From: Streptomyces vietnamensis
Lineage (GTDB): Bacteria; Actinomycetota; Actinomycetes; Streptomycetales; Streptomycetaceae
NCBI RefSeq assembly: GCF_000830005.1
Contig: NZ_CP010407.1
Coordinates: 5,088,001-5,152,000, forward strand
DNA length: 64,000 nt
Reading direction: 5' to 3'
A program made the position numbers and the translations under genes. The notes under the pieces were generated by a model. The model saw only the letters and a program-made list of their open reading frames with translations, ran no database searches and was not told the DNA's origin. Shown piece after piece: positions 1-64,000 of this stretch (position 1 is the stretch's first letter; each line of letters starts with the position of its first letter).

Positions 1-183
1 CTGGAGTCGGCGGAGGCGCTGCAGGACGGCCTCGAGTCGTACGACGGGACGGTTCTCGCGGTGACGCACGACCGGTGGTTCGCGAAGAGCTTCGACCGGT
101 TCCTGGTCTTCGGGTCGGACGGGGTCGTACGGGAGACGAGCGAGCCCGTGTGGGACGAGCGGAGGGTCGAGCGGGCGCGGTGA
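1..183 (+). CDS. ABC-F family ATPase, C-terminal fragment
   Basis: The window opens inside this gene. Only the last 60 codons are present, ending in TGA. The text LAVTHDRWF is the H-loop region that follows the Walker B/D-loop of the second ABC domain, and the short tail FLVFGSDGVVRE is typical of ABC-F (Uup/EttA-like) soluble twin-ATPase proteins, which act on ribosomes rather than in transport. Walker A, the signature motif and the linker lie outside the window, so the subfamily cannot be decided. It reads in the same direction as rplM but is separated by 238 bases holding a plausible promoter. Confidence 0.8.
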   Translation: MESAEALQDGLESYDGTVLAVTHDRWFAKSFDRFLVFGSDGVVRETSEPVWDERRVERAR

Positions 184-214
184 CCCGGGGCGGGGGCGGT
201 GCGGTCGGCGCGTT

Positions 215-244
215 TTGACCCGTCCGGGGTGGCGCGGGTACTGT
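215..244 (+). promoter_or_regulatory. Putative promoter of rplM-rpsI
   Basis: TTGACC (215-220) and TACTGT (239-244) are separated by 18 bases, a good housekeeping-sigma match. The transcript would start near 251 and carry a leader of about 170 bases before rplM, long enough for autogenous control, though I could not recognise a known ribosomal-protein leader fold. Confidence 0.5.
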
Positions 245-421
245 TGCGGTTTGTTATGCGTATTGGCTTCGCCGTTCTCACGCGAGGGGCCCTTACGCAA
301 GTTCCCTGGAGCAGTTACCAGTGGCTCGCATACGGGCGGTGTCCCGGCAGTGCAGGCCCCAGCTGCATGATCGCTTCAGGTGTGTCTGGACTCCATCCAC
401 TGAAGAAGCGAAGGCTACGAA

Positions 422-865
422 GTGCGTACGTACAGCCCCAAGCCCGGCGATGTCACTCGCCAGTGGCACATCATCGACGCGCAGGACATCGTCCTGGGCC
501 GTCTGGCGACCACGGCTGCGAACCTCCTGCGAGGCAAGCACAAGCCGGTCTACGCCCCCCACATGGACATGGGCGACTTCGTCATCATCATCAACGCTGA
601 CAAGGTCCACCTGTCCGGCAACAAGAAGACCCAGAAGATGGCCTACCGCCACTCTGGCTTCCCGGGTGGTCTGCGCTCCGTCCGTTACGACGAGCTGCTC
701 GACAAGAACCCCGAGAAGGCCGTCGAGAAGGCCATCAAGGGCATGATCCCCAAGAACTCCCTGGGCCGTCAGATGCTCTCGAAGCTGAAGGTCTACGCGG
801 GCGAGAACCACCCGCACGCTGCCCAGCAGCCGGTTCCGTTCGAGATCACCCAGGTCGCGCAGTAA
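422..865 (+). CDS. rplM: 50S ribosomal protein L13
   Basis: 147 residues, the usual bacterial L13 length. The N-terminus (RTYSPKPGD, then [15 protein letters not shown]) and the [15 protein letters not shown] block are hallmark L13 sequence. L13 is an early-assembly large-subunit protein that binds 23S rRNA. It starts at GTG 422 in the context of a weak Shine-Dalgarno. It is followed after 44 bases by rpsI, the near-universal L13-S9 pair, and the two are presumably co-transcribed from the promoter near 215. Confidence 0.97.
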
Positions 866-909
866 TTCCGGCCACACCCCCTAAGAACGAAAGAAATCTG
901 AGGAGCATC

Positions 910-1422
910 GTGGCCGAGACCACCCCTGAGACCCCCGTCGACGAGTTCGAGGGCGTCGAGGAGTACACCACCGAGACCGAGCTCGTCGAGGGTGAGTACA
1001 CCTCCGAGTCGCTCGCGTCCCGCTTCGGCGACCCGCAGCCGGCCGCCGGCCTGGGCCGTCGCAAGAACGCCATCGCCCGCGTCCGGATCGTTCCGGGCAC
1101 CGGCAAGTGGAAGATCAACGGGCGTACGCTCGAGGACTACTTCCCGAACAAGGTCCACCAGCAGGAAGTCAACGAGCCCTTCAAGGTGCTCGAGCTCGAC
1201 AACCGCTACGACATCATCGCCCGCATCGCGGGTGGCGGTGTCTCCGGCCAGGCCGGCGCCCTCCGCCTCGGCGTGGCCCGTGCGCTGAACGAGGCGGACG
1301 TCGAGAACAACCGCCCGGCGCTGAAGAAGGCCGGCTTCCTCTCCCGTGACGACCGTGCGGTCGAGCGGAAGAAGGCCGGTCTCAAGAAGGCCCGCAAGGC
1401 TCCGCAGTACAGCAAGCGCTAA
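910..1422 (+). CDS. rpsI: 30S ribosomal protein S9
   Basis: 170 residues. The conserved S9 core begins near residue 50 ([17 protein letters not shown]) and includes [16 protein letters not shown] and the C-terminal [12 protein letters not shown] that reaches toward the P-site tRNA. The first 45 or so residues are an acidic, Thr/Glu-rich extension, common in actinobacterial S9. The GTG start at 910 follows TGAGGAGC. It is co-transcribed with rplM and closed by the strong terminator at 1443-1489. Confidence 0.97.
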
Positions 1423-1442
1423 TCACGCCTGCTCGCTGCTTT

Positions 1443-1489
1443 CGTACGCCCCGGCGGCACTGCCCGTGCCGTCGGGGCGTACGTTTTTT
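1443..1489 (+). terminator. Intrinsic terminator after rpsI
   Basis: CGTACGCCCCGGCGGCAC and GTGCCGTCGGGGCGTACG form an 18-base-pair stem (one non-pair) over a TGCCC loop, followed directly by six T residues. A true U-tract is rare in this GC-rich genome, so this is a high-confidence rho-independent terminator separating rpsI from glmM. Confidence 0.93.
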
Positions 1490-1537
1490 CATAACCTCTT
1501 TCTCTTTCGCTTGGGCACGTATTTTCGGAGGACAGCT

Positions 1538-2896
1538 GTGGGACGACTCTTCGGCACGGACGGCGTACGCGGTGTCGCCAACGCGGACCTGACGGCGGAA
1601 CTGGCGCTCGGCCTGTCCGTCGCGGCCGCGCACGTGCTCGCCGAGGCGGGCACGTTCGAGGGCCACCGGCCCACCGCCGTGGTCGGACGGGACCCGCGCG
1701 CCTCCGGAGAGTTCCTCGAAGCGGCCGTCGTGGCCGGCCTCGCCAGCGCCGGCGTCGACGTGCTGCGCGTCGGCGTCCTGCCCACCCCGGCCGTCGCCCA
1801 CCTCACCGGCGTCCTCGGCGCCGACCTCGGCGTGATGCTCTCCGCCAGCCACAACGCCATGCCCGACAACGGCATCAAGTTCTTCGCCCGCGGCGGCCAC
1901 AAGCTCGCCGACGAGCTCGAGGACAAGATCGAGGCCGTGTACGAGGAGCACCGCACCGGCGCCCCCTGGGAGCGCCCGACCGGTGCCGGCGTCGGCCGCG
2001 TCCGCGACTTCGGCGAGGGCTTCGAGACGTACGTCGCCCACCTGATGTCCGTACTCCCCAACCGTCTCGACGGGCTGAAGATCGTCCTCGACGAGGCCCA
2101 CGGCGCCGCCGCCCGCGTCTCGCCCGAGGCCTTCTCCCGGGCCGGCGCCCAGGTCGTCACCATCGGCGCCGAGCCGGACGGCCTCAACATCAACGACGGC
2201 TGCGGCTCCACCCACCTCGACCTGCTGAAGGCCGCCGTCGTCGAGCACGGCGCCGACCTGGGCATCGCCCACGACGGCGACGCCGACCGCTGCCTCGCCG
2301 TGGACGCCTCCGGCAACGAGGTCGACGGCGACCAGATCCTCGCCGTGCTCGCCCTCGCCATGCGCGAGGTCGGCACCCTGCGCGGCGACACCGTCGTCGC
2401 GACCGTCATGTCCAACCTGGGCTTCAAGCTCGCCATGGAGCGCGAGGGCCTGAACCTCGTCCAGACCGCGGTCGGCGACCGCTACGTCCTGGAGTCCATG
2501 AAGGACAACGGCTACGCCCTCGGCGGCGAGCAGTCCGGTCACGTCATCGTGCTCGACCACGCCACCACCGGCGACGGCACCCTCACCGGCCTGATGCTGG
2601 CCGCCCGCGTCGCCGCCACCGGCAAGTCGCTCGCGGACCTCGCCGGCGTCATGGAGCGGCTCCCGCAGATCCTCATCAACGTCAAGGACGTCGACAAGTC
2701 CCGGGTGAACACCTCCGGTGAGCTCGCCGCCGCCGTCGCCGACGCCGAGCGCGAGCTCGGCTCCACCGGCCGCGTCCTGCTGCGCCCCTCCGGCACCGAG
2801 CCGCTGGTCCGCGTCATGGTCGAGGCCGCCGACATCGAGCAGGCCCGCGCGGTCGCGCAGCGCCTCGCGGACGTCGTGAAGTCCGCGCTGGGCTAG
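1538..2896 (+). CDS. glmM: Phosphoglucosamine mutase
   Basis: 452 residues with GTG start 1538 behind GGAGGA. It interconverts glucosamine-6-phosphate and glucosamine-1-phosphate in UDP-GlcNAc synthesis. The N-terminus [14 protein letters not shown] is diagnostic. The phosphoserine loop SASHN has its serine at residue 104, the metal loop DGDADRC is present, and the phosphate-binding [14 protein letters not shown] lies near the C-terminus. The open frame continues upstream to 1346, but that part overlaps the rpsI terminator and is not conserved. glmS lies 2.3 kb downstream, so two consecutive steps of the pathway are near each other. Confidence 0.96.
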
Positions 2897-2927
2897 CCTT
2901 TCCGAGGCATCGTCATGCACGTGCGTG

Positions 2928-2967
2928 AGGGCCCGCCGCGCCGGATCTCCGGTGCGGCGGGCCCTTT
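2928..2967 (+). terminator. Hairpin terminator after glmM
   Basis: AGGGCCCGCCGC (2928-2939) pairs perfectly with GCGGCGGGCCCT (2954-2965), with further pairing of GCCGG/CCGG-like bases inside, followed by TTTCG. It sits between convergent genes (glmM plus, DUF389 gene minus) and could serve both strands. Confidence 0.75.
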
Positions 2968-2990
2968 CGTACGCGGTGCCCCGGCCCGCG

Positions 2991-3941
2991 TCAGCCCCTG
3001 CGCAGCCGGCGCTTGAGGCGCCCGCGCTGGGTCCGCCACAGCCGCTGCTGCAGGGCCAGGGTCGCCGTACCCGCCAGCATGATCCCCAGCAGGTTGAGCA
3101 GCAGCTGTCCGATCGACCCCCCCATCTGCGCAAACTCGCCGTAGCTGAGCGCCACCGCCGCGTTCGCCGCCGCCGGGACCGTGGTCACCGAGATCGCCAC
3201 CCCCACCAGGGCGCCCGACTTGGACGACGTCAGGGAGAGGGTGCCGGCCGCGCCCGCCAGCAGCGCCACCACGAACGAGAACGGGTCCGGCTGCCAGATG
3301 AAGCTGGTCTGCGGACGTTCCGCGTCCAGCATCGAGGCGCTGAACAGGCCCAGCCAGTCCATGAGCAGGCTGAACAGGGTCGTCGCCATGATCGCCGTCA
3401 GGAAGCCGATGAGCAGCGCCGTCAGCGAGCGGGCCGCCAGCCTCGGCGCCCGTTGCACGATCGCCGTGCACACCCCGGCGAGCGGGCCGAACTCCGGGCC
3501 GACCGCCATGGCGCCCACGATCAGGATCGTGTTGTCCAGGACGACGCCGCAGGCCGCGATCATCGTCGCGAGCCCCATGAACGAGAGATAGGTGAAGGAG
3601 AGCGTCGACTCCTCGTGGGTCGCCTCCGCCAGCTGCTCCCAGATCACGGCGTCCGCGCCCTCGCCGGGCGCCTCCTCCTCGGCCGTGTCCGCCCGCGTGG
3701 ACATCGACAGGTCGATGTTCTCCACCGCGATCGACCCGTCCCGGTCGATCTCCATGTTCCGCAGCCCGTGCAGCAGTTCGTCGGCCGACTCGCGCGCCAT
3801 GTCGCACAGGACCAGGTCACCGACGGGCTCCCTGGCCACGCCGGGCAGCACCACCAGGTGCGTGGTGCCGACCGTCGACTCGATCAGCTCGACCGCGGCC
3901 GCGGTGCGGTCCGCCGGGACGATCATCCGCAGATGCAGCAT
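2991..3941 (-). CDS. DUF389 domain membrane protein
   Basis: 316 residues. An N-terminal soluble region of about 110 residues is followed by a DUF389-type membrane domain with about six hydrophobic helices. The signature LDNTILIVGAMAVGPEFGPLAGV is clear near residue 140, and the SLTSSKSGALVGVAISVTTVPAAANA block follows. The family is widespread and membrane-located, but its substrate is not established. The protein ends in a very basic tail (RLKRRLRRG). It is immediately downstream of coaA on the same strand with an 18-base gap, so co-transcription is likely, though no functional link is obvious. Confidence 0.85.
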   Translation of the reverse strand: MLHLRMIVPADRTAAAVELIESTVGTTHLVVLPGVAREPVGDLVLCDMARESADELLHGLRNMEIDRDGSIAVENIDLSMSTRADTAEEEAPGEGADAVIWEQLAEATHEESTLSFTYLSFMGLATMIAACGVVLDNTILIVGAMAVGPEFGPLAGVCTAIVQRAPRLAARSLTALLIGFLTAIMATTLFSLLMDWLGLFSASMLDAERPQTSFIWQPDPFSFVVALLAGAAGTLSLTSSKSGALVGVAISVTTVPAAANAAVALSYGEFAQMGGSIGQLLLNLLGIMLAGTATLALQQRLWRTQRGRLKRRLRRG

Positions 3942-3959
3942 GGGCCGAGCTTACGGACA

Positions 3960-5072
3960 TCAGAGCTTGCGGAGGCTCAGCCTCTGCACCTTGTGGTCCG
4001 GGCCCTTGCGGACGACGAGGGTCGCCCGGCCGCGGGTCGGGGCCACGTTCTCCAGGAGGTTCACCTTGTTGATGGTCCGCCACATCGTGCGGGCGTAGTC
4101 GAAGGCCTCCTCCTCGGAGACCTGCGTCCAGCGCCGGAAGTACGAGGACGGGTCCTGGAACGCGGTGTCGCGCAGCTTGCGGAAGCGGTTGAGGTACCAG
4201 CGCTCGATGTCCTCGGGCCGGGCGTCCACGTACACCGAGAAGTCGAAGTAGTCGGCGAGACCGACGCGGGTGCGGCCGTCCTTGCCGGGCAGCGCCGGCT
4301 GGAGGACGTTCAGGCCCTCCACGATGAGGATGTCCGGGCGGCGCACCACGAGCCGTTCGCCGGGCACCCGGTCGTAGATCAGGTGCGAGTAGACCGGGGC
4401 CGTGACCTCCTCCTTGCCCGCCTTGACGTCCGCGACGAAACGGGTCAGGGCCCGGCGGTCGTACGACTCGGGGAAACCCTTCCGGGACATCAGGCCGCGC
4501 GCCTTCAGCTCCTCCATCGGGTAGAGGAAGGCGTCCGTGGTCACCAGCTCCACGCGCGGGTGCTCCGGCCAGCGGGCGAGCAGCGCCTGCAGGAGGCGGG
4601 AGACCGTCGACTTGCCGACGGCCACCGAACCGGCGACCCCTATGACGAAGGGGGTGCCGCGCTGCTCGGCGCTCTCGCCGAGGAAGGTGTTCAGCGCGCC
4701 GCGGAGACCGCTGGTGGCCTGCACGTACAGGTTGAGCAGCCGGGAGAGCGGGAGGTAGACGTCCCGGACCTCGTCGAGGTCGATGACGTCCCCGAGACCG
4801 CGGAGCCGCTCGACCTCTTCGGCGGTGAGGGGGAGCGGCGTCTTGTCGCGCAGGGCGCTCCACTCGGCCCGGGTGAGGTCGACGTACGGGGTCGCCTCGG
4901 ACGGGCGGCGGTTCCCGTTCCCGTTCCGGGGGCTGCCGGGGGCGGCGGCCTCTCCGGTCCCGTTCCGGGAGGTCGTCCCGTGTCCGGCGGCCTCTCCGGG
5001 TCCGGCGCCGTTGCCGGGGGCTCCGTCGGCGGGGCCGTCCCCGTCGGGGCTTCGTGGCGGCGAAGTGATCAC
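3960..5072 (-). CDS. coaA: Type I pantothenate kinase
   Basis: 370 residues. It phosphorylates pantothenate, the first and usually rate-limiting step of coenzyme A synthesis. Walker A is [41 protein letters not shown] and [26 protein letters not shown] are hallmark CoaA segments. The first 55 residues are Gly/Pro/Asn-rich and non-conserved, so the true start could be an internal one closer to [12 protein letters not shown]. It is divergent from glmS across a 131-base intergenic region. Confidence 0.94.
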
Positions 5073-5203
5073 GTTGTCATTGTCCCGGGTCGGTGGGGGG
5101 TGTGGGGGGTGGGGTGGGTCACGCGGCCCCGCGGTTGACGTGTCCCGCGCCGACTCCGGTCCGGGTCCGGCCGGTGGGGCGGGTTCCGCCGTAGTCTGCC
5201 GTC

Positions 5204-7051
5204 ATGTGCGGAATCGTGGGATACGTCGGCGGTCAGTCGGCGCTTGATGTGGTGGTCGCGGGCCTCAAGCGGCTCGAATACCGGGGCTACGACTCGGCCG
5301 GTGTCGCGGTGCTCGCGGACGGGGGGCTCGCCGCGGCCAAGAAGGCGGGCAAGCTCGTCAACCTGGAGAAGGAGCTCGTCGACCGGCCGCTGCCCGGCGG
5401 CTCCGTCGGCATCGGACACACCCGCTGGGCCACCCACGGCGGGCCCACCGACGCCAACGCGCACCCGCACCTGGACAACGCCGGGCGCGTCGCCGTCGTG
5501 CACAACGGCATCATCGAGAACTTCGCCTGCCTGCGGGAGGAGCTCGCCGAGCGCGGCCACACGCTGCTCTCCGAGACCGACACCGAGGTCGTCGCCCACC
5601 TCCTCGCCGAGGAGTTCTCCTCCGCCGGGGACCTCGCCGAGGCCATGAGGCTCGTCTGCCGCCGGCTCGACGGCGCCTTCACCCTCGTCGCCGTCCACGC
5701 CGACCAGCCCGACGTCGTCGTCGGCGCCCGCCGGAACTCGCCGCTCGTCGTCGGCGTGGGGGAGGGGGAGAACTTCCTCGCCTCCGACGTGTCCGCCTTC
5801 ATCGCGCACACCCGCTCCGCGATCGAGCTCGGGCAGGACCAGGTCGTCGAGCTGACCAGGGACGGCGTCACCGTCACCGACTTCGACGGGGTGCCCGCCG
5901 ACGTACGGGCCTACCACGTCGACTGGGACGCCTCCGCCGCCGAGAAGGGCGGCTACGCCTCCTTCATGCTCAAGGAGATCGCCGAGCAGCCGAAGGCCGT
6001 CGCCGACACCCTCCTCGGGCGGATCGACGCCTCCGGGCGGCTCACCCTCGACGAGGTCCGCATCCCCGACGCCGTGCTCCGCGAGGCCGACAAGGTCGTC
6101 GTCATCGCGTGCGGCACCGCCTTCCACGCCGGGCTCATCGCCAAGTACGCCATCGAGCACTGGACCCGGATCCCCTGCGAGGTCGAGCTCGCCAGCGAGT
6201 TCCGCTACCGCGATCCCATCCTCAACCGGCGCACCCTGGTCATCGCGATCTCCCAGTCCGGCGAGACCATGGACACGCTGATGGCGCTGCGGCACGCGCG
6301 CGAGCAGGGCGCGAAGGTGCTCGCGGTGTGCAACACGAACGGTTCGACGATCCCGAGGGAGTCGGACGCGGTTCTCTACACGCACGCCGGGCCCGAGGTC
6401 GCCGTCGCCTCCACGAAGGCCTTCCTCACGCAGTTGGTGGCCTGCTACCTGCTCGCGCTGTACCTCGGCCAGGTGCGCGGCACCAAGTGGGGCGACGAGA
6501 TCCACGCCGTCGTCCGCGACCTCGCCCGGATCGGCGACGAGGTCGAGCGCGTCCTGGAGACCATGGAGCCGGTGCGGGCCCTCGCCCGGTCGCTCGCCGA
6601 CCGGAACACCGTGCTGTTCCTCGGGCGGCACGTCGGCTACCCGGTGGCCCTGGAGGGCGCGCTGAAGCTGAAGGAACTGGCGTACATGCACGCCGAGGGC
6701 TTCGCGGCCGGCGAGCTCAAGCACGGGCCGATCGCGCTCATCGAGGAGGGCCTGCCGGTCGTCGTGGTCGTGCCCTCGCCGCGCGGACGCTCCGTCCTCC
6801 ACGACAAGATCGTCTCCAACATCCAGGAGATCCGGGCGCGGGGCGCCAGGACGATCGTCATCGCCGAGGAGGGCGACGAGGCCGTCGTCCCGTACGCCGA
6901 CCACCTCGTCCGCATCCCCGCCACGCCTACGCTGCTCCAGCCGCTGGTCGCCACGGTGCCGCTCCAGGTCTTCGCCTGCGAGCTCGCCACCGCGCGGGGC
7001 AACGAGGTCGACCAGCCGCGCAACCTGGCCAAATCCGTGACCGTGGAGTGA
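5204..7051 (+). CDS. glmS: Glutamine-fructose-6-phosphate aminotransferase (isomerizing)
   Basis: 615 residues, full length. It makes glucosamine-6-phosphate from fructose-6-phosphate and glutamine, the entry step of amino-sugar and peptidoglycan synthesis. After Met removal the N-terminal Cys of CGIVGYVG is the glutaminase nucleophile. GHTRWATHG and the [10 protein letters not shown] segment follow. Two SIS domains occupy the C-terminal half ([34 protein letters not shown]) and it ends in the expected KSVTVE. No glmS ribozyme is visible upstream. acpS starts 7 bases after the stop. Confidence 0.97.
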
Positions 7052-7058
7052 GTGGGAA

Positions 7059-7427
7059 ATGATCATTGGGGTGGGGATCGACGTGGCCGAGATCGACCGG
7101 TTCGCCGCGTCGATCGAGCGCACACCGGGGCTGCTCCAGCGCCTCTTCGTCGAACGGGAGCTGCTCCTCCCGAGCGGCGAACGGCGCGGGCCCGCCTCGC
7201 TCGCCGTGCGCTTCGCCGCGAAGGAGGCGGTGGCGAAGGCCCTCGGCGCGCCCGGCGGGCTGCACTGGACCGACGCCGAGGTGTACGTCGAGGGCAGCGG
7301 CCAGCCGCGGCTGAGGGTCCGGGGGACGGTGGCGGCACGGGCGGCCGAACTGGGCGTCAAGCACTGGCACGTCTCTCTGAGCCATGACGCGGGGGTGGCG
7401 TCGGCGGTGGTGATCGCGGAGGGCTGA
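7059..7427 (+). CDS. acpS: Holo-[acyl-carrier-protein] synthase
   Basis: 122 residues, typical for AcpS. It transfers 4'-phosphopantetheine from CoA to acyl carrier proteins. The metal-binding Asp is in [13 protein letters not shown] and the second signature is [12 protein letters not shown], and the C-terminal [16 protein letters not shown] matches the family. Its stop is followed by the repeat-rich spacer before nnr. Tight spacing behind glmS suggests one transcript. CoA for this reaction depends on coaA nearby. Confidence 0.95.
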
Positions 7428-7487
7428 GCGACAGGCCTGCGGCGCCCGTTGCGGGCCCGCGCCCGGCTGGGCGTCGCCCCGCGCCCG

Positions 7488-7536
7488 TGTGGGCAATCGT
7501 CCCGCAGGGCGGGACGGGTGGGCACACGGGACGGCG
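7488..7536 (+). repeat. Hairpin repeat element, copy A
   Basis: About 49 bases, TGTGGGCAATC, then a 7-bp hairpin GTCCCGC-AGG-GCGGGAC (7499-7515), then GGGTGGGCACA and ACGGGACGGCG. It matches the reverse complement of copy B at 7637-7687 almost base for base. It lies within the 324-base gap between acpS and nnr, in which I see no gene. Confidence 0.75.
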
Positions 7537-7636
7537 CCCCCGGCCGGGCCTAGGCTTCCGCGCCTGGACCCGCACCACCGCCGCGGCGCGCTCCCGGTGC
7601 GGGTTCAGGCGCGGGGAGCTCGGGCGCCGCTATGGG

Positions 7637-7687
7637 CGCCGTTCCGTTGTGCCCACCCGTTCCGCCCCAGCGGAACGATTGCCCACA
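7637..7687 (-). repeat. Hairpin repeat element, copy B (inverted)
   Basis: The complement reads TGTGGGCAATC, GTTCCGC-TGGG-GCGGAAC (hairpin at 7659-7676), GGGTGGGCACA, ACGGAACGGCG. Compared with copy A, a C-to-T change in the left arm is matched by G-to-A in the right arm, so the stem is kept. A 20-base imperfect tandem repeat beginning GCCCACAACGGCGGG follows at 7681 and 7701. Confidence 0.75.
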
Positions 7688-7751
7688 ACGGCGGGCGCTG
7701 GCCCACAACGGCGGGGCGCGCCGGGGCGGTGGGGGCGGCAGACTGCTTGCC

Positions 7752-9209
7752 ATGCGTACCGCTTATCGCGTGGAGACCGTACGGGCCGCCGAGGCCGACC
7801 TCATGGCCCGCCTTCCCGACGGCGCCCTCATGCAGCGGGCCGCCGCCGGCCTCGCCGCCGCCTGCTGCTCCCTGCTCGGGAAGGGACGGGTGTACGGCGC
7901 CCGGGTCGTCCTGCTCGTCGGCAGCGGCGACAACGGCGGCGACGCCCTGTACGCCGGGGCCCGGCTCGCCCGGCGCGGGGCGGGGGTGTCGGCCGTCCTG
8001 CTCGGGGAGCGCGCGCACGAGGGCGGGCTCGCCGCGCTGCAAGCCGCCGGCGGACGGGTCGCCGACGAACCGTTCGGGCCCCTCGCCGGCGCCGACCTCG
8101 TCCTCGACGGCATCACCGGCATCGGAGGACGCGGCGGCCTCCGGCCCGACGCCGTGCCCGTCGCCCGCGCCGCCCGCGGCTCCGACGCCGTCGTCGTCGC
8201 CGTCGACCTGCCGAGCGGCGTCGACGCCGACACCGGGGAGGTCCACGGGGAGGCCCTGCGGGCCGACGCGACGATCACCTTCGGGGCGTACAAGCCGGGG
8301 CTCCTCGTCGACCCGGCCCGGGAGTACGCGGGGGCGCTGCGGTTCGTCGACATCGGGCTCGGGCCCCTGCTCCCCGGCGTGCCGGACCTGGAGGCCCTCC
8401 AGCACGACGACCTGGCGTGGCTGCTGCCCGTGCCGGGCGCCGAGAGCGACAAGTACCGGCGCGGGGTCGTCGGCGTCGTCGCCGGGTCCACCCGCTACCC
8501 CGGCGCCGCCGTCCTCGCCGTCGCGGGCGCGCTGCGCGGCGGGGCGGGGGCCGTGCGGTACGTCGGGCCCGCCGGGGACGCCGTGCTCGCCGCGCACCCC
8601 GAGACCCTCGTCCACTCCGGGCGGCCCGAGAAGGCCGGGCGGGTCCAGGCCTGGGTCGTCGGGCCCGGCCTCGGCGAGGGGCCCGGGGCCGGGGTCGCGG
8701 TCGGCGAGGTCCTCGCCACCGACGTCCCCGTCCTCGTCGACGCCGACGGGCTCCGGGGCCTCGCCCCCGACGCCGTCCGGGGGCGGGGCGCCCCGACCCT
8801 GCTCACCCCGCACGCCGGCGAGGCGGCGGCGCTGCTCGGCGTCGCGCGGGAGGAGGTCGAGGCGGGGCGGCTCGCGGCGGTCCGCGAACTGGCGGGTCGC
8901 TTCGGGGCGACCGTGCTGTTGAAGGGCTCGACGACGCTCGTGTGCGGGGCGGGCGGGGGCGGTCCCGTACGGGTCAACCCGACCGGGACGTCCTGGCTGG
9001 CGACGGCGGGCAGCGGCGACGTCCTCTCCGGCCTCGCCGGCTCGCTCCTCGCGGCGGGCCTCCCGGCCCTGGACGCGGCCTCGTGCGCGGCCTATCTGCA
9101 CGGGCTCGCCGCGCGGCGGGCGTCGGAGGGGGGTGCGCCGGTGACGGCGACGGAGGTGGCGGGGGCCCTGCGGGGGGCGTGGCGGGACGTGACGGCGGGC
9201 GGCGCGTAG
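7752..9209 (+). CDS. nnr: Bifunctional NAD(P)H-hydrate epimerase / ADP-dependent NAD(P)H-hydrate dehydratase
   Basis: 485 residues from ATG 7752. It repairs hydrated NAD(P)H: the N-terminal YjeF_N domain epimerises and the C-terminal ribokinase-like domain dehydrates. YjeF_N shows GSGDNGGDALYAGARLARRG and VDLPSGVDADTGEV. The C-terminal domain shows VVGPGLGEGPG, LTPHAGEAAALLG, VLLKGSTTLV and the NPTGTSWLATAGSGDVLSGLAGSLLA anion-hole/catalytic Asp motif. The frame stays open upstream, but that stretch is the repeat element. It sits before the L,D-transpeptidase and alr, a conserved streptomycete order. Confidence 0.93.
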   Translation: MRTAYRVETVRAAEADLMARLPDGALMQRAAAGLAAACCSLLGKGRVYGARVVLLVGSGDNGGDALYAGARLARRGAGVSAVLLGERAHEGGLAALQAAGGRVADEPFGPLAGADLVLDGITGIGGRGGLRPDAVPVARAARGSDAVVVAVDLPSGVDADTGEVHGEALRADATITFGAYKPGLLVDPAREYAGALRFVDIGLGPLLPGVPDLEALQHDDLAWLLPVPGAESDKYRRGVVGVVAGSTRYPGAAVLAVAGALRGGAGAVRYVGPAGDAVLAAHPETLVHSGRPEKAGRVQAWVVGPGLGEGPGAGVAVGEVLATDVPVLVDADGLRGLAPDAVRGRGAPTLLTPHAGEAAALLGVAREEVEAGRLAAVRELAGRFGATVLLKGSTTLVCGAGGGGPVRVNPTGTSWLATAGSGDVLSGLAGSLLAAGLPALDAASCAAYLHGLAARRASEGGAPVTATEVAGALRGAWRDVTAGGA

Positions 9210-9231
9210 GGCCGTCGCCGTACAGGCCTCG

Positions 9232-9297
9232 CCCGACCCCCACTTGGTCCTCGTCCCACCCCCACTCGGACCTCGTCCCGACCCCCACTCGGGTGAA
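9232..9297 (+). repeat. Imperfect tandem repeat, 3 units of 22-24 bases
   Basis: Units begin ccgaccccccacttgg (9232), ccacccccactcgg (9256) and ccgacccccactcgg (9278), the first two ending in cctcgtc. They fill the gap between nnr and the L,D-transpeptidase gene. Their role is unknown. Confidence 0.7.
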
Positions 9298-9352
9298 CCC
9301 CGTTCGCCCAGCCGTGGGTTCCGGCGCGCTCGTCCGGCGGAGGGCGGATTGG

Positions 9353-10219
9353 GTGGGTGGGGTGACCAGTTGGAGAAGTCGTACCGCGCCCCTGTTGTTC
9401 GTTCTCGCCGCCTCCCTCGCGTTCGGGCCCGTCGCCCTCGCCGCCGAACCCGACCCCCTCGTCCCCGGGGTCGTCGGGGGCGGGCAGGCCGAGTATCCGA
9501 TGGACACCCCCGATCAGGTGCTGCCGCCGTTGCACGAGGAGGAGGACGAGGGCATCCCCGTGCCCGAGCCCGAGCAGGACGCCGACGGGCTCGTCGAGTA
9601 CCTGCCGCGCAGTGCCGTCGGGGCCGTCGGTGCCGCCTGCACCGCCGGGGCGAGCATCCATCAGCGGCGGGTCGAGCGGCTGCTCGGGCTGCCCGTCGAC
9701 GGGAAGCAGTCCGGCGCCGACTGCCGTGCCATCCGCGCCTTCCAGGTGAAGGAGAAGATCAAGCCGGCCGTCGGCTACGCCGGGCCCGCCACCTGGGCCC
9801 GCGCCGAGCTGCTCGCCGCCCGGAAGAGCCTCGACCCCGGTCGGCGCTGCCCCGTGAAGACGTACGCCGTCGCCTGCGTCGACCTCGACCGTCAGCTCAT
9901 GTGGGTACGAAAGGGGAGCAAGGTGACGTATCCGGTCGTCAACGTGCGGACCGGGCGCCCCGGTTACGCCACCCGTACCGGCTGGCACACCGTCTACTGG
10001 CGCCACAAGGACCACTGGTCGTCCATCTACGACACCCCCATGCCGTACTCCCAGTTCTTCAGCGGTGGCCAGGCCTTCCACGCCGTGTACGGGCAGCTCG
10101 CCACGCCCGGCGGCAGCCGCGGCTGCGTCAATCTGAGCTACGCCGACGCGCGGAAACTCTGGGGCGTCCTCCGCAAGGGTGACCGGGTCTACATCTGGGG
10201 AAAGCGGCCCGGCAGCTGA
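9353..10219 (+). CDS. Secreted L,D-transpeptidase with peptidoglycan-binding-like region
   Basis: 288 residues from GTG 9353 (GGAGGG 8 bases upstream); GTG 9362 is an alternative. A signal peptide (APLLFVLAASLAFGPVALA) is followed by an acidic linker, a short region resembling a peptidoglycan-binding domain (HQRRVERLLGLPVDGK, AIRAFQVKEKI), then a YkuD catalytic domain from about residue 165. The catalytic motif reads SRGCVNLSYADARKLW, with the Cys nucleophile present and Arg where many homologues have His. FHAVYG supplies the upstream His. It should make 3-3 cross-links or attach proteins to peptidoglycan outside the membrane. It is followed by alr after 20 bases. Confidence 0.88.
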   Translation: MGGVTSWRSRTAPLLFVLAASLAFGPVALAAEPDPLVPGVVGGGQAEYPMDTPDQVLPPLHEEEDEGIPVPEPEQDADGLVEYLPRSAVGAVGAACTAGASIHQRRVERLLGLPVDGKQSGADCRAIRAFQVKEKIKPAVGYAGPATWARAELLAARKSLDPGRRCPVKTYAVACVDLDRQLMWVRKGSKVTYPVVNVRTGRPGYATRTGWHTVYWRHKDHWSSIYDTPMPYSQFFSGGQAFHAVYGQLATPGGSRGCVNLSYADARKLWGVLRKGDRVYIWGKRPGS

Positions 10220-10239
10220 CACCTGAGAGACTGGGCGCG

Positions 10240-11388
10240 ATGACTGAGACACCTCCGCCCCCCAGGGCCCGCGCCGAGATCGACCTCGGCGCGCTGCGTG
10301 CGAACGTCCGCACGCTGCGCGCCCGCGTCGCCCCCCACGTCCGGATCATGGCCGTGGTCAAGGCCGACGCGTACGGACACGGCGCCCTGCGCTGCGCCCG
10401 CGCCGCCCTGGAAGCGGGCGCGGACTGGCTCGGCACGGCCACCCCGCACGAGGCGCTCGCCCTGCGGGCCGCCGGGATCACGGACGTTCCCGTCATGTGC
10501 TGGCTCTGGACCCCCGGCGACCCCTGGGACCAGGGCGTCGAGGCCGGGCTCGACATGTCCGTGAGCGGGATGTGGGCCCTGGACGCGGTCGTGGAGGCCG
10601 CGAAGGCCGTCGGGAAGACCGCTCGTATCCAGCTCAAGGCCGACACCGGGCTCGGACGCAACGGCTGCCAGCCCGCCGACTGGCCCGAGCTCGTCGAGGC
10701 CGCCCTGAAGGCCGAGGTCGACGGGCTCGTCAAGGTGACCGGCCTCTGGTCGCACTTCGCCTGCGCCGACGAGCCGCACCATCCGTCCATCGCCGCCCAG
10801 CTCGACGTCTTCCGCTCGATGCTGGACCACGCCGAGCAGGCGGGCGTACGCCCCGAGGTCCGGCACATCGCCAACTCGCCGGCCACCCTCACCCTGCCCG
10901 AGGCCCACTTCGACCTGGTCCGGCCCGGCATCGCGATGTACGGCGTCTCGCCTAGCCCCGAGCTCGGCACCTCCGCCGAGCTCGGGCTGCGGCCCGTCAT
11001 GTCGCTCAAGGCGAGCGTCGCGCTGGTGAAGCACGTTCCCGGCGGGCACGGCGTGAGCTACGGCCACCACTACGTCACCGAGGGCGAGACCACGCTCGGG
11101 CTCGTCCCGGTCGGGTACGCCGACGGGATCCCCCGGCACGCCTCCGGACGCGGGCCCGTCCTCGTCGACGGCCGCGTCCGTACCGTCGCCGGGCGCGTCG
11201 CCATGGACCAGTTCGTCGTCGACCTCGGCGGGGACACCCCCGAGCCCGGCACCGAGGCCGTGCTCTTCGGCCCCGGCGACCGGGGCGAGCCGACGGCCGA
11301 GGACTGGGCGGTGGCCGCCGACACCATCGCGTACGAGATCGTCACCCGGATCGGCGCGCGCGTCCCGCGCGTCTACCTGGGGGAGTAG
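10240..11388 (+). CDS. alr: Alanine racemase
   Basis: 382 residues. This PLP enzyme makes D-alanine for peptidoglycan. The PLP lysine is in VMAVVKADAYGHGA near residue 42. The second catalytic Tyr lies in GHGVSYGHHYVT, and RPGIAMYGVSP and the VPVGYADGIPR motif are present. The gene lies just after an L,D-transpeptidase and 6 bases before a hydrolase gene, suggesting one operon running through tsaE. Confidence 0.96.
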   Translation: MTETPPPPRARAEIDLGALRANVRTLRARVAPHVRIMAVVKADAYGHGALRCARAALEAGADWLGTATPHEALALRAAGITDVPVMCWLWTPGDPWDQGVEAGLDMSVSGMWALDAVVEAAKAVGKTARIQLKADTGLGRNGCQPADWPELVEAALKAEVDGLVKVTGLWSHFACADEPHHPSIAAQLDVFRSMLDHAEQAGVRPEVRHIANSPATLTLPEAHFDLVRPGIAMYGVSPSPELGTSAELGLRPVMSLKASVALVKHVPGGHGVSYGHHYVTEGETTLGLVPVGYADGIPRHASGRGPVLVDGRVRTVAGRVAMDQFVVDLGGDTPEPGTEAVLFGPGDRGEPTAEDWAVAADTIAYEIVTRIGARVPRVYLGE

Positions 11389-11394
11389 CCCGCC

Positions 11395-12558
11395 ATGGCG
11401 GAGTCGAGCGGCAGCAGCTGGAGGCGTGCCGGGTTCGCCGGTGCCGCGATAGGCGTCCTCGCCGCCGGTGCGGCCGCCGGGGTCGCCGTCGAGCGGCTCA
11501 CCGTCGGCCGTTCCGTACGGCAGAAGGCGCGGCTCGCCCTGGACGCCACCGGTCCGTACGGCGATCTGCGCGGCACCCCCGGCCGGGTCGTCGCCGACGA
11601 CGGGACCGTCCTCCACTACGAGGTGGACGAGGTCGAGGCGGATGCCCCGGCCGCCCGCAGGCGCCGGCTCTTCGGGCGCCGGGAGCCCGCTCCCGTCACC
11701 GTCGTCTTCAGCCACGGCTACTGCCTCAACCAGGACTCCTGGCACTTCCAGCGGGCCGCCCTGCGCGGTCTCGTCCGCACCGTCCACTGGGACCAGCGCA
11801 GCCACGGCCGCTCCGGGCACGGGGTCTCCCAGGCCGGGCCCGACGGGGCGCCCGTCTCCATCGACCTCCTCGGCCGCGACCTCAAGGCCGTCCTCGACGC
11901 GGCCGCGCCCGAGGGCCCGCTCGTCCTCGTCGGGCACTCCATGGGCGGCATGACGGTGATGGCGCTCGCCGAGCAGTACCCCGAGCTGATCCGCGACCGG
12001 GTCGTCGGCGTCGCCCTCGTCGGCACCTCGGCGGGGAAGCTCGGGGAGGTGACGTACGGGCTGCCGCTCGCCGGCGTCAACGCCGTCCGGCGGGTCCTGC
12101 CGGGCGTCCTGCGGGCCCTCGGCTCCCAGGCGGAGCTGGTCGAGCGCGGGCGCCGGGCCACCGCCGACCTCTTCGCCGGTCTCATCAAGAAGTACTCGTT
12201 CGCCTCGAAGGACGTGGACCCGGCGGTCGCCCGCTTCGCCGAGCGGATGATCGAGTCGACCCCGATCGACGTGGTCGCCGCCTTCTACCCGGCCTTCGCC
12301 GAGCACGACAAGGCCGCCGCCCTCGCCGCCTTCGGCGAGCTGCCGGTGCTCGCGCTCGCCGGGGACAACGACCTGGTCACCCCCAGCTCGCACACCGAGG
12401 CCATCGCCGCCCTGCTGCCGGACGCGGAGCTGGTGATCGTCCCGGACGCGGGACACCTGGTGATGCTGGAGCACCCGGAGGCGGTCACCGACCGGCTGGC
12501 CGACCTGCTTGCCCGGGCCGGTGCCGTCCCGGCCGGGGAGAGCTTCCGTACGCGCTAG
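11395..12558 (+). CDS. Alpha/beta-hydrolase, membrane-anchored
   Basis: 387 residues. One N-terminal hydrophobic helix (about residues 11-28) precedes an alpha/beta-hydrolase fold. The nucleophile elbow is VGHSMGGMT (Ser near residue 182), an acid is likely in ALAGDNDLVTP, and the His is in VPDAGHLVMLEHPE. HGYCLNQDSWHFQ is the oxyanion-side HG motif. Substrate unknown. Between alr and tsaE, as in other streptomycetes. The spacing of 6 bases after alr suggests translational coupling. Confidence 0.88.
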   Translation: MAESSGSSWRRAGFAGAAIGVLAAGAAAGVAVERLTVGRSVRQKARLALDATGPYGDLRGTPGRVVADDGTVLHYEVDEVEADAPAARRRRLFGRREPAPVTVVFSHGYCLNQDSWHFQRAALRGLVRTVHWDQRSHGRSGHGVSQAGPDGAPVSIDLLGRDLKAVLDAAAPEGPLVLVGHSMGGMTVMALAEQYPELIRDRVVGVALVGTSAGKLGEVTYGLPLAGVNAVRRVLPGVLRALGSQAELVERGRRATADLFAGLIKKYSFASKDVDPAVARFAERMIESTPIDVVAAFYPAFAEHDKAAALAAFGELPVLALAGDNDLVTPSSHTEAIAALLPDAELVIVPDAGHLVMLEHPEAVTDRLADLLARAGAVPAGESFRTR

Positions 12559-12568
12559 GTTTGCTCGT

Positions 12569-13069
12569 ATGGAAGCAGCACATCCGCCCGTCTCCGGCGC
12601 CACCCTCTCCGTCGAGTCCCCGCAGCAGATGCAGGAGCTCGGCCGCCGGCTCGCGAAGATCCTCCGGCCCGGCGACCTCGTCATGCTCACCGGTGAGCTC
12701 GGCGCAGGGAAGACCACCCTGACCCGCGGCCTCGGCGAGGGGCTCGGCGTGCGGGGGGCCGTCACCTCCCCGACCTTCGTCATCGCCCGCGTCCACCCGT
12801 CCCTCGTCGGCGGCCCGGCCCTGGTCCACGTCGACGCGTACCGGCTCGGCGGCGGTCTCGACGAGATGGAGGACCTCGACCTGGACGTCTCGCTGCCCGA
12901 GTCCGTGGTGGTCGTCGAGTGGGGCGACGGCAAGGTCGAGGAGCTGACCGACGACCGGCTGCACCTGCTCATCCACCGGGTGACCGGCGACACCGACGAC
13001 GACCGGCGCACGGTCGTGCTGCGCGGGATCGGCACGCGCTGGGCCGACGAGGACCTGGCCGCCTTCTGA
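12569..13069 (+). CDS. tsaE: tRNA threonylcarbamoyladenosine biosynthesis protein TsaE
   Basis: 166 residues from ATG 12569. It is the ATPase partner of TsaB/TsaD in t6A37 tRNA modification. Walker A is GELGAGKTTLTRGLGEGLG, then TSPTFVIARVHPS and VHVDAYRLGG, and WGDG near the C-terminus. The frame extends upstream to 12509 into the hydrolase gene, but the conserved family start fits 12569. tsaB and tsaD follow about 1 and 2 kb downstream, with two unrelated small genes between. Confidence 0.94.
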   Translation: MEAAHPPVSGATLSVESPQQMQELGRRLAKILRPGDLVMLTGELGAGKTTLTRGLGEGLGVRGAVTSPTFVIARVHPSLVGGPALVHVDAYRLGGGLDEMEDLDLDVSLPESVVVVEWGDGKVEELTDDRLHLLIHRVTGDTDDDRRTVVLRGIGTRWADEDLAAF

Positions 13070-13142
13070 CGTAGGTTCCGACAACGTGTCGGGAAGATGT
13101 TGCGTGGGTCCTACGAGGCGTGGTCACATGGATGCACGAGCT

Positions 13143-13160
13143 GGTTAGGTGCACCTAACC
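13143..13160. promoter_or_regulatory. Iron-box-like palindrome
   Basis: GGTTAGGTGCACCTAACC is a perfect 18-base palindrome, close in character to the TTAGGTTAGGCTAACCTAA box bound by DtxR/IdeR/DmdR iron repressors. It lies 14 bases before ATG 13175 and would overlap the core promoter or leader of the small gene downstream. Confidence 0.6.
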
Positions 13161-13174
13161 TACGGGAGGCATGC

Positions 13175-13330
13175 ATGGCGACGCCCGAACGCGCGGAACC
13201 CGGCCGGGACCACGTCTCGATGAGTGAGCTGCTCGCGTCCTGCGCGGCTGCCCGGGCCCTCTCGACCCCGCCGCCGGAGCCGTCCGAGCGGGCGGAAGAG
13301 GACGAAGCCGTACGGGACGAGGCGGCTTAG
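13175..13330 (+). CDS. Small hypothetical protein
   Basis: 51 residues from ATG 13175, which has GGGAGG five bases upstream; the in-frame extension to 13097 would run through the palindrome and is rejected. The body DHVSMSELLASCAAARALSTPPPE is followed by an acidic, charged tail. No known domain, signal peptide or membrane helix. The single cysteine and the iron-box-like operator directly upstream hint at an iron-linked role, but this is inference only. It does not continue the tsaE operon, since 105 bases and the palindrome intervene. Confidence 0.6.
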   Translation: MATPERAEPGRDHVSMSELLASCAAARALSTPPPEPSERAEEDEAVRDEAA

Positions 13331-13370
13331 AAGCCGTACGGGACGTAGCGGCTTTCGACGCAGTGGCTCG

Positions 13371-13454
13371 GGGAACGCCGCTCAGGGAGCGACGTTCAGG
13401 GAGCGACGTTCAGGGAACGACGCTCGGGGAGCGACGTTCAGGGGACGACGACGA
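13371..13454. repeat. Tandem 14-base repeat, six units
   Basis: Six contiguous units with exact 14-base period: gggaacgccgctca, gggagcgacgttca (three near-identical copies at 13385, 13399, 13427), gggaacgacgctcg (13413) and a diverged ggggacgacgacga (13441). The array sits between convergent genes, and its fifth unit supplies the TGA stop of the minus-strand gene ending at 13438. Confidence 0.85.
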
Positions 13455-14004
13455 CCTTCGCGCCGATCACCGCGAACGTCCACATCGCGTCCCCGTCGGC
13501 CCGCTTCATCCGGATGCCGCCCGTCTTCCGCGCCGGGTCCGGGGACGGCGTCGAGCCGTCGACCGCCGCGCTGAAGCCGATCGCCACGTCCTGGTTCGTC
13601 GCGAACCGCACCACGTGCTCGATCTGCACCCCGTCCGAGCCCTGCACCGAGCCCGAGCGCGAGGACACCTTGTACGCGCCCGCCACCGGGTCGACCGTGG
13701 ACGGCCACACCCTGAACGTACGGGTCGCCTTGCCCTGCGCGTCCACGAGCCACACCCGGCGGTCGGACAGCGCGTACACGACCCGCTCCCCACTGCCCGA
13801 GTCCGCGGGGACGGCGAGGGGGTCCTTGGCCGGCTGCTTCGGGCCGCCGCTCGGCGAGACCGAGGGGGCCGCCGTGCCCGACGTCCGCGGCTTCACCGAC
13901 AGATCGGCGGGGGCGTTCGCCGAGGCCTGGTAGGCGAGGAAGCAGACCGCGGCGACGGCCGCCGCCGTGAGCCCGGCCACGAATCCCGAGCTGCTCCGTG
14001 CCAC
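13438..14004 (-). CDS. Membrane-anchored, catalytically degenerate L,D-transpeptidase-like protein
   Basis: 188 residues from GTG 14004 (AAAGG 8 bases upstream). One N-terminal helix (AGLTAAAVAAVCFLAYQA) anchors a Pro/Ser linker and a C-terminal domain. I read the latter as a YkuD fold: YALSDRRVWLVDAQGKATRTFRV at its start, AGAYKVSSRSGSVQ in the middle and RMKRADGDAMWTFAVIGAKVVVV at the end. At the expected SHGC-x-R catalytic position the sequence is KTGGIR, with Gly163 where Cys belongs and Thr for His. If the fold call is right, it cannot be a transpeptidase and may instead bind peptidoglycan or regulate. It is divergent from tsaB by 96 bases. Confidence 0.7.
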   Translation of the reverse strand: MARSSSGFVAGLTAAAVAAVCFLAYQASANAPADLSVKPRTSGTAAPSVSPSGGPKQPAKDPLAVPADSGSGERVVYALSDRRVWLVDAQGKATRTFRVWPSTVDPVAGAYKVSSRSGSVQGSDGVQIEHVVRFATNQDVAIGFSAAVDGSTPSPDPARKTGGIRMKRADGDAMWTFAVIGAKVVVVP

Positions 14005-14100
14005 CGTGCCCACCTTTCGTACGAACGTATCGAAGGGTGACGGTAGCAGCCGCCGGACCGAGGTTCGGGGCAGCGTGCCCGGGAGCCGTAGGCTGTTCGC

Positions 14101-14757
14101 GTGCTGTTGCTCGCCATGGATACCGCCACCCCCGCCGTCACCGTCGCCCTCCACGACGGCGAGGCCGTCGTCGCCTCGTCGAGCCAGGTCGACGCCCGCC
14201 GCCACGGGGAGCTGCTGCTGCCCGCCGTCGACCGGGTCCTCGCCGAGGCCGGACTGAAGCTCGACGCGGTCACCGGGATCGTCGTCGGCGTCGGCCCCGG
14301 CCCGTACACCGGGCTCCGGGTCGGCCTCGTCACGGCCGCGGCCTTCGCGTCCGCGCTCGGCGTGCCCGTGCACGGCCTGTGCACCCTCGACGGCCTCGCG
14401 TACGCCTCCGGGATCGACGAGCCCTTCGCCGTCGCGACGGACGCGCGCCGCAAGGAGGTCTACTGGGCGCGGTACGAGGACTCCCGTACGCGGGTGACCG
14501 ACGCGTCCGTCGACCGGCCCGCCGACATCGCCGAGCAGCTCGCCGGGCTCCCGGTCGTCGGCGCGGGCGCCCTCCTCTACCCCGAGGCCTTCCCGGACGC
14601 CCGCGGGCCCGAGCACCAGTCGGCCGCCGCGCTCGCCGGGCTCGCCGCGGAGAAGCTCGCGGTCGGCGGGGACGGCTTCCTCGACCCGCTGCCGATGTAC
14701 CTGCGCCGCCCCGACGCGCAGGTGCCGAAGAACTACAAGGTGGTCACCCCCAAGTGA
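14101..14757 (+). CDS. tsaB: tRNA threonylcarbamoyladenosine biosynthesis protein TsaB
   Basis: 218 residues, GTG start. It is the non-catalytic ASKHA-fold partner that heterodimerises with TsaD in t6A synthesis. LLLAMDTATPAVTVAL, the GVGPGPYTGLRVGL loop and DARRKEVYWARY are family hallmarks. Its stop overlaps the GTG start of rimI (GTGA at 14754-14757), and rimI in turn overlaps tsaD, so the three are translationally coupled. Confidence 0.95.
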   Translation: MLLLAMDTATPAVTVALHDGEAVVASSSQVDARRHGELLLPAVDRVLAEAGLKLDAVTGIVVGVGPGPYTGLRVGLVTAAAFASALGVPVHGLCTLDGLAYASGIDEPFAVATDARRKEVYWARYEDSRTRVTDASVDRPADIAEQLAGLPVVGAGALLYPEAFPDARGPEHQSAAALAGLAAEKLAVGGDGFLDPLPMYLRRPDAQVPKNYKVVTPK

Positions 14758-15272
14758 GCGCCCAGGTGAGCACCGTGCTCCGTGAGATGCGCTGGTGGGA
14801 CCTGGAGCCCGTGCTCGCGCTCGAAGCCGAGCTGTTCCCCGAGGACGCCTGGTCGGAGGGGATGTTCTGGTCCGAGCTCGCGCACGCCCGGGGGCCGCGC
14901 GCGACCCGCCACTACGTGGTCGCCGAGGACGGGTCCGGCCGGCTCGTCGGCTACGCCGGGCTCGCCGCCGCCGGCGGCCTCGGCGACGTCCAGACCATCG
15001 CCGTCGCCCGCGACCAGTGGGGCACGGGCCTCGGCGCCCGGCTCCTCACCGACCTCCTCCAGGCCGCGACCGCCTTCGAGTGCGAAGAGGTCCTCCTCGA
15101 AGTGCGCGTGGACAACACCCGGGCCCAGAAGCTCTACGAGCGCTTCGGCTTCGAGCCCATCGGCTTCCGCCGCGGCTACTACCAGCCCGGCAACGTGGAC
15201 GCGCTCGTGATGCGACACATCGTCCAGGGAACAGACGTTCAAGGAACAGAGACTGATTCAGATGGCTGCTGA
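14754..15272 (+). CDS. rimI: Ribosomal protein S18-alanine N-acetyltransferase (GNAT)
   Basis: 172 residues if started at GTG 14754; GTG 14766 is also possible. GNAT fold: [24 protein letters not shown], then [24 protein letters not shown] (acetyl-CoA loop), and the RimI-specific [29 protein letters not shown]. It acetylates the N-terminus of S18 or related proteins. The C-terminal 10 codons overlap the beginning of tsaD in another frame. The tsaB-rimI-tsaD order is common in bacteria. Confidence 0.93.
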
Positions 15273-16371
15273 CGAACCGCTCGTACTCGGCATCGAGACC
15301 TCCTGCGACGAGACCGGCGTCGGCATCGTCCACGGAACCACCCTCCTCGCCGACGCCGTCGCCTCCAGCGTCGACACCCACGCCCGCTTCGGCGGCGTCG
15401 TGCCCGAGATCGCCTCCCGCGCCCACCTGGAGGCCATGGTCCCGACGATCGAGCGCGCCCTGAAGACGGCCGGCGTCTCCCCGAAGGACCTCGACGGCAT
15501 CGCCGTGACGGCCGGTCCCGGCCTCGCGGGCGCGCTGCTCGTCGGCGTCTCCGCCGCCAAGGCGTACGCCTACGCCCTCGGCAAGCCGCTCTACGGCGTC
15601 AACCACCTCGCCTCGCACATCTGCGTCGACCAGCTGGAGCACGGGCGGCTGCCCGAGCCGACGATGGCCCTCCTCGTCTCCGGCGGGCACTCCTCGCTGC
15701 TGCTCTCCGCCGACATCACCTCCGACGTACGGCCGATGGGCGCCACCATCGACGACGCGGCCGGCGAGGCCTTCGACAAGATCGCCCGCGTCCTCGACCT
15801 CGGCTTCCCCGGCGGCCCGGTCATCGACCGGCTCGCCAAGGAGGGCGACCCGGCGGCGATCGCCTTCCCGCGCGGTCTGAGCGGCTCCCGGGACCCCGCG
15901 TACGACTTCTCCTTCTCCGGCCTCAAGACCGCCGTGGCCCGCTGGATCGAGGCCAAGCGGGCGGCCGGCGAGGACGTGCCCGTACGGGACGTCGCCGCGT
16001 CCTTCCAGGAGGCGGTCGTCGACGTGCTCACCCGCAAGGCCGTCCGGGCCTGCAAGGACGAGGGCGTCGACCACCTGATGATCGGCGGCGGCGTCGCCGC
16101 CAACTCGCGGCTCCGCGCCCTCGCCCAGGAGCGCTGCGAGCGCGCCGGGATCCGGCTGCGGGTGCCGCGTCCCGGCCTGTGCACGGACAACGGCGCGATG
16201 GTCGCGGCCCTCGGCTCCGAGATGGTCGCCCGCAACCGGCCGGCCTCGGACCTGGAGCTCTCGGCGGACTCCTCGCTGCCGGTGACGGACCCGCACGTGC
16301 CCGGAGCCCACTCCCACGCGCACGACCACGACCACGTGCACGAGGTCAGCAAGGAGAACCTGTACTCGTGA
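15262..16371 (+). CDS. tsaD: tRNA N6-adenosine threonylcarbamoyltransferase TsaD
   Basis: 369 residues. It transfers the threonylcarbamoyl group to A37 of ANN-decoding tRNAs. [15 protein letters not shown], the iron-binding HLASHICV segment (HxxxH type), [11 protein letters not shown] and the [13 protein letters not shown] motif are all present. The C-terminal about 25 residues are a His-rich tail ([12 protein letters not shown]), an addition beyond the catalytic core and likely metal-binding. It starts inside the end of rimI and its stop overlaps the next gene by GTGA. Confidence 0.96.
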
Positions 16372-16622
16372 GGCTCACGCTCATGTGGGAGGCCAGGGCC
16401 GCCCAGGGCCGGGGCGCCGAGCTCCTGGAGTGGGCGCGGGCGCGGGTCCTCGCCCGCGAGCCGCTCCGCCGGGAGCTCTTCCGGGCCCCGCAGGACCGGG
16501 TCCTCGTCCTCACCTGGTGGGAGGCGGAGACCTTCGACGCCGAACTGCCCGAGCTGCCGGAGCCGGACGCGGAGCTGATCACCCGTCCGGTCCACCGCTG
16601 GCGCTTCGAATCGGTCGAATAG
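16368..16622 (+). CDS. Small ABM-like (dimeric alpha-beta barrel) protein
   Basis: 84 residues from GTG 16368, overlapping the tsaD stop. The pattern [26 protein letters not shown], then [15 protein letters not shown], resembles the antibiotic-biosynthesis-monooxygenase fold (ferredoxin-like dimers), but there are no recognisable catalytic residues. Function unknown. Overlap with tsaD makes it the last gene of the tsaB-rimI-tsaD operon. The next gene begins after 66 bases. Confidence 0.7.
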
Positions 16623-16688
16623 CTCACACGGGCGACGCGCGACCGAAAATAGAGCAACCTTTCGACCGCTTCGGGCATCCCACAGCGC

Positions 16689-17531
16689 GTGAAGAAGACG
16701 ATCGCGCTGTGGGCGGCCCTGACCGCCGTCGCCCTCCTGGTGACCGGCTGCACTGTGGAGGAGCCCGCCGCGGCCGCCGCTCCCACCCCGGCGAAGACGA
16801 GCACCCCCGCGGCCGAGCACAAGGCACCCGAGGCGCCCGGGGCCGCCACGGCCGCCGCGTACCGGAAATGGGGCCTGAAGCCCTTCGCGGCCCCGCCCGC
16901 CCCGCCCGCGGTCAAGCCGGTGGTCCGCGCGGCCGGCGGACCGGTGCCCGTCATCAGCGAGATCCCCACCCGAGAGAAGATCGTCTTCATCACGATCGAC
17001 GACGGCGCCGAGAAGGACCCCGAGTTCGTCCGGATGATGAAGGACCTCAAGGTCCCGGTCACGATGTTCCTCACGGACTCGTCCATACGCGCCGACTACG
17101 GCTACTTCGAGCCACTCCTCGCCCAGGGCAACGGCCTCGCCAACCACACCCTCACCCACCCCAACCTGCGCACCCTCTCCCAGGAGGGCCAGCACCGGGA
17201 GATCTGCGGCCAGCAGACGAAACTGAAGCAGCGGTACGGCACGACCCCGCGCCTCTTCCGCCCGCCGTACGGCAACTGGAACGAGGCCACGCGCGCGGCG
17301 GCGGGGGAGTGCGGGCTCGACGCGATCGTGCTGTGGCGCGAGTCCATGCAGATCAAGAACATGCAGTACCAGCGCGGCGACCGGAAGCTGCACCCCGGCG
17401 ACATCATCCTGGCCCACTTCCGGGGCCCGTCCGAGCTCAAGGGCCGGACGATGACCGAGATGACGGCGACGATGCTGCGGAAGATCCAGGAGCAGGGCTT
17501 CACGGTGGCCCGCCTGGAGGACTACGTCTGA
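16689..17531 (+). CDS. Polysaccharide deacetylase (NodB family) lipoprotein
   Basis: 280 residues, GTG start. The signal ALTAVALLVTGC has a lipobox with Cys near residue 21. The catalytic domain shows variant motif 1 FITIDDGAEKDPEF (family TFDDG), motif 2 NHTLTH, motif 3 RPPYGNWN and the late ILAHFRGP His motif. All metal and acid/base positions appear intact, so it is probably an active exported N- or O-deacetylase of cell-wall or extracellular glycans. It is a close paralogue of the protein at 21774-22685. Confidence 0.88.
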   Translation: MKKTIALWAALTAVALLVTGCTVEEPAAAAAPTPAKTSTPAAEHKAPEAPGAATAAAYRKWGLKPFAAPPAPPAVKPVVRAAGGPVPVISEIPTREKIVFITIDDGAEKDPEFVRMMKDLKVPVTMFLTDSSIRADYGYFEPLLAQGNGLANHTLTHPNLRTLSQEGQHREICGQQTKLKQRYGTTPRLFRPPYGNWNEATRAAAGECGLDAIVLWRESMQIKNMQYQRGDRKLHPGDIILAHFRGPSELKGRTMTEMTATMLRKIQEQGFTVARLEDYV

Positions 17532-17549
17532 GAAATCCTCCGGGCGCGG

Positions 17550-17576
17550 TGTCGATGCGGGCGGATCCCGTTCGAC
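17550..17576 (+). promoter_or_regulatory. Predicted ECF42-type promoter
   Basis: TGTCGA (17550-17555) and CGAC (17573-17576) are 17 bases apart, matching the TGTCGA / CGA(T)C pair I recall for ECF42 sigma factors in Streptomyces. It lies upstream of the YciI gene, whose partner is the ECF42-like sigma gene, so autoregulation is likely. Confidence 0.7.
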
Positions 17577-17630
17577 GTATGTGTGGACGGCGGGGAACGG
17601 CCCCGCCCCACCGCACACCGAGGAGTCGTC

Positions 17631-17996
17631 ATGCCCCGCTTCCTGTCCCTCGTCCGCATCGAGGAGAACACCATCGACATGGAGAGCGCCGACCCCGGCT
17701 TCGAGCAGCGGATGGGCGAGCTCTTCGAGGAGATCACCAAGGCCGGCGCCATGGTGGACACGGCCGGGCTCAAGCCGACCGCCGAGGCCACCCGGATCAC
17801 CTGGTCGGACGGGAAGCTGTCGTTCACCGACGGCCCGTTCACCGAGACCAAGGAGGTCGTCGGCGGCTACGCGATGCTCCAGTGCAAGGACATGGCCGAG
17901 GCCGTCGAGTGGGGCAAGCGGTTCCTGGCCGTGCACCCGCCGCACTGGAAGGTCGGCCTGGAGGTCCGCGAGGTCGAGGAGATGCCGGAAGGCTGA
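17631..17996 (+). CDS. YciI/DGPF-domain protein
   Basis: 121 residues from ATG 17631 behind GAGGA. The ITWSDGKLSFTDGPFTETKEVVGGYAML segment contains the DGPF motif that names this family, and the fold is a small ferredoxin-like dimer. DGPF proteins are regularly encoded beside ECF42 sigma factors. Here the sigma gene starts 25 bases downstream and a predicted ECF42 promoter lies upstream. Its molecular role is not established. Confidence 0.88.
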   Translation: MPRFLSLVRIEENTIDMESADPGFEQRMGELFEEITKAGAMVDTAGLKPTAEATRITWSDGKLSFTDGPFTETKEVVGGYAMLQCKDMAEAVEWGKRFLAVHPPHWKVGLEVREVEEMPEG

Positions 17997-18021
17997 CCCG
18001 CGCCGTGCTGTCATGTGAGAC

Positions 18022-19251
18022 GTGACGGTGGAGAGCACGCTGGAGACGGTCTTCCGGATGGAGTCGGCGCGGATCATCGCCACGGTGGCGCGGATCGTCC
18101 GGGACGTCGGCATCGCCGAGGAGCTCGCGCAGGACGCGCTCGTCTCCGCCCTTGAGCAGTGGCCGCGGTCGGGGATCCCGGACCGCCCGGGAGCCTGGCT
18201 GACGGCCGCCGCCAAGCACCGCGCCGTCGACCTCGTACGGCGGCGCGAGACGTACGCGCGGAAGCTCGCCGAGGTGGGCCGGACGCTCACGGAGGAGTCG
18301 TACGACCCCGAGCCGTCCGGCCCCGGCGACATCGACGACGACGTGCTCCGGCTCGTCTTCACCACCTGCCACCCGGTGCTCTCCGCCGACGCCCGCGCGG
18401 CGCTCACCCTGCGGCTCGTCGGCGGGCTGCGGACGGACGAGATCGCCCGCGCCTTCCTCGTGCCGGAGGCGACGGTCGCGGCGCGGATCACCCGGGCCAA
18501 GCGGACGCTCGCGAAGGCGGGCGTGGAGTTCGAGGTGCCGTACGGGGAGGACCGGGCCGCCCGGCTCGGCTCCGTCCTGGAGGTCGTCTACCTGATCTTC
18601 AACGAGGGGTACGCGGCCACCGCCGGCGACGACCTGCTGCGCCCGGGCCTGTGCGAGGACGCGCTGCGGCTCGCCCGGGGCCTGGCCGCCCTGATGCCGG
18701 GGGAGAGCGAGGCGCACGGCCTCGCCGCCCTGCTCGAACTCCAGGCCTCCCGGACGGCGGCCCGCACCGGCCCCGACGGGAAGCCGGTGCTCCTCGCCGA
18801 CCAGAACCGCAGCCGCTGGAACCGGCTCCTCATGCGCCGCGGGTACGCCGCCCTCGCGCGCGCCGGGGACGGCCGCTCCTACGGCCCGTACGCCCTCCAG
18901 GCCGCGATCGCCGCCTGCCACGCGCGGGCCGCCTCGTACGAGGACACGGACTGGGCGACCATCGCCGCACTGTACGGACGGCTCGGCACCCTCGCGCCGT
19001 CCCCGGTGGTCGAACTGAACCGCGCGGTCGCCGTGTCGATGACCGAGGGCCCCGAGACCGCCCTCCGCATCGTCGACGCCCTCGCCGCCGAACCGGCCCT
19101 GTCCCGCTACCACCTGCTGCCGAGCGTCCGGGGCGACCTCCTGTCCCGGCTCGGCCGTACGGAGGAGGCCCGGGCGGAGTTCGAGCGGGCGGCCGCACTC
19201 ACCCGGAACGAGAGCGAGCGGGCGCTGCTCCTCGAACGGGCTCAGCTGTAG
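18022..19251 (+). CDS. ECF42-type RNA polymerase sigma factor with C-terminal TPR-like extension
   Basis: 409 residues, twice the size of a minimal ECF sigma. Region 2 shows ARIVRDVGIAEELAQDALVSALEQWP and AWLTAAAKHRAVDLVRRRE; region 4 shows LTLRLVGGLRTDEIARAFLVPEATVAARITRAKRTL. About 200 helical residues follow (YLIFNEGYAATAG, GLAALLELQASR, LNRAVAVSMTEGPETALRIVDAL), the SnoaL-free TPR-like extension typical of ECF42. There is no anti-sigma gene nearby. The extension and the DGPF partner are thought to control this group. Its 3' end overlaps the convergent gene by 10 bases. Confidence 0.9.
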   Translation: MTVESTLETVFRMESARIIATVARIVRDVGIAEELAQDALVSALEQWPRSGIPDRPGAWLTAAAKHRAVDLVRRRETYARKLAEVGRTLTEESYDPEPSGPGDIDDDVLRLVFTTCHPVLSADARAALTLRLVGGLRTDEIARAFLVPEATVAARITRAKRTLAKAGVEFEVPYGEDRAARLGSVLEVVYLIFNEGYAATAGDDLLRPGLCEDALRLARGLAALMPGESEAHGLAALLELQASRTAARTGPDGKPVLLADQNRSRWNRLLMRRGYAALARAGDGRSYGPYALQAAIAACHARAASYEDTDWATIAALYGRLGTLAPSPVVELNRAVAVSMTEGPETALRIVDALAAEPALSRYHLLPSVRGDLLSRLGRTEEARAEFERAAALTRNESERALLLERAQL

Positions 19252-19805
19252 GGCCGGCCCGCCTGCTCGGCGAGTGACCGGAGGAGCTCCCGCCCGGATC
19301 CCGGGTCCGGGTACGTGACCTCGTCGAGCAGGGGCCCGTCGAGCGCGGGCAGGTCGAGGGCGCCCGGGGCGAGGCCGCGCCAGTCGTCGCGGACGACGGT
19401 GGGCCGGGACACGTGGTGCACGTACTCGTCGTGCGGGTCCACCGCGCGGCAGGTGAGTTCGAGGGTGCGGGCGTCCCGCCAGCGGACCAGGTCGATCCCC
19501 CGGCCGGGGTCGGTGAAGTCGACGCGGTGGCCGGTGTCGGCTTCGAGGAGGGTGAGGCCGCCCGCGCGGAGGTACTCGTCGCCGTTGTCGAGGCCGATGG
19601 CGAGGAGCGGGAGCGTGGGGTGGAAGGCGATGGGCTCGGCCTCCTCGGTGAACGTCAGGAGGTGCGCACAGGAGAGGTCGGCGGCGCGGTAGACGGCCAC
19701 GCGACTGTGGCGGTCCCAGCACGCACTGGCCGCGATCCACCGCCCGTCCGCGCTGACGACCGCCTGGTCCGGATTCCCGAAGACTTCGGGGAAGGGCTCA
19801 GCCAT
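19242..19805 (-). CDS. Hypothetical protein, beta-propeller-like
   Basis: 187 residues. Repeated blade-like phrases (AVVSADGRWIAASACWDRHSRVAVY, PIAFHPTLPLLAIGLD, GGLTLLEADTGHRVDF) suggest a few WD40/Kelch-like strands, too few for a closed propeller. No signal or membrane helix. It overlaps the upstream gene by 8 bases (start inside the stop region at 19798), so the two are coupled. Function unknown. Its end overlaps the sigma gene tail-to-tail. Confidence 0.72.
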   Translation of the reverse strand: MAEPFPEVFGNPDQAVVSADGRWIAASACWDRHSRVAVYRAADLSCAHLLTFTEEAEPIAFHPTLPLLAIGLDNGDEYLRAGGLTLLEADTGHRVDFTDPGRGIDLVRWRDARTLELTCRAVDPHDEYVHHVSRPTVVRDDWRGLAPGALDLPALDGPLLDEVTYPDPGSGRELLRSLAEQAGRPYS

Positions 19806-20445
19806 GGTGCTCCCTCAGATGGGCGAAGGTGAGGCGGGCGAGGACGTCCAGGGTCTCCGGGGTCGCCGTCGGGGCGAGCTCCGCGAAGGAGGCGGCGAAG
19901 GCCGGTGACTCCGCGCACAGGGTGCGGGCCTCCAGGGCCTGGGTGAGGCGGGGGATCAACTCATGGAAGCAGAAGGGGTGTTCTGCCTCGATGAAGGCGT
20001 GCAGGCTCTCCTCGTACGAGGTGTGCTCGCCGTCGTACGCCCAGCCGTCGAGGGACAGGAGGAGGGGGAACTGCGCCCGTACCTCCCAGGCGGACAGCGG
20101 CACGTCCTCGTAGCGGGCGTCGCCCTCGCGGTCCGCGAGGCGGAGGAGTGTCGCGAGGTCGGTCATGAACGCGGGTATGCCCTTCGGGCCGGCCGCCGTT
20201 CGCCACATGCGGCGGGCCGCTTCCGGGCAGGTCGCGAAGAACTCCTCCGTGAACACGGTGGACAGGTGGTCCAGTTGGGAGGCGAGCTTCTGCGGGGTCT
20301 CCCGCCAGGCCGCGTCCCAGTGGTTCAGGCGCAGGACCCGCTTCAGGCGCAGGACCTCCCACTCCAGCGGGTCGGGGCCGGCGGCGAGCTCGGCGAGGTG
20401 CGCGAGCGGGCCGCCGGTGAACACGCCTTCCGGGTGCAGTGCCAT
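19798..20445 (-). CDS. Hypothetical cytoplasmic protein
   Basis: 215 residues, mostly helical with a regular hydrophobic pattern (LAELAAGPDPLEWEVLRLKRVLRL; SQLDHLSTVFTEEFFATCPEAARRMWRT). I do not recognise the family. It is the first gene of a two-gene operon with the beta-propeller-like gene, and the 10-base gap behind the methyltransferase stop makes co-transcription with that gene possible too. Confidence 0.7.
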   Translation of the reverse strand: MALHPEGVFTGGPLAHLAELAAGPDPLEWEVLRLKRVLRLNHWDAAWRETPQKLASQLDHLSTVFTEEFFATCPEAARRMWRTAAGPKGIPAFMTDLATLLRLADREGDARYEDVPLSAWEVRAQFPLLLSLDGWAYDGEHTSYEESLHAFIEAEHPFCFHELIPRLTQALEARTLCAESPAFAASFAELAPTATPETLDVLARLTFAHLREHHG

Positions 20446-20455
20446 GTAGCTCCCC

Positions 20456-21643
20456 CTAGGGCTGGTTCGCAGGCCGGCCGATCAGCATCGTCGGGGCCCC
20501 CGCGACCCGGGTGAGCAGGACCGTCGCCGCGTTGGGGCCCTTCGGCTTCACCTTGCGGCGGATCTCCTCGGGTTCGACCGCCGAGCCGCGCTTCTTGACG
20601 GTGAGGGTGCCGACCTCGCGCTCCCGCAGCAGGGCCTTCAACTTCTTGAGGTTGAAGGGTAGTTCGTCGGTGATCTCATAGGCGGTGGCGTACGGGGTCG
20701 GGCGCAGCTCGTCCGCCGTGACGTACGCGATCGTCTCGTCGATCAGGCCGCCGTCGAGCTCCTCGGCCACCTCCGCGACCAGGTGGGCGCGGATGACGGC
20801 GCCGTCCGGCTCGTACAGGTAGCGGCCGACCGGGCGGACCGTCGGGTCGGGCAGGCCCCGGCCCAGGAGGCTCGCGCCGGAGGGCAGCAGGGTGGCCCGG
20901 CGGGCGCCCGGCTCCGTACCGAACCAGAGCACGGCCTCCTTCACGTCCCCGCCGTCCGAGATCCACTCGGCCTCGGCCTCCTCGGGCACCGCCTCGTGCG
21001 GGACGCCCGGGGCGATCTTGAGCGCGGCGCGCGGGGCCTTGCGGGCCGCCTCGATCGCCCAGGACAGCGGCGGGGAGTACGCCTCGGGGTCGAAGATCCT
21101 GCCCCGGCCGCCGCGCCGCGCCGGGTCGACGAAGACGGCGTCGTAGGGGGTGGTGTCGATCTCGGTGACGTCGGCGCAGCGGACCTCGACCAGGTCGGCG
21201 AGGCCGAGCGCCGCCGCGTTGGCGCGGACCGCCTCGGCGGTCAGCGGGTCGCGGTCGACGGCGAGGACGGAGATCCCGGCGCGGGCGAGGGCGATCGCGT
21301 CGCCGCCGATCCCGGAGCAGAGGTCCGCGACGCTGCCGACGCCCAGCGCCTTCAGCCGGGCCGCCCGGTACGCACCGACCGAGGCGCGGGTCGACTGCTC
21401 GACGCCGTTGGGCGTGAAGTACATCCGGTACGCGTCCTCGGCGCCGAACTTCGCCACCGCCCGCTGCCGCAGCCGCGCCTGGCCGAGGGCGGCCGAGACG
21501 AGTTCGGCGGGATGCTCGCGGCGCAGCCGGGAGGCGACCGCCAGCTCCTGGGCGGGGTCGTAGTCGCGCAGGGCGGCGAGGAGCGTCTGCCCCTCGGGGG
21601 TGAGCAGGGCGGCGAAGGAGGCGAGGTCGGTCACCCGTCCCAT
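20456..21643 (-). CDS. Class I SAM-dependent methyltransferase, THUMP-like
   Basis: 395 residues from ATG 21643. The central Rossmann domain has motif I VADLCSGIGGDAIALA, motif II LAVDRDPLTAEAVRAN, and YDAVFVDPARRGGRGRIF at the catalytic motif IV position. The C-terminal part (ELPFNLKKLKALLREREVGTLTVKKRGSAVEPEEIRRKVK) is the THUMP-like domain of this actinobacterial family. Probably an RNA-modifying enzyme, but the target is unknown. The frame remains open upstream to 22180, opposite the deacetylase gene, which is a shadow. Confidence 0.86.
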   Translation of the reverse strand: MGRVTDLASFAALLTPEGQTLLAALRDYDPAQELAVASRLRREHPAELVSAALGQARLRQRAVAKFGAEDAYRMYFTPNGVEQSTRASVGAYRAARLKALGVGSVADLCSGIGGDAIALARAGISVLAVDRDPLTAEAVRANAAALGLADLVEVRCADVTEIDTTPYDAVFVDPARRGGRGRIFDPEAYSPPLSWAIEAARKAPRAALKIAPGVPHEAVPEEAEAEWISDGGDVKEAVLWFGTEPGARRATLLPSGASLLGRGLPDPTVRPVGRYLYEPDGAVIRAHLVAEVAEELDGGLIDETIAYVTADELRPTPYATAYEITDELPFNLKKLKALLREREVGTLTVKKRGSAVEPEEIRRKVKPKGPNAATVLLTRVAGAPTMLIGRPANQP

Positions 21644-21773
21644 TCTGGGCCCTGGAGGGCTGTGGGCCGGCCGGGGGACGGGTGGGGCGGTACGGCGGTG
21701 TCGCGGCCCGGAAGGGGCTCTCGCGCTGACAGGATGCGGCGCCATGCAGCTCGTACGACAAAAGGACCAGATG

Positions 21774-22685
21774 ATGACAAAAGGTGTGCGCCGCTCCCGC
21801 CGGACGCTCGGGGCGGTGCTCGCCGTGGCCGCCCTCGCCTCCGCCGCCACGGCCTGCTCCGACAGCGCCGAACCCGAGCGCGGCGCGCCCGCCCCCGCCG
21901 CCGAGAAACAGGCCCCCGCCGCCGGCGCCCTCACCGCGTACGTCGAGAAGGTCCGCGCCCGGCGGGCCGCCCGCGTGCTCGCCGCCAAGAGATGGGGCCT
22001 CGCCAAACCCCCGCTCGAAGCGCCCGCCCCGCCCGCCGTCAAACCGAAGATCACCACCCGCAAGGGCTTCGAGACCGACGGCGAGGACCTGCCGCCCGTC
22101 TTCACCACCGTCCCGACCAAGCAGAAGGTCGTCTTCCTGACGATCGACGACGGCGCGGAGAAGGACCCCCAGCTGATCAAGATGATGCAGGAGCTGCGGA
22201 TCCCCTACAGCGCCTTCCTCAGCAACTACCTCGTCAAGGACGACTACGGCTACTTCCGGAAGATGCAGAAGTCCGAGGAGTCCGGCGTCTCCCTGCACAA
22301 CCACACCCTCAACCACCGCTACCTGCCCGGCCTCTCGTACGGCGAGCAGAAGCGCGAGATCTGCGGCATGCAGGACGTCATGGAGAAGCAGTTCGGCAAG
22401 CGGCCCCCGCTCTTCCGCCCGCCGTACGGCAACTACAACGAGGACACCCTGACCGCCGCGAAGAGCTGCGGCGTCAAGGCCGTCCCGCTCTGGGCCGCCG
22501 AGGCCTTCCCCGACCACATGGAGTGGCGCGAGTGGGACCGGGACCTGCACCCCGGCGACATCGTGCTCACCCACTTCCGGGGCAAGGAGGACTGGAAGGG
22601 CACCATGCCGGACATGATCCGCCGCGTGATGAACGTGATCACGTCCAAGGGGTACGCGGTCGCGAAGCTCGAGGACTACGTGTGA
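21774..22685 (+). CDS. Polysaccharide deacetylase (NodB family) lipoprotein, paralogue 2
   Basis: 303 residues from ATG 21774 (AAAGGA 7 bases upstream; ATG 21771 also possible). Lipobox ASAATAC at about residue 24. The motifs FLTIDDGAEKDPQL, NHTLNH, RPPYGNYN and VLTHFRG match those of the copy at 16689 nearly word for word, including the RWGLAKP/KWGLKP lead-in and the AKLEDYV/ARLEDYV end. The two are recent paralogues 5 kb apart. The linker between lipobox and enzyme is longer here. It is coupled to a tiny lipoprotein gene by a GTGA overlap. Confidence 0.88.
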   Translation: MTKGVRRSRRTLGAVLAVAALASAATACSDSAEPERGAPAPAAEKQAPAAGALTAYVEKVRARRAARVLAAKRWGLAKPPLEAPAPPAVKPKITTRKGFETDGEDLPPVFTTVPTKQKVVFLTIDDGAEKDPQLIKMMQELRIPYSAFLSNYLVKDDYGYFRKMQKSEESGVSLHNHTLNHRYLPGLSYGEQKREICGMQDVMEKQFGKRPPLFRPPYGNYNEDTLTAAKSCGVKAVPLWAAEAFPDHMEWREWDRDLHPGDIVLTHFRGKEDWKGTMPDMIRRVMNVITSKGYAVAKLEDYV

Positions 22686-22864
22686 GGCGGGTCGCCGTCC
22701 TCGCCGTGACCGGCGCGCTGCTCGCCCTCCCCGCCCTCCCCGCCTGCGCCCCCTCGGTCGACCCGATCGGACGGCTCGGCCGGAAGGCGGCGGAGCGGGT
22801 GGGGCCCCGGCCCACGCCGGTCGAGGTCAAGACCGTGCGGGCGGTGGTGGGCGCGAAGCACTGA
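22682..22864 (+). CDS. Small putative lipoprotein
   Basis: 60 residues from GTG 22682, which overlaps the deacetylase stop. A hydrophobic stretch (VAVLAVTGALLALPALPAC) ends in an LPAC lipobox, followed by a 38-residue basic mature part (SVDPIGRLGRKAAERVGPRP). No domain is recognised. Placement suggests an accessory to the deacetylase at the outer face of the membrane. That it is a gene rests on the overlap and the lipobox. Confidence 0.55.
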   Translation: MRRVAVLAVTGALLALPALPACAPSVDPIGRLGRKAAERVGPRPTPVEVKTVRAVVGAKH

Positions 22865-22909
22865 GAGGAGGCCGGAGGGGTCCGTCCCGTCACGCCACGG
22901 AGCGATGAA

Positions 22910-22936
22910 TTGGCACTCCGCTTGACCGAGTGCTAA
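22910..22936. promoter_or_regulatory. CIRCE operator 1 (HrcA site)
   Basis: TTGGCACTC-N9-GAGTGCTAA, the inverted repeat bound by the heat-shock repressor HrcA, with one base off the consensus arm. It covers the -35 element of the groES promoter. Confidence 0.93.
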
Positions 22937-22950
22937 TCGCGGTCATAGTC
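22922..22950 (+). promoter_or_regulatory. groES-groL promoter
   Basis: TTGACC (22922-22927) and ATAGTC (22945-22950) are 17 bases apart; TAGTCT one base downstream is an alternative -10. Both CIRCE copies flank or overlap this promoter, so HrcA would block polymerase binding. Confidence 0.8.
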
Positions 22951-22956
22951 TCGGCT

Positions 22957-22983
22957 CTGGCACTCCCCACTGGAGAGTGCCAA
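22957..22983. promoter_or_regulatory. CIRCE operator 2 (HrcA site)
   Basis: CTGGCACTC-N9-GAGTGCCAA lies at and just downstream of the expected transcription start. Two CIRCE copies 47 bases apart are usual for streptomycete groES promoters. Confidence 0.92.
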
Positions 22984-23082
22984 CACAGCGACGGGCAGGT
23001 CCGGCACCCGCGACGACGGATCCACCTGGTCGCCACCTCAGACAGTTAACCCCGTGAGATCTCCGAAGGGGGAGGTCGGATC

Positions 23083-23391
23083 GTGACGACCACCAGCTCC
23101 AAGGTTGCCATCAAGCCGCTCGAGGACCGCATCGTGGTCCAGCCGCTCGACGCCGAGCAGACCACCGCCTCTGGCCTGGTCATTCCGGACACCGCCAAGG
23201 AGAAGCCCCAGGAGGGCGTCGTCCTGGCCGTGGGCCCGGGCCGCTTCGAGAACGGCGAGCGTCTGCCGCTCGACGTCAAGACCGGCGACATCGTGCTGTA
23301 CAGCAAGTACGGCGGCACCGAGGTGAAGTACAGCGGCGAGGAGTACCTCGTCCTCTCGGCTCGCGACGTGCTCGCGATCGTCGAGAAGTAA
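23083..23391 (+). CDS. groES: Co-chaperonin GroES
   Basis: 102 residues from GTG 23083. It forms the heptameric lid of the GroEL cage. [35 protein letters not shown] contains the mobile loop, and [24 protein letters not shown] closes the family pattern. It leads the heat-shock operon controlled by the CIRCE sites. groL follows after 111 bases. Confidence 0.97.
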
Positions 23392-23493
23392 TTCACCGAA
23401 GTATCTGAAGCAGATGCTTTGAGCTGCGCCCCTTGACCCCGCACCGGGCGTCCGGGGGCGCAGTTCGTTCCACCTTGAATCCGAGAGGGCTGA

Positions 23494-25131
<1,638 letters not shown>

Positions 25132-25147
25132 GGCAGCTGACTGACCA

Positions 25148-25188
25148 CCGAGGCCCGGTGCCCCCGTCGCGGGGGCACCGGGCCTCGG
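25148..25188. terminator. Bidirectional terminator between groL and the ester-cyclase gene
   Basis: CCGAGGCCCGGTGCCCCC and GGGGGCACCGGGCCTCGG form a perfect 18-base-pair stem with a GTCGC loop. The gene on the minus strand ends only 10 bases beyond it. Confidence 0.85.
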
Positions 25189-25197
25189 CGTTTCGCT

Positions 25198-25896
25198 CTA
25201 ACCTTCCACCGCGCCGAGCTGTCCCATGAGCCCGAGCATGTCGTACTGCCACCAGCCCTCGACGGCCTTGCCGTCCTCCCGGAAGCGGTGGACGACCATC
25301 CCGGTCATGCTCACCTCCATCCCGGTCGGCTGGATGCCCATGAAGTCGCCGACATGGGTGCCGTTCCAGGTCCAGCGGGTGCAGACCCGGTCGCCGTCGG
25401 CGATCTGGTCGTCGACCGTGAAGGTGAAGTCGAACGCCGACCGCCACATCTCGGCCTCGCGCCGCACCGCGTCCATGCCGACCGCGTCGGTCGGGTTGCT
25501 CGGATCGTGGTCGTGGTACCCCTCGGCGAACACCTCGTCGAGCGGCGGGAGCTCCCCGGGCATCGAGACCAGCTCGAAGAACCGGCGGGAGGCCGCCTTG
25601 TACATCTGCTCGTCCCGGACCACGTCCAGGTCGGTGAAGGTCGGCATCTCGTCACAGAGCGCGACCATCTCCCGGAAGATCCGGTCGGTCTCGGGGAGCT
25701 GCGAGTTCCGCATGGCCACGTCGTACGAGGGGAACTCGACGATCTCCACGACGTGCGAGGCGTCGGAACGGTCCTTGCCGACGATGCTGTGCGTCGCGGT
25801 CCGCTTGCCCTTGGTCTGCTCGACCCACCGGTCCATGAGCCGGTTCAGGTCCTCGACCCGGCTCGTCTTGCAGTCGATGATCTGCACGAATGTCAT
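25198..25896 (-). CDS. ABM-like / SnoaL-like two-domain protein (ester cyclase family)
   Basis: 232 residues. The N-terminal about 95 residues (FVQIIDCKTSRVEDLNRLMDRW, VVEIVEFPSYDVAMRN) resemble a dimeric alpha-beta barrel. The C-terminal about 130 residues (EVFAEGYHDHDPSNP, VDDQIADGDRVCTRWTWNGTHVGDFMGIQPTG, VVHRFREDGKAVEGWWQYD) are a SnoaL-like NTF2 fold. Members cyclise polyketides or degrade small esters, but most are unassigned. No biosynthetic genes are adjacent. It is probably monocistronic, flanked by the terminator and the 46-base gap before the dehydrogenase gene. Confidence 0.78.
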   Translation of the reverse strand: MTFVQIIDCKTSRVEDLNRLMDRWVEQTKGKRTATHSIVGKDRSDASHVVEIVEFPSYDVAMRNSQLPETDRIFREMVALCDEMPTFTDLDVVRDEQMYKAASRRFFELVSMPGELPPLDEVFAEGYHDHDPSNPTDAVGMDAVRREAEMWRSAFDFTFTVDDQIADGDRVCTRWTWNGTHVGDFMGIQPTGMEVSMTGMVVHRFREDGKAVEGWWQYDMLGLMGQLGAVEG

Positions 25897-25942
25897 GACG
25901 CCTCCCGACCCAGGTAGGACCCTTCCAGTCTAGGTCTGCGTG

Positions 25943-26962
25943 CTACGCCGAGCGCGTCAGGTCCGCGGCCCTGACCTCCTCCGCGAACGGCTCCCCCCGC
26001 CCGTACCGCGCCACCTCCTCCAGCGCCTGGTCCGCCATGCGGTGGAGTTCGTTGCCGAGGGAGCCGGCGACGTGGGGGGTGAGGAGGACGTTCGGGAGGG
26101 TCCACAACGGTGATTCGGTGGGTGGGAGTTCCGGGTCCGTCACGTCGAGGATCGCGTGGAGGCGGCCCGAGACGAGGTGGGGGAGGAGGGCGGTCTCGTC
26201 GACGAGGGAGCCGCGGGCGGTGTTGATCAGGGTGGTGCCGTCCGGCATCGCGGCGAGCTGGACGGCGCCGATCATGCCGTGGGTGGAGGGGAGTTGGGGG
26301 GCGTGGACCGAGACGACCGTGCTGCGGGCGCAGAGTTCGTCGAGGCCGACGAGCTCGGTGCCGGGCGGCGGGCTCGTCACGTACGGGTCGTACAGCAGGA
26401 TCTCGAAGTCGAAGGGGCGGAGGAGCTCGACGACCCGGCGGCCGATGCGGGAGGCGCCGACGATGCCGATCGTGCGGCGGTAGTTGCCCCAGGGGGTGGA
26501 TTCCGTGAGCCAGGTGTCGTCGGTGCGGATCTCGGCGTACCGCTGGGCGGAGCGCAGGACCCGCTTCCCGGCGAAGAGGATCGCGGCGAGCGTGTACTCG
26601 GCGACCGGCAGCGCGTTGGCGGCGGCGGCCGAGGTGACGCGGAGGCCGCGCTCCCAGCAGGCGTCGGTGACGTGGTGCTTGACGGAGCCGGCCGCGTGGA
26701 CGACGGCCTTCAGGCGCGGGGCCCGGGCCAGTACGTCCCCGGTGAGCGGGGTCGCTCCCCAGCAGGTCAGGAGGATCTCGGCCTCGGCGAGGGCGGCGGC
26801 GACCCGTGGGTCCGGGGCGGCCAGGTCGTGGGCCACCAGGTGGGGGTCGGTGTGCGCGAGCAGGCCGAGGCGGGTGCGGTGGGCGTCCGTGAGGAGGCGT
26901 TCGTCGACCCCGGGGCCCATGGCGAGGAGGAGGGACGGGCGATTGTCAGTGGTCGGGTGCAT
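25943..26962 (-). CDS. D-2-hydroxyacid dehydrogenase family protein
   Basis: 339 residues. NAD-binding Rossmann motif GIVGASRIGRRVVELLRPF; NTARGSLVDETALLPHLVSG carries the catalytic Arg, DPELPPTESPLW the Glu, and NVLLTPHVAGSLG the His. It would reduce or oxidise a 2-keto/2-hydroxy acid. It is the last gene of the sugar-transporter operon (18 bases after the permease), so it probably acts on a product of the imported carbohydrate. Confidence 0.88.
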   Translation of the reverse strand: MHPTTDNRPSLLLAMGPGVDERLLTDAHRTRLGLLAHTDPHLVAHDLAAPDPRVAAALAEAEILLTCWGATPLTGDVLARAPRLKAVVHAAGSVKHHVTDACWERGLRVTSAAAANALPVAEYTLAAILFAGKRVLRSAQRYAEIRTDDTWLTESTPWGNYRRTIGIVGASRIGRRVVELLRPFDFEILLYDPYVTSPPPGTELVGLDELCARSTVVSVHAPQLPSTHGMIGAVQLAAMPDGTTLINTARGSLVDETALLPHLVSGRLHAILDVTDPELPPTESPLWTLPNVLLTPHVAGSLGNELHRMADQALEEVARYGRGEPFAEEVRAADLTRSA

Positions 26963-26980
26963 CGTGGGTACTGGCCTTCC

Positions 26981-27832
26981 TCACTTGAGGCTGCCGGCCG
27001 TCAGACCGGCCTTCCAGTGGCGCTGGAGGGAGACGAAGGCGACGACGAGGGGGACGACGGCGAGCAGGGATCCGGTGACGACGAGGGGGTAGAAGTCGGG
27101 TTCGGCGTGGGCGTTGCTGTTCCACGCGTACAGGCCGAGGCTCACCGGGAAGAGCTTCTGGTCCGAGAGCATCACCAGGGGGAGGAAGAAGTTGTTCCAG
27201 ACGGCGGTGAACTGGAAGAGGAAGACGGTCACGAAGCCGGGCATGACCATGCGCAGCCCGATGGACCAGAAGACGCGCAGCTCGCCGGCCCCGTCGATAC
27301 GGGCGGCCTCCAGGGCCTCGTCGGGGATGTAGCCGGCGCAGAAGACGCGGGAGAGGTAGACGCCGAAGGGGTTGACGAGGACGGGGATCAGGACGGCCCA
27401 GTAGGTGTTGACGACGCCGATCTCGCTGGCCAGGAGGTACATCGGCAGGGCGAGCGCGGTGGTGGGGACGAGCACGCCCAGGAGGACGAGGCCGAAGAGC
27501 TTCTCCTTGCCCCGGAAGTCGTAGACGTGGAAGGCGTATCCGGCGGCGACGCTGATCAGGGAGCAGGCGAGGGCGCCGAGTCCCGCGTAGAGGAGGCTGT
27601 TGGCGTACCAGTGGAAGTAGATGCCGTCGTTGTACTCGGCGAGGCGGGAGAGGTTGCCGCCGAGGTCGAAGCCCTCGAAGGAGAAGGCGTTTCCGGCGAG
27701 GAGGCCTCCGGCGTCCTTGGTGGCGGCGGTGAGCAGCCAGACCAGGGGGAAGAGCATGTAGACGACGGCGAGGACGAGGGCGCCGTTGACGGCGGTCTTC
27801 GACAGCCACCGGTTGGGGGTACGGGTGCTCAT
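26981..27832 (-). CDS. Carbohydrate ABC transporter permease (MalG/AraQ type)
   Basis: 283 residues from ATG 27832. About six membrane helices. The EAA loop reads EAARIDGAGELRVFWSIGLRMVMPG, which docks the ATPase. No ATPase gene is in the operon, so it presumably shares a promiscuous MsiK-type ATPase encoded elsewhere, the usual arrangement in streptomycetes. It overlaps the upstream permease by ATGA. Confidence 0.92.
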   Translation of the reverse strand: MSTRTPNRWLSKTAVNGALVLAVVYMLFPLVWLLTAATKDAGGLLAGNAFSFEGFDLGGNLSRLAEYNDGIYFHWYANSLLYAGLGALACSLISVAAGYAFHVYDFRGKEKLFGLVLLGVLVPTTALALPMYLLASEIGVVNTYWAVLIPVLVNPFGVYLSRVFCAGYIPDEALEAARIDGAGELRVFWSIGLRMVMPGFVTVFLFQFTAVWNNFFLPLVMLSDQKLFPVSLGLYAWNSNAHAEPDFYPLVVTGSLLAVVPLVVAFVSLQRHWKAGLTAGSLK

Positions 27833-28773
27833 GCGGGCTGCTCCTGCCGTGCCGTGGCGGCCTTGCGCGCCGGGGCCGCCTGCCGTGCCGTGCCCGCCTT
27901 CCGGCGGCCCGTCAGCCGGGTCACGGCGAAGGAGAGCAGCGCCGCCGTCAGGGCGAGGAGTACGGAGGCCGCGGCGGCGAGTCCGTAGTCGTTGCGGTCG
28001 AAGGCCGCGGTGTAGGCGTACATGTTCGGCGTCCAGGTGGAGGTGACGGCGGAGCCGGTGCCCTTGTTGAGGATGAGCGGCTCGGTGAAGAGCTGGAGGG
28101 AGCCGATGATCGTGAAGAGCCCGACCATCGCGAGCGAGGCCTTGACCAGCGGGACCTTGATGGCGAAGGCGATGCGCCAGGCGCCGGCGCCGTCGACGGT
28201 GGCCGCTTCGATGACGGAGCGGTCGATGGCCTGGAGGGCGGCGTAGAAGATGACCATGTTGTAGCCGAGCCACTCCCACAGGGCGATGTTGACGACGGAC
28301 GGCAGGGTGCCCTCGGGGGAGAAGAAGTCGAAGCCGATGCCGCCGGCGTCCATGGCCTGCACGACCGGGCTGAGCTGGGGCGTGTAGAGGTAGACCCAGA
28401 TCAGGGCGGCGATGATGCCGGGGACGGCGTGCGGCAGGAAGAGCGCGAGCTGGAAGAAGCGGCGGGCGCGGGCGAGCGCCGAGTCGAGCAGGAGGGCGAG
28501 GCCGAGGGCCCCGGCGAGCAGCAGCGGGATGTAGAGCAGGCAGTACCCGAGCAGAACGCCGAAGCCCTCCAGGAAGGCCCGGTCACCCAGCGCCGCGGTG
28601 TAGTTGTCGAGGCCGGTGAAGACGGTCTCGGTGCCGCCGAAGCCCAGTCCGGACTGCTTCTCGGTGAAGAGGCTGAGCCAGACCGCGTATCCGATCGGCA
28701 CCACCATCACCGCGGTGAACAGGACGAAGAAGGGGGTCAGCAGAAGCGTGGCGGCGCGGGTGCGGGCCTTCAT
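27829..28773 (-). CDS. Carbohydrate ABC transporter permease (MalF/UgpA type)
   Basis: 314 residues. Six or so membrane helices. The EAA loop is AIDRSVIEAATVDGAGAWRIAFAIKVPLVKA. The C-terminal extension is Ala/Arg-rich with repeated KAGTARQAAPARKAATARQ. It pairs with the downstream MalG-type permease to form the transport channel, and starts 4 bases after the binding-protein gene. Confidence 0.92.
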   Translation of the reverse strand: MKARTRAATLLLTPFFVLFTAVMVVPIGYAVWLSLFTEKQSGLGFGGTETVFTGLDNYTAALGDRAFLEGFGVLLGYCLLYIPLLLAGALGLALLLDSALARARRFFQLALFLPHAVPGIIAALIWVYLYTPQLSPVVQAMDAGGIGFDFFSPEGTLPSVVNIALWEWLGYNMVIFYAALQAIDRSVIEAATVDGAGAWRIAFAIKVPLVKASLAMVGLFTIIGSLQLFTEPLILNKGTGSAVTSTWTPNMYAYTAAFDRNDYGLAAAASVLLALTAALLSFAVTRLTGRRKAGTARQAAPARKAATARQEQPA

Positions 28774-28777
28774 CGGG

Positions 28778-30094
28778 TCAGCCCTCGACCTTCAGGCCGC
28801 GCTTGGTGAGTTCGGCGACGGTGGCGTCGTGGCCGGCCTTGACGGCATCGGCGATGGACGGGCCGCCCTTCGCGATCTTGCCGAAGCGGTCCTTGATCGC
28901 GGTGTTGGTGGTGCCGGTGGTCGGGCCCCAGGACCAGTTGGGGTTGATGGAGGCGCCGGCGGCCTCGAAGAGGGTGTAGATGTCCTGGCCGCCGTAGAAG
29001 CTCGCGTCGAAGGCCTTCTTGGCGACGGGGCGGAGGCCGGCGGCGGCCGGGAAGGCGCTGGAGGTGCCGGAGGCGATGCGGGCCTTGATGCCGGCCTCGG
29101 TGGTGGACATCCACTCGGCGAAGGTGACGGCCGCGGCCTTCTGCCTGCTGTCCTTGGTCACGGCGAAGGAGGTGCCGCCGAGCATGCCGCTGGCGGGCTT
29201 GCCGTCCCAGGTGGGGACGGGGGCGACGGCCCACTTGCCGCCCATCTCGGGCACGTTGCCCTTGAGGACGCCCGCGCCCCAGGAGGCGCCGAGGTAGCCG
29301 ACGGTGGTGCCGTTCTTGAGGGAGCCGACCCACTCGGGGCTGAAGGAGGCGTCCTTGTGGACGAGGTCGGCGTCGAGGAGGCCCTGCCAGTAGGCGGTGA
29401 CCTCGGCGGTGGCCGGGTCGGTGGTGTCGATCTTCCAGGTGTCGTTCTCGGCCTTGAACCACTGGGCGCCGGCCTGCCAGGCCATGGCCTCGAAGGTGGT
29501 CGGGTCGTCGGGGAAGAAGGTGGCGATGCGGGCCTTGGCGTCGGCCTTCTTGACCTGCTCGGCGGCCTTCTTGAAGGCGTCCCAGGTGGTGGGGACCTGG
29601 ACCTTGTACTTGGCGAAGAGGTCCTTGCGGTAGAAGAAGGCCTGCGGGGCGGCGTCGAAGGGGACGGCCCAGGACTTCCCGCCGAGGGTGGTGAGTTCGA
29701 CGGACTGCGGGAGGAGCTTGGCGCGGTCGGCCTCGGTGAACTGGTCACCGATGTCCTGGAGGGCGCCGGAGCTCACGAACTCGGGGAGCGAGGAGTACTC
29801 GATGGAGACCAGGTCGGGGGCGTTGCCCGCCTTCACGGCGTTGGAGATCTTGGCGTAGCCGCCGGCGGTGCCGGAGGGGATCTCCTCGAACTTCACCTGG
29901 ATGTCGGTGTGGGAGGCGTTGAAGGCGTCCACGACGTCCTTGGAGCCCTTGGCCCAGCCCCAGAAGGTGATGGTCACGGGGCCGTTCGGCTTGCTTGCGG
30001 TGTCGTCACCGCCGCCGCCGCAGGCCGTGAGGACGGCCAGGGCGGTGGCGGTGCCGGCTATGACGCGGGACGTTCTGCTCCAAGTACGGGTCAC
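28778..30094 (-). CDS. Extracellular sugar-binding lipoprotein (ABC transporter)
   Basis: 438 residues from GTG 30094, chosen because AGGAG lies 7 bases upstream; earlier in-frame starts would enter the promoter. The lipobox LTAC is near residue 25, followed by Gly and acidic residues. Family-1 solute-binding fold: PVTITFWGWAKGSKDVVDAFNASHTDIQVKFEEIP at the N-terminus, and WAVPFDAAPQAFFYRKDLFAKY later. The ligand is unknown. First gene of the operon SBP-permease-permease-dehydrogenase. Confidence 0.92.
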   Translation of the reverse strand: MTRTWSRTSRVIAGTATALAVLTACGGGGDDTASKPNGPVTITFWGWAKGSKDVVDAFNASHTDIQVKFEEIPSGTAGGYAKISNAVKAGNAPDLVSIEYSSLPEFVSSGALQDIGDQFTEADRAKLLPQSVELTTLGGKSWAVPFDAAPQAFFYRKDLFAKYKVQVPTTWDAFKKAAEQVKKADAKARIATFFPDDPTTFEAMAWQAGAQWFKAENDTWKIDTTDPATAEVTAYWQGLLDADLVHKDASFSPEWVGSLKNGTTVGYLGASWGAGVLKGNVPEMGGKWAVAPVPTWDGKPASGMLGGTSFAVTKDSRQKAAAVTFAEWMSTTEAGIKARIASGTSSAFPAAAGLRPVAKKAFDASFYGGQDIYTLFEAAGASINPNWSWGPTTGTTNTAIKDRFGKIAKGGPSIADAVKAGHDATVAELTKRGLKVEG

Positions 30095-30137
30095 GGCACG
30101 GCTCCTGAGGGCGGGGCGGCTGGAGGTTGTGGCCGTG

Positions 30138-30166
30138 ATCCTGTGACCGTTCATGACCGAAGTCAA
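30138..30166 (-). promoter_or_regulatory. Promoter of the sugar-transporter operon
   Basis: On the minus strand TTGACT (30166-30161) and CAGGAT (30143-30138) are exactly 17 bases apart. The promoter of the DUF2264 gene has the same CAGGAT and TTGACG at the same distance. Confidence 0.78.
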
Positions 30167-30169
30167 GAG

Positions 30170-30207
30170 CGAAAGATTGATTGATCGAAAAAAGATCAGA
30201 TCGAAGG
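30170..30207. promoter_or_regulatory. Candidate operator words upstream of the sugar operon
   Basis: The AT-rich stretch contains GATTGATTGATCGAA and, after AAAA, GATCAGATCGAAG. The words GATCGAA and TTGATC recur in the perfect palindrome at 31368-31399. It sits immediately upstream of the -35 element and is a likely site for the DeoR/LacI-hybrid regulator. Confidence 0.55.
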
Positions 30208-30217
30208 GGTGGTGCGA

Positions 30218-31318
30218 TCAGCCGGCGGGCGTCGTGCGCGCGCCGCAGGAGTCCCGGACCCGCAGCCACGGCAGCAGGCTCAGATGGCGCCGCGCCGCCT
30301 CCTCGTCGGGGGCCTCCGTGAGCCGCTCCACCAGGAGTTCCGTGGCGTGCCGCCCCACCTGCCGCTTCGGCGGGGCGACCGCCGTCAGCGGGGTGTCGGC
30401 GAGGGCGGCGACCTCGTCGTCGTACGCGATCACGGCCAGGTCCTGCGGCACCCGCACGCCCAGCTCGGCCAGGCGCTGCACGATCTCGATCGCGTCCACG
30501 TCGTTGTGGACCAGGACCGCGCTCGCCAGGCCCGAACCGACGGCCTCGTGCACCGCCCGCACCGCCCGCTCGAAGCCCTCCGGGTCCGCCTCCGCCGGTA
30601 CGGAGTCGATGACCGGGCGCGGTTCCTTCAGGCCGAGCGTCCCCAGCGCCTCGGCGTAGCCCGCGCGCACCGCGAACGCGGTCGGGGAGTCCCGGCGGGC
30701 CACCAGGAGCGGCGTCGCGTGGCCGAGGGAGAGGAGGTGGCGCAGGGCGAGCAGCACGCCGTGGGCGTGGTCGGAGGCGACTCGGTCCAGGCCGTCGAGC
30801 GGGCTGCCGGGCTCGGCGCGGCGCTCCAGGAGCACGGCCGGCACGGGCAGCTCGGCCAGCCAGTCCCCGTACGCCAGCCGGTCCTCGGGCAGCCCGCGCC
30901 AGCCGGGCGCGACGAGGACGCCCTCGGCGCCCGCCGCGAGGAGGCCCTCGGTGCGGGCCCGGTCCTCCTCCGGCCGGTAGTCGGAGATCCGCAGCACGAG
31001 CCGCGCCCCGGCGCGGGCCGCCGCCTCGTGCGCCCCCCGGATGACCTCGGCGAAGTAGTACGTGGCGGAGGGCACGAGCAGGCCGAGGACCAGGCCCTCG
31101 CCGGAGCGCCCGCCGCCGGGGCCGCCCTGCCGCTCCGGCCAGGACACCTGGCCGTGCACCCGGTCGAGCAGGCCCCGGCCGGCCAGGACCTCGACGTCCC
31201 GGCGGGCGGTGACGGGGGAGACCCCGAGGCGCTCGGCCAGTTCGGAGACGCGGGCGGTGCCGCGCTCGCGCACCAGGGCCAGCAGTCGGTCGTGTCGTTC
31301 GGCAGCACTCTCGCGCAC
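30218..31318 (-). CDS. DeoR-type HTH / LacI-type sensor hybrid transcriptional regulator
   Basis: 366 residues, GTG start. N-terminal winged HTH of DeoR style (RHDRLLALVRERGTARVSELAERLGVSPVTARRDVEVLAGRGLLDRVHG), then a periplasmic-binding-like sensor domain (LVLGLLVPSATYYFAEVIRGAHEAAARAGARLVL, AVLVHNDVDAIEIVQRLAELGVRVPQDLAVIAYDDEVAALADTPLTAVAPPKRQVG) typical of LacI/GalR proteins. It likely senses the imported sugar and represses the transporter and DUF2264 genes that flank it. The cognate operator is predicted at 31368-31399. Confidence 0.88.
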   Translation of the reverse strand: MRESAAERHDRLLALVRERGTARVSELAERLGVSPVTARRDVEVLAGRGLLDRVHGQVSWPERQGGPGGGRSGEGLVLGLLVPSATYYFAEVIRGAHEAAARAGARLVLRISDYRPEEDRARTEGLLAAGAEGVLVAPGWRGLPEDRLAYGDWLAELPVPAVLLERRAEPGSPLDGLDRVASDHAHGVLLALRHLLSLGHATPLLVARRDSPTAFAVRAGYAEALGTLGLKEPRPVIDSVPAEADPEGFERAVRAVHEAVGSGLASAVLVHNDVDAIEIVQRLAELGVRVPQDLAVIAYDDEVAALADTPLTAVAPPKRQVGRHATELLVERLTEAPDEEAARRHLSLLPWLRVRDSCGARTTPAG

Positions 31319-31367
31319 GGCGCAGTTCCCCCTCGCGGTGGTGGTGGTCCGTCGAGCCTAGCTCCAG

Positions 31368-31399
31368 GAATGATCGAATGACAGAAGTTTCGATCATTC
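31368..31399. promoter_or_regulatory. Perfect 11-base inverted repeat operator
   Basis: GAATGATCGAA (31368-31378), 10-base spacer, TTCGATCATTC (31389-31399). It lies between the divergent regulator and DUF2264 genes, just upstream of the latter's -35 element, and shares GATCGAA with the region upstream of the transporter operon. Confidence 0.8.
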
Positions 31400-31411
31400 G
31401 CTCCGATTCCC

Positions 31412-31440
31412 TTGACGATCGATCGGAGTCTGTTCAGGAT
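31412..31440 (+). promoter_or_regulatory. Promoter of the DUF2264 gene
   Basis: TTGACG (31412-31417) and CAGGAT (31435-31440) with a 17-base spacer. The spacer begins with the self-complementary CGATCGATCG, a possible second half-site for the regulator. Confidence 0.78.
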
Positions 31441-31483
31441 TCCCGCGACGCAGACGTCACCGCACGGAGCCCCAGGGAGCATC

Positions 31484-33310
31484 ATGCCCACGCCGCCCGA
31501 GAACCGTGAGCTCAGCCCGTACACCGGCTGGACCCGTGCCCACTGGGAGGCCACGGCCGACCGACTCCTCCTGGACGTCCGCCCCTTCGCCTCACCCGGA
31601 CACGGCCTCATCGACCTCCCCGGCCCCCGCCCCAGCTGGTCCGGCCCCCGCTCCGACGGCCTGGAGGGCTGGGCCCGCACCTTCCTCCTCGCCGCCCTCC
31701 GCGTCGCCGGCGCCCACGGCGAGGACCCGGGCGCCCACCTCGACCGGTACGCCGAGGGCCTCGCGGCCGGGACGGAGAAACCGGGACGGGAGGACGAGGA
31801 CTCCTGGCCGCTGATGGCCGACACCCCCCAGGCGATCGTCGAATCCGCCTCGATCGCCCTCGGCCTCCGCCTCACCCGCCCCTGGCTCTGGGACCGCCTC
31901 GACGACCGCACCCGACGACAGGTCGCCGACTGGCTCCTCCCCGCCCTCGCCCCCTCCCCGGTCGACAACAACTGGTGGCTCTTCGGCCTCACCGTCGCCG
32001 GCTTCCTCCAGGACGCCGGCATCGAGACCGACCGCGCCGCCGCCACGATCGACCGCTCCCTCGCCCGCATCGAGGACTGGTACCTCGGCGACGGCTGGTA
32101 CAGCGACGGCGACAACCGCGCCTTCGACCACTACAACGCCTGGGCCCTGCACTTCTACCCCGTCCTCCACGCCCACCTCGCCGGCGACACCGGCCTCCTC
32201 GACCGGTACGGCCCCCGCCTCCGCGCCCACCTCGACGACCACGTCCACCTCTTCGACGCGAACGGCGCCCCCGTCCCGTACGGGCGGTCCCTGATCTACC
32301 GCTTCGCCGCGGCCGCCGCCCCCTGGCTCGGCACCCTCACCGGCCACACCCCGCTCACCCCCGGCGCCACCCGCCGCCTCGCCTCCGGCACCCTGCGGTA
32401 CTTCCACCGGCACGGCGCCACCGACGAGCGCGGACTCCTCACCCTCGGCTGGCACGGCCCGTACCCGCCGCTCGTCCAGGAGTACTCGGGACCCGGCTCC
32501 CCCTACTGGGCGTCCAAGGGCTTCCTCGGCCTCCTCCTGCCCGCGAGCCACCCCGCCTGGACCGACCCCGAGGAACCCCTCCCCGCCGAACGCGCCGACA
32601 CCGTCCGCGCCTTCGCCCCCGCCGGACTGCTCGTCCAGACCACCGCCGCCGACGGGCTCGTACGCCTCCACAACCACGGCAGCAACCACGTCCACAGCGC
32701 ACCGGGAGACGAGGACGACCCCGGCTACGCCCGCCACGCCTACTCCACCCGTACGGGACCCAGTACGGGAACGGCAGCGGCCGACAACCACTTCGCGCTG
32801 CTCGTCGAGGGCCGGGCCACCACCCGCGGCCCCGCCACCCCGCTCACCACCGGCCCCGACCGGGCCGCCTCCCTCCACCACCCGCTGCCCGGCGTCCGGG
32901 TCCTCTCCGCGACCCTCGCCCACGGCCGCGCCGAACTCCGCGCCCACCTCGTCCTCGGCGCCCCGGAGGGGACCCCCGTACGGCAGACCGGCTGGGCCGT
33001 CACCCCCGAGGGCCCGCAGGCCCAGCTCCACCCGGTCCACGGCTACGCGCCGGACGTCAGGGAACTCCCCACCGGGGAAACCCTCCAGGGTCCCGGCAGC
33101 CGCACCCTCGCCCTGCACGGCACCACGAGCGGCCCGGCCTCGCTCTTCGTGGCCCTCGCCTCCCTCACCGCCGAACCCGACCCCGCCCCCGTGTCGGACC
33201 TCGCGAACGTCCGGGTCGACGGACGCCTCTTGACCGTGACCTGGCAGAACGGCACCACCGCACACCTCGACCTCGAAGAGCTCGAAGCCGTGGATCCGAA
33301 GGGCCTGTGA
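31484..33310 (+). CDS. DUF2264 domain protein
   Basis: 608 residues from ATG 31484 (AGGGAGC just upstream). LSPYTGWTRAHWEATADRLL, SWPLMADTPQAIVESASIALGL, WLFGLTVAGFLQDAGIE, GWYSDGDNRAFDHYNAWALHFYPVLH and YWASKGFLGLLLP are characteristic of DUF2264, an alpha/alpha-barrel family whose members are found with carbohydrate-use genes. No signal peptide, so it acts in the cytoplasm, probably on an imported oligosaccharide. The reaction is unproven. It shares promoter layout and operator words with the transporter operon. Confidence 0.87.
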   Translation: MPTPPENRELSPYTGWTRAHWEATADRLLLDVRPFASPGHGLIDLPGPRPSWSGPRSDGLEGWARTFLLAALRVAGAHGEDPGAHLDRYAEGLAAGTEKPGREDEDSWPLMADTPQAIVESASIALGLRLTRPWLWDRLDDRTRRQVADWLLPALAPSPVDNNWWLFGLTVAGFLQDAGIETDRAAATIDRSLARIEDWYLGDGWYSDGDNRAFDHYNAWALHFYPVLHAHLAGDTGLLDRYGPRLRAHLDDHVHLFDANGAPVPYGRSLIYRFAAAAAPWLGTLTGHTPLTPGATRRLASGTLRYFHRHGATDERGLLTLGWHGPYPPLVQEYSGPGSPYWASKGFLGLLLPASHPAWTDPEEPLPAERADTVRAFAPAGLLVQTTAADGLVRLHNHGSNHVHSAPGDEDDPGYARHAYSTRTGPSTGTAAADNHFALLVEGRATTRGPATPLTTGPDRAASLHHPLPGVRVLSATLAHGRAELRAHLVLGAPEGTPVRQTGWAVTPEGPQAQLHPVHGYAPDVRELPTGETLQGPGSRTLALHGTTSGPASLFVALASLTAEPDPAPVSDLANVRVDGRLLTVTWQNGTTAHLDLEELEAVDPKGL

Positions 33311-33447
33311 GGTCGAGCATCTGCCGATCCACGCCGTGCGTTAGCGGAGCTGGTTCGTGCAAGAGCGAGCCAAACTGCGTCGACTTCCGGCATTGCCGCC
33401 TCGGGCTGAACGAGTCGACTTAGCTTGGTCCTGTGAGTGGACGCGTA

Positions 33448-34713
33448 ATGGTGAAACGACAGTTCGGGCATCGTGCCCGGCTGGCGCTGACGCCTGCGCA
33501 AGCCCGACTCGTTGATGATCAGGCCCATGCCGCTCGGGGAATGTGGAATCTGCTGCATGAGTGGTGGCAGATGCTCCCCAAGCACCAGCGTTCGCCGGTA
33601 GCTGCGGACGCGGCCATCCGCCAGGCTCGCAAAGAGATCGATTGGCTTGGCGTACTCCCGGCGCAGGCTGCGCAGACGGTGCTGAAGACGTACCTCGTGG
33701 CGTGGCGAAACTGCTGGGACGGCCGGACGCGAGAGCCGGCATTCAAGACGCGTTCTCGGTTGGTGCTGTCGGTGGACATTCCGCAAGGCCGGGACTTGCA
33801 TGTCAGCCGAGTGCACCGCCGCTGGGGCATGGTCAACATCCCAAGGATCGGCCGCGTCAGATTCCGCTGGACCAAGGATCTCCCTGTGGGCAAGTGGGCG
33901 AACCAGGAGAACCGCATCACTGGGGCCAGGTTGGTGAAGGATGCACTCGGCTGGCACATCACCTTCCGTGTTACGACCCTTGAAGCCGCACCTGCGCTTC
34001 ATCAGGGGAGCGAAGTCGGCATCGACGTGGGCGTAAGTGTCCCCATTGCCCTCTCGGACGGGTCCGTTTACACACACGGCTCATGGCTGACTGAGGAGGA
34101 GCAGAGCAGCCTGCTGCGATTGGAGCGACGGGCTGCCCACCGCAGGGCCTCCCGCAAGCAGGGGGAGAAGATCTCCGGCCGCTTGCACCGCACGTACGAC
34201 CGGATCCAAGGGCTTCGCGCGAGAGCCAAGCGTAGGCACCTGGACTGGCAGCACAAGACCACAACCGAGATCGCCAGGAAGTACGGCATCGTTGTGGTGG
34301 AGGCGCTCACCATCCCGAACATGGTCAAGTCCGCCAAGGGCACGATGGACCGACCGGGTAAGAATGTCGCTCAGAAGTCGGGCCTCAACCGGTCGATCTA
34401 CGCGGAGGCGTGGGGCCGCACGATCCGATTGCTGACGTACAAGACAGCCCTTGCGGGTGGCAGTCTCCACGAGGTGCCCGCACCCGGCACCTCCCAGCGC
34501 TGCTCGGCCTGCGGGCACATCACCCCTGGCAGCCGGGAGTCCCAGGCCGTGTTCGTGTGCAAGAACCCTGACTGCGGCTGGACAGGTAACGCCGACCACA
34601 ACGCCGGCCGGAACGTCCTGCATCTCTACCGGATGGGCCTCGCGCTCGTCCCGGCTGCCGGGAGGGCAGTCGTCAGGCGCGCATGCCGCGTCAAGCCAGC
34701 CACCGTGAGGTAG
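33448..34713 (+). CDS. tnpB: RNA-guided endonuclease TnpB
   Basis: 421 residues from ATG 33448 (GTG 33433 is the alternative). The split RuvC site is complete: D193 in GIDVGV, E285 in VVVEAL, D383 in NADHNAGRN. The zinc finger is C352-C355...C371-C376 (RCSACGH, CKNPDCGW). The N-terminal HTH-like region carries RGMWNLLHEWW. TnpB cuts DNA next to a transposon-associated motif, using the omega RNA made from the element's right end. All key residues are intact, so it may be functional. Codon use is visibly less GC-rich than in neighbouring genes. Confidence 0.92.
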   Translation: MVKRQFGHRARLALTPAQARLVDDQAHAARGMWNLLHEWWQMLPKHQRSPVAADAAIRQARKEIDWLGVLPAQAAQTVLKTYLVAWRNCWDGRTREPAFKTRSRLVLSVDIPQGRDLHVSRVHRRWGMVNIPRIGRVRFRWTKDLPVGKWANQENRITGARLVKDALGWHITFRVTTLEAAPALHQGSEVGIDVGVSVPIALSDGSVYTHGSWLTEEEQSSLLRLERRAAHRRASRKQGEKISGRLHRTYDRIQGLRARAKRRHLDWQHKTTTEIARKYGIVVVEALTIPNMVKSAKGTMDRPGKNVAQKSGLNRSIYAEAWGRTIRLLTYKTALAGGSLHEVPAPGTSQRCSACGHITPGSRESQAVFVCKNPDCGWTGNADHNAGRNVLHLYRMGLALVPAAGRAVVRRACRVKPATVR

Positions 34714-34720
34714 GTGGGAA

Positions 34721-34742
34721 TCTCCCCCGCTTGCGGAGGAGA
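34721..34742 (+). ncRNA. Right-end hairpin, putative 3' part of omega RNA
   Basis: TCTCCCCCGC and GCGGAGGAGA pair at 9 of 10 positions 8 bases after the tnpB stop. In related elements the omega RNA scaffold overlaps the 3' end of tnpB and ends near the element boundary, with the guide reading into flanking DNA (here roughly ACACTCCAAAACAACACC onward). The exact boundary is not determined. Confidence 0.5.
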
Positions 34743-34804
34743 ACACTCCAAAACAACACCTTCGTCAACCGCCCCCGCACCCCGACCTCCGGCCCGTACG
34801 AGCT

Positions 34805-35578
34805 CTACTCCGGCCCGTACTTCCGGCCCGCCTTCGACGACACCCCGCCGAGCAGGCCGCGCGGCGCCAGCTTCACCACACCCATGAGGGCCTTGTAGCG
34901 GGGGTCCGGGATCGACAGGGTCTTCCCCCGCTCCAGGTCGTGCAGCGCGGCCGACACCAGCTTGTCCGCGTCGAGCCACATCCAGCCCGGGATGTTGTCC
35001 GTGCCCATCCCGGCCCGCTCGTGGAACTCGGTCCGTACGAAGCCGGGGCAGAGCGCCATCAGGCGCACCCCGCTGCCCGCGAGGTCCCGCGCCGCGCCCT
35101 GGGTGAACTGCACGACCCAGGCCTTCGAGGCGCCGTAGGTGCCGCGGGGCACGAAGGCCGCCACCGAGGCGACGTTCACCACGGCGCCCCGGCGGCGGTC
35201 CTTCATCGAGGCGGCGGCCGCCGAGGTCAGCCGCAGCACCGCCTCGCAGTGCACCGTCAGCATCTTCAGCTCGTCGGCCATGGAGACTTCGAGGAAGCGG
35301 CCCTTGTTGCCGAAGCCGGCGTTGTTCACCAGCATGTCCACCGGCTGCTTCGGGTCCGAGAGCCGGGCCTCGACGGCGGCGATGCCGTCCTCCTCGGAGA
35401 GGTCCGCCGCGAGCACCTCGGCCTCGACGCCGTGCCGGTCGTGCAGCTCGGTCGCCTGCTCCCGGAGCCGCTTCACGTCCCTGGCCACGAGCACGACGTC
35501 GTGGCCGTCCGCCGCCAGTCTCCGTGCGAAGGCGGCCCCGATGCCCGCGGTGGCGCCCGTAATCAGTGCAGTCGTCAT
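34805..35578 (-). CDS. Short-chain dehydrogenase/reductase
   Basis: 257 residues. Cofactor motif TALITGATAGIGAAFARRLAADG, NNAGFGNKG, catalytic VNVASVAAFVPRGTYGASKAW (Ser, YxxxK). The lack of an acidic residue at the second strand end (VLVARDVKRL) suggests NADP(H). Substrate unknown. The C-terminus ends in KYGPE within the border region of the TnpB element, so an insertion did not disrupt it. Confidence 0.9.
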   Translation of the reverse strand: MTTALITGATAGIGAAFARRLAADGHDVVLVARDVKRLREQATELHDRHGVEAEVLAADLSEEDGIAAVEARLSDPKQPVDMLVNNAGFGNKGRFLEVSMADELKMLTVHCEAVLRLTSAAAASMKDRRRGAVVNVASVAAFVPRGTYGASKAWVVQFTQGAARDLAGSGVRLMALCPGFVRTEFHERAGMGTDNIPGWMWLDADKLVSAALHDLERGKTLSIPDPRYKALMGVVKLAPRGLLGGVSSKAGRKYGPE

Positions 35579-35606
35579 ACGGGCAACCTAGTGCCTGGTA
35601 CCCGGC

Positions 35607-36281
35607 CTATTCCTTGGCGTACTTCTCCTCGTACTGGCGGGCGAGCGCGAGGAGTCCGGACTCCATCCACTCGGCGGCCACCAACGTGGAGGGCAGCAGG
35701 GTGCGTTCGGTGGTCGCGGCGCGGTGCAGATACGCCACGGTGATGTCGTGGTCCGGCCGGTGCAGCACCGTGATCGGGTCGCCGGCCCGCACCTCGCCCG
35801 GCACGATGACCCGCAGCAGCGCGCCGGGACCGGCCTCGGACTGCGTGAACCGCTTCACCCAGCCCTTCTCCTCGACGAAGCCCGCGAAGGTACGGCAGGG
35901 GATGCGGCCGCCGGTCACCTCGAGGACGACCTCCTCGCCGATCCGCCACCGCTCGCCGATCAGGGCGCCGTTCACGTCGAGGCCCCGGGTGGTGAGGTTC
36001 TCGCCGAAGGAGCCGTTGGCCAGTTCGCGGCCGAGCTCCCGCTCCCACAGGTCCATGTCCTCCCGGGCGAAGGCGTACGCGGCCCGGTCGTTCCCGCCGT
36101 GGAAGCGCAGGTCGCAGACCGTGTCCCCGGCGACCCCGCTGGTCCCGACGCCGGGCGCGCCGGGCGCCTCGATCCGTACGGGCCCCTCCACGGGACGCTT
36201 GTCGATGGCCGTCATCCCCGAGGCGGCGTCCGTGTACTCCACGGGCCTGGCGCGGCCCACATTCACGCTCAGCAAGGTCAT
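35607..36281 (-). CDS. MOSC domain protein (YiiM-like)
   Basis: 224 residues. VCDLRFHGGNDRAAYAFAREDMDLWERELGRELANGSFGENLTTRGLDVNGALIGERWRIGEEVVLEVTGGRIPCRTF contains the MOSC sulfur-carrier motif with Cys in IPCRTF. Related YiiM proteins detoxify N-hydroxylated bases with molybdenum cofactor; here the role is inferred. Divergent from the LysR gene across 80 bases, so the regulator may control it. Confidence 0.88.
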   Translation of the reverse strand: MTLLSVNVGRARPVEYTDAASGMTAIDKRPVEGPVRIEAPGAPGVGTSGVAGDTVCDLRFHGGNDRAAYAFAREDMDLWERELGRELANGSFGENLTTRGLDVNGALIGERWRIGEEVVLEVTGGRIPCRTFAGFVEEKGWVKRFTQSEAGPGALLRVIVPGEVRAGDPITVLHRPDHDITVAYLHRAATTERTLLPSTLVAAEWMESGLLALARQYEEKYAKE

Positions 36282-36361
36282 GCGGGCACTGTACGGGCGA
36301 GGATCTCAAAGGCGCTCGCGAAAATAGTCGGCTTCACCCAAGAGTCGCTTATGCTGGACGC

Positions 36362-37255
36362 ATGATCGAGGCCCGCCACCTCCGCGTCCTGCGCGCCGTC
36401 GCCGCCACCGGCTCCTTCTCGGCCGCCGCGCGCGAACTCGGCTGCACCCAGCCCGCCGTCAGCCAGCAGATGAAGGCGCTCGAAGCCTCCGCCGGCACGC
36501 CGCTGCTGATCCGTACGGGACGCGAGATGCGCCTCACCCAGGCCGGCGAGGTCCTGGTGCGCCACGCCTCCGGCATCCTCGCCGGGCTCACCGCCGCCGA
36601 GGAGGAGGTCGCCGCGATCGCCGGGCTCCGGGCGGGCCGCGTACGCCTGGTCTCCTTCCCGAGCGGCAGCTCCACGCTCGTGCCCACCGCGCTCGCCGCG
36701 CTGCGGGCCGCGCACCCCGGCACCCGGGTCTCCCTCGTCGAGGCCGAACCGCCGCGCTCGATCGAGATGCTCCGCGAGGGCGACTGCGACATCGCCCTGG
36801 CGTTCCGGTACGGGGCGGGGCAGGCCGAGTGGGACGACCTGGTGGTCCGCCCGCTCCTCGCCGACCGGCTCGTCGGCCTGGTGCCCGAGGGGCACCGGCT
36901 CGCCGGGGCCGGATCGGTGGGCATCGCGGAACTCGCGGACGAGTCCTGGATCGCGGGCTGCCCGCGCTGCCGCCGCCAGCTCGTGGACGTCTGCGAGGAG
37001 GCGGGCTTCACGCCCCGCATCGACTTCGCCACCGACGACTACCCGGCCGTGGTGGGCCTGGTCGGCGCCGGTCTGGGCGTCGCCGTCCTGCCGGAGCTGG
37101 CCATCGAGTCCGTACGTCCCAAGGGGGCGCGGACCGTGGCCGTGGAGCCGGCCGTGGAGCGGGAGATCGTGGCCCTGACGCTGCCGGACCTCGCGCAGGT
37201 CCCGGCCGTCGCGGCCACGCTCGACGAGCTGATCCGCGCCGCCACGCGCGCGTAG
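36362..37255 (+). CDS. LysR-family transcriptional regulator
   Basis: 297 residues. N-terminal HTH MIEARHLRVLRAVAATGSFSAAARELGCTQPAVSQQMKALEASAGTPLLIRTGR, then a substrate-binding domain (GRVRLVSFPSGSSTLVPTALAALRAAHPGTRVSLVE...). Divergent from the MOSC gene, the common LysR arrangement. The extreme C-terminus (LIRAATRA) is coded by a unit repeated downstream of the stop. Confidence 0.92.
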   Translation: MIEARHLRVLRAVAATGSFSAAARELGCTQPAVSQQMKALEASAGTPLLIRTGREMRLTQAGEVLVRHASGILAGLTAAEEEVAAIAGLRAGRVRLVSFPSGSSTLVPTALAALRAAHPGTRVSLVEAEPPRSIEMLREGDCDIALAFRYGAGQAEWDDLVVRPLLADRLVGLVPEGHRLAGAGSVGIAELADESWIAGCPRCRRQLVDVCEEAGFTPRIDFATDDYPAVVGLVGAGLGVAVLPELAIESVRPKGARTVAVEPAVEREIVALTLPDLAQVPAVAATLDELIRAATRA

Positions 37256-37340
37256 CCGATCCGCGCCGCCACGCGTGGCCGCCACGCGTGCGTAGCCGAC
37301 CCGCGCGTAACCGATCCGCGCCGCCACGCGCGCGTAGTCG
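37230..37340. repeat. Degenerate tandem repeat at the LysR stop codon
   Basis: Units like CCGATCCGCGCCGCCACGCG followed by CGCGTAG occur at about 37231 (inside the LysR gene end), 37257, and 37311, with shortened copies between. Each carries GCGTAG or GCGTAA, so the stop codon itself is part of the repeat. No gene is seen between 37256 and 37441. Confidence 0.7.
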
Positions 37341-37441
37341 CTTCACGACGCGCGCGGGCGCACGGGTCCGTTCGGGTGATGCTCGCTCAGGCGGCGCCCG
37401 CTGCGCCGAAGAAACGTTCCTTCACATACGTTCCGGATGGA

Positions 37442-37807
37442 TCACATACGTTCCCCGATGGATGTCATGGACGTCACGGACGCGGCGGACGTGGCCGGCG
37501 CGGAGGCCGGTGCCGTCGTGATCAGGCGATTGCGCGCGCGTCCCATGAGCTCTTCGCGTTCGTCCTCGGTGAGGCCGCCCCATACGCCGTAGGGCTCTCG
37601 CACGGCGAGTGCGTGTGCCGCGCACTCCGCGCGCACCGGGCACCGCATGCAGACCTCTTTCGCCGAGTTCTCACGCGCGCTCCGTGCCGCGCCGCGCTCT
37701 CCCTCGGGGTGGAAGAACAGGGAGCTGTCCACTCCGCGGCAGGCCGCGAGGAGTTGCCAGTCCCACAGGTCGGCGTTGGGTCCGGGAAGGCGGGAGAAAT
37801 CTGCCAT
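37442..37807 (-). CDS. whiD: WhiB-family iron-sulfur developmental regulator WhiD
   Basis: 121 residues. Four cluster-binding cysteines: C24 in LLAACRG, then EVCMRCPVRAECAAHAL (C-x2-C-x5-C). GVWGGLTEDEREEL is the WhiB turn followed by a basic RARNRL. Sequence and position beside bldM fit WhiD, needed for spore septation and maturation in Streptomyces; it acts with sigma HrdB region 4. The tail after RLITT is Ala/Ser/Thr-rich and longer than in the form I recall. It is divergent from bldM over 431 bases. Confidence 0.9.
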   Translation of the reverse strand: MADFSRLPGPNADLWDWQLLAACRGVDSSLFFHPEGERGAARSARENSAKEVCMRCPVRAECAAHALAVREPYGVWGGLTEDEREELMGRARNRLITTAPASAPATSAASVTSMTSIGERM

Positions 37808-38238
37808 TGCGCTTGTCCCCTTGAAACCGTGTCGAACGGATAGGTGGGCGGGTGGATGGCTGATGGCCGGGGCTCCTCGGGTCCCGACAGGTCCAGGCGA
37901 TACACCTACTGTCGAAGTAGATGTAAATATGACTCATTGCGAATCTAGCCACAGACACTGCGAAAAGGGAAGAAAACCCTCTAAATGGGGCATAGCTTTC
38001 GATGTTGGGACGAACGACCTGCGACACTCTCCTCCGCGCACGACTCCTCACGTAGAGTGCCGAAGACGCCGTCCGACCCGTAACTCTTTCGAGTGACCGT
38101 CGTTGAGAGTGCGGAGGCGGTTGAAGGAACAAGCGATCGGGCAAACGTCCGAGAGCGTCAACCGCACAGGTGACGATACGTACAGCCCTGGAGGCTCAAG
38201 GTGACGCGCAACAGCTGCGAGAGCCACGGAGGTCAGGC
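37808..38238. promoter_or_regulatory. Long divergent control region whiD/bldM
   Basis: 431 bases with no gene. The half nearest whiD (about 37900-38040) is unusually AT-rich for this genome (GATGTAAATATGACTCATTGCG and onward), as expected for a heavily regulated developmental promoter. The bldM promoter at 38079-38106 is within it. Confidence 0.7.
38079..38106 (+). promoter_or_regulatory. BldN-dependent promoter of bldM
   Basis: CGTAAC (38079-38084), 16-base spacer, CGTTGA (38101-38106). This equals the known consensus CGTAAC-N16-CGTTGA for sigma BldN, the developmental ECF sigma that drives bldMp1. The leader would be about 125 bases. Confidence 0.9.
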
Positions 38239-38850
38239 ATGACATCCGTCCTCGTCTGCGACGACTCCCCGCTTGCCCGAGAGGCGCTCCGCCGCGCGGT
38301 CGCGACCGTGCCCGGCGTCGAGCGCGTGACCACCGCGGCCAACGGCGAGGAAGTCCTCCGCCGCTGGGGCGCGGACCGCTCGGACCTGATTCTGATGGAC
38401 GTGCGCATGCCCGGACTGGGCGGCGTGGAGACCGTCCGCCGGCTGCTCTCCGCGGATCCCGGCGCCCGCATCATCATGCTCACGGTCGCCGAGGACCTCG
38501 ACGGCGTCGCCCTCGCGGTCGCCGCGGGCGCCCGTGGCTACCTGCACAAGGACGCCTCGCGCGCCGAACTGCGGGCCACGGTCACCCAGGCGCTCGCCGA
38601 CCCGACCTGGCGGCTCGCCCCCCGCCGCCTCCGCTCGGCCGAGATGGGCGCCGCGCCCACCCTCACCGCGCGCGAGATCCAGGTCCTCGAAGGCATGAGC
38701 CACGGCCGGTCCAACGCGGAGATCGGGCGCGAGCTCTTCCTCTCCGAGGACACGGTCAAGACCCACGCCCGGCGCCTCTTCAAGAAGCTGGGCGCCTCCG
38801 ACCGGGCGCATGCCGTCGCGCTCGGATTCCGCTGGGGCCTGGTCCGCTGA
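38239..38850 (+). CDS. bldM: Atypical response regulator BldM
   Basis: 203 residues from ATG 38239 behind GGAGG, the known BldM length. Receiver domain (VLVCDDSPLAREALRRAV, LILMDVRMPGLGGVETV, GYLHKDASRAEL) and a LuxR/NarL HTH (LTAREIQVLEGMSHGRSNAEIGRELFLSEDTVKTHARRLFKKLGASDRAHAVALGFR). No cognate kinase is nearby, consistent with an orphan regulator. BldM controls aerial hyphae and sporulation genes as a homodimer or a heterodimer with WhiI; whiD is a known kind of target. Confidence 0.95.
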   Translation: MTSVLVCDDSPLAREALRRAVATVPGVERVTTAANGEEVLRRWGADRSDLILMDVRMPGLGGVETVRRLLSADPGARIIMLTVAEDLDGVALAVAAGARGYLHKDASRAELRATVTQALADPTWRLAPRRLRSAEMGAAPTLTAREIQVLEGMSHGRSNAEIGRELFLSEDTVKTHARRLFKKLGASDRAHAVALGFRWGLVR

Positions 38851-39003
38851 ATCGCAGGTCACCTGCCGTCTCCCCGTCCTCACCCGCGTCCGTCGTGGGG
38901 TGGACGGGGTGGGCTTGTGTCACTTCCCCGCGGAATGCCGCATCCTTGAGATGTGGAGTTCCTCGGGGACGAGTCGATCGAGCGGGAGGGGAGGGCGCGG
39001 GAG

Positions 39004-39696
39004 ATGAGTGCCGGCGCACCTGCTCATAACGCTTCGGTGCACAACTACGGACGCGGTGCCGCGAACCGAGAGGCGTCGGGGCACCATGGAGCGATGCGCG
39101 ACGACGAGACCGTGGGTTCCCCCATGCCTGCCGGGCAGGGGGAGATCGGCGCGCTCGTGCATCGCGCGGTCGACGGCGACGCGCAGGCCACGCACGACCT
39201 GCTCGCGCGCGTCCACCCGCTCGCCCTGCGGTACTGCCGCACCCGCCTCAACCGGCTGCCCGGCGACGCCCGGCACTTCGTCGAGGACCTGGCCCAGGAG
39301 GTCTGCGTCGCCGTCCTGATGGCGCTGCCGCGCTACAAGGACACCGGCAGGCCCTTCGAGGCCTTCGTCTTCGCCATCGCCGGACACAAGGTCGCCGACC
39401 TCCAGCGGGCCGCCATGCGGCACCCGGGGTCCACGGCCGTCCCCTCCGACGAGATGCCCGAGCGGCCCGACGACTCCCTCGGCCCCGAGGAGCGCGCCCT
39501 GCTCAGCGACGACGCCGAGTGGGCCAAGAAGCTGCTCGCCAACCTCCCGGAGAACCAGCGCGAACTCCTCGTGCTGCGGGTCGCGGTCGGACTGACCGCC
39601 GAGGAGACCGGCCAGATGCTCGGCATGTCCCCGGGCGCCGTCCGGGTGGCACAGCACCGCGCCCTCAGCCGACTGCGTGCCCTGGCCGAGCAGTAA
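39004..39696 (+). CDS. shbA: ECF-like sigma factor ShbA
   Basis: 230 residues from ATG 39004; the frame is open to 38953 and later ATGs (39094) are possible. Region 2: [60 protein letters not shown]. Region 4: [49 protein letters not shown]. Position between bldM and guaB matches ShbA, which directs transcription of the principal sigma gene hrdB in streptomycetes. No anti-sigma partner is next to it. Confidence 0.88.
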
Positions 39697-39794
39697 GCCT
39701 TGCCGGCTGCCGTCATCCCTTTCGTACACGTGCGAACGTCCAAAGCTTCCCGCTGATCTTGATCGTGGAATGAGACACGACTCAGGCCCGTTAG

Positions 39795-41339
<1,545 letters not shown>

Positions 41340-41351
41340 CAGCGCGCGACG

Positions 41352-41390
41352 GAAGGGGCGGTTCCGGCATGTGGCCGGAGCCGCCCCTTC
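41352..41390 (+). terminator. Terminator after guaB
   Basis: GAAGGGGCGGTTCCGGC and GCCGGAGCCGCCCCTTC pair with two mismatches around a short ATGTG loop. It separates guaB from its paralogue. Confidence 0.8.
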
Positions 41391-41444
41391 GGCCTGTGTC
41401 GGGGATACTGGTAGGCGCAGACATAGAGGGAAAGGCCACACATC

Positions 41445-42569
41445 GTGACTGAGATCGAGATCGGGCGCGGCAAGCGCGGCCGCAGGGCGTACGCGTTCGA
41501 CGACATCGCCGTCGTCCCGAGCCGGCGCACCCGGGACCCGAAGGAGGTCTCGATCGCCTGGCAGATCGACGCCTACCGCTTCGAGCTGCCGTTCCTGGCC
41601 GCCCCGATGGACTCGGTCGTCTCGCCGCAGACCGCCATCCGCATCGGCGAGCTGGGCGGCCTCGGCGTCCTGAACCTGGAAGGTCTCTGGACCCGGTACG
41701 AGGACCCGCAGCCGCTCCTCGACGAGATCGCCGGGCTGGACGAGGCGACCGCGACCCGCCGTCTGCAGGAGATCTACGCCGCCCCGATCAAGGAAGAGCT
41801 GATCGGGCAGCGCATCAAGGAGGTGCGCGACTCCGGTGTCGTCACCGCCGCCGCGCTCTCCCCGCAGCGCACCGCCCAGTTCTCGAAGGCCGTCGTCGAC
41901 GCCGGCGTGGACATCTTCGTCATCCGCGGCACGACGGTCTCCGCCGAGCACGTCTCGGGCGCGGCCGAGCCGCTGAACCTGAAGCAGTTCATCTACGAGC
42001 TGGACGTCCCGGTCATCGTCGGCGGCTGCGCCACGTACACCGCGGCCCTGCACCTGATGCGCACCGGCGCGGCCGGTGTCCTCGTCGGCTTCGGCGGCGG
42101 CGCCGCGCACACCACCCGCAACGTCCTCGGCATCCAGGTCCCGATGGCGACCGCGGTCGCCGACGTGGCCGCGGCCCGCCGCGACTACATGGACGAGTCC
42201 GGCGGCCGGTACGTGCACGTCATCGCCGACGGCGGCGTGGGCTGGTCCGGCGACCTCCCCAAGGCCATCGCCTGCGGCGCCGACGCCGTCATGATGGGCT
42301 CCCCGCTGGCCCGCGCCACGGACGCGCCCGGCAAGGGCCACCACTGGGGCATGGAGGCCGTCCACGAGGACGTGCCGCGCGGCAAGCTGGTCGACCTGGG
42401 CATCGTCGGCACCACCGAGGAGATCCTCGCGGGCCCGTCGCACATCCCGGACGGCTCGATGAACTTCTTCGGCGCCCTGCGCCGCGCGATGGCCACCACG
42501 GGCTACAGCGAGCTCAAGGAGTTCCAGCGCGTCGAGGTGACCGTGGCGGACGCGCAGCACAAGCGCTGA
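41445..42569 (+). CDS. GuaB3-type IMP dehydrogenase-related protein
   Basis: 374 residues, GTG start. Same TIM-barrel fold as GuaB (AYAFDDIAVVPSRRTRDPKEVSIAWQIDAYRFELPFLAAPMDSVVSPQTA) but no CBS domains. Where the IMP dehydrogenase loop reads SICTTR, this protein has GAAHTTR, so the catalytic Cys is missing. IADGGVGWSGDLPKAIACGADAVMMGSPLA keeps the nucleotide-phosphate site. This matches the actinobacterial GuaB3 group, which does not provide IMP dehydrogenase activity; its role is unclear. Confidence 0.93.
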   Translation: MTEIEIGRGKRGRRAYAFDDIAVVPSRRTRDPKEVSIAWQIDAYRFELPFLAAPMDSVVSPQTAIRIGELGGLGVLNLEGLWTRYEDPQPLLDEIAGLDEATATRRLQEIYAAPIKEELIGQRIKEVRDSGVVTAAALSPQRTAQFSKAVVDAGVDIFVIRGTTVSAEHVSGAAEPLNLKQFIYELDVPVIVGGCATYTAALHLMRTGAAGVLVGFGGGAAHTTRNVLGIQVPMATAVADVAAARRDYMDESGGRYVHVIADGGVGWSGDLPKAIACGADAVMMGSPLARATDAPGKGHHWGMEAVHEDVPRGKLVDLGIVGTTEEILAGPSHIPDGSMNFFGALRRAMATTGYSELKEFQRVEVTVADAQHKR

Positions 42570-42578
42570 TCTTCCGTA

Positions 42579-42628
42579 CGTACGCAGAGGGGCCCCGCAC
42601 CACCCGGTGCGGGGCCCCTCTGCGTACG
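42579..42628. terminator. Perfect 23-bp bidirectional terminator
   Basis: The arms 42579-42601 and 42606-42628 are perfectly complementary, starting CGTACGCAGAGGGGCC, with an ACCC tetraloop. It lies between convergent genes, two bases from the end of the minus-strand gene at 42630. Confidence 0.88.
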
Positions 42629-42629
42629 G

Positions 42630-43121
42630 CTACGCGGCGGCCTTCTTGGTGCCGGAGAACGCGGCGAAGGCGGCGAGGCCGAAGAACAGGAAGGTGAGCG
42701 GGTCGAGGTCTTCCTTCCACGCGGACGCGAGCACGTCGAAGTGCTGGAAGAAGAGCTCGGTGGCGGAGACGTGCAGCTCCTTGCCGCCGATGATCGCGAG
42801 GGCGATCAGCTGGCCGAGGTACACCGCGCCGAGCGAGAACACGGCACCGACCACGGGGAGGGCGGGGTTGCGGCCGCCGACCTTGCCGGCCGCGAAGCCG
42901 GTGAGGAAGCCGACACCCACGGCGGCCCAGCCGATCTCCCGCTCGATGCCACCGGCGATGCCGCCGTAGGCACCCGCGGCGACGAGCGCCGCGACCAGGG
43001 CGGCCACCAGGCCGAGCACCACGTTGTCACGGGCGGGGGCCGGCGGCGGGGCCATCGGGTACTGCTGGGGCGCGGCGCCGTCGGCGAACGGGTTGCCGGG
43101 CGGCGGAACGGACTGAGACAT
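42630..43121 (-). CDS. Hypothetical membrane protein
   Basis: 163 residues. A Pro/Gly-rich cytoplasmic N-terminus (PPPGNPFADGAAPQQYPMAPPPAPA) is followed by four predicted helices (LGLVAALVAALVAAGAYGGIAGG, GWAAVGVGFLTGFAAG, VGAVFSLGAVYLGQLIALAII, LTFLFFGLAAFAAFSG). Not recognised beyond a general DUF-type small membrane protein. A second small membrane protein gene lies 48 bases upstream in the same direction. Confidence 0.8.
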   Translation of the reverse strand: MSQSVPPPGNPFADGAAPQQYPMAPPPAPARDNVVLGLVAALVAALVAAGAYGGIAGGIEREIGWAAVGVGFLTGFAAGKVGGRNPALPVVGAVFSLGAVYLGQLIALAIIGGKELHVSATELFFQHFDVLASAWKEDLDPLTFLFFGLAAFAAFSGTKKAAA

Positions 43122-43169
43122 GTGGTGATCCCCCCAGGGAACAGAGAAGTGCGGTCGGCGTGAACGGCG

Positions 43170-43436
43170 TCAGCCGAGGAGCGCCGCGGTCAGCGGCGCG
43201 AGGATCATCCCGAACCCGAGCAGGGCCAGTACCCCGCCGGCCACGCGGAAGCCGGTGGCGGTGAGGAGCCGGTCGTGCGGACCCAGGTGGCCGGCGGCCT
43301 GGGCGCGCAGGTCGAGGTTGCGCAGGTGCCACCGTTCCAGCCGCACGGCGGATTCCCTCACGTTGAGCGCGACCCAGAGGCCGCAGACCCCTGAGGTCAG
43401 GAAGAGCGTGAGGAGCAGGAGGATGACGGTGAACAT
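43170..43436 (-). CDS. Hypothetical small membrane protein
   Basis: 88 residues from ATG 43436. Two hydrophobic helices (FTVILLLLTLFLTSGVCGLWVAL and VAGGVLALLGFGMILAPLTAAL) around a basic loop (ERWHLRNLDLRAQAAGHLGPHDR). No known domain. It probably shares a transcript with the membrane-protein gene downstream. The open frame extends to 43514 but lacks a good start. Confidence 0.72.
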   Translation of the reverse strand: MFTVILLLLTLFLTSGVCGLWVALNVRESAVRLERWHLRNLDLRAQAAGHLGPHDRLLTATGFRVAGGVLALLGFGMILAPLTAALLG

Positions 43437-43544
43437 GCAGGGGCCCCCGGGACGATGCGCGCGTGTGGAACGGCGCGCGCGGTGGTCCCGGAGGTTAGCA
43501 CCGGTACATGACAACGACCCAGGGAATTCCGGCCGGGGCCGTCC

Positions 43545-44786
43545 TCAGAGGCGGTGGGCCGCCCCCGCCGGAGTCGCGCCCCGCGTGTCGAGGAGGAGCT
43601 GGGCCTTCACCGAGAGGCCCTGGAGGTCGTACGTGCGGTGGTGCTGGAGGAGGACCGTCAGGTCGGCGTGGGCGGCGGCCTCGTAGAGGGAGTCGGCGCG
43701 GGGGACGGGGAGCTCGCGGACGCGCCAGTCGGGGACGTGGGGGTCGTGGTAGCTGACGGCCGCGCCCAGGTCCATGAGGCGGCGGGCGATCTCGTCGGCG
43801 GGGGAGCCCTGCCGGTCGGGGAGGTCGGGCTTGTACGTGATGCCGAGCAGCAGGATCCGGGCGCCGCGGGCCGACTTGCCGTGCTCGTTGAGGAGGGTGG
43901 CGGCGCGCTGGACGACGTACTGCGGCATCCGCTCGTTGACCTGGCCGGCGAGTTCGACGAGGCGGAGCGGGCGGTGGGCGCCGACGGTGTCTACGGGGAC
44001 GCCGTGGCCGCCGACGCCGGGTCCGGGGCGGAAGGCCTGGAAGCCGAAGGGCTTGGTCTCGGCGCAGCGGATGACGTCCCACAGGTCGACGCCGAGTTCG
44101 TGGCAGAGGACCGCCATCTCGTTGACGAGGGCGATGTTGACGTGCCGGAAGTTGGTCTCCAGGAGCTTGACCGTCTCCGCCTCGCGGGGGCCACGCGCGC
44201 GTACCACCTTGTCGGTGAGCCGGCCGTAGAAGGCGGCCGCGGACTCGGTGCAGGCCGGGGTGAGGCCGCCGATGACCTTGGGGGTTCCGGCGTAGCCGTG
44301 GGTGCGGCTGCCGGGGTCGAGGCGGCCGGGGGAGTACGCGAGGTGGAAGTCGCGTCCGGCGCGCAGGCCGGAGCCCGTCTCCAGGACCTCGCGGAGGAGG
44401 CCCTCGGTGGTGCCCGGGGGGACCGGGGACTCCAGGAGGACGGTGGTGTGGGGGCGCAGCCGGGCGGCGAGCGCGCGGGCGGCCCCGGTGACGGCGGTGA
44501 GGTCGAGGGTCCGGTCGGGGCCGAGGGGGGTCGGGGCGCAGAGGACGGCGGTGCGGACCCGGCCGAGCTCGGCGGGGTTGGTGGTCGGCCGGAAGCCCCC
44601 CGAGAGCATCCGGCGGATCTCGGGGGCGGTGAGGGAGCCGTCGACCGGGGGGCGGCCGGCGGCGAGTTCGACGACGGGGCGGGGGTCGGTGTCGTAGCCG
44701 ATGGTGTCGATGCCTGCGGCGGTGGCGGCCTGGGCCAGGGGGAGTCCGTGGTGGCCGAGGCCGATGACGGCGAGGTCAGCGGGCAT
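43545..44786 (-). CDS. Nucleotide-sugar dehydrogenase family protein lacking the catalytic cysteine
   Basis: 413 residues from ATG 44786. UDP-glucose/UDP-ManNAc dehydrogenase fold: DLAVIGLGHHGLPLAQAATAAG, YSPGRLDPG, KVIGG, and the central helix ETVKLLETNFRHVNIALVNEMAVLCHELGVDLWDV with its Lys. The catalytic loop, GGHCxPVDP in active enzymes, reads GPGVGGHGVPVDTVGA: Gly262 replaces the Cys, and the following PYYL-type segment is shortened. The UDP-binding C-terminal domain remains. Oxidation to an acid is therefore doubtful. No polysaccharide genes are adjacent. Confidence 0.85.
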   Translation of the reverse strand: MPADLAVIGLGHHGLPLAQAATAAGIDTIGYDTDPRPVVELAAGRPPVDGSLTAPEIRRMLSGGFRPTTNPAELGRVRTAVLCAPTPLGPDRTLDLTAVTGAARALAARLRPHTTVLLESPVPPGTTEGLLREVLETGSGLRAGRDFHLAYSPGRLDPGSRTHGYAGTPKVIGGLTPACTESAAAFYGRLTDKVVRARGPREAETVKLLETNFRHVNIALVNEMAVLCHELGVDLWDVIRCAETKPFGFQAFRPGPGVGGHGVPVDTVGAHRPLRLVELAGQVNERMPQYVVQRAATLLNEHGKSARGARILLLGITYKPDLPDRQGSPADEIARRLMDLGAAVSYHDPHVPDWRVRELPVPRADSLYEAAAHADLTVLLQHHRTYDLQGLSVKAQLLLDTRGATPAGAAHRL

Positions 44787-44899
44787 GGGGGGTGGGCCGT
44801 CCTTCCCAGTAGCCGGAGGGAACGCGACGCGCAAGCCCGGTGGACAGAACGGGTCGAGCGCAATGTCAGACTAGGCGTAAATATGACCGATCTGCGGCA

Positions 44900-44928
44900 T
44901 TGTGCGACCGAAGATCGCCGAGTGTTAT
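44900..44928 (+). promoter_or_regulatory. Putative promoter of glpD
   Basis: TTGTGC (44900-44905), 17-base spacer, TGTTAT (44923-44928), in an AT-richer patch of the 298-base divergent region 44787-45084. Transcription would start about 150 bases before the glpD GTG. Confidence 0.5.
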
Positions 44929-45084
44929 CCACAGGTCGGCGGCGAGGCGGTGGCTGAAGTCGCGGGAGCGGGCCAGAATCGAGCTGTGAGCCGGACCACA
45001 CGGGCCCGGTTCGCGGCTCGTGTGCGGCCGGACCGGGTGCGTGCGCGGGTGCGGGACCGACGGGGGACGACGGGAGGCAGCAGC

Positions 45085-46791
45085 GTGAGGACAGCGACAC
45101 TGGGACCCGCCGAGCGCGCCGAGGCGCTCGCGGCCATGGCCGAGCGAGAGCTGGACGTGCTGGTCGTCGGCGCCGGAGTGGTCGGCGCGGGAACCGCCCT
45201 CGACGCCGTCACGAGAGGGCTCTCCACCGGCATCGTCGAGGCCCGCGACTGGGCCTCGGGCACCTCCAGCAGGTCCAGCAAGCTCATCCACGGCGGCCTG
45301 CGCTACCTGGAGATGCTGGACTTCGCCCTCGTACGGGAGGCGCTCAAGGAGCGCGGACTCCTCCTGGAGCGGCTCGCCCCCCACCTGGTGAAGCCGGTCC
45401 CCTTCCTCTACCCCCTCCAGCACAAGGGCTGGGAGCGGTTCTACGCCGGCTCGGGCGTCGCCCTGTACGACGCGATGTCGCTCTCCTCGGGACACGGCCG
45501 GGGGCTCCCCGCCCACCGGCACCTCTCCCGCAAGGGCGCCCTGCGCGTCGCGCCCTGCCTGAGGAAGGACGCCCTGGTCGGCGCCCTGCAGTACTACGAC
45601 GCCCAGATGGACGACGCCCGCTTCGTCACCACCCTCGTGCGCACCGCCGCCTCCTACGGCGCGAGGGCCGCCAGCCGGGCCCGCGTCACCGGCTTCCTCC
45701 GCGAGGGCGAGCGGGTCGTCGGCGCGCGCGTCCAGGACGTCGAGGCCGGGGAGGCGTACGAGATCAGGGCCAAGCAGATCGTCAACGCCACCGGCGTGTG
45801 GACGGACGACACCCAGGCCCTCATCGGGGAGCGCGGCCAGTTCCACGTCCGCGCCTCCAAGGGCATCCACCTCGTCGTGCCCAAGGACCGCATCCACTCG
45901 ACCACCGGACTGATCCTGCGCACCGAGAAGTCCGTCCTGTTCGTCATCCCCTGGGGACGCCACTGGATCGTCGGCACCACCGACACCGACTGGGACCTCG
46001 ACAAGGCCCACCCCGCCGCCTCCAGCGCCGACATCGACTACCTCCTGGAGCACGTGAACACCGTGCTCGCCACCCCGCTCACCCGGGACGACGTCCAGGG
46101 CGTCTACGCCGGGCTGCGGCCCCTCCTCGCCGGCGAGTCGGACGCCACCAGCAAGCTCTCCCGGGAGCACACCGTCGCCCACCCGGTCCCCGGCCTCGTG
46201 GTCGTCGCCGGCGGCAAGTACACGACGTACCGCGTGATGGCGCAGGACGCCGTCGACGCGGCGGTGCACGGACTCGACCAGCGGGTCGCCCCCTGCGTCA
46301 CCGAGGACACCCCGCTCCTCGGCGCCGAGGGCTACCGCGCCCTGTGGAACGCGCGGGCCAGGATCGCCGCCAGAACCGGCCTGCACGTCGTCAGGGTCGA
46401 GCATCTCCTCAACCGCTACGGCTCCCTGACGGAGGAGATCCTCGACCTGATCGCGGCCGACCCGAGCCTCGGCGAACCGCTCGCGGCGGCCGACGACTAC
46501 CTGCGCGCCGAGATCCTGTACGCCGCCTCGCACGAGGGCGCGCGCCACCTCGACGACGTCCTCACCCGGCGGACCAGGATCTCCATCGAGACCTTCGACC
46601 GGGGCACGCTCAGCGCCCGCGAGTGCGCGGAGCTGATGGCGCCGGTCCTCGGCTGGGACGACCGGCAGATCGAGAAGGAGGTCGAGCACTACGAGAAGCG
46701 GGTGGAGGCGGAGCGCGAGTCGCAGCGGCAGCCCGACGACCTGACGGCGGACGCCGCGCGGCTCGGGGCGCCGGACATCGTGCCCATCTGA
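45085..46791 (+). CDS. glpD: Aerobic glycerol-3-phosphate dehydrogenase
   Basis: 568 residues from GTG 45085, chosen because GGGAGG lies 7 bases upstream. FAD motif LDVLVVGAGVVGAGTALDAVTRG; family signature SGTSSRSSKLIHGGLRYLEMLDFALVREAL; IVNATGVWTD; RGLRPLLAG-type GLRPLLAGESDATSKLSREH; C-terminal DAO_C helical domain. It oxidises glycerol-3-phosphate to DHAP at the inner membrane face, feeding quinones. No glycerol kinase or facilitator is adjacent, so it is probably monocistronic. Confidence 0.95.
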   Translation: MRTATLGPAERAEALAAMAERELDVLVVGAGVVGAGTALDAVTRGLSTGIVEARDWASGTSSRSSKLIHGGLRYLEMLDFALVREALKERGLLLERLAPHLVKPVPFLYPLQHKGWERFYAGSGVALYDAMSLSSGHGRGLPAHRHLSRKGALRVAPCLRKDALVGALQYYDAQMDDARFVTTLVRTAASYGARAASRARVTGFLREGERVVGARVQDVEAGEAYEIRAKQIVNATGVWTDDTQALIGERGQFHVRASKGIHLVVPKDRIHSTTGLILRTEKSVLFVIPWGRHWIVGTTDTDWDLDKAHPAASSADIDYLLEHVNTVLATPLTRDDVQGVYAGLRPLLAGESDATSKLSREHTVAHPVPGLVVVAGGKYTTYRVMAQDAVDAAVHGLDQRVAPCVTEDTPLLGAEGYRALWNARARIAARTGLHVVRVEHLLNRYGSLTEEILDLIAADPSLGEPLAAADDYLRAEILYAASHEGARHLDDVLTRRTRISIETFDRGTLSARECAELMAPVLGWDDRQIEKEVEHYEKRVEAERESQRQPDDLTADAARLGAPDIVPI

Positions 46792-47027
46792 CGGGACGTC
46801 CGGGGGCGGTGCGGGGGGAGGCCCGAGGTGACGTCCGGGGGGAGGTGCGGGGAGTCCGCGTCCGGTGGGAACCTCGGGGGCGTGCGGAGGCGTCGTATCC
46901 CGGAGTACGGACCCGGGGGCGTCGCCCGGCCCGAGGTGAGAGACAATGGCCTCTCTTCCAGGGCGGGTTACCGCATCGCGCGGGAAGCGGCAGACGCGGC
47001 GAAGATCAGGGATCGCAGAGGGGACGC

Positions 47028-49412
47028 ATGTCGGAGGCGGAGCAGTCGCGGGACAAGGCGAGGGACCCCCGGCGGGACGCCGCCGCGGGGGCCGCGACCG
47101 ACGGCGACCGGGGAGCGGTTCCGGCCGCGCGTGAGCCGGTGCGGGACACGAAGGACGCGCAGGTCAGCCGGGGTGCGCAGGCCTCGGAGGACGCGCGTGG
47201 GCCGGAGCGGGGCGTCGAGGACGCGAAGCCCGCGAAGGCCTCCGGGGACGTGAAGGGCACCCAGGATGTGAAGGGCCCTCAGGACGCGTCGGCGGAAGGG
47301 GCGACGGGTCAGGGCGCGGCCGGGACCAAGGCCGGAGCCGGGACCGCGGGCGCGGCCGGGACCGCCGGTGACGACGCCGTCGCGAACGGGCGGCTGCGCG
47401 GCACCGAGCCGTCGACCGGACGGGCCGGGTTCGGCGCCGGGGACGGCGACGGCGAGAGCGACCGCCGGACGGCCGCCGGAACCGCGCGCGGCGGCGACCG
47501 GCTCCGCAAGGAACCGGTCGGCGAGGGACGACTCCTCTCGGGCCGCTACCGGCTCGGCGCGGTCCTCGGACGCGGCGGCATGGGCACCGTGTGGCGTGCC
47601 GTCGACGAGACCCTCGGCCGTACCGTCGCCGTCAAGGAACTCCGCTTCCCCAACAGCATCGACGAGGACGAGAAGCGGCGCCTCATCACCCGGACCCTGC
47701 GCGAGGCGAAGGCCATCGCCCGGATCCGCAACAACGGCGCCGTCACCGTCTACGACGTCGTCGACGAGGACGACCGCCCGTGGATCGTCATGGAGCTCAT
47801 CGAGGGCAAGTCCCTCGCGGACGCCGTCCGCGAGGACGGCACGCTCACGCCCCGGCGCGCCGCCGAGGTCGGCCTCGCCATCCTCGACGTGCTGCGTTCG
47901 GCGCACCGCGAGGGCATCCTGCACCGCGACGTGAAGCCGTCCAACGTGCTGATCGCCGAGGACGGCCGGGTCGTCCTCACCGACTTCGGCATCGCCCAGG
48001 TGGAGGGCGACCCCTCGATCACCTCCACCGGCATGCTCGTCGGCGCCCCCTCGTACATCTCCCCGGAGCGCGCCCGAGGCCACAAGCCCGGTCCGGCCGC
48101 CGACATGTGGTCGCTCGGCGGCCTCATCTACGCGGCGGTCGAGGGAAGCCCGCCGTACGACAAGGGCTCCGCCATCGCCACCCTCACGGCCGTGATGACC
48201 GAGCCGGTCGACCCGCCGAAGAACGCGGGCCCCGAGCTGGAGAAGGTCATCTACGGCCTCCTCGCCAAGGACCCGGCGCAGCGCCTCGACGACGCCGGCG
48301 CCCGGGTGCTGCTGCGGGCCGTGCTCGACGCGCCCGAGCCGGCGCCGCCGGTCTCGTCCGAGGCCACCACCGTCATACCGCTGCCGCCCCGCCCCGAGCG
48401 GACCCCGGCGGCTCCCACGGCCCCGGCGGCCGACAAGGGACCCGACGCGGCCGCCGAGCGGATGCGGGGCGCGCTGAAGTCCGTACGGAACGCGGCGGCC
48501 TCCGTGAAGGCCGAGCCGAAGCCCGCGCCGAAGCTCGCGACCGAGCCCCTGCGGGGCGGCGGCAAGCCGACCCCGGCCCGCGCGCCGCTGACCGACGTCG
48601 TGCCGCGCCGCACCCTGGTGATCATCGCCGCGGTCGCCGTCCTCGCCGTCCTCGGTACGATCCTCGCCGTCTCCCTCGGCGGCGGGGGCGACGAGGGCAC
48701 CCAGGGCAAGGGCGACGGGGGCACCACGGCCTCGGCCGGCGCCTCGACCGGAGGAGCCGGCGGTTCCACCGGCTCCGGCGGGGCCCAGGGCCAGTCCTCG
48801 GGCGGCCCCGGCCAGCAGGGCGGCACCCAGCCCGGCGACAACGGCGCCACGGGATCGACGGGCAGCACCGACACCAACGGCACGACGGGCTCCACGGACG
48901 GGCAGAACGGCACCACGCCCACCGGGAAGCCCGTCGGCGACGCCGGCACGAAGCTGCCCGCCGGCTACGCCCTCGTCACCAACGACCGGCTCCACTTCTC
49001 GATGGCGATGCCGGCGTCCTTCACGTTCCACTCGATCCCGGGATACTCCCTCGGCGGGATATTCAACGAGAGCGGCGGCTTCCCGCGCGTCCAGGTCGAC
49101 TACAACGGCAGCCCGAAGGACGACGCGGCCGGCGCCTGGGAGCTGGCCAGGTACGGCGTGGCCGCCACCAGCCAGGACTACAAGCACATCGGCATCAAGT
49201 CGGTCTCGTACAAGGGCTACCCGACCGTCGCCGACTGGGAGTTCGAGCGCACCCAGAAGGGCGTCCGCGTCCACGTCCTCAACCGCGGCTTCAAGGTGGA
49301 CGCCGACCACGGCTACTCCATCATGATCAGCTGCGCGGCCGGCGAGTGGAACGGCGCGGAGTGCAGGACGCTGCGGGAGACGGCGTTCGCCACGTTCAGC
49401 CCCAAGGACTGA
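47028..49412 (+). CDS. Transmembrane Ser/Thr protein kinase 1
   Basis: 794 residues from ATG 47028. A low-complexity N-terminal region of about 165 residues (Ala/Gly/Asp/Lys) precedes the kinase domain: GAVLGRGGMGTVWRA, K203 in VAVKEL, D301 in HRDVKPSN, D319 in DFG, then SPERARGHKPGPAADMWSLGG. One helix (TLVIIAAVAVLAVLGTILAVS, about 529-549), a Gly/Ser/Thr linker, and a C-terminal extracytoplasmic domain of about 150 residues (AGYALVTNDRLHFSMAMPASFTF onward). All catalytic residues are intact, so it should be active. It is the first of three kinase-fold genes in line. Confidence 0.92.
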   Translation: MSEAEQSRDKARDPRRDAAAGAATDGDRGAVPAAREPVRDTKDAQVSRGAQASEDARGPERGVEDAKPAKASGDVKGTQDVKGPQDASAEGATGQGAAGTKAGAGTAGAAGTAGDDAVANGRLRGTEPSTGRAGFGAGDGDGESDRRTAAGTARGGDRLRKEPVGEGRLLSGRYRLGAVLGRGGMGTVWRAVDETLGRTVAVKELRFPNSIDEDEKRRLITRTLREAKAIARIRNNGAVTVYDVVDEDDRPWIVMELIEGKSLADAVREDGTLTPRRAAEVGLAILDVLRSAHREGILHRDVKPSNVLIAEDGRVVLTDFGIAQVEGDPSITSTGMLVGAPSYISPERARGHKPGPAADMWSLGGLIYAAVEGSPPYDKGSAIATLTAVMTEPVDPPKNAGPELEKVIYGLLAKDPAQRLDDAGARVLLRAVLDAPEPAPPVSSEATTVIPLPPRPERTPAAPTAPAADKGPDAAAERMRGALKSVRNAAASVKAEPKPAPKLATEPLRGGGKPTPARAPLTDVVPRRTLVIIAAVAVLAVLGTILAVSLGGGGDEGTQGKGDGGTTASAGASTGGAGGSTGSGGAQGQSSGGPGQQGGTQPGDNGATGSTGSTDTNGTTGSTDGQNGTTPTGKPVGDAGTKLPAGYALVTNDRLHFSMAMPASFTFHSIPGYSLGGIFNESGGFPRVQVDYNGSPKDDAAGAWELARYGVAATSQDYKHIGIKSVSYKGYPTVADWEFERTQKGVRVHVLNRGFKVDADHGYSIMISCAAGEWNGAECRTLRETAFATFSPKD

Positions 49413-49571
49413 CCCGTGCCACGTATCGTGAGGTTCGCGGACCGAAAGCAGCCGAACAGAGCCGACAACTGCGCGGTGCCGGACCGGAACTGACGGACTC
49501 GCGTGATCCCGCCCGATCCCGAGGGATCCGCGGGGCCACGGGGGAACAGCGTGCGCGCGTGGGGAGGCGTC

Positions 49572-52500
49572 GTGGACGACTACGCGGGAAGGGTGCTCGC
49601 CGACCGCTACCGCCTGCCGCTGCCACCGACGGACGCCGACGCGTACGAACCGGTGGAGACGCGCGCGTTCGACACCTACAGCGGGCAGGAGGTCCTGGTC
49701 CGCCAGGTGCCGCTGCCGGAGTTCGTCGACGCCGAGGTGCTCGACGGGCGGGGCGGTCCCGCCGGCCCCTACGGCGGCGCGGGCCCGGCCACCCGCCGGC
49801 CGGCCGAACCCGTCGTGCGCCGCGCGATCGAGGCGGCCCAGGCCGCCGCACAGATCCCCGACCATCCCCTGCTCGACCAGGTCTTCGACGTCTTCGCGGA
49901 GGCCGGATCGCTGTGGATAGTGAGCGAACGCGTGGCGGCCAGACCGCTGGCCGCGCTCCTCGCCGAGCGGCCCCTCAACCCGTACCGCGCGGCCGAGATA
50001 GGCGCCGACGTCCTCACCGCCCTGCGCGCGCTCCACGCCCACGGCTGGGTGCACCGGAACATCACCGCCCGGACCGTGCTCGTCTGCGACGACGGACGCG
50101 TGGTCCTCACCGGCCTCGCGGCGGGCGCCGCCGAGGAGGCCCTCTGCGGCTACGCAACGGTCCCGGACCGGACCGACGAGTTCGCGCCTCCGACGACGGA
50201 GGGGGACGCGCCCGAGACGTACGCACCGTACGCACCACCTGAGCGGCACGAGGCGGAGGGGTCTCGGGCCGGGGAGTACGAGCCTGGCGTGTATGAGGCC
50301 GAAGTGTCTCGGGGCGAGGTGTACGAGCCCGAGGCGTACGAGCCCGAGGAGTACCGGCCGAACGTGTACGAGGTCGGGTCGTACGAGCCCGAGACGTACG
50401 AGCCCGAGTCATACGGGACCGGGGCCCAGGCCGGGGCTCACGAAGCCGGTGCGTACGCGCCCGAGCCGTACGCGCCCGAGTGGCCCGCGCCCGTCGAGGA
50501 GTACGGCTCCGAGGAGTACGGCTCGGTGGAGTACGGCTCCGAGGAGTACGGTTCCGAGGCCCTTGACGTGGAGGTCTACGAGGAGGGCGGCGAGGAGCCG
50601 GGCGCCCGCGACACCCCGGGGCCCGTCCCCGGCCCCAGTCCCGCCCCCGACGCCTACGGTGCCGACCCCTACGGGCGGGCCGCGCCGACCGTCGCCGAGA
50701 CGCAGCCCGTGGCCGCGCCGCCCACCGCCGACGTGCGGGCCGCCCGCGCCGGGGCCATCGCCGCGTACCGGGCCGGTGCGCGAGCCGCCGCCCGGCTCGG
50801 CGAGACGGGCGCGCTCCCCGTTCAGCGCCCCGCGCCGCCGGAGTCGCCCGGCCCGCCGCCGCCGACGGCGCAGGCGTCCGGCGCGCCCGAACCGCAGTGG
50901 TGGGCACGGGTCGCGGACGACGACGAGGACGACGAGGACGACGGCGACGAGCCGTACGGCGCAGGACCGCCGCCGCGCGTGATGCTGGCCGGCAGCTGGA
51001 GCGACGGCCCGCACGCCGCGCGGGACGGCTCCGGGCCGATCCCGGCCGGCGGCGGCCCCGTACTGCCCGCGCTGCCCGCCGGGTACACGGCGGCGACCCC
51101 GGATCCCGCGCGCCTTCCCGTCCCCGCCGGCCCCCGGGAGGAGGCGCCCGTCGCGATCCCGGCCCAGGCGCACCGCGGCCCGACCACGCGCCTCGCCGCC
51201 GAACGGGCCCGCCAGACCCGGATCGCGGTCGTCGGCGCCGTCACCGAGCGCTGGGCGCCCGAGCAGGCCGGTCCCGTGCACGAGAACTGGCGCCTCGCCC
51301 CGCCCATCGGCCCCGCGACCGACCTGTGGGCGCTCGGCGCGCTGCTCTACCGGGCCGTCCAGGGCCACGCCCCGTACCCCGAGGACAACGCGGCCGAGCT
51401 CGTCCAGCTGGTCTGCGCCGAGCCGCCCGCCTTCGCCGAGGAGTGCGGGCCCCTGCGTCCGGTCGTGGAGTCGCTGCTGCGTCAGGACCCGACCGAGCGA
51501 CCCGACTTCGAGGAGCTGCGCGGCTGGCTGCGCTCCCTCGTCCGCTCGGCGCCGGAGCCGGAGGCCGGGCTCGGCGTCGTACCGCTGCCGTCCTTCGACG
51601 AGGCGCGACTGCCGATCGTGCGCCGGCGCGGCGAGCTGGTGCGCCGGTGGCGCGGGGGAGCGGGGGCGGGCCGCCACCGCAACAAGCGCGCCAAGGACTC
51701 GCGGGGTCCGCAGTACGCCCCGGAACACGGCCGCGACCACGACCACGCGCGCGTACAGCCGGATTACCGCGAGGAGTTCCGGGAGGAGTTCCACGAGGAG
51801 TCCAGGGACGGCTTCCAGGACGGCTTCCACGAGGAGTTCGACGGGGAGATCCCCCAGCGGGCCCCGCGCGCACCCCGCGCACCCCGCGCGCCCCGCACCC
51901 CCCGGTCCTCCAGCCGCACGTCGTCCTCCCAGAGCCAGGGTTCCCCGCGTTCCCTGGGCCGTACGCTCCTGATCCTCGTCTTCCTGCTGCTCGTGGGAGC
52001 CGTCGCGTACGTCGCCCTGTTCATGCCCGGTGACGGCGAGCAGCCCCGTACACCGGCCGCCACCCCCACGACCACCCCCACGACCGCCCCCGCCACCGCG
52101 ACGACGAAGCCGCCCGCCGAGCCGACGAGGAGACCGACCACCGGGCCCGCCACCACCCCGCCCCCGGCGGACCCTTCGGCTCCCGCGCTCGCCGCCGGGT
52201 ACGAGCTGCGCCAGGACCCGGAGGGGTTCCGGATCGGGGTCCCGAAGGGGTGGCGGCGCAGCCCGATCAACGACGCCGGCCAAGTGCGCTACACCGACGG
52301 CGGCTTCACGCTGATCGTCGTCCCCGGCCGGGACGGCGTCCGGGACAACGGCTCGGATCCGCTGGAGTACCAGAACTCCAAGGAGCGCGAGTTGGAGCCG
52401 TACCGGTCGTCCAGCTGGGCGCAGGTGGAGAGGGCGCGCCGGGTGGACATCGGCCGGACGCCGACGGCCGAGGGCACCTACACCTGGCTGGACAGCACGG

Positions 52501-52643
52501 GCCGCGAGGTGTTCGTGCGCAATCTCGCGCTGATCGACGGCGGCCGGTACCACGTCGTCCAGGTGATCGGTCCGGAGGGCGAGCGTGACAGGGTCACCGA
52601 GATCTACGAGCAGGCCACGAAGGCGTTCCGCCCGGGACGATGA
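49572..52643 (+). CDS. Transmembrane pseudokinase with a repeat insertion
   Basis: 1023 residues from GTG 49572 (GGGGAGG upstream; GTG 49551 possible). It keeps a kinase fold but not the chemistry: R44 in VLVRQV replaces the ATP lysine, HRN (N163) replaces HRD, and T180-G181-L182 replaces DFG. No glycine loop is seen. Between about residues 210 and 565 a Pro/Glu/Tyr-rich region with YEPE-type repeats interrupts the fold. The C-lobe resumes with GPATDLWALGALLYRAVQGHAPYP. A helix (about 797-817) leads to an outside domain (RQDPEGFRIGVPKGWRR) like those of the flanking kinases. Probably a regulatory partner of one of them. Confidence 0.87.
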   Translation: MDDYAGRVLADRYRLPLPPTDADAYEPVETRAFDTYSGQEVLVRQVPLPEFVDAEVLDGRGGPAGPYGGAGPATRRPAEPVVRRAIEAAQAAAQIPDHPLLDQVFDVFAEAGSLWIVSERVAARPLAALLAERPLNPYRAAEIGADVLTALRALHAHGWVHRNITARTVLVCDDGRVVLTGLAAGAAEEALCGYATVPDRTDEFAPPTTEGDAPETYAPYAPPERHEAEGSRAGEYEPGVYEAEVSRGEVYEPEAYEPEEYRPNVYEVGSYEPETYEPESYGTGAQAGAHEAGAYAPEPYAPEWPAPVEEYGSEEYGSVEYGSEEYGSEALDVEVYEEGGEEPGARDTPGPVPGPSPAPDAYGADPYGRAAPTVAETQPVAAPPTADVRAARAGAIAAYRAGARAAARLGETGALPVQRPAPPESPGPPPPTAQASGAPEPQWWARVADDDEDDEDDGDEPYGAGPPPRVMLAGSWSDGPHAARDGSGPIPAGGGPVLPALPAGYTAATPDPARLPVPAGPREEAPVAIPAQAHRGPTTRLAAERARQTRIAVVGAVTERWAPEQAGPVHENWRLAPPIGPATDLWALGALLYRAVQGHAPYPEDNAAELVQLVCAEPPAFAEECGPLRPVVESLLRQDPTERPDFEELRGWLRSLVRSAPEPEAGLGVVPLPSFDEARLPIVRRRGELVRRWRGGAGAGRHRNKRAKDSRGPQYAPEHGRDHDHARVQPDYREEFREEFHEESRDGFQDGFHEEFDGEIPQRAPRAPRAPRAPRTPRSSSRTSSSQSQGSPRSLGRTLLILVFLLLVGAVAYVALFMPGDGEQPRTPAATPTTTPTTAPATATTKPPAEPTRRPTTGPATTPPPADPSAPALAAGYELRQDPEGFRIGVPKGWRRSPINDAGQVRYTDGGFTLIVVPGRDGVRDNGSDPLEYQNSKERELEPYRSSSWAQVERARRVDIGRTPTAEGTYTWLDSTGREVFVRNLALIDGGRYHVVQVIGPEGERDRVTEIYEQATKAFRPGR
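50272..50560 (+). repeat. YEPE-type 15-base coding repeat
   Basis: In-frame units tacgagcccgagNNN encode Tyr-Glu-Pro-Glu-x several times, interspersed with YEVGS, YGTGA and a run of EEYGS/VEYGS units near 50500. They encode an acidic, aromatic low-complexity stretch in the pseudokinase insertion. Confidence 0.85.
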
Positions 52644-52788
52644 GCCAACGGTGAGCCGACGGTGAGCCGACAGTGAGCCGGAGGTCCCACCGGCCCCCGG
52701 TCACGGTGCTGTTCCTATGACCGCCCCGAGGTTCCGCTGCCCGTGCCCCCCTCCGTAACCTGGCATCAGAAGGAACGGGCGGGGGCAA

Positions 52789-54573
52789 GTGGAACATTCT
52801 CAGAGCGCTTCTCAGGGCACAGGATCGGGGCTGCTGCTCGCCGGTCGCTACCGGCTGGGCGAGTCCATCGGACGCGGCGGCATGGGCAAGGTCTGGCGCG
52901 CGCACGACGAGGTGTTGCACCGCGTGGTGGCGGTGAAGGAGTTGACGGCGGGCCGGTTCGTGGCCGAGGCCGACCGGCTCGTGCTGCACGCCCGTACGCA
53001 GAAGGAGGCGCGGGCCGCCGCGCGGATCACGCACCCGGGCGTGGTGACCGTCCACGACGTCCTGGAGCACGACAACCGGCCGTGGATCGTGATGCAGTAC
53101 GTCGACGGGCCCTCGCTCGCCGACGCCGCCAAGGAGGCCGGCACGATCGAGCCCCGCGAGGCGGCCAGGATCGGGCTGCACGTCGTCGGCGCGCTGCGTG
53201 CCGCGCACGCGGCCGGGGTGCTGCACCGGGACGTCAAGCCGGGCAACGTGCTGCTCGCGCGCGACGGGCGCGTCCTCATCACCGACTTCGGGATCGCGGC
53301 GATCGAGGGCGACTCGACGATCACCCGGACCGGTGAGATCGTCGGCTCCATCGACTATCTGGCGCCCGAGCGGGTACAGGGCGGCGATCCGGGTCCCGCC
53401 TCCGACCTCTGGTCCCTCGGAGCCACGCTGTACACGGCGGTGGAGGGCACCTCGCCGTTCCGCCGCACCTCCCCGATCAGCACCATGCAGGCCGTGGTGA
53501 CCGAGGAGCCGCCGCACCCGCAGAAGGCGGGGCCGCTGGCCTCCGTCATCGTGGCCCTGCTGCGCAAGGATCCGGCGCAGCGGCCGCGCGCGGACGAGGC
53601 CGAGCGGATGCTGCTCGACGCGATGGAGGGGCGCGCGCCGGCGGCGGCGCAGGCGTACGTGCCGACCCAGCGCGTGGCCAGGGAGGACCTGGACACGGCG
53701 GCGGACGCGCAGGCGGCGGCCGGTACGGGCATGGGGCCAGGCGCGGGCATGGGGCCGGGCACTGGCATGGGGCCAGGCGCGGGCATGGGGCCGGGCACTG
53801 GCATGGGGCCGGGTACGGGTACGGAGAGCCTGGCGGGCGGCCCGCCGAAGGCCACCGCGCAGTGGCCCCAGCCGGCCCAGGAGCAGCAGCCGGCCCTCGT
53901 GTCCCACCAGCTCCAGCCGTCGCACCCCGGCTCCCCGCCCCCCTCCCCCCGCGGCCGCTGGCGTTCCGCCGTGCTCGCCGCGCTGCTCGCCGGGGTCGTC
54001 GCGGGCGGTGCCGTCTTCGCCGCCATGAACTACGCGAGTAGCGACCGTGACAGCGGTGCCGACGGCGGACGGACCACGCCGGCGACCTCCCCCGCCACCA
54101 AGAAGGGCGGCGGGGACGGCATTCCGGCCGGCTGGCACCGCGCCGACGACCCGGAGGGCTTCAGCCTCCTCGTACCGGACGGCTGGAAGCGGCAGACGGA
54201 GGGCGACCAGATCGACTACACCCCGGACAACGGCCGCCACCGCATCCGGATCAGCGTCGACAAGAGCCCCGACTTCGAGAACCCGTACATGCACGCCGTC
54301 GACCTGGAGCGCCAGCTGGGCAAGCGCATGGACTACAACCGGGTCAAGCTCGGCCAGGACACCTACCGCGACCAGGTCCGCTCCTGTCTGTGGGAGTTCA
54401 CCTGGACAGAGAAGAAGACCTTCCCGGGGCCGCGGCACGCGATCGACCAGATGTACTACGACGAGGACGGCACCGAGTACGCCATCTACATGTCCTCGCC
54501 GGCGTCGAGCTGGGAGACCACCCGGGAGCAGTTCGACATCGTCCTCCAGCACTGGCGCGCGCCGGGGGACTGA
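52789..54573 (+). CDS. Transmembrane Ser/Thr protein kinase 2
   Basis: 594 residues, GTG start. Kinase domain near the N-terminus: GESIGRGGMGKVWRA, K50 in VAVKEL, D148 in HRDVKPGN, D166 in DFG, then GSIDYLAPERVQGGDPGPASDLWSLGA. A GMGPGx repeat and a Pro/Gln linker precede one helix (about 394-414) and an outside domain of about 150 residues (DDPEGFSLLVPDGWKRQ, YTPDNGRHRIRISVDKSPDFENPYMHAVDLE). All catalytic residues present. Third of the three kinase-fold genes, and its outside domain is closest to that of the pseudokinase. Confidence 0.93.
   Translation: MEHSQSASQGTGSGLLLAGRYRLGESIGRGGMGKVWRAHDEVLHRVVAVKELTAGRFVAEADRLVLHARTQKEARAAARITHPGVVTVHDVLEHDNRPWIVMQYVDGPSLADAAKEAGTIEPREAARIGLHVVGALRAAHAAGVLHRDVKPGNVLLARDGRVLITDFGIAAIEGDSTITRTGEIVGSIDYLAPERVQGGDPGPASDLWSLGATLYTAVEGTSPFRRTSPISTMQAVVTEEPPHPQKAGPLASVIVALLRKDPAQRPRADEAERMLLDAMEGRAPAAAQAYVPTQRVAREDLDTAADAQAAAGTGMGPGAGMGPGTGMGPGAGMGPGTGMGPGTGTESLAGGPPKATAQWPQPAQEQQPALVSHQLQPSHPGSPPPSPRGRWRSAVLAALLAGVVAGGAVFAAMNYASSDRDSGADGGRTTPATSPATKKGGGDGIPAGWHRADDPEGFSLLVPDGWKRQTEGDQIDYTPDNGRHRIRISVDKSPDFENPYMHAVDLERQLGKRMDYNRVKLGQDTYRDQVRSCLWEFTWTEKKTFPGPRHAIDQMYYDEDGTEYAIYMSSPASSWETTREQFDIVLQHWRAPGD
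53728..53817 (+). repeat. In-frame 18-base tandem repeat (GMGPGx)
   Basis: Five contiguous units of 18 bases (ggcatggggcc plus agg/ggg variants) alternate in two versions, so 53728-53763 is repeated exactly at 53764-53799. They encode GMGPGA/GMGPGT in the kinase linker. Copy number probably varies between strains. Confidence 0.9.
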
Positions 54574-54725
54574 GGGGCGGAAAAATCTCCGTGGGCGGCC
54601 TCCGGCGGCCGTAAGCCCCTGATCAGGACTTATGTGCCAGTGATCGCTGGCGCGATGTGTGCGGACGGTGAAAACGCGTTACCGACGGGTACCCAAAGGC
54701 CGGAACGCGGCCTACGCTCGGCCTC

Positions 54726-56408
54726 ATGACGGACTCGCAGGCCCCCGCCGCCCCCTCGGTTCCCGCCGACGCCGACACCGCCGCCTCCGCCGCCGAGGCG
54801 GCCCGCCCGGCCGCGCCCGCCGGCGCGACCAACCCGGTCGCGCCCGCGCCCGCCGGCGCGCGGACGGCCGCCGACGTCGTGACGCCCGAGCTGGTCGCCC
54901 GGCTCACGCGCGGAGTCGTCGGCTCCGGCCGGACCGCCAACCACACCCCCTTCACCGGGGAGAAGCTGGCGGACCTGCCCGAGTCCACCCCCGAGGACGT
55001 CGCCGAGGCCTTCACGCGCGCGCGTGCCGCCCAGGCCGCCTGGGCCGCCACCCCGGTCAGGACCCGCGCCGCCGTCCTCCTGCGCTTCCACGACCTCGTC
55101 CTCCAGCGGCAGGCCGAGGTCCTCGACCTCATCCAGCTGGAGACGGGCAAGGCCCGCCTGCACGCCCACGAGGAGGTCCAGGCGGTCGCCGTCGCCGCCC
55201 GCCACTACGGCCGCAAGGCCGCCTCGTACCTGCGCGCCAAGCGCCACACGGGCGTCGTGCCGACCCTCACCAAGGTCACCGAACTGCGCCAGCCGCGCGG
55301 GGTCGTCGGCCAGATCGCCCCCTGGAACTACCCGTTCGAGCTCTCCGTCGGCGACGCGCTCCCCGCCTTCGTCTCGGGCAACGCCGTCGTCATGAAGCCC
55401 GACACGGAGACCGCGCTCACCGCGCTCTGGGCCCGTGACCTGCTCATCGAGGCCGGCCTGCCCGCCGAGGTCTTCCAGGTCGTGCTCGGCGAGGGCCCGG
55501 TCGTCGGCCCCGAGGTCGTCAAGCACGCCGACTACGTCTCCTTCACCGGCTCCACCCGCACCGGCCGCGAGGTCGCCCAGGGCGCCGCCGCCCGGCTCGT
55601 CGGCGTCTCCCTCGAACTCGGCGGCAAGAACGCCATGCTCGTCCTCGAGGACGCCGACATCGAGAAGGCCGCCGCCGGAGCCGTCCGCGCCTGCTTCTCC
55701 TCCGCCGGCCAGCTCTGCATCTCCATCGAGCGACTCTACGTCCACGAGTCGATCGCCGACGCCTTCCTGGAGCGCTTCGCCGCCCGTACCAAGGCCATGC
55801 GCCTCGGCAACTCCCTCGCGTACGGGGCGGACATGGGCTCCCTCGTCGGCGAGCGGCAGCTGGAGACCGTCACCAGGCACGTGGAGGAGGCCGTCGCCAA
55901 GGGCGCCACGCTCGTCGCCGGCGGCGTCGCCCGCCCCGACATCGGCCCCCTCTTCTTCGAGCCGACCATCCTCGACGGCGTCGAGGCCCCGATGGCCGTC
56001 TGCGGCGAGGAGACCTTCGGCCCGGTCGTCTCCGTCTACCGCTTCAGGGACGAGGACGAGGTCGTCGAGCTCGCCAACGCCACCCCGTACGGCCTCAACT
56101 CCTCCGTCTGGACGAAGGACTCGCGCCGCGGCCACGCCGTCGCGGCCCGGCTGCGCACCGGCACCGTCAACATCAACGAGGGGTACGCGCCCGCGTACGG
56201 CAGCGTGCAGTCCCCGATGGGCGGCATGAAGGACTCCGGGCTCGGCCGCCGCCACGGCTCCGAGGGCATCCTCAAGTACACCGAGGCGCAGACCGTCGCC
56301 CAGCAGCGGCTGATCCCGCTCGCGCCCTCCTTCGGGATGGACGACGAGAAGTACGCCGCGTTCATGAGCGTGTCCCTGAAGGCGATGAAGGCCCTGCGCC
56401 TGCGCTGA
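54726..56408 (+). CDS. Succinate-semialdehyde dehydrogenase (NADP+) family
   Basis: 560 residues. The first about 55 residues are Ala/Pro-rich and poorly conserved. ALDH core: GVVGQIAPWNYPFELSVGDALPAFVSGNAVVMKPD, catalytic Glu in SLELGGKNAML, catalytic Cys in CFSSAGQLCISIERLYV, NATPYGLNSSVWTKD. It matches the actinobacterial GabD2 group, oxidising succinate semialdehyde to succinate. The pairing with the GMC oxidoreductase 39 bases downstream suggests linked alcohol/aldehyde oxidation. Confidence 0.9.
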   Translation: MTDSQAPAAPSVPADADTAASAAEAARPAAPAGATNPVAPAPAGARTAADVVTPELVARLTRGVVGSGRTANHTPFTGEKLADLPESTPEDVAEAFTRARAAQAAWAATPVRTRAAVLLRFHDLVLQRQAEVLDLIQLETGKARLHAHEEVQAVAVAARHYGRKAASYLRAKRHTGVVPTLTKVTELRQPRGVVGQIAPWNYPFELSVGDALPAFVSGNAVVMKPDTETALTALWARDLLIEAGLPAEVFQVVLGEGPVVGPEVVKHADYVSFTGSTRTGREVAQGAAARLVGVSLELGGKNAMLVLEDADIEKAAAGAVRACFSSAGQLCISIERLYVHESIADAFLERFAARTKAMRLGNSLAYGADMGSLVGERQLETVTRHVEEAVAKGATLVAGGVARPDIGPLFFEPTILDGVEAPMAVCGEETFGPVVSVYRFRDEDEVVELANATPYGLNSSVWTKDSRRGHAVAARLRTGTVNINEGYAPAYGSVQSPMGGMKDSGLGRRHGSEGILKYTEAQTVAQQRLIPLAPSFGMDDEKYAAFMSVSLKAMKALRLR

Positions 56409-56447
56409 CCCTCCGTCCCACCCGCCCCTTTTCGTACGAGGAGAGCC

Positions 56448-58253
56448 ATGACCGCGGTACCCCCTGCCCAGAATCAGGACGAGGACGACTCGTACGACTA
56501 CGACGTCCTGGTCGTCGGCTCCGGCTTCGGCGGTTCGGTCACCGCCCTCCGCCTCACCGAGAAGGGCTACCGGGTCGGCGTCCTGGAGGCCGGGCGCCGG
56601 TTCGCGCGGGGTGAGCTGCCCAAGAACTCCTGGGACCTGAAGAACTTCCTGTGGGCCCCGACGCTCGGCCTGTACGGCATCCAGCGCATCCACCTGCTCG
56701 GCAACGTCATGGTCCTCGCCGGCGCGGGCGTCGGCGGCGGCTCGCTGAACTACGCCAACACCCTCTACGAGCCGCTCGCACCGTTCTTCGACGACCCGCA
56801 GTGGAAGGACATCACGGACTGGCGGGAGGAGCTCGCGCCCTACTACGACCAGGCCAAGCGGATGCTCGGCGTGCGCCTCAACCCGACCATGACCCCCTCG
56901 GACGTCCATCTGAAGGCGACCGCGCAGGCCATGGGCATCGGCGACACCTTCCACATGGCGCCGGTCGGAGTGTTCTTCGGCGATGGGGAGGACGGCGACG
57001 GGACGGCGCGGGCGAAGCCGGGCGGCGAGGTCGCCGACCCGTTCTTCGGCGGGGCCGGCCCCTCCCGCAAGGCCTGCACCGAATGCGGCGAGTGCATGAC
57101 CGGCTGCCGGCACGGCGCCAAGAACACCCTCAACGAGAACTACCTCTACCTCGCCGAGAAGGCGGGCGCGGTCGTCCACCCGATGACCTCGGTCGTCGCC
57201 GTCACCGAGGACTCGCGGGGCGGCTACGCGGTCAAGACCCTGCCGACCGACAACAGGAAGAAGGGCGCGGGCCGGACCTTCACCGCCCGCAAGGTCGTCA
57301 TCGCCGCCGGCACGTACGGCACGCAGACCCTGCTCCACCGGATGAAGGACACCGGGCTGCTGCCCCGCATCTCCGGCCGGCTCGGCGAGCTGACCCGTAC
57401 GAACTCCGAGGCGCTGGTCGGCTCGCAGACCACCGACCGCCGCTACCGCAAGCGGCACGGCAAGGACCGGGCCGACTTCACCAAGGGCGTCGCGATCACC
57501 TCGTCGATCCACCCGGACGACAACACCCACATCGAGCCGGTCCGCTACGGCAAGGGCTCCAACTCCATGGGCGGCATGACCGTCCTCCAGGTGCCCTACG
57601 GCGCGCACCGGGTCCGCAGGTGGCTGCTCGAACTGGTCAAGCACCCCGCGCTCGCCGCCCGCTCGCTGTCCAACCGGCGCTGGTCGGAGCGGACCATCAT
57701 CGGCCTCGTCATGCAGTCCCTGGACAACTCGCTCACCACCTACCGCAAGCCGGGCGGCATCGGAAAGGGCCTGCTCACCGCCCGCCAGGGCCACGGCACC
57801 CCCAATCCGACGCAGATCGAGGCGGCGACGCGGGCCGCGACCCTGCTCGCCGAGGAGATCAACGGCTTCGCCGGCTCCAACATCGGCGAGCTCATGGGCA
57901 CCCCGCTCACCGCGCACTTCCTGGGCGGCTGCCCGATCGGCGCCGACGGTACGACCGGCGTCATCGACCCGTACCACCGGCTCTACGGCCACCCGGGGAT
58001 CTCCGTCGTCGACGGCGCGGCCGTCTCCGCCAACCTCGGCGTCAACCCGTCCCTGACGATCACGGCCCAGGCGGAGCGCGCCATGTCCTTCTGGCCGAAC
58101 AAGGGCGAGGAGGACCCGCGGCCGCGGCAGGGCGAGGCGTACGTCCGGATCTCGGCGGTCGAGCCGAAGTCCCCCGCCGTCCCGGCCGAGGCCTTCGGCG
58201 CCCTGCGGCTGCCGTTCCTGGGGATGCCGGCGGTCCCGCCGAAGAAGGACTGA
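56448..58253 (+). CDS. GMC-family FAD oxidoreductase (cholesterol-oxidase-like)
   Basis: 601 residues. FAD motif YDVLVVGSGFGGSVTALRLTEKGYRVGVLEAG; VMVLAGAGVGGGSLNYANTLYEP; a cysteine cluster CTECGECMTGCRHGAKNTLNENYL near residue 207; C-terminal GMC signature HFLGGCPIG and VDGAAVSANLGVNPSLTITAQAERAM. No Tat signal or other export signal is seen, so it is probably cytoplasmic. Substrate unknown, with a sterol or other alcohol plausible. It starts 39 bases after the aldehyde dehydrogenase. Confidence 0.9.
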   Translation: MTAVPPAQNQDEDDSYDYDVLVVGSGFGGSVTALRLTEKGYRVGVLEAGRRFARGELPKNSWDLKNFLWAPTLGLYGIQRIHLLGNVMVLAGAGVGGGSLNYANTLYEPLAPFFDDPQWKDITDWREELAPYYDQAKRMLGVRLNPTMTPSDVHLKATAQAMGIGDTFHMAPVGVFFGDGEDGDGTARAKPGGEVADPFFGGAGPSRKACTECGECMTGCRHGAKNTLNENYLYLAEKAGAVVHPMTSVVAVTEDSRGGYAVKTLPTDNRKKGAGRTFTARKVVIAAGTYGTQTLLHRMKDTGLLPRISGRLGELTRTNSEALVGSQTTDRRYRKRHGKDRADFTKGVAITSSIHPDDNTHIEPVRYGKGSNSMGGMTVLQVPYGAHRVRRWLLELVKHPALAARSLSNRRWSERTIIGLVMQSLDNSLTTYRKPGGIGKGLLTARQGHGTPNPTQIEAATRAATLLAEEINGFAGSNIGELMGTPLTAHFLGGCPIGADGTTGVIDPYHRLYGHPGISVVDGAAVSANLGVNPSLTITAQAERAMSFWPNKGEEDPRPRQGEAYVRISAVEPKSPAVPAEAFGALRLPFLGMPAVPPKKD

Positions 58254-58339
58254 GCCCGTTCGGCTGAGCCTGTTCAGCCGAGCCCGTCGAGCTGAGCCCG
58301 TCGAGCTGAGCCCGTTCGACCGGGCCCGTTCGCAGGAAA

Positions 58340-58371
58340 GGGCGCTGCACCCCCCTCCGAGTGCAGCGCCC
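58340..58371. terminator. Terminator after the GMC oxidoreductase
   Basis: GGGCGCTGCAC (58340-58350), 10-base loop, GTGCAGCGCCC (58361-58371), perfect 11-base stem. Confidence 0.82.
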
Positions 58372-58493
58372 CTCCAGCTTTGGTGTTGCTGCATAGATGA
58401 CCTTCGGTCCCCGCGATTGGTTGTAGCGGTTGCGCAGGATCTTCGTGTGACGCGCGTCACGTCCTGGGGAGGGGTGTTCTCGAGCCGCACGAG

Positions 58494-58536
58494 AAGGGCC
58501 CCGCGCTCGCGATTCCGGTCGCGGCGCGGGGCCCTT
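58494..58536. terminator. Second strong hairpin terminator
   Basis: AAGGGCCCCGCG (58494-58505) pairs perfectly with CGCGGGGCCCTT (58525-58536); inner bases TCGCGA/TCGCGG extend it. Flanking A and T residues would give a U-rich end on the plus strand. It may terminate from either side. Confidence 0.8.
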
Positions 58537-58950
58537 GAGGTCGGCACCGGTGTCAGGGCAGCGGCGGTGCCGAGCGGGGCGGCGCCGGGGGGTTGCGCCG
58601 CAGGGGGAGGGGATCAGGAGGGGATCGGGGGACGGGAGGACGGGGGGATCGGCCGGTTGCGGCCGACCCCGGGCGTCCCCGGGGCCGACCGCCCTTTCTG
58701 GGTGACCGGGCTGCTGTCCCCTGCTGTCCGGTCACACGCGCTGGTGCGAGGTCCCACGACGTACCGGAGAGGTACGCCACACGCCCCAGCGAAGCCACGC
58801 GTGGTTTCATTCGGGCCCGCCCCTGGCTGGCACGGACACCCGGACCAACGAAGCCCGGCCGGAGCCGGTCACGCGCCGTACGGGTGAGAGCGGGACCGAA
58901 CGGGGGTGCGGGAGCACACTCAGACGCGTCGCCCGAGGCACCGCCGTCCC

Positions 58951-59256
58951 TCAGATGCGGCCCCGGCACAGCTCCAGCATCGTCATCGCGAGCGCCGTGC
59001 CCGGCTTGCCCAGGGCGTCCCTGTAGTGGCCGAGGACCTCCATCTCGCGGGCCAGGTTCACCCGGCGGCCACCGGAGGAGATCCGGGCCTCCTGGATGAC
59101 GGCCGAGACGGCCATCCGCTCCTGGATGAGACCGATGATCCGGTCGTCGAGGGCGTCGATGCGCTCGCGGGCGTCGCCGATCAGCGTCGCCGCCTCGTCG
59201 GTGCGGGCGCCGGTCTGCTCGGTGATGGTCTTCGGGGTCATGGTCTTCGTGGTCAC
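58951..59256 (-). CDS. Chorismate mutase (AroQ type)
   Basis: 101 residues from GTG 59256 (GAGGAG 8 bases upstream). All-helical AroQ fold: IGDARERIDALDDRIIGLIQERMAVSAVIQEARISSGGRRVNLAREMEVLGHYRDALGKPGTALAMTMLELCRGRI. The pattern R-(x)n-D-x2-I-(x2)-L-(x)4-M and the later R-E-x2-V are in the expected places for the active site. It converts chorismate to prephenate for Phe and Tyr. No other shikimate genes are adjacent. Expression is probably controlled by the leader peptide and hairpin at 59323-59445. Confidence 0.9.
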   Translation of the reverse strand: MTTKTMTPKTITEQTGARTDEAATLIGDARERIDALDDRIIGLIQERMAVSAVIQEARISSGGRRVNLAREMEVLGHYRDALGKPGTALAMTMLELCRGRI

Positions 59257-59322
59257 GGCGGGGGCTCCTCGTGGTGTCGGGTCCTGGAGCCCCGGGGCGA
59301 CATCGCCCGGAGACAAGCAGAA

Positions 59323-59349
59323 CGCCCCGGGCCTTGTCGGCCCGGGGCG
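59323..59349 (-). terminator. Attenuator hairpin upstream of chorismate mutase
   Basis: On the minus strand CGCCCCGGGCC, loop GACAA, GGCCCGGGGCG: a perfect 11-bp GC stem followed by TTCTGCTTGTCT. It lies 24 bases after the leader-peptide stop. GACAAGC just before it and GCTTGTC just after it can close an outer stem, and CGGCCC inside the leader frame can pair with GGGCCG of the first arm as an antiterminator. Confidence 0.72.
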
Positions 59350-59373
59350 CCTGGGAAGTCGCTTGTCAGTTGC

Positions 59374-59445
59374 TCAAGCAGCACGACCATGGCAGCCGGT
59401 GGGCCGGTTGCCATAGGTAAAGACGAAGGTCGAGTACTTGCGCAT
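59374..59445 (-). CDS. Aromatic-rich leader peptide of chorismate mutase
   Basis: 23 residues, ATG to TGA. It starts MRKYSTFVFTYGNRPT and ends GCHGRAA. Four of residues 4-11 are Tyr or Phe, coded TAC, TTC, TTT and TAT; TTT and TAT are very rare codons in this genome. A -10 like TACTGT (59455-59450) lies five bases before the ATG, so the transcript may be leaderless. Position before a terminator hairpin and a Phe/Tyr pathway gene fits classic ribosome-mediated attenuation. Confidence 0.7.
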   Translation of the reverse strand: MRKYSTFVFTYGNRPTGCHGRAA

Positions 59446-59526
59446 GGCGACAGTATGGACCCCTCCGCGCACCCCGGGACAACCCGGGTTCGGATGGTGA
59501 GACGAAAAGCGACACCGGCGCGCCGG

Positions 59527-59641
59527 TAGAATCGACAAATAGCCCCCCTTTCGGGGGACCCCAGGGAACCTCCGAGGAAGCTCCGAGGAACCCCCCAGGG
59601 AACCCCGAGGGAACCTCTCCTACCGCCGGAAGGCCGCCGTA
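59527..59641 (+). promoter_or_regulatory. guaA promoter and leader
   Basis: TAGAAT (59527-59532) is a good -10; no clear -35 is seen. The leader contains a small CCCCC-TTTC-GGGGG hairpin (59544-59557) and degenerate repeats of CCAGGGAACC/CCGAGGAA up to 59620. I cannot assign a riboswitch class to it. Confidence 0.45.
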
Positions 59642-61234
59642 GTGTCATCAGCGACTCCCGCTGCCGCGCCCGACGTCTCCAACCCGGACGTAGTCCTCGT
59701 TGTCGACTTCGGCGCCCAGTACGCCCAGCTCATCGCCCGTCGCGTCCGTGAGGCGCGGGTCTACAGCGAGATCGTCCCGTCCACCATGCCGGTGGCCGAG
59801 ATGCTGGCCAAGAACCCCAAGGCGATCATCCTCTCCGGCGGCCCGTCCTCCGTGTACGCCGAGGGCGCCCCGCGCCTCGACCGCGAGATCTTCGAGGCGG
59901 GCGTGCCCGTCTTCGGCATGTGCTACGGCTTCCAGCTGATGGCGACGACCCTCGGTGGCACCGTCGACAACACCGGTGCCCGCGAGTACGGCCGGACCCC
60001 GCTGCACGTCTCCAAGGCCGGCTCCACCCTCTTCGAGGGCACCCCGGTCGAGCAGTCGGTGTGGATGTCGCACGGCGACGCCTGCTCCGCCGCCCCCGAG
60101 GGCTTCACCGTCACCGCCTCCACGGACGTCGTGCCGGTCGCCGCCTTCGAGAACGACGAGAAGAAGCTGTACGGCGTCCAGTACCACCCCGAGGTGCTGC
60201 ACTCCACGCACGGCCAGCAGATCCTCGAGCACTTCCTCTACCGCGGCGCCGGCATCCAGCCGTCCTGGACCACCGGCAACGTCATCGAGGAGCAGGTCGC
60301 GGCCATCCGCGCCCAGGTCGGCGACAAGCGCGCCATCTGCGGCCTCTCCGGCGGCGTCGACTCCGCCGTGGCCGCGGCCCTCGTCCAGAAGGCCATCGGC
60401 GACCAGCTCACCTGCGTCTACGTCGACCACGGCCTGATGCGCAAGGGCGAGACCCAGCAGGTCGAGAAGGACTTCGTCGCCGCGACCGGCGCCCGCCTGG
60501 TCGTCGTCGACGCGGAGAAGCGCTTCCTCGACGCCCTCGCCGGCGTCTCCGACCCGGAGACCAAGCGCAAGATCATCGGCCGTGAGTTCATCCGCGTCTT
60601 CGAGCAGGCGCAGCTGGAGATCCTCCAGGAGGAGGGCCCCGAGGTCGCCTTCCTCGTCCAGGGGACCCTCTACCCGGACATCGTCGAGTCCGGCGGTGGC
60701 ACCGGCACGGCCAACATCAAGTCCCACCACAACGTGGGCGGCCTCCCCGACGACATCGAGTTCGAGCTCGTCGAGCCGCTGCGCCAGCTCTTCAAGGACG
60801 AGGTCCGGATGGTCGGCCAGGAGCTCGGCCTGCCGGAGGAGATCGTCCAGCGCCAGCCGTTCCCCGGCCCCGGCCTCGGCATCCGCATCGTCGGCGAGGT
60901 CACCAAGGAGCGCCTGGACCTGCTGCGCGAGGCCGACGCCATCGCCCGCGAGGAGCTCACCGCGGCCGGCCTCGACCGCGAGATCTGGCAGTGCCCGGTC
61001 GTCCTGCTCGCCGACGTCCGCTCCGTGGGCGTCCAGGGCGACGGCCGCACCTACGGTCACCCGATCGTGCTGCGTCCCGTCTCCTCCGAGGACGCCATGA
61101 CGGCCGACTGGTCGCGCCTGCCCTACGAGGTGCTCGCCAAGATCTCGACCCGCATCACCAACGAGGTCGCCGACGTCAACCGTGTCGTCCTGGACGTCAC
61201 GAGCAAGCCGCCGGGCACCATCGAGTGGGAGTAA
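59642..61234 (+). CDS. guaA: GMP synthase (glutamine-hydrolysing)
   Basis: 530 residues, GTG start. It aminates XMP to GMP. Glutaminase domain: [18 protein letters not shown], catalytic Cys in [13 protein letters not shown], His/Glu in [15 protein letters not shown]-pyrophosphatase domain: [18 protein letters not shown], then [12 protein letters not shown]. The dimerisation domain ends in KPPGTIEWE, as in all GuaA. Closed by a terminator at 61253. Confidence 0.97.
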
Positions 61235-61252
61235 TCGCTCCCGCACGCGTGT

Positions 61253-61288
61253 GAAGCCGCCGCTCCGGACCTCCGGGGCGGCGGCTTC
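61253..61288 (+). terminator. Terminator after guaA
   Basis: GAAGCCGCCGC (61253-61263) pairs with GCGGCGGCTTC (61278-61288), with a CCGG/CCGG inner stem. Confidence 0.82.
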
Positions 61289-61345
61289 GTCGTGTTCACG
61301 TCGGGACTCTGGTGACTTGACCGGCCGGGCGTTACCTTCCGGCGC

Positions 61346-62134
61346 ATGAGCGTGATACCGGACCCCGTCCCCGTCGAACGGCTCCACTTCGCCCTGCCGC
61401 CCGTCCACGCGACGGCCGAGGAGGAACGCACCCACCGCAAGCAGCGGCTCGCGGGCGCGCTCCGGCTCTTCGGGCGGCTCGGGTACGAGGAGGGCGTCTC
61501 GGGCCACATCACCGCCCGCGACCCGGAGCACCCCGACTGCTTCTGGGTGAACCCCTTCGGGGCGCCGTTCGAGGAGCTCACCGCGAGCGACCTCATCCTG
61601 GTCAACGGCGACGGACAGGTCGTCCGGGGCGGCCACCACGTCAACCAGGCCGCCTTCACCGTCCACGCCCAGGTCCACCGCGCCCGGCCCGACGCCGTCG
61701 CCGTCGCCCACACCCACTCCGTCCACGGGCGGGCCCTCGCCGCGCTCGGCGAACTCCTCGACCCGATCACCCAGGAGGCCTGCGCCTTCTACCAGGACCA
61801 CGCCCTCTACGACGCCTACACCGGCGTCACCGTGGACGCCGAGGAAGGCCGCCGGATCGCCGTCGCCCTCGGCACCTTCAAGGCGATCGTGCTCCGCAAC
61901 CACGGGCTGCTCACCGTCGGCACCTCCGTCGACGCGGCCGCCTGGTGGTTCATCGCCCTGGAACGCTGCGCCCAGGTCCAGCTGGCCGCGCGGGCGGCCG
62001 GCAAGCCCGTGCTCATCGACCACCGCGAGGCGGTCGCCACCCGGGAACAGCTCGGCAGCGACCTCGTCGCCTGGATCAACTACCAGCCCCTGTGGCGCAG
62101 GATCAGCCGGACGGACCCCGAACTCCTGTCGTAA
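61346..62134 (+). CDS. Class II aldolase/adducin family protein
   Basis: 262 residues. QRLAGALRLFGRLGYEEGVSGHITARDPEHPDCFWVNPFG is the conserved N-terminal signature. Zinc-binding His residues are likely in AVAHTHSVHGRALAAL and in KAIVLRNHGLLTVG. Members cleave sugar phosphates or decarboxylate; the substrate is not evident here. Monocistronic, between the guaA terminator and an unrelated gene. Confidence 0.9.
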   Translation: MSVIPDPVPVERLHFALPPVHATAEEERTHRKQRLAGALRLFGRLGYEEGVSGHITARDPEHPDCFWVNPFGAPFEELTASDLILVNGDGQVVRGGHHVNQAAFTVHAQVHRARPDAVAVAHTHSVHGRALAALGELLDPITQEACAFYQDHALYDAYTGVTVDAEEGRRIAVALGTFKAIVLRNHGLLTVGTSVDAAAWWFIALERCAQVQLAARAAGKPVLIDHREAVATREQLGSDLVAWINYQPLWRRISRTDPELLS

Positions 62135-62307
62135 CACCATCGCTTCACCCTTCTGTACGTCAATGAGATGGCGCGGCAATCACTCTCCGGCGGGGCGCAC
62201 GCGGCAGGCGCGAGAGCCGCGGGTACGGCACAATTCCGTGGAATCAACGGCTGGTTGGCTCTTCGGGGCGCGCCGGGACACATCGACGCGGGCCGTGAAA
62301 TGAGCTC

Positions 62308-63561
62308 GTGAGCTCGGGAGTGAGCACCGTGGCGGTTCAAGAGGCGAGACAGTACGGCGAGCACGCGACGGCCTGTGCCGGCTGCGCCCACTGCGGGCAG
62401 GCCGGACACCGACGGGCCGTCGCCGCCTTCCTCGCCCGGCGCGACGAGCTCGCCGCCGGGCACGGCGTCCCCGCGGCCGTCGCCCACTCCCCGGTCGCCG
62501 CCCGCCAGTGGGTCTCCGACGAGCTCGCCCAGTCCGCCCGCGCCGTGGCCGTGCGCGGCCGGGAGGCCGGACTCGCCTGGCTCGACCGGGTACGGCGCGG
62601 AGGGCTCGGCGCGGTCTGGGGCGCCGTCCTGGCCCTCCTCCTCGGCCAGGCCCTCACCGCCATCGACGGCGGCTGGACCGGCGCCCGCACGGCCGGCCTC
62701 TGCACCGCCCTGGTCCTCGCCGTCCTGCTCAGCGCCGCCGCACACGCCCACCGGGCCCGCGGCGGCCTCCTCGCCCCGCTGATCGGCGAGGACAACCGGC
62801 TCTCCACCACCCGCGCCGTCGCCGCCGGCTGGCTCCTCCTCCTCGGCTACACCCTCCTCTTCCTCGCCTTCCGCTCCCCGGGCGCGACCGCCTTCGGTCT
62901 GGCCCGGGGCGCGGGCCTCCTCACGGTCCTCGCCCTCGTCGCCTCCGTCACCGTCACCTCCCGTCTCGTCGTCGCCCTCGGCATCGCCGCCGGCCGCCTC
63001 CAGAAGGTGCGCGCCGACCGCCCGCGCGCCGCCGACCTGGTCTGCGACGACAGCGGCCGGGCCGCCCTCGCCGACGTCCAGTACCTCCTCGTCTCCGGCG
63101 CCGTCCTGGCTCTGGCCGCCGTCGGCCTGGCCCGCGACCCCGACCGCCTCCCCGAGGTGCCCTGGTCGCTCGTGCTGCTCGTCGGCGTCTCGGCGGCCTG
63201 GCACCTCGCCGCGAAGTGCACCGAGGGCGTCCGCCCCACGATCCACTCCGTGGTCCGCTCCCGGGAGGCGGGCGACCTCGACGCCCCGATCCGTACCGGA
63301 GACGACATCGAGATCCGCGGCTGCGGCTTCGTCCCGCCCGGCGCCGGCGCCCCCGACCCGCTGACCCGGCTGGTCGTCCGCATCGGCCCCGTCCACGCCC
63401 ACGTCCCGCTGGTCCCGGTCCCGGGCGGCTTCGCCAACCCCACCGACTCCGCTCTGACCGTCCCCCTCCCGGCGGACGTGGAACCGGGCCGGGTGGAGGT
63501 CTCGGTCGTCACGGCGGCCGGCGTGGAGACCAACCGGATCACGATCGACGTCGTGGACTGA
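62308..63561 (+). CDS. Hypothetical multi-pass membrane protein
   Basis: 417 residues, GTG start. The N-terminus carries CAGCAHCG, a possible metal or redox knot. About six helices run from residue 95 to 300 ([96 protein letters not shown]). The last about 100 residues form a beta-rich IPT/TIG-like domain (GDDIEIRGCGFVPPG, VTAAGVETNRITIDVVD). Family not recognised. The architecture suggests a surface-facing C-terminal domain. Confidence 0.82.
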   Translation: MSSGVSTVAVQEARQYGEHATACAGCAHCGQAGHRRAVAAFLARRDELAAGHGVPAAVAHSPVAARQWVSDELAQSARAVAVRGREAGLAWLDRVRRGGLGAVWGAVLALLLGQALTAIDGGWTGARTAGLCTALVLAVLLSAAAHAHRARGGLLAPLIGEDNRLSTTRAVAAGWLLLLGYTLLFLAFRSPGATAFGLARGAGLLTVLALVASVTVTSRLVVALGIAAGRLQKVRADRPRAADLVCDDSGRAALADVQYLLVSGAVLALAAVGLARDPDRLPEVPWSLVLLVGVSAAWHLAAKCTEGVRPTIHSVVRSREAGDLDAPIRTGDDIEIRGCGFVPPGAGAPDPLTRLVVRIGPVHAHVPLVPVPGGFANPTDSALTVPLPADVEPGRVEVSVVTAAGVETNRITIDVVD

Positions 63562-63651
63562 GCCTCAGGCCCCCTTCCCGCGTCCCGGCCGCCCGGTGCG
63601 GGGAGAATCGTTCCGCGAACAGTCGTACGGGGCGTGGAGAGGTGACCGACG

Positions 63652-64000
63652 ATGACGGGACAGAAGGACGCCGGCTCGGGCAAGGCCCGGGATGCCGACG
63701 GCACCGACGGTGACGGTGGGCGCTTCGTCGAGCGGAAGGCCACCTTCGACCTGTGGAGGGCGACCGCCTCCCGCTATGCCCTCCTTCCGCTGCGGATCTT
63801 CCTCGGGGTCACCTTCGTCTACGCCGGACTCGACAAGCTCACCGACTCCGCCTTCTTCGCCGACACGGGCAGCGGTTCCATCGGGGAGATGATGCGCGGC
63901 GTCCGCGACAGCTCCGCGATCCCCGCCCTCGTCGACCTCGCCCTCAACAACCCGACCGGCTTCGGCTACGCCATCGCCTTCGGAGAGCTCGCCGTCGGGC
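63652..64000 (+). CDS. DoxX family membrane protein, N-terminal part
   Basis: 116 codons are visible before the window ends. A charged N-terminus (KDAGSGKARDADGTDGDGG) leads to YALLPLRIFLGVTFVYAGLDKLTDSAFFADTGSGSIGEMMRGVRDSSAIPALVDLALNNPTGFGYAIAFGELAVG, the typical first helix and GLDKL motif of DoxX/TQO-small-subunit-like proteins. Function uncertain; some members take part in thiosulfate or redox metabolism. It starts 90 bases after the preceding gene. Confidence 0.85.
   Translation, partial: MTGQKDAGSGKARDADGTDGDGGRFVERKATFDLWRATASRYALLPLRIFLGVTFVYAGLDKLTDSAFFADTGSGSIGEMMRGVRDSSAIPALVDLALNNPTGFGYAIAFGELAVG

Follow-up and report, generated by a model that had tools for sequence, protein, structure and literature searches.

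A predicted leaderless Phe/Tyr leader-peptide attenuator upstream of the chorismate mutase gene in Streptomyces and other actinobacteria

An aroR leader upstream of aroF in Corynebacterium glutamicum was reportedly described by Neshat in 2014. Passages of PMC11802643 describe this AroR leader, which precedes aroF, as containing Phe-Tyr-Phe and acting through ribosome stalling, and describe the E. coli pheL-pheA attenuator as controlling a bifunctional chorismate mutase/prephenate dehydratase. An RNA-seq reannotation of Streptomyces lividans TK24 reports eight leader peptides, none of them for chorismate mutase in the accessible part of the source (PMC8079986). Cysteine-rich upstream frames of mycobacteria are presented in sections of PMC4633059 and PMC13236596 as short sensing frames with proposed attenuation; by term counts, the available text of these two papers, which deal with leaderless frames and attenuation in mycobacteria, makes no mention of chorismate. 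A 2005 survey, in the portion available, reported finding no conserved RNA structures upstream of Phe/Tyr operons in Actinobacteria (PMC1262725). The same portion cites work on S. coelicolor ilvB in which changes of leader codons were without effect, so the appearance of an attenuator is not proof of one. Among the papers accessible to our search we found no published description of an actinobacterial chorismate mutase attenuator, and an earlier description is possible.

The locus described here lies in a 64,000-nucleotide stretch of the Streptomyces vietnamensis chromosome (the window). On the minus strand, a −35-like element, a −10 element, a leader open reading frame (ORF), a hairpin, a Shine-Dalgarno sequence and a chorismate mutase gene follow one another in this order:

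59477–59482, minus strand: weak −35-like element TTGTCC, recognized by sequence, 19 nt before the −10 element
59452–59457, minus strand: −10 element CATACT, separated from the ATG by 6 nt
59374–59445, minus strand: predicted leaderless leader ORF MRKYSTFVFTYGNRPTGCHGRAA, 23 codons plus TGA (ATG at 59445, TGA at 59376–59374)
59419–59421, minus strand: predicted control codon Phe9, the rare codon TTT, kept across families
59413–59415, minus strand: predicted control codon Tyr11, TAT, the opening codon within segment 1, with a wobble base that pairs with segment 2
59404–59416, minus strand: attenuator segment 1 (C TATGGCAACCGG), from pairing analysis
59387–59399, minus strand: segment 2 (CCGGCTGCCATGG), partner of segment 1 or segment 3, from pairing analysis
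59339–59365, minus strand: segment 3 (CAAGCGACTTCCCAGGCGCCCCGGGCC), 3′ arm of the predicted antiterminator and 5′ arm of the predicted terminator, from folding and covariation
59318–59333, minus strand: segment 4 (GGCCCGGGGCGTTCTG), 3′ arm of the predicted terminator, from covariation
59286–59293, minus strand: GGGGCTCC, complementary in a fold to the Shine-Dalgarno region at 59270–59263, a possible but weak second layer
58951–59256, minus strand: chorismate mutase gene, the predicted target of control, with start codon GTG at 59256, from profile matches

We propose that this arrangement is a ribosome-mediated transcription attenuator that would sense charging of tRNA-Phe and tRNA-Tyr and control a single-domain chorismate mutase, and we give this reading a probability of about 0.86. 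The 23-codon frame on the strand of the gene and the perfect 11-bp hairpin reported by the first-pass annotation are both present. The hairpin (CGCCCCGGGCC/GGCCCGGGGCG) is terminator-like, its 11 perfect pairs become 15 when the CAGG/TTCTG extension is included, and the stretch has a folding energy of −33.1 kcal/mol. The enzyme matches NCBIfam NF005894 (120.1 bits; cut-off 73) as well as Pfam CM_2, and the neighbouring divergent gene, judged from its translation, is presumably GMP synthase. No Rfam, Pfam or NCBIfam match was obtained for the leader peptide, and no Rfam covariance model, T-box or other, reached its gathering score in the window; near the locus there were five Rfam matches far under cut-off, none of them to a bacterial leader family. 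Window positions 59550–59625, which separate the divergent promoters from the beginning of the plus-strand neighbour, contain short repeats rich in purines (GGGAACC, GAGGAA).

The leader peptide contains four aromatic codons, Tyr4 (TAC), Phe7 (TTC), Phe9 (TTT) and Tyr11 (TAT). In 36 long window ORFs of high GC3, the ratio of TTT to TTC is 8:342 (8 of 350 Phe codons) and that of TAT to TAC is 9:312 (9 of 321 Tyr codons), so TTT and TAT are both rare. The initial description of the four aromatic codons as rare TTT and TAT thus holds for Phe9 and Tyr11 but not for Tyr4 and Phe7.

Like E. coli pheL-pheA, as outlined in passages of PMC11802643, the locus has a leader peptide through which the availability of charged tRNA-Phe is predicted to control a chorismate mutase gene; unlike pheL-pheA, it has a predicted leaderless frame, both Phe and Tyr codons, and a single-domain enzyme of the NF005894 family. 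It shares with C. glutamicum AroR, as far as that leader is covered by the same passages, an actinobacterial host, Phe/Tyr codons and, by prediction for the present locus, ribosome stalling, whereas AroR precedes a DAHP synthase gene and the present leader precedes chorismate mutase. The leaders trpL1, ilvL and leuL of S. lividans are likewise leaderless short frames before amino-acid genes, but they concern other amino acids and genes, and Table 4 of that source, in the part available, contains no Phe/Tyr or chorismate mutase leader (PMC8079986). The mycobacterial cysteine-rich frames differ in that their Cys codons lie at the frame end and in that they precede cysteine genes, according to the accessible sections of PMC4633059 and PMC13236596. 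In the S. vietnamensis genome itself, the 500 nt preceding the type II DAHP synthase match contained no short frame rich in aromatic codons. Two other genomes, probably of Corynebacterium, contain MRNWRFYF and MRMWRFYF frames with TTT and TAT codons (loci L383 and L384, family f4) about 350–400 nt ahead of a match to type I DAHP synthase. These are probably relatives of the AroR leader, and they are without the UAYGG hairpin design of the present leader.

Start sites were predicted at 245 loci from the −10 motif and the next start codon only, the reading frame being left unused. A start was detected at all but 13 loci, and 223 of 232 detected starts were in frame with the Tyr codon without intervening stops (91/93, 68/69, 28/29, 20/25 and 16/16 in the individual sets), compared with a chance expectation of one third for the frame alone. 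The spacing between the −10 element and the start was 6–7 nt in all 223 in-frame cases and 4–5 nt in the nine out-of-frame cases. A distance of 6–7 nt after the −10 element is expected when transcription begins at the start codon. From this spacing we infer that transcription starts at or next to the leader ATG. The first-pass annotation had proposed a leaderless frame because the −10 element adjoins the ATG, and retention of the 6–7 nt spacing in the aligned loci is consistent with that proposal. A leaderless start also agrees with the leaderless S. lividans leaders for other amino acids, to the extent that these are given in the available part of PMC8079986.

Of 86 Streptomyces loci examined, 84 have the motif CATA[CA]T in the promoter region of the leader. 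Between the terminator and the gene, the same 86 loci contained neither CATA[CA]T nor TANNNT, and 9.7 intervals with TANNNT were expected from shuffles. TANNNT occurs in just 34 of the 86 leader promoter regions and is therefore insensitive, so the missing internal promoter motif is suggestive and not decisive.

An enzyme match was obtained in 386 of 392 Streptomyces genomes. We read 100 Streptomyces loci, 70 of them from the listed stronger enzyme matches and 30 from genomes whose best match was weak. The DNA core was found upstream of chorismate mutase in 95 of these; L071, L087 and L100 are leader variants, L086 is a decayed leader that has lost the Phe near Tyr, and the sequence of L094 stops short of the leader region, which leaves 99 readable loci. 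Loss of the frame in close relatives had been named as evidence against the initial reading; the leader, with an aromatic codon two before Tyr or as a close variant, is kept in 98 of the 99. In a separate count, the core DNA pattern occurred in 238 of 246 Streptomyces genomes and the reversed pattern, used as a control, in 54 of 246; a few of the forward matches are coding hits with TTCACCTACGGC. Frame, −10 spacing and RNA pairings are all retained in the aligned loci. Codon 4 varies among Tyr, His, Leu, Gln, Phe and others and is therefore not a conserved sensor. Thus, conservation of the aromatic codons, which the first-pass annotation had put forward as a check, was observed for Phe9 and Tyr11 and mostly for Phe7 but not for Tyr4.

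In Streptomyces sp. sk2.1 the leader core occurs a second time as a truncated copy adjoining masked sequence (L166, 2641–2658, plus strand); this copy is on the opposite strand and without a terminator. Of 24 aligned Streptomyces loci, most show strong conservation of a convergent intergenic stretch downstream of chorismate mutase (window 58600–58900), which includes GTGACCGGACAGCAGGGGACAGCAGCCCGGTCACC and a long GC hairpin. This stretch is possibly a structured RNA; it gave no Rfam match at gathering score, and the fold z-score of 58660–58900 was −1.7.

Scanning 84,980 species genomes with a DNA pattern returned at least 120 stretches. Among the 120 listed, 108 are the leader and 12 are chance hits; the leaders among the matches listed are all in Streptomycetaceae-like records (including Streptacidiphilus, Actinacidiphila and Yinghuangia), three Catellatospora records and Actinoplanes italicus. 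Chorismate mutase lies 95–401 nt downstream in 102 of the 108 listed leaders, and the other six end before the gene region. Because the pattern requires TTTACCTATGGC, the full spread is not visible from it, and for other families the upstream regions of the best-scoring enzyme loci were inspected (family f37, 30 loci in 51 genomes; f46, 31 loci in 50 genomes; f4, 34 loci). At all 30 Micromonosporaceae-like f37 loci, with a degenerate core in L314, and at all 31 f46 loci, chorismate mutase is preceded by an aromatic leader. Within f4, such a leader is present at 15 of 17 loci of genus g4 and at one of 17 loci of the other genera; the remaining two and 16 loci, respectively, are without a recognizable leader. 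Related FYG leaders were seen at two of four f18 loci and at the single f48 locus, and the single f12 locus has a reduced leader. Matches to NF005894 exceeded the cut-off in 14 of 69 genomes of the class, so many families are without this type of enzyme.

The named loci are from Streptomyces, Streptacidiphilus, Actinacidiphila, Yinghuangia, Catellatospora and Actinoplanes, and the remaining family names are assigned by us. Family f37 is probably Micromonosporaceae, as its leaders are identical or nearly identical to those of Actinoplanes and Catellatospora; f46 we tentatively take to be Pseudonocardiaceae-like and g4 Mycobacterium-like. An assignment of f4 to Micromonosporaceae was dropped, and the idea that the leader is confined to streptomycetes was ruled out by the leaders in other actinobacterial families. 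Matches to TTYWCCTAYGGCWCCGG in six of 121 f4 genomes were excluded from the leader counts. A class-wide pattern search outside the family gave mostly TTCACCTACGGC-type hits, which we regarded as coding and left out of the evidence.

The codon two before Tyr is TTT in 163 of 165 Streptomycetaceae leaders; a pattern with TTT built in had located 70 of these leaders, and the remaining set gives 93 of 95. In the Micromonosporaceae-like leaders the count is 25 of 33, or 21 of 29, with six TAT, when four leaders found by the pattern are omitted. TTT was found in 30 of 30 f46 leaders and 16 of 17 f4 leaders, and Tyr-Gly is closely preceded by Phe in nearly all leaders. The conserved TTT lies outside hairpin 1:2, so pairing within this hairpin does not explain it. 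A tRNA with a GAA anticodon may decode this UUU slowly.

The 5′ arm of hairpin 1:2 starts one base ahead of the Tyr codon. Its eight outer pairs were scored in a non-redundant set of 98 sequences spanning several families; 93.8% of the cells were paired, compared with 82.1% in shuffles and 28–44% in shifted versions. Cells with double changes numbered 103, compared with 24.3 in shuffles (0/500), and the weaker measures were 4 versus 2.8 for pairs changed on both sides (17/500 shuffles) and 14 versus 13.0 for further pair types (163/500). The wobble base of the Tyr codon forms CG in 40, UA in 39, UG in 15 and other combinations in 4 of the 98 sequences, and the next variable pair is CG or GC. 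Within f37, a 1:2 pair is U-A in L295 and L302 and C-G in L299. As related sequences beat shuffles easily, the case for 1:2 leans more on the shifted control and on these within-family changes. The codings of real leaders are also more stable in 1:2 than random synonymous codings (median z −2.75 with 38 of 43 at p ≤ 0.05 in Streptomycetaceae; −1.71 with 11 of 22 in the Micromonosporaceae-like group; −3.5 with 19 of 20 in f46; −3.68 with 9 of 10 in f4). Hence the peptide sequence does not by itself account for 1:2, and this is clearest in the groups other than the Micromonosporaceae-like one.

Helices 2:3 and 3:4 were analysed in 63 Streptomycetaceae sequences. For 2:3, 88.8% of cells were paired versus 86.6% in shuffles (0/500) and 26–48% in shifted versions; there were 21 double-change cells versus 7.3 (0/500), 6 pairs changed on both sides versus 4.0 (49/500) and 19 further pair types versus 17.5 (112/500). 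For 3:4, the corresponding values were 97.4% paired, 26–64% in shifted versions, and 28 double-change cells versus 6.5 (0/500). Over five covariation measures, in which the derivation of the structures from the same, related sequences favours them in both controls, 3:4 was above shuffles in all, and 1:2 and 2:3 each had two that were not clearly above. Compensating changes, which the first-pass annotation had put forward as a check, are present in the hairpin arms, and 1:2, 2:3 and 3:4 covary above the shuffled and shifted controls, apart from those two measures for 1:2 and 2:3. In L047, L093, L096 and L097, one position in segment 2 is U, one in segment 3 is A and one in segment 4 is U; these linked changes preserve both mutually exclusive helices, 2:3 and 3:4.

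In folds with a stalled ribosome, 2:3 pairing overlapped the terminator arm at 156 of 164 Streptomycetaceae loci versus 106.8 with the upstream part shuffled. Corresponding values were 32 of 33 versus 21.8 in the Micromonosporaceae-like group, 24 of 30 versus 20.8 in f46, and 7 of 17 versus 12.3 in f4, the last below its control. In view of the shuffled controls, these folding-based counts carry little weight; outside Streptomycetaceae, where they exceed their controls by little or fall below them, the modelled helix 2:3 is not established. At least three T residues in the 10 nt 3′ of the hairpin were found at 140 of 164 Streptomycetaceae, 14 of 33 Micromonosporaceae-like, 11 of 30 f46 and 4 of 17 f4 loci by a crude terminator finder that at times picked the wrong hairpin in f4 and f46. 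The terminator hairpin is strong in Streptomycetaceae and the Micromonosporaceae-like group and weaker or misassigned in f4; the U-tract is short or absent in many loci.

The organization is that of an attenuator in that the leader contains codons for the product amino acids, 1:2 overlaps the control codons and, by covariation in the 63 Streptomycetaceae, 2:3 excludes 3:4. We regard sequence comparison as having established the frame with its start spacing, both 1:2 and 3:4, and, for Streptomycetaceae, 2:3 as well, and the codons, hairpin arms and −10 spacing support the leader-peptide attenuator suggested by the first-pass annotation. We predict the transcription start, translation, stalling, termination and direction of the response as follows. 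A ribosome would load straight onto the leaderless frame at the 5′ end of the transcript. When charging of Phe- or Tyr-tRNA is low, it would stall at Phe9 (UUU) or Tyr11, the putative sensors (Phe7 is mostly kept), and cover segment 1; 2:3 would then pair, the terminator would be blocked and chorismate mutase would be transcribed. When charging is good, the ribosome would reach the stop codon and mask the end of segment 2, and terminator 3:4 would form. With no ribosome, 1:2 and 3:4 would form and transcription would likewise stop. The downstream edge of a ribosome is about 12–13 nt away. At Phe9 or Tyr11 this edge would cover part or all of segment 1 and free segment 2 for segment 3. Tyr4 would be too far upstream to free segment 2, and with the ribosome halted there 1:2 could still form and termination would be favoured, in keeping with the lack of conservation of Tyr4.

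We considered whether the frame is instead an independent small gene whose 23-residue peptide has its own role, with the hairpin as its terminator and a separate promoter for chorismate mutase. The strongly conserved peptide core within Streptomyces and the strong hairpin directly 3′ of the stop codon would suit such a gene, but the conserved C-terminal half tracks hairpin 1:2 and differs by family (GCHGRAA, PAAVGRA, PAPVxA, AVPVV), and 2:3 pairing covaries. Moreover, chorismate mutase is downstream in all 102 listed leader loci that are long enough, barring the truncated second copy in L166, and the 86 terminator-gene intervals contain no −10-like motif, TANNNT being an insensitive one. We judge a small gene to be highly improbable. 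Arrest by the nascent peptide, in which an FTYG-type sequence would stall the ribosome in response to a free amino acid or another ligand and not to tRNA charging, could account for the Tyr-Gly with a nearby preceding Phe in nearly all leaders. Against such arrest, the N-terminal residues and the length vary widely, the conserved part tracks the RNA pairing, and the residue directly before Tyr is Thr, Tyr, Phe, Gly, Ser or Pro, which makes this explanation quite unlikely. Mainly translational control, with the leader governing sequestration of the Shine-Dalgarno sequence by GGGGCTCC, we hold to be of similarly low probability: the complementarity of GGGGCTCC and GGAGCCCC (−18.1 kcal/mol) speaks for it, but the Shine-Dalgarno sequence was paired in just 50 of 74 loci (minimum free energy folds with no shuffled control) and the terminator pairing is conserved far better. 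In these models sequestration could be a second layer of control.

For the attenuator sensing tRNA charging, we tentatively suggest, at slightly less than even odds, an ancient actinobacterial origin that predates the split of Streptomycetaceae, Micromonosporaceae and the Pseudonocardiaceae- and Mycobacterium-like families. The fixed rare UUU two before Tyr would be the sensor, slow wobble decoding of UUU would set its sensitivity, and the Tyr codon would act both as another sensor and as an element of the RNA switch. Leader-peptide attenuation is already known; what is unusual here is the breadth of families and how fixed the rare codon is. The predicted element would fill the Phe/Tyr gap in Actinobacteria, at the branch point that routes chorismate to Phe and Tyr. 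It would also offer a clean test bed for the coupling of leaderless translation to transcription in high-GC bacteria, and its conserved UUU would allow a direct test of how codon choice contributes to attenuation.
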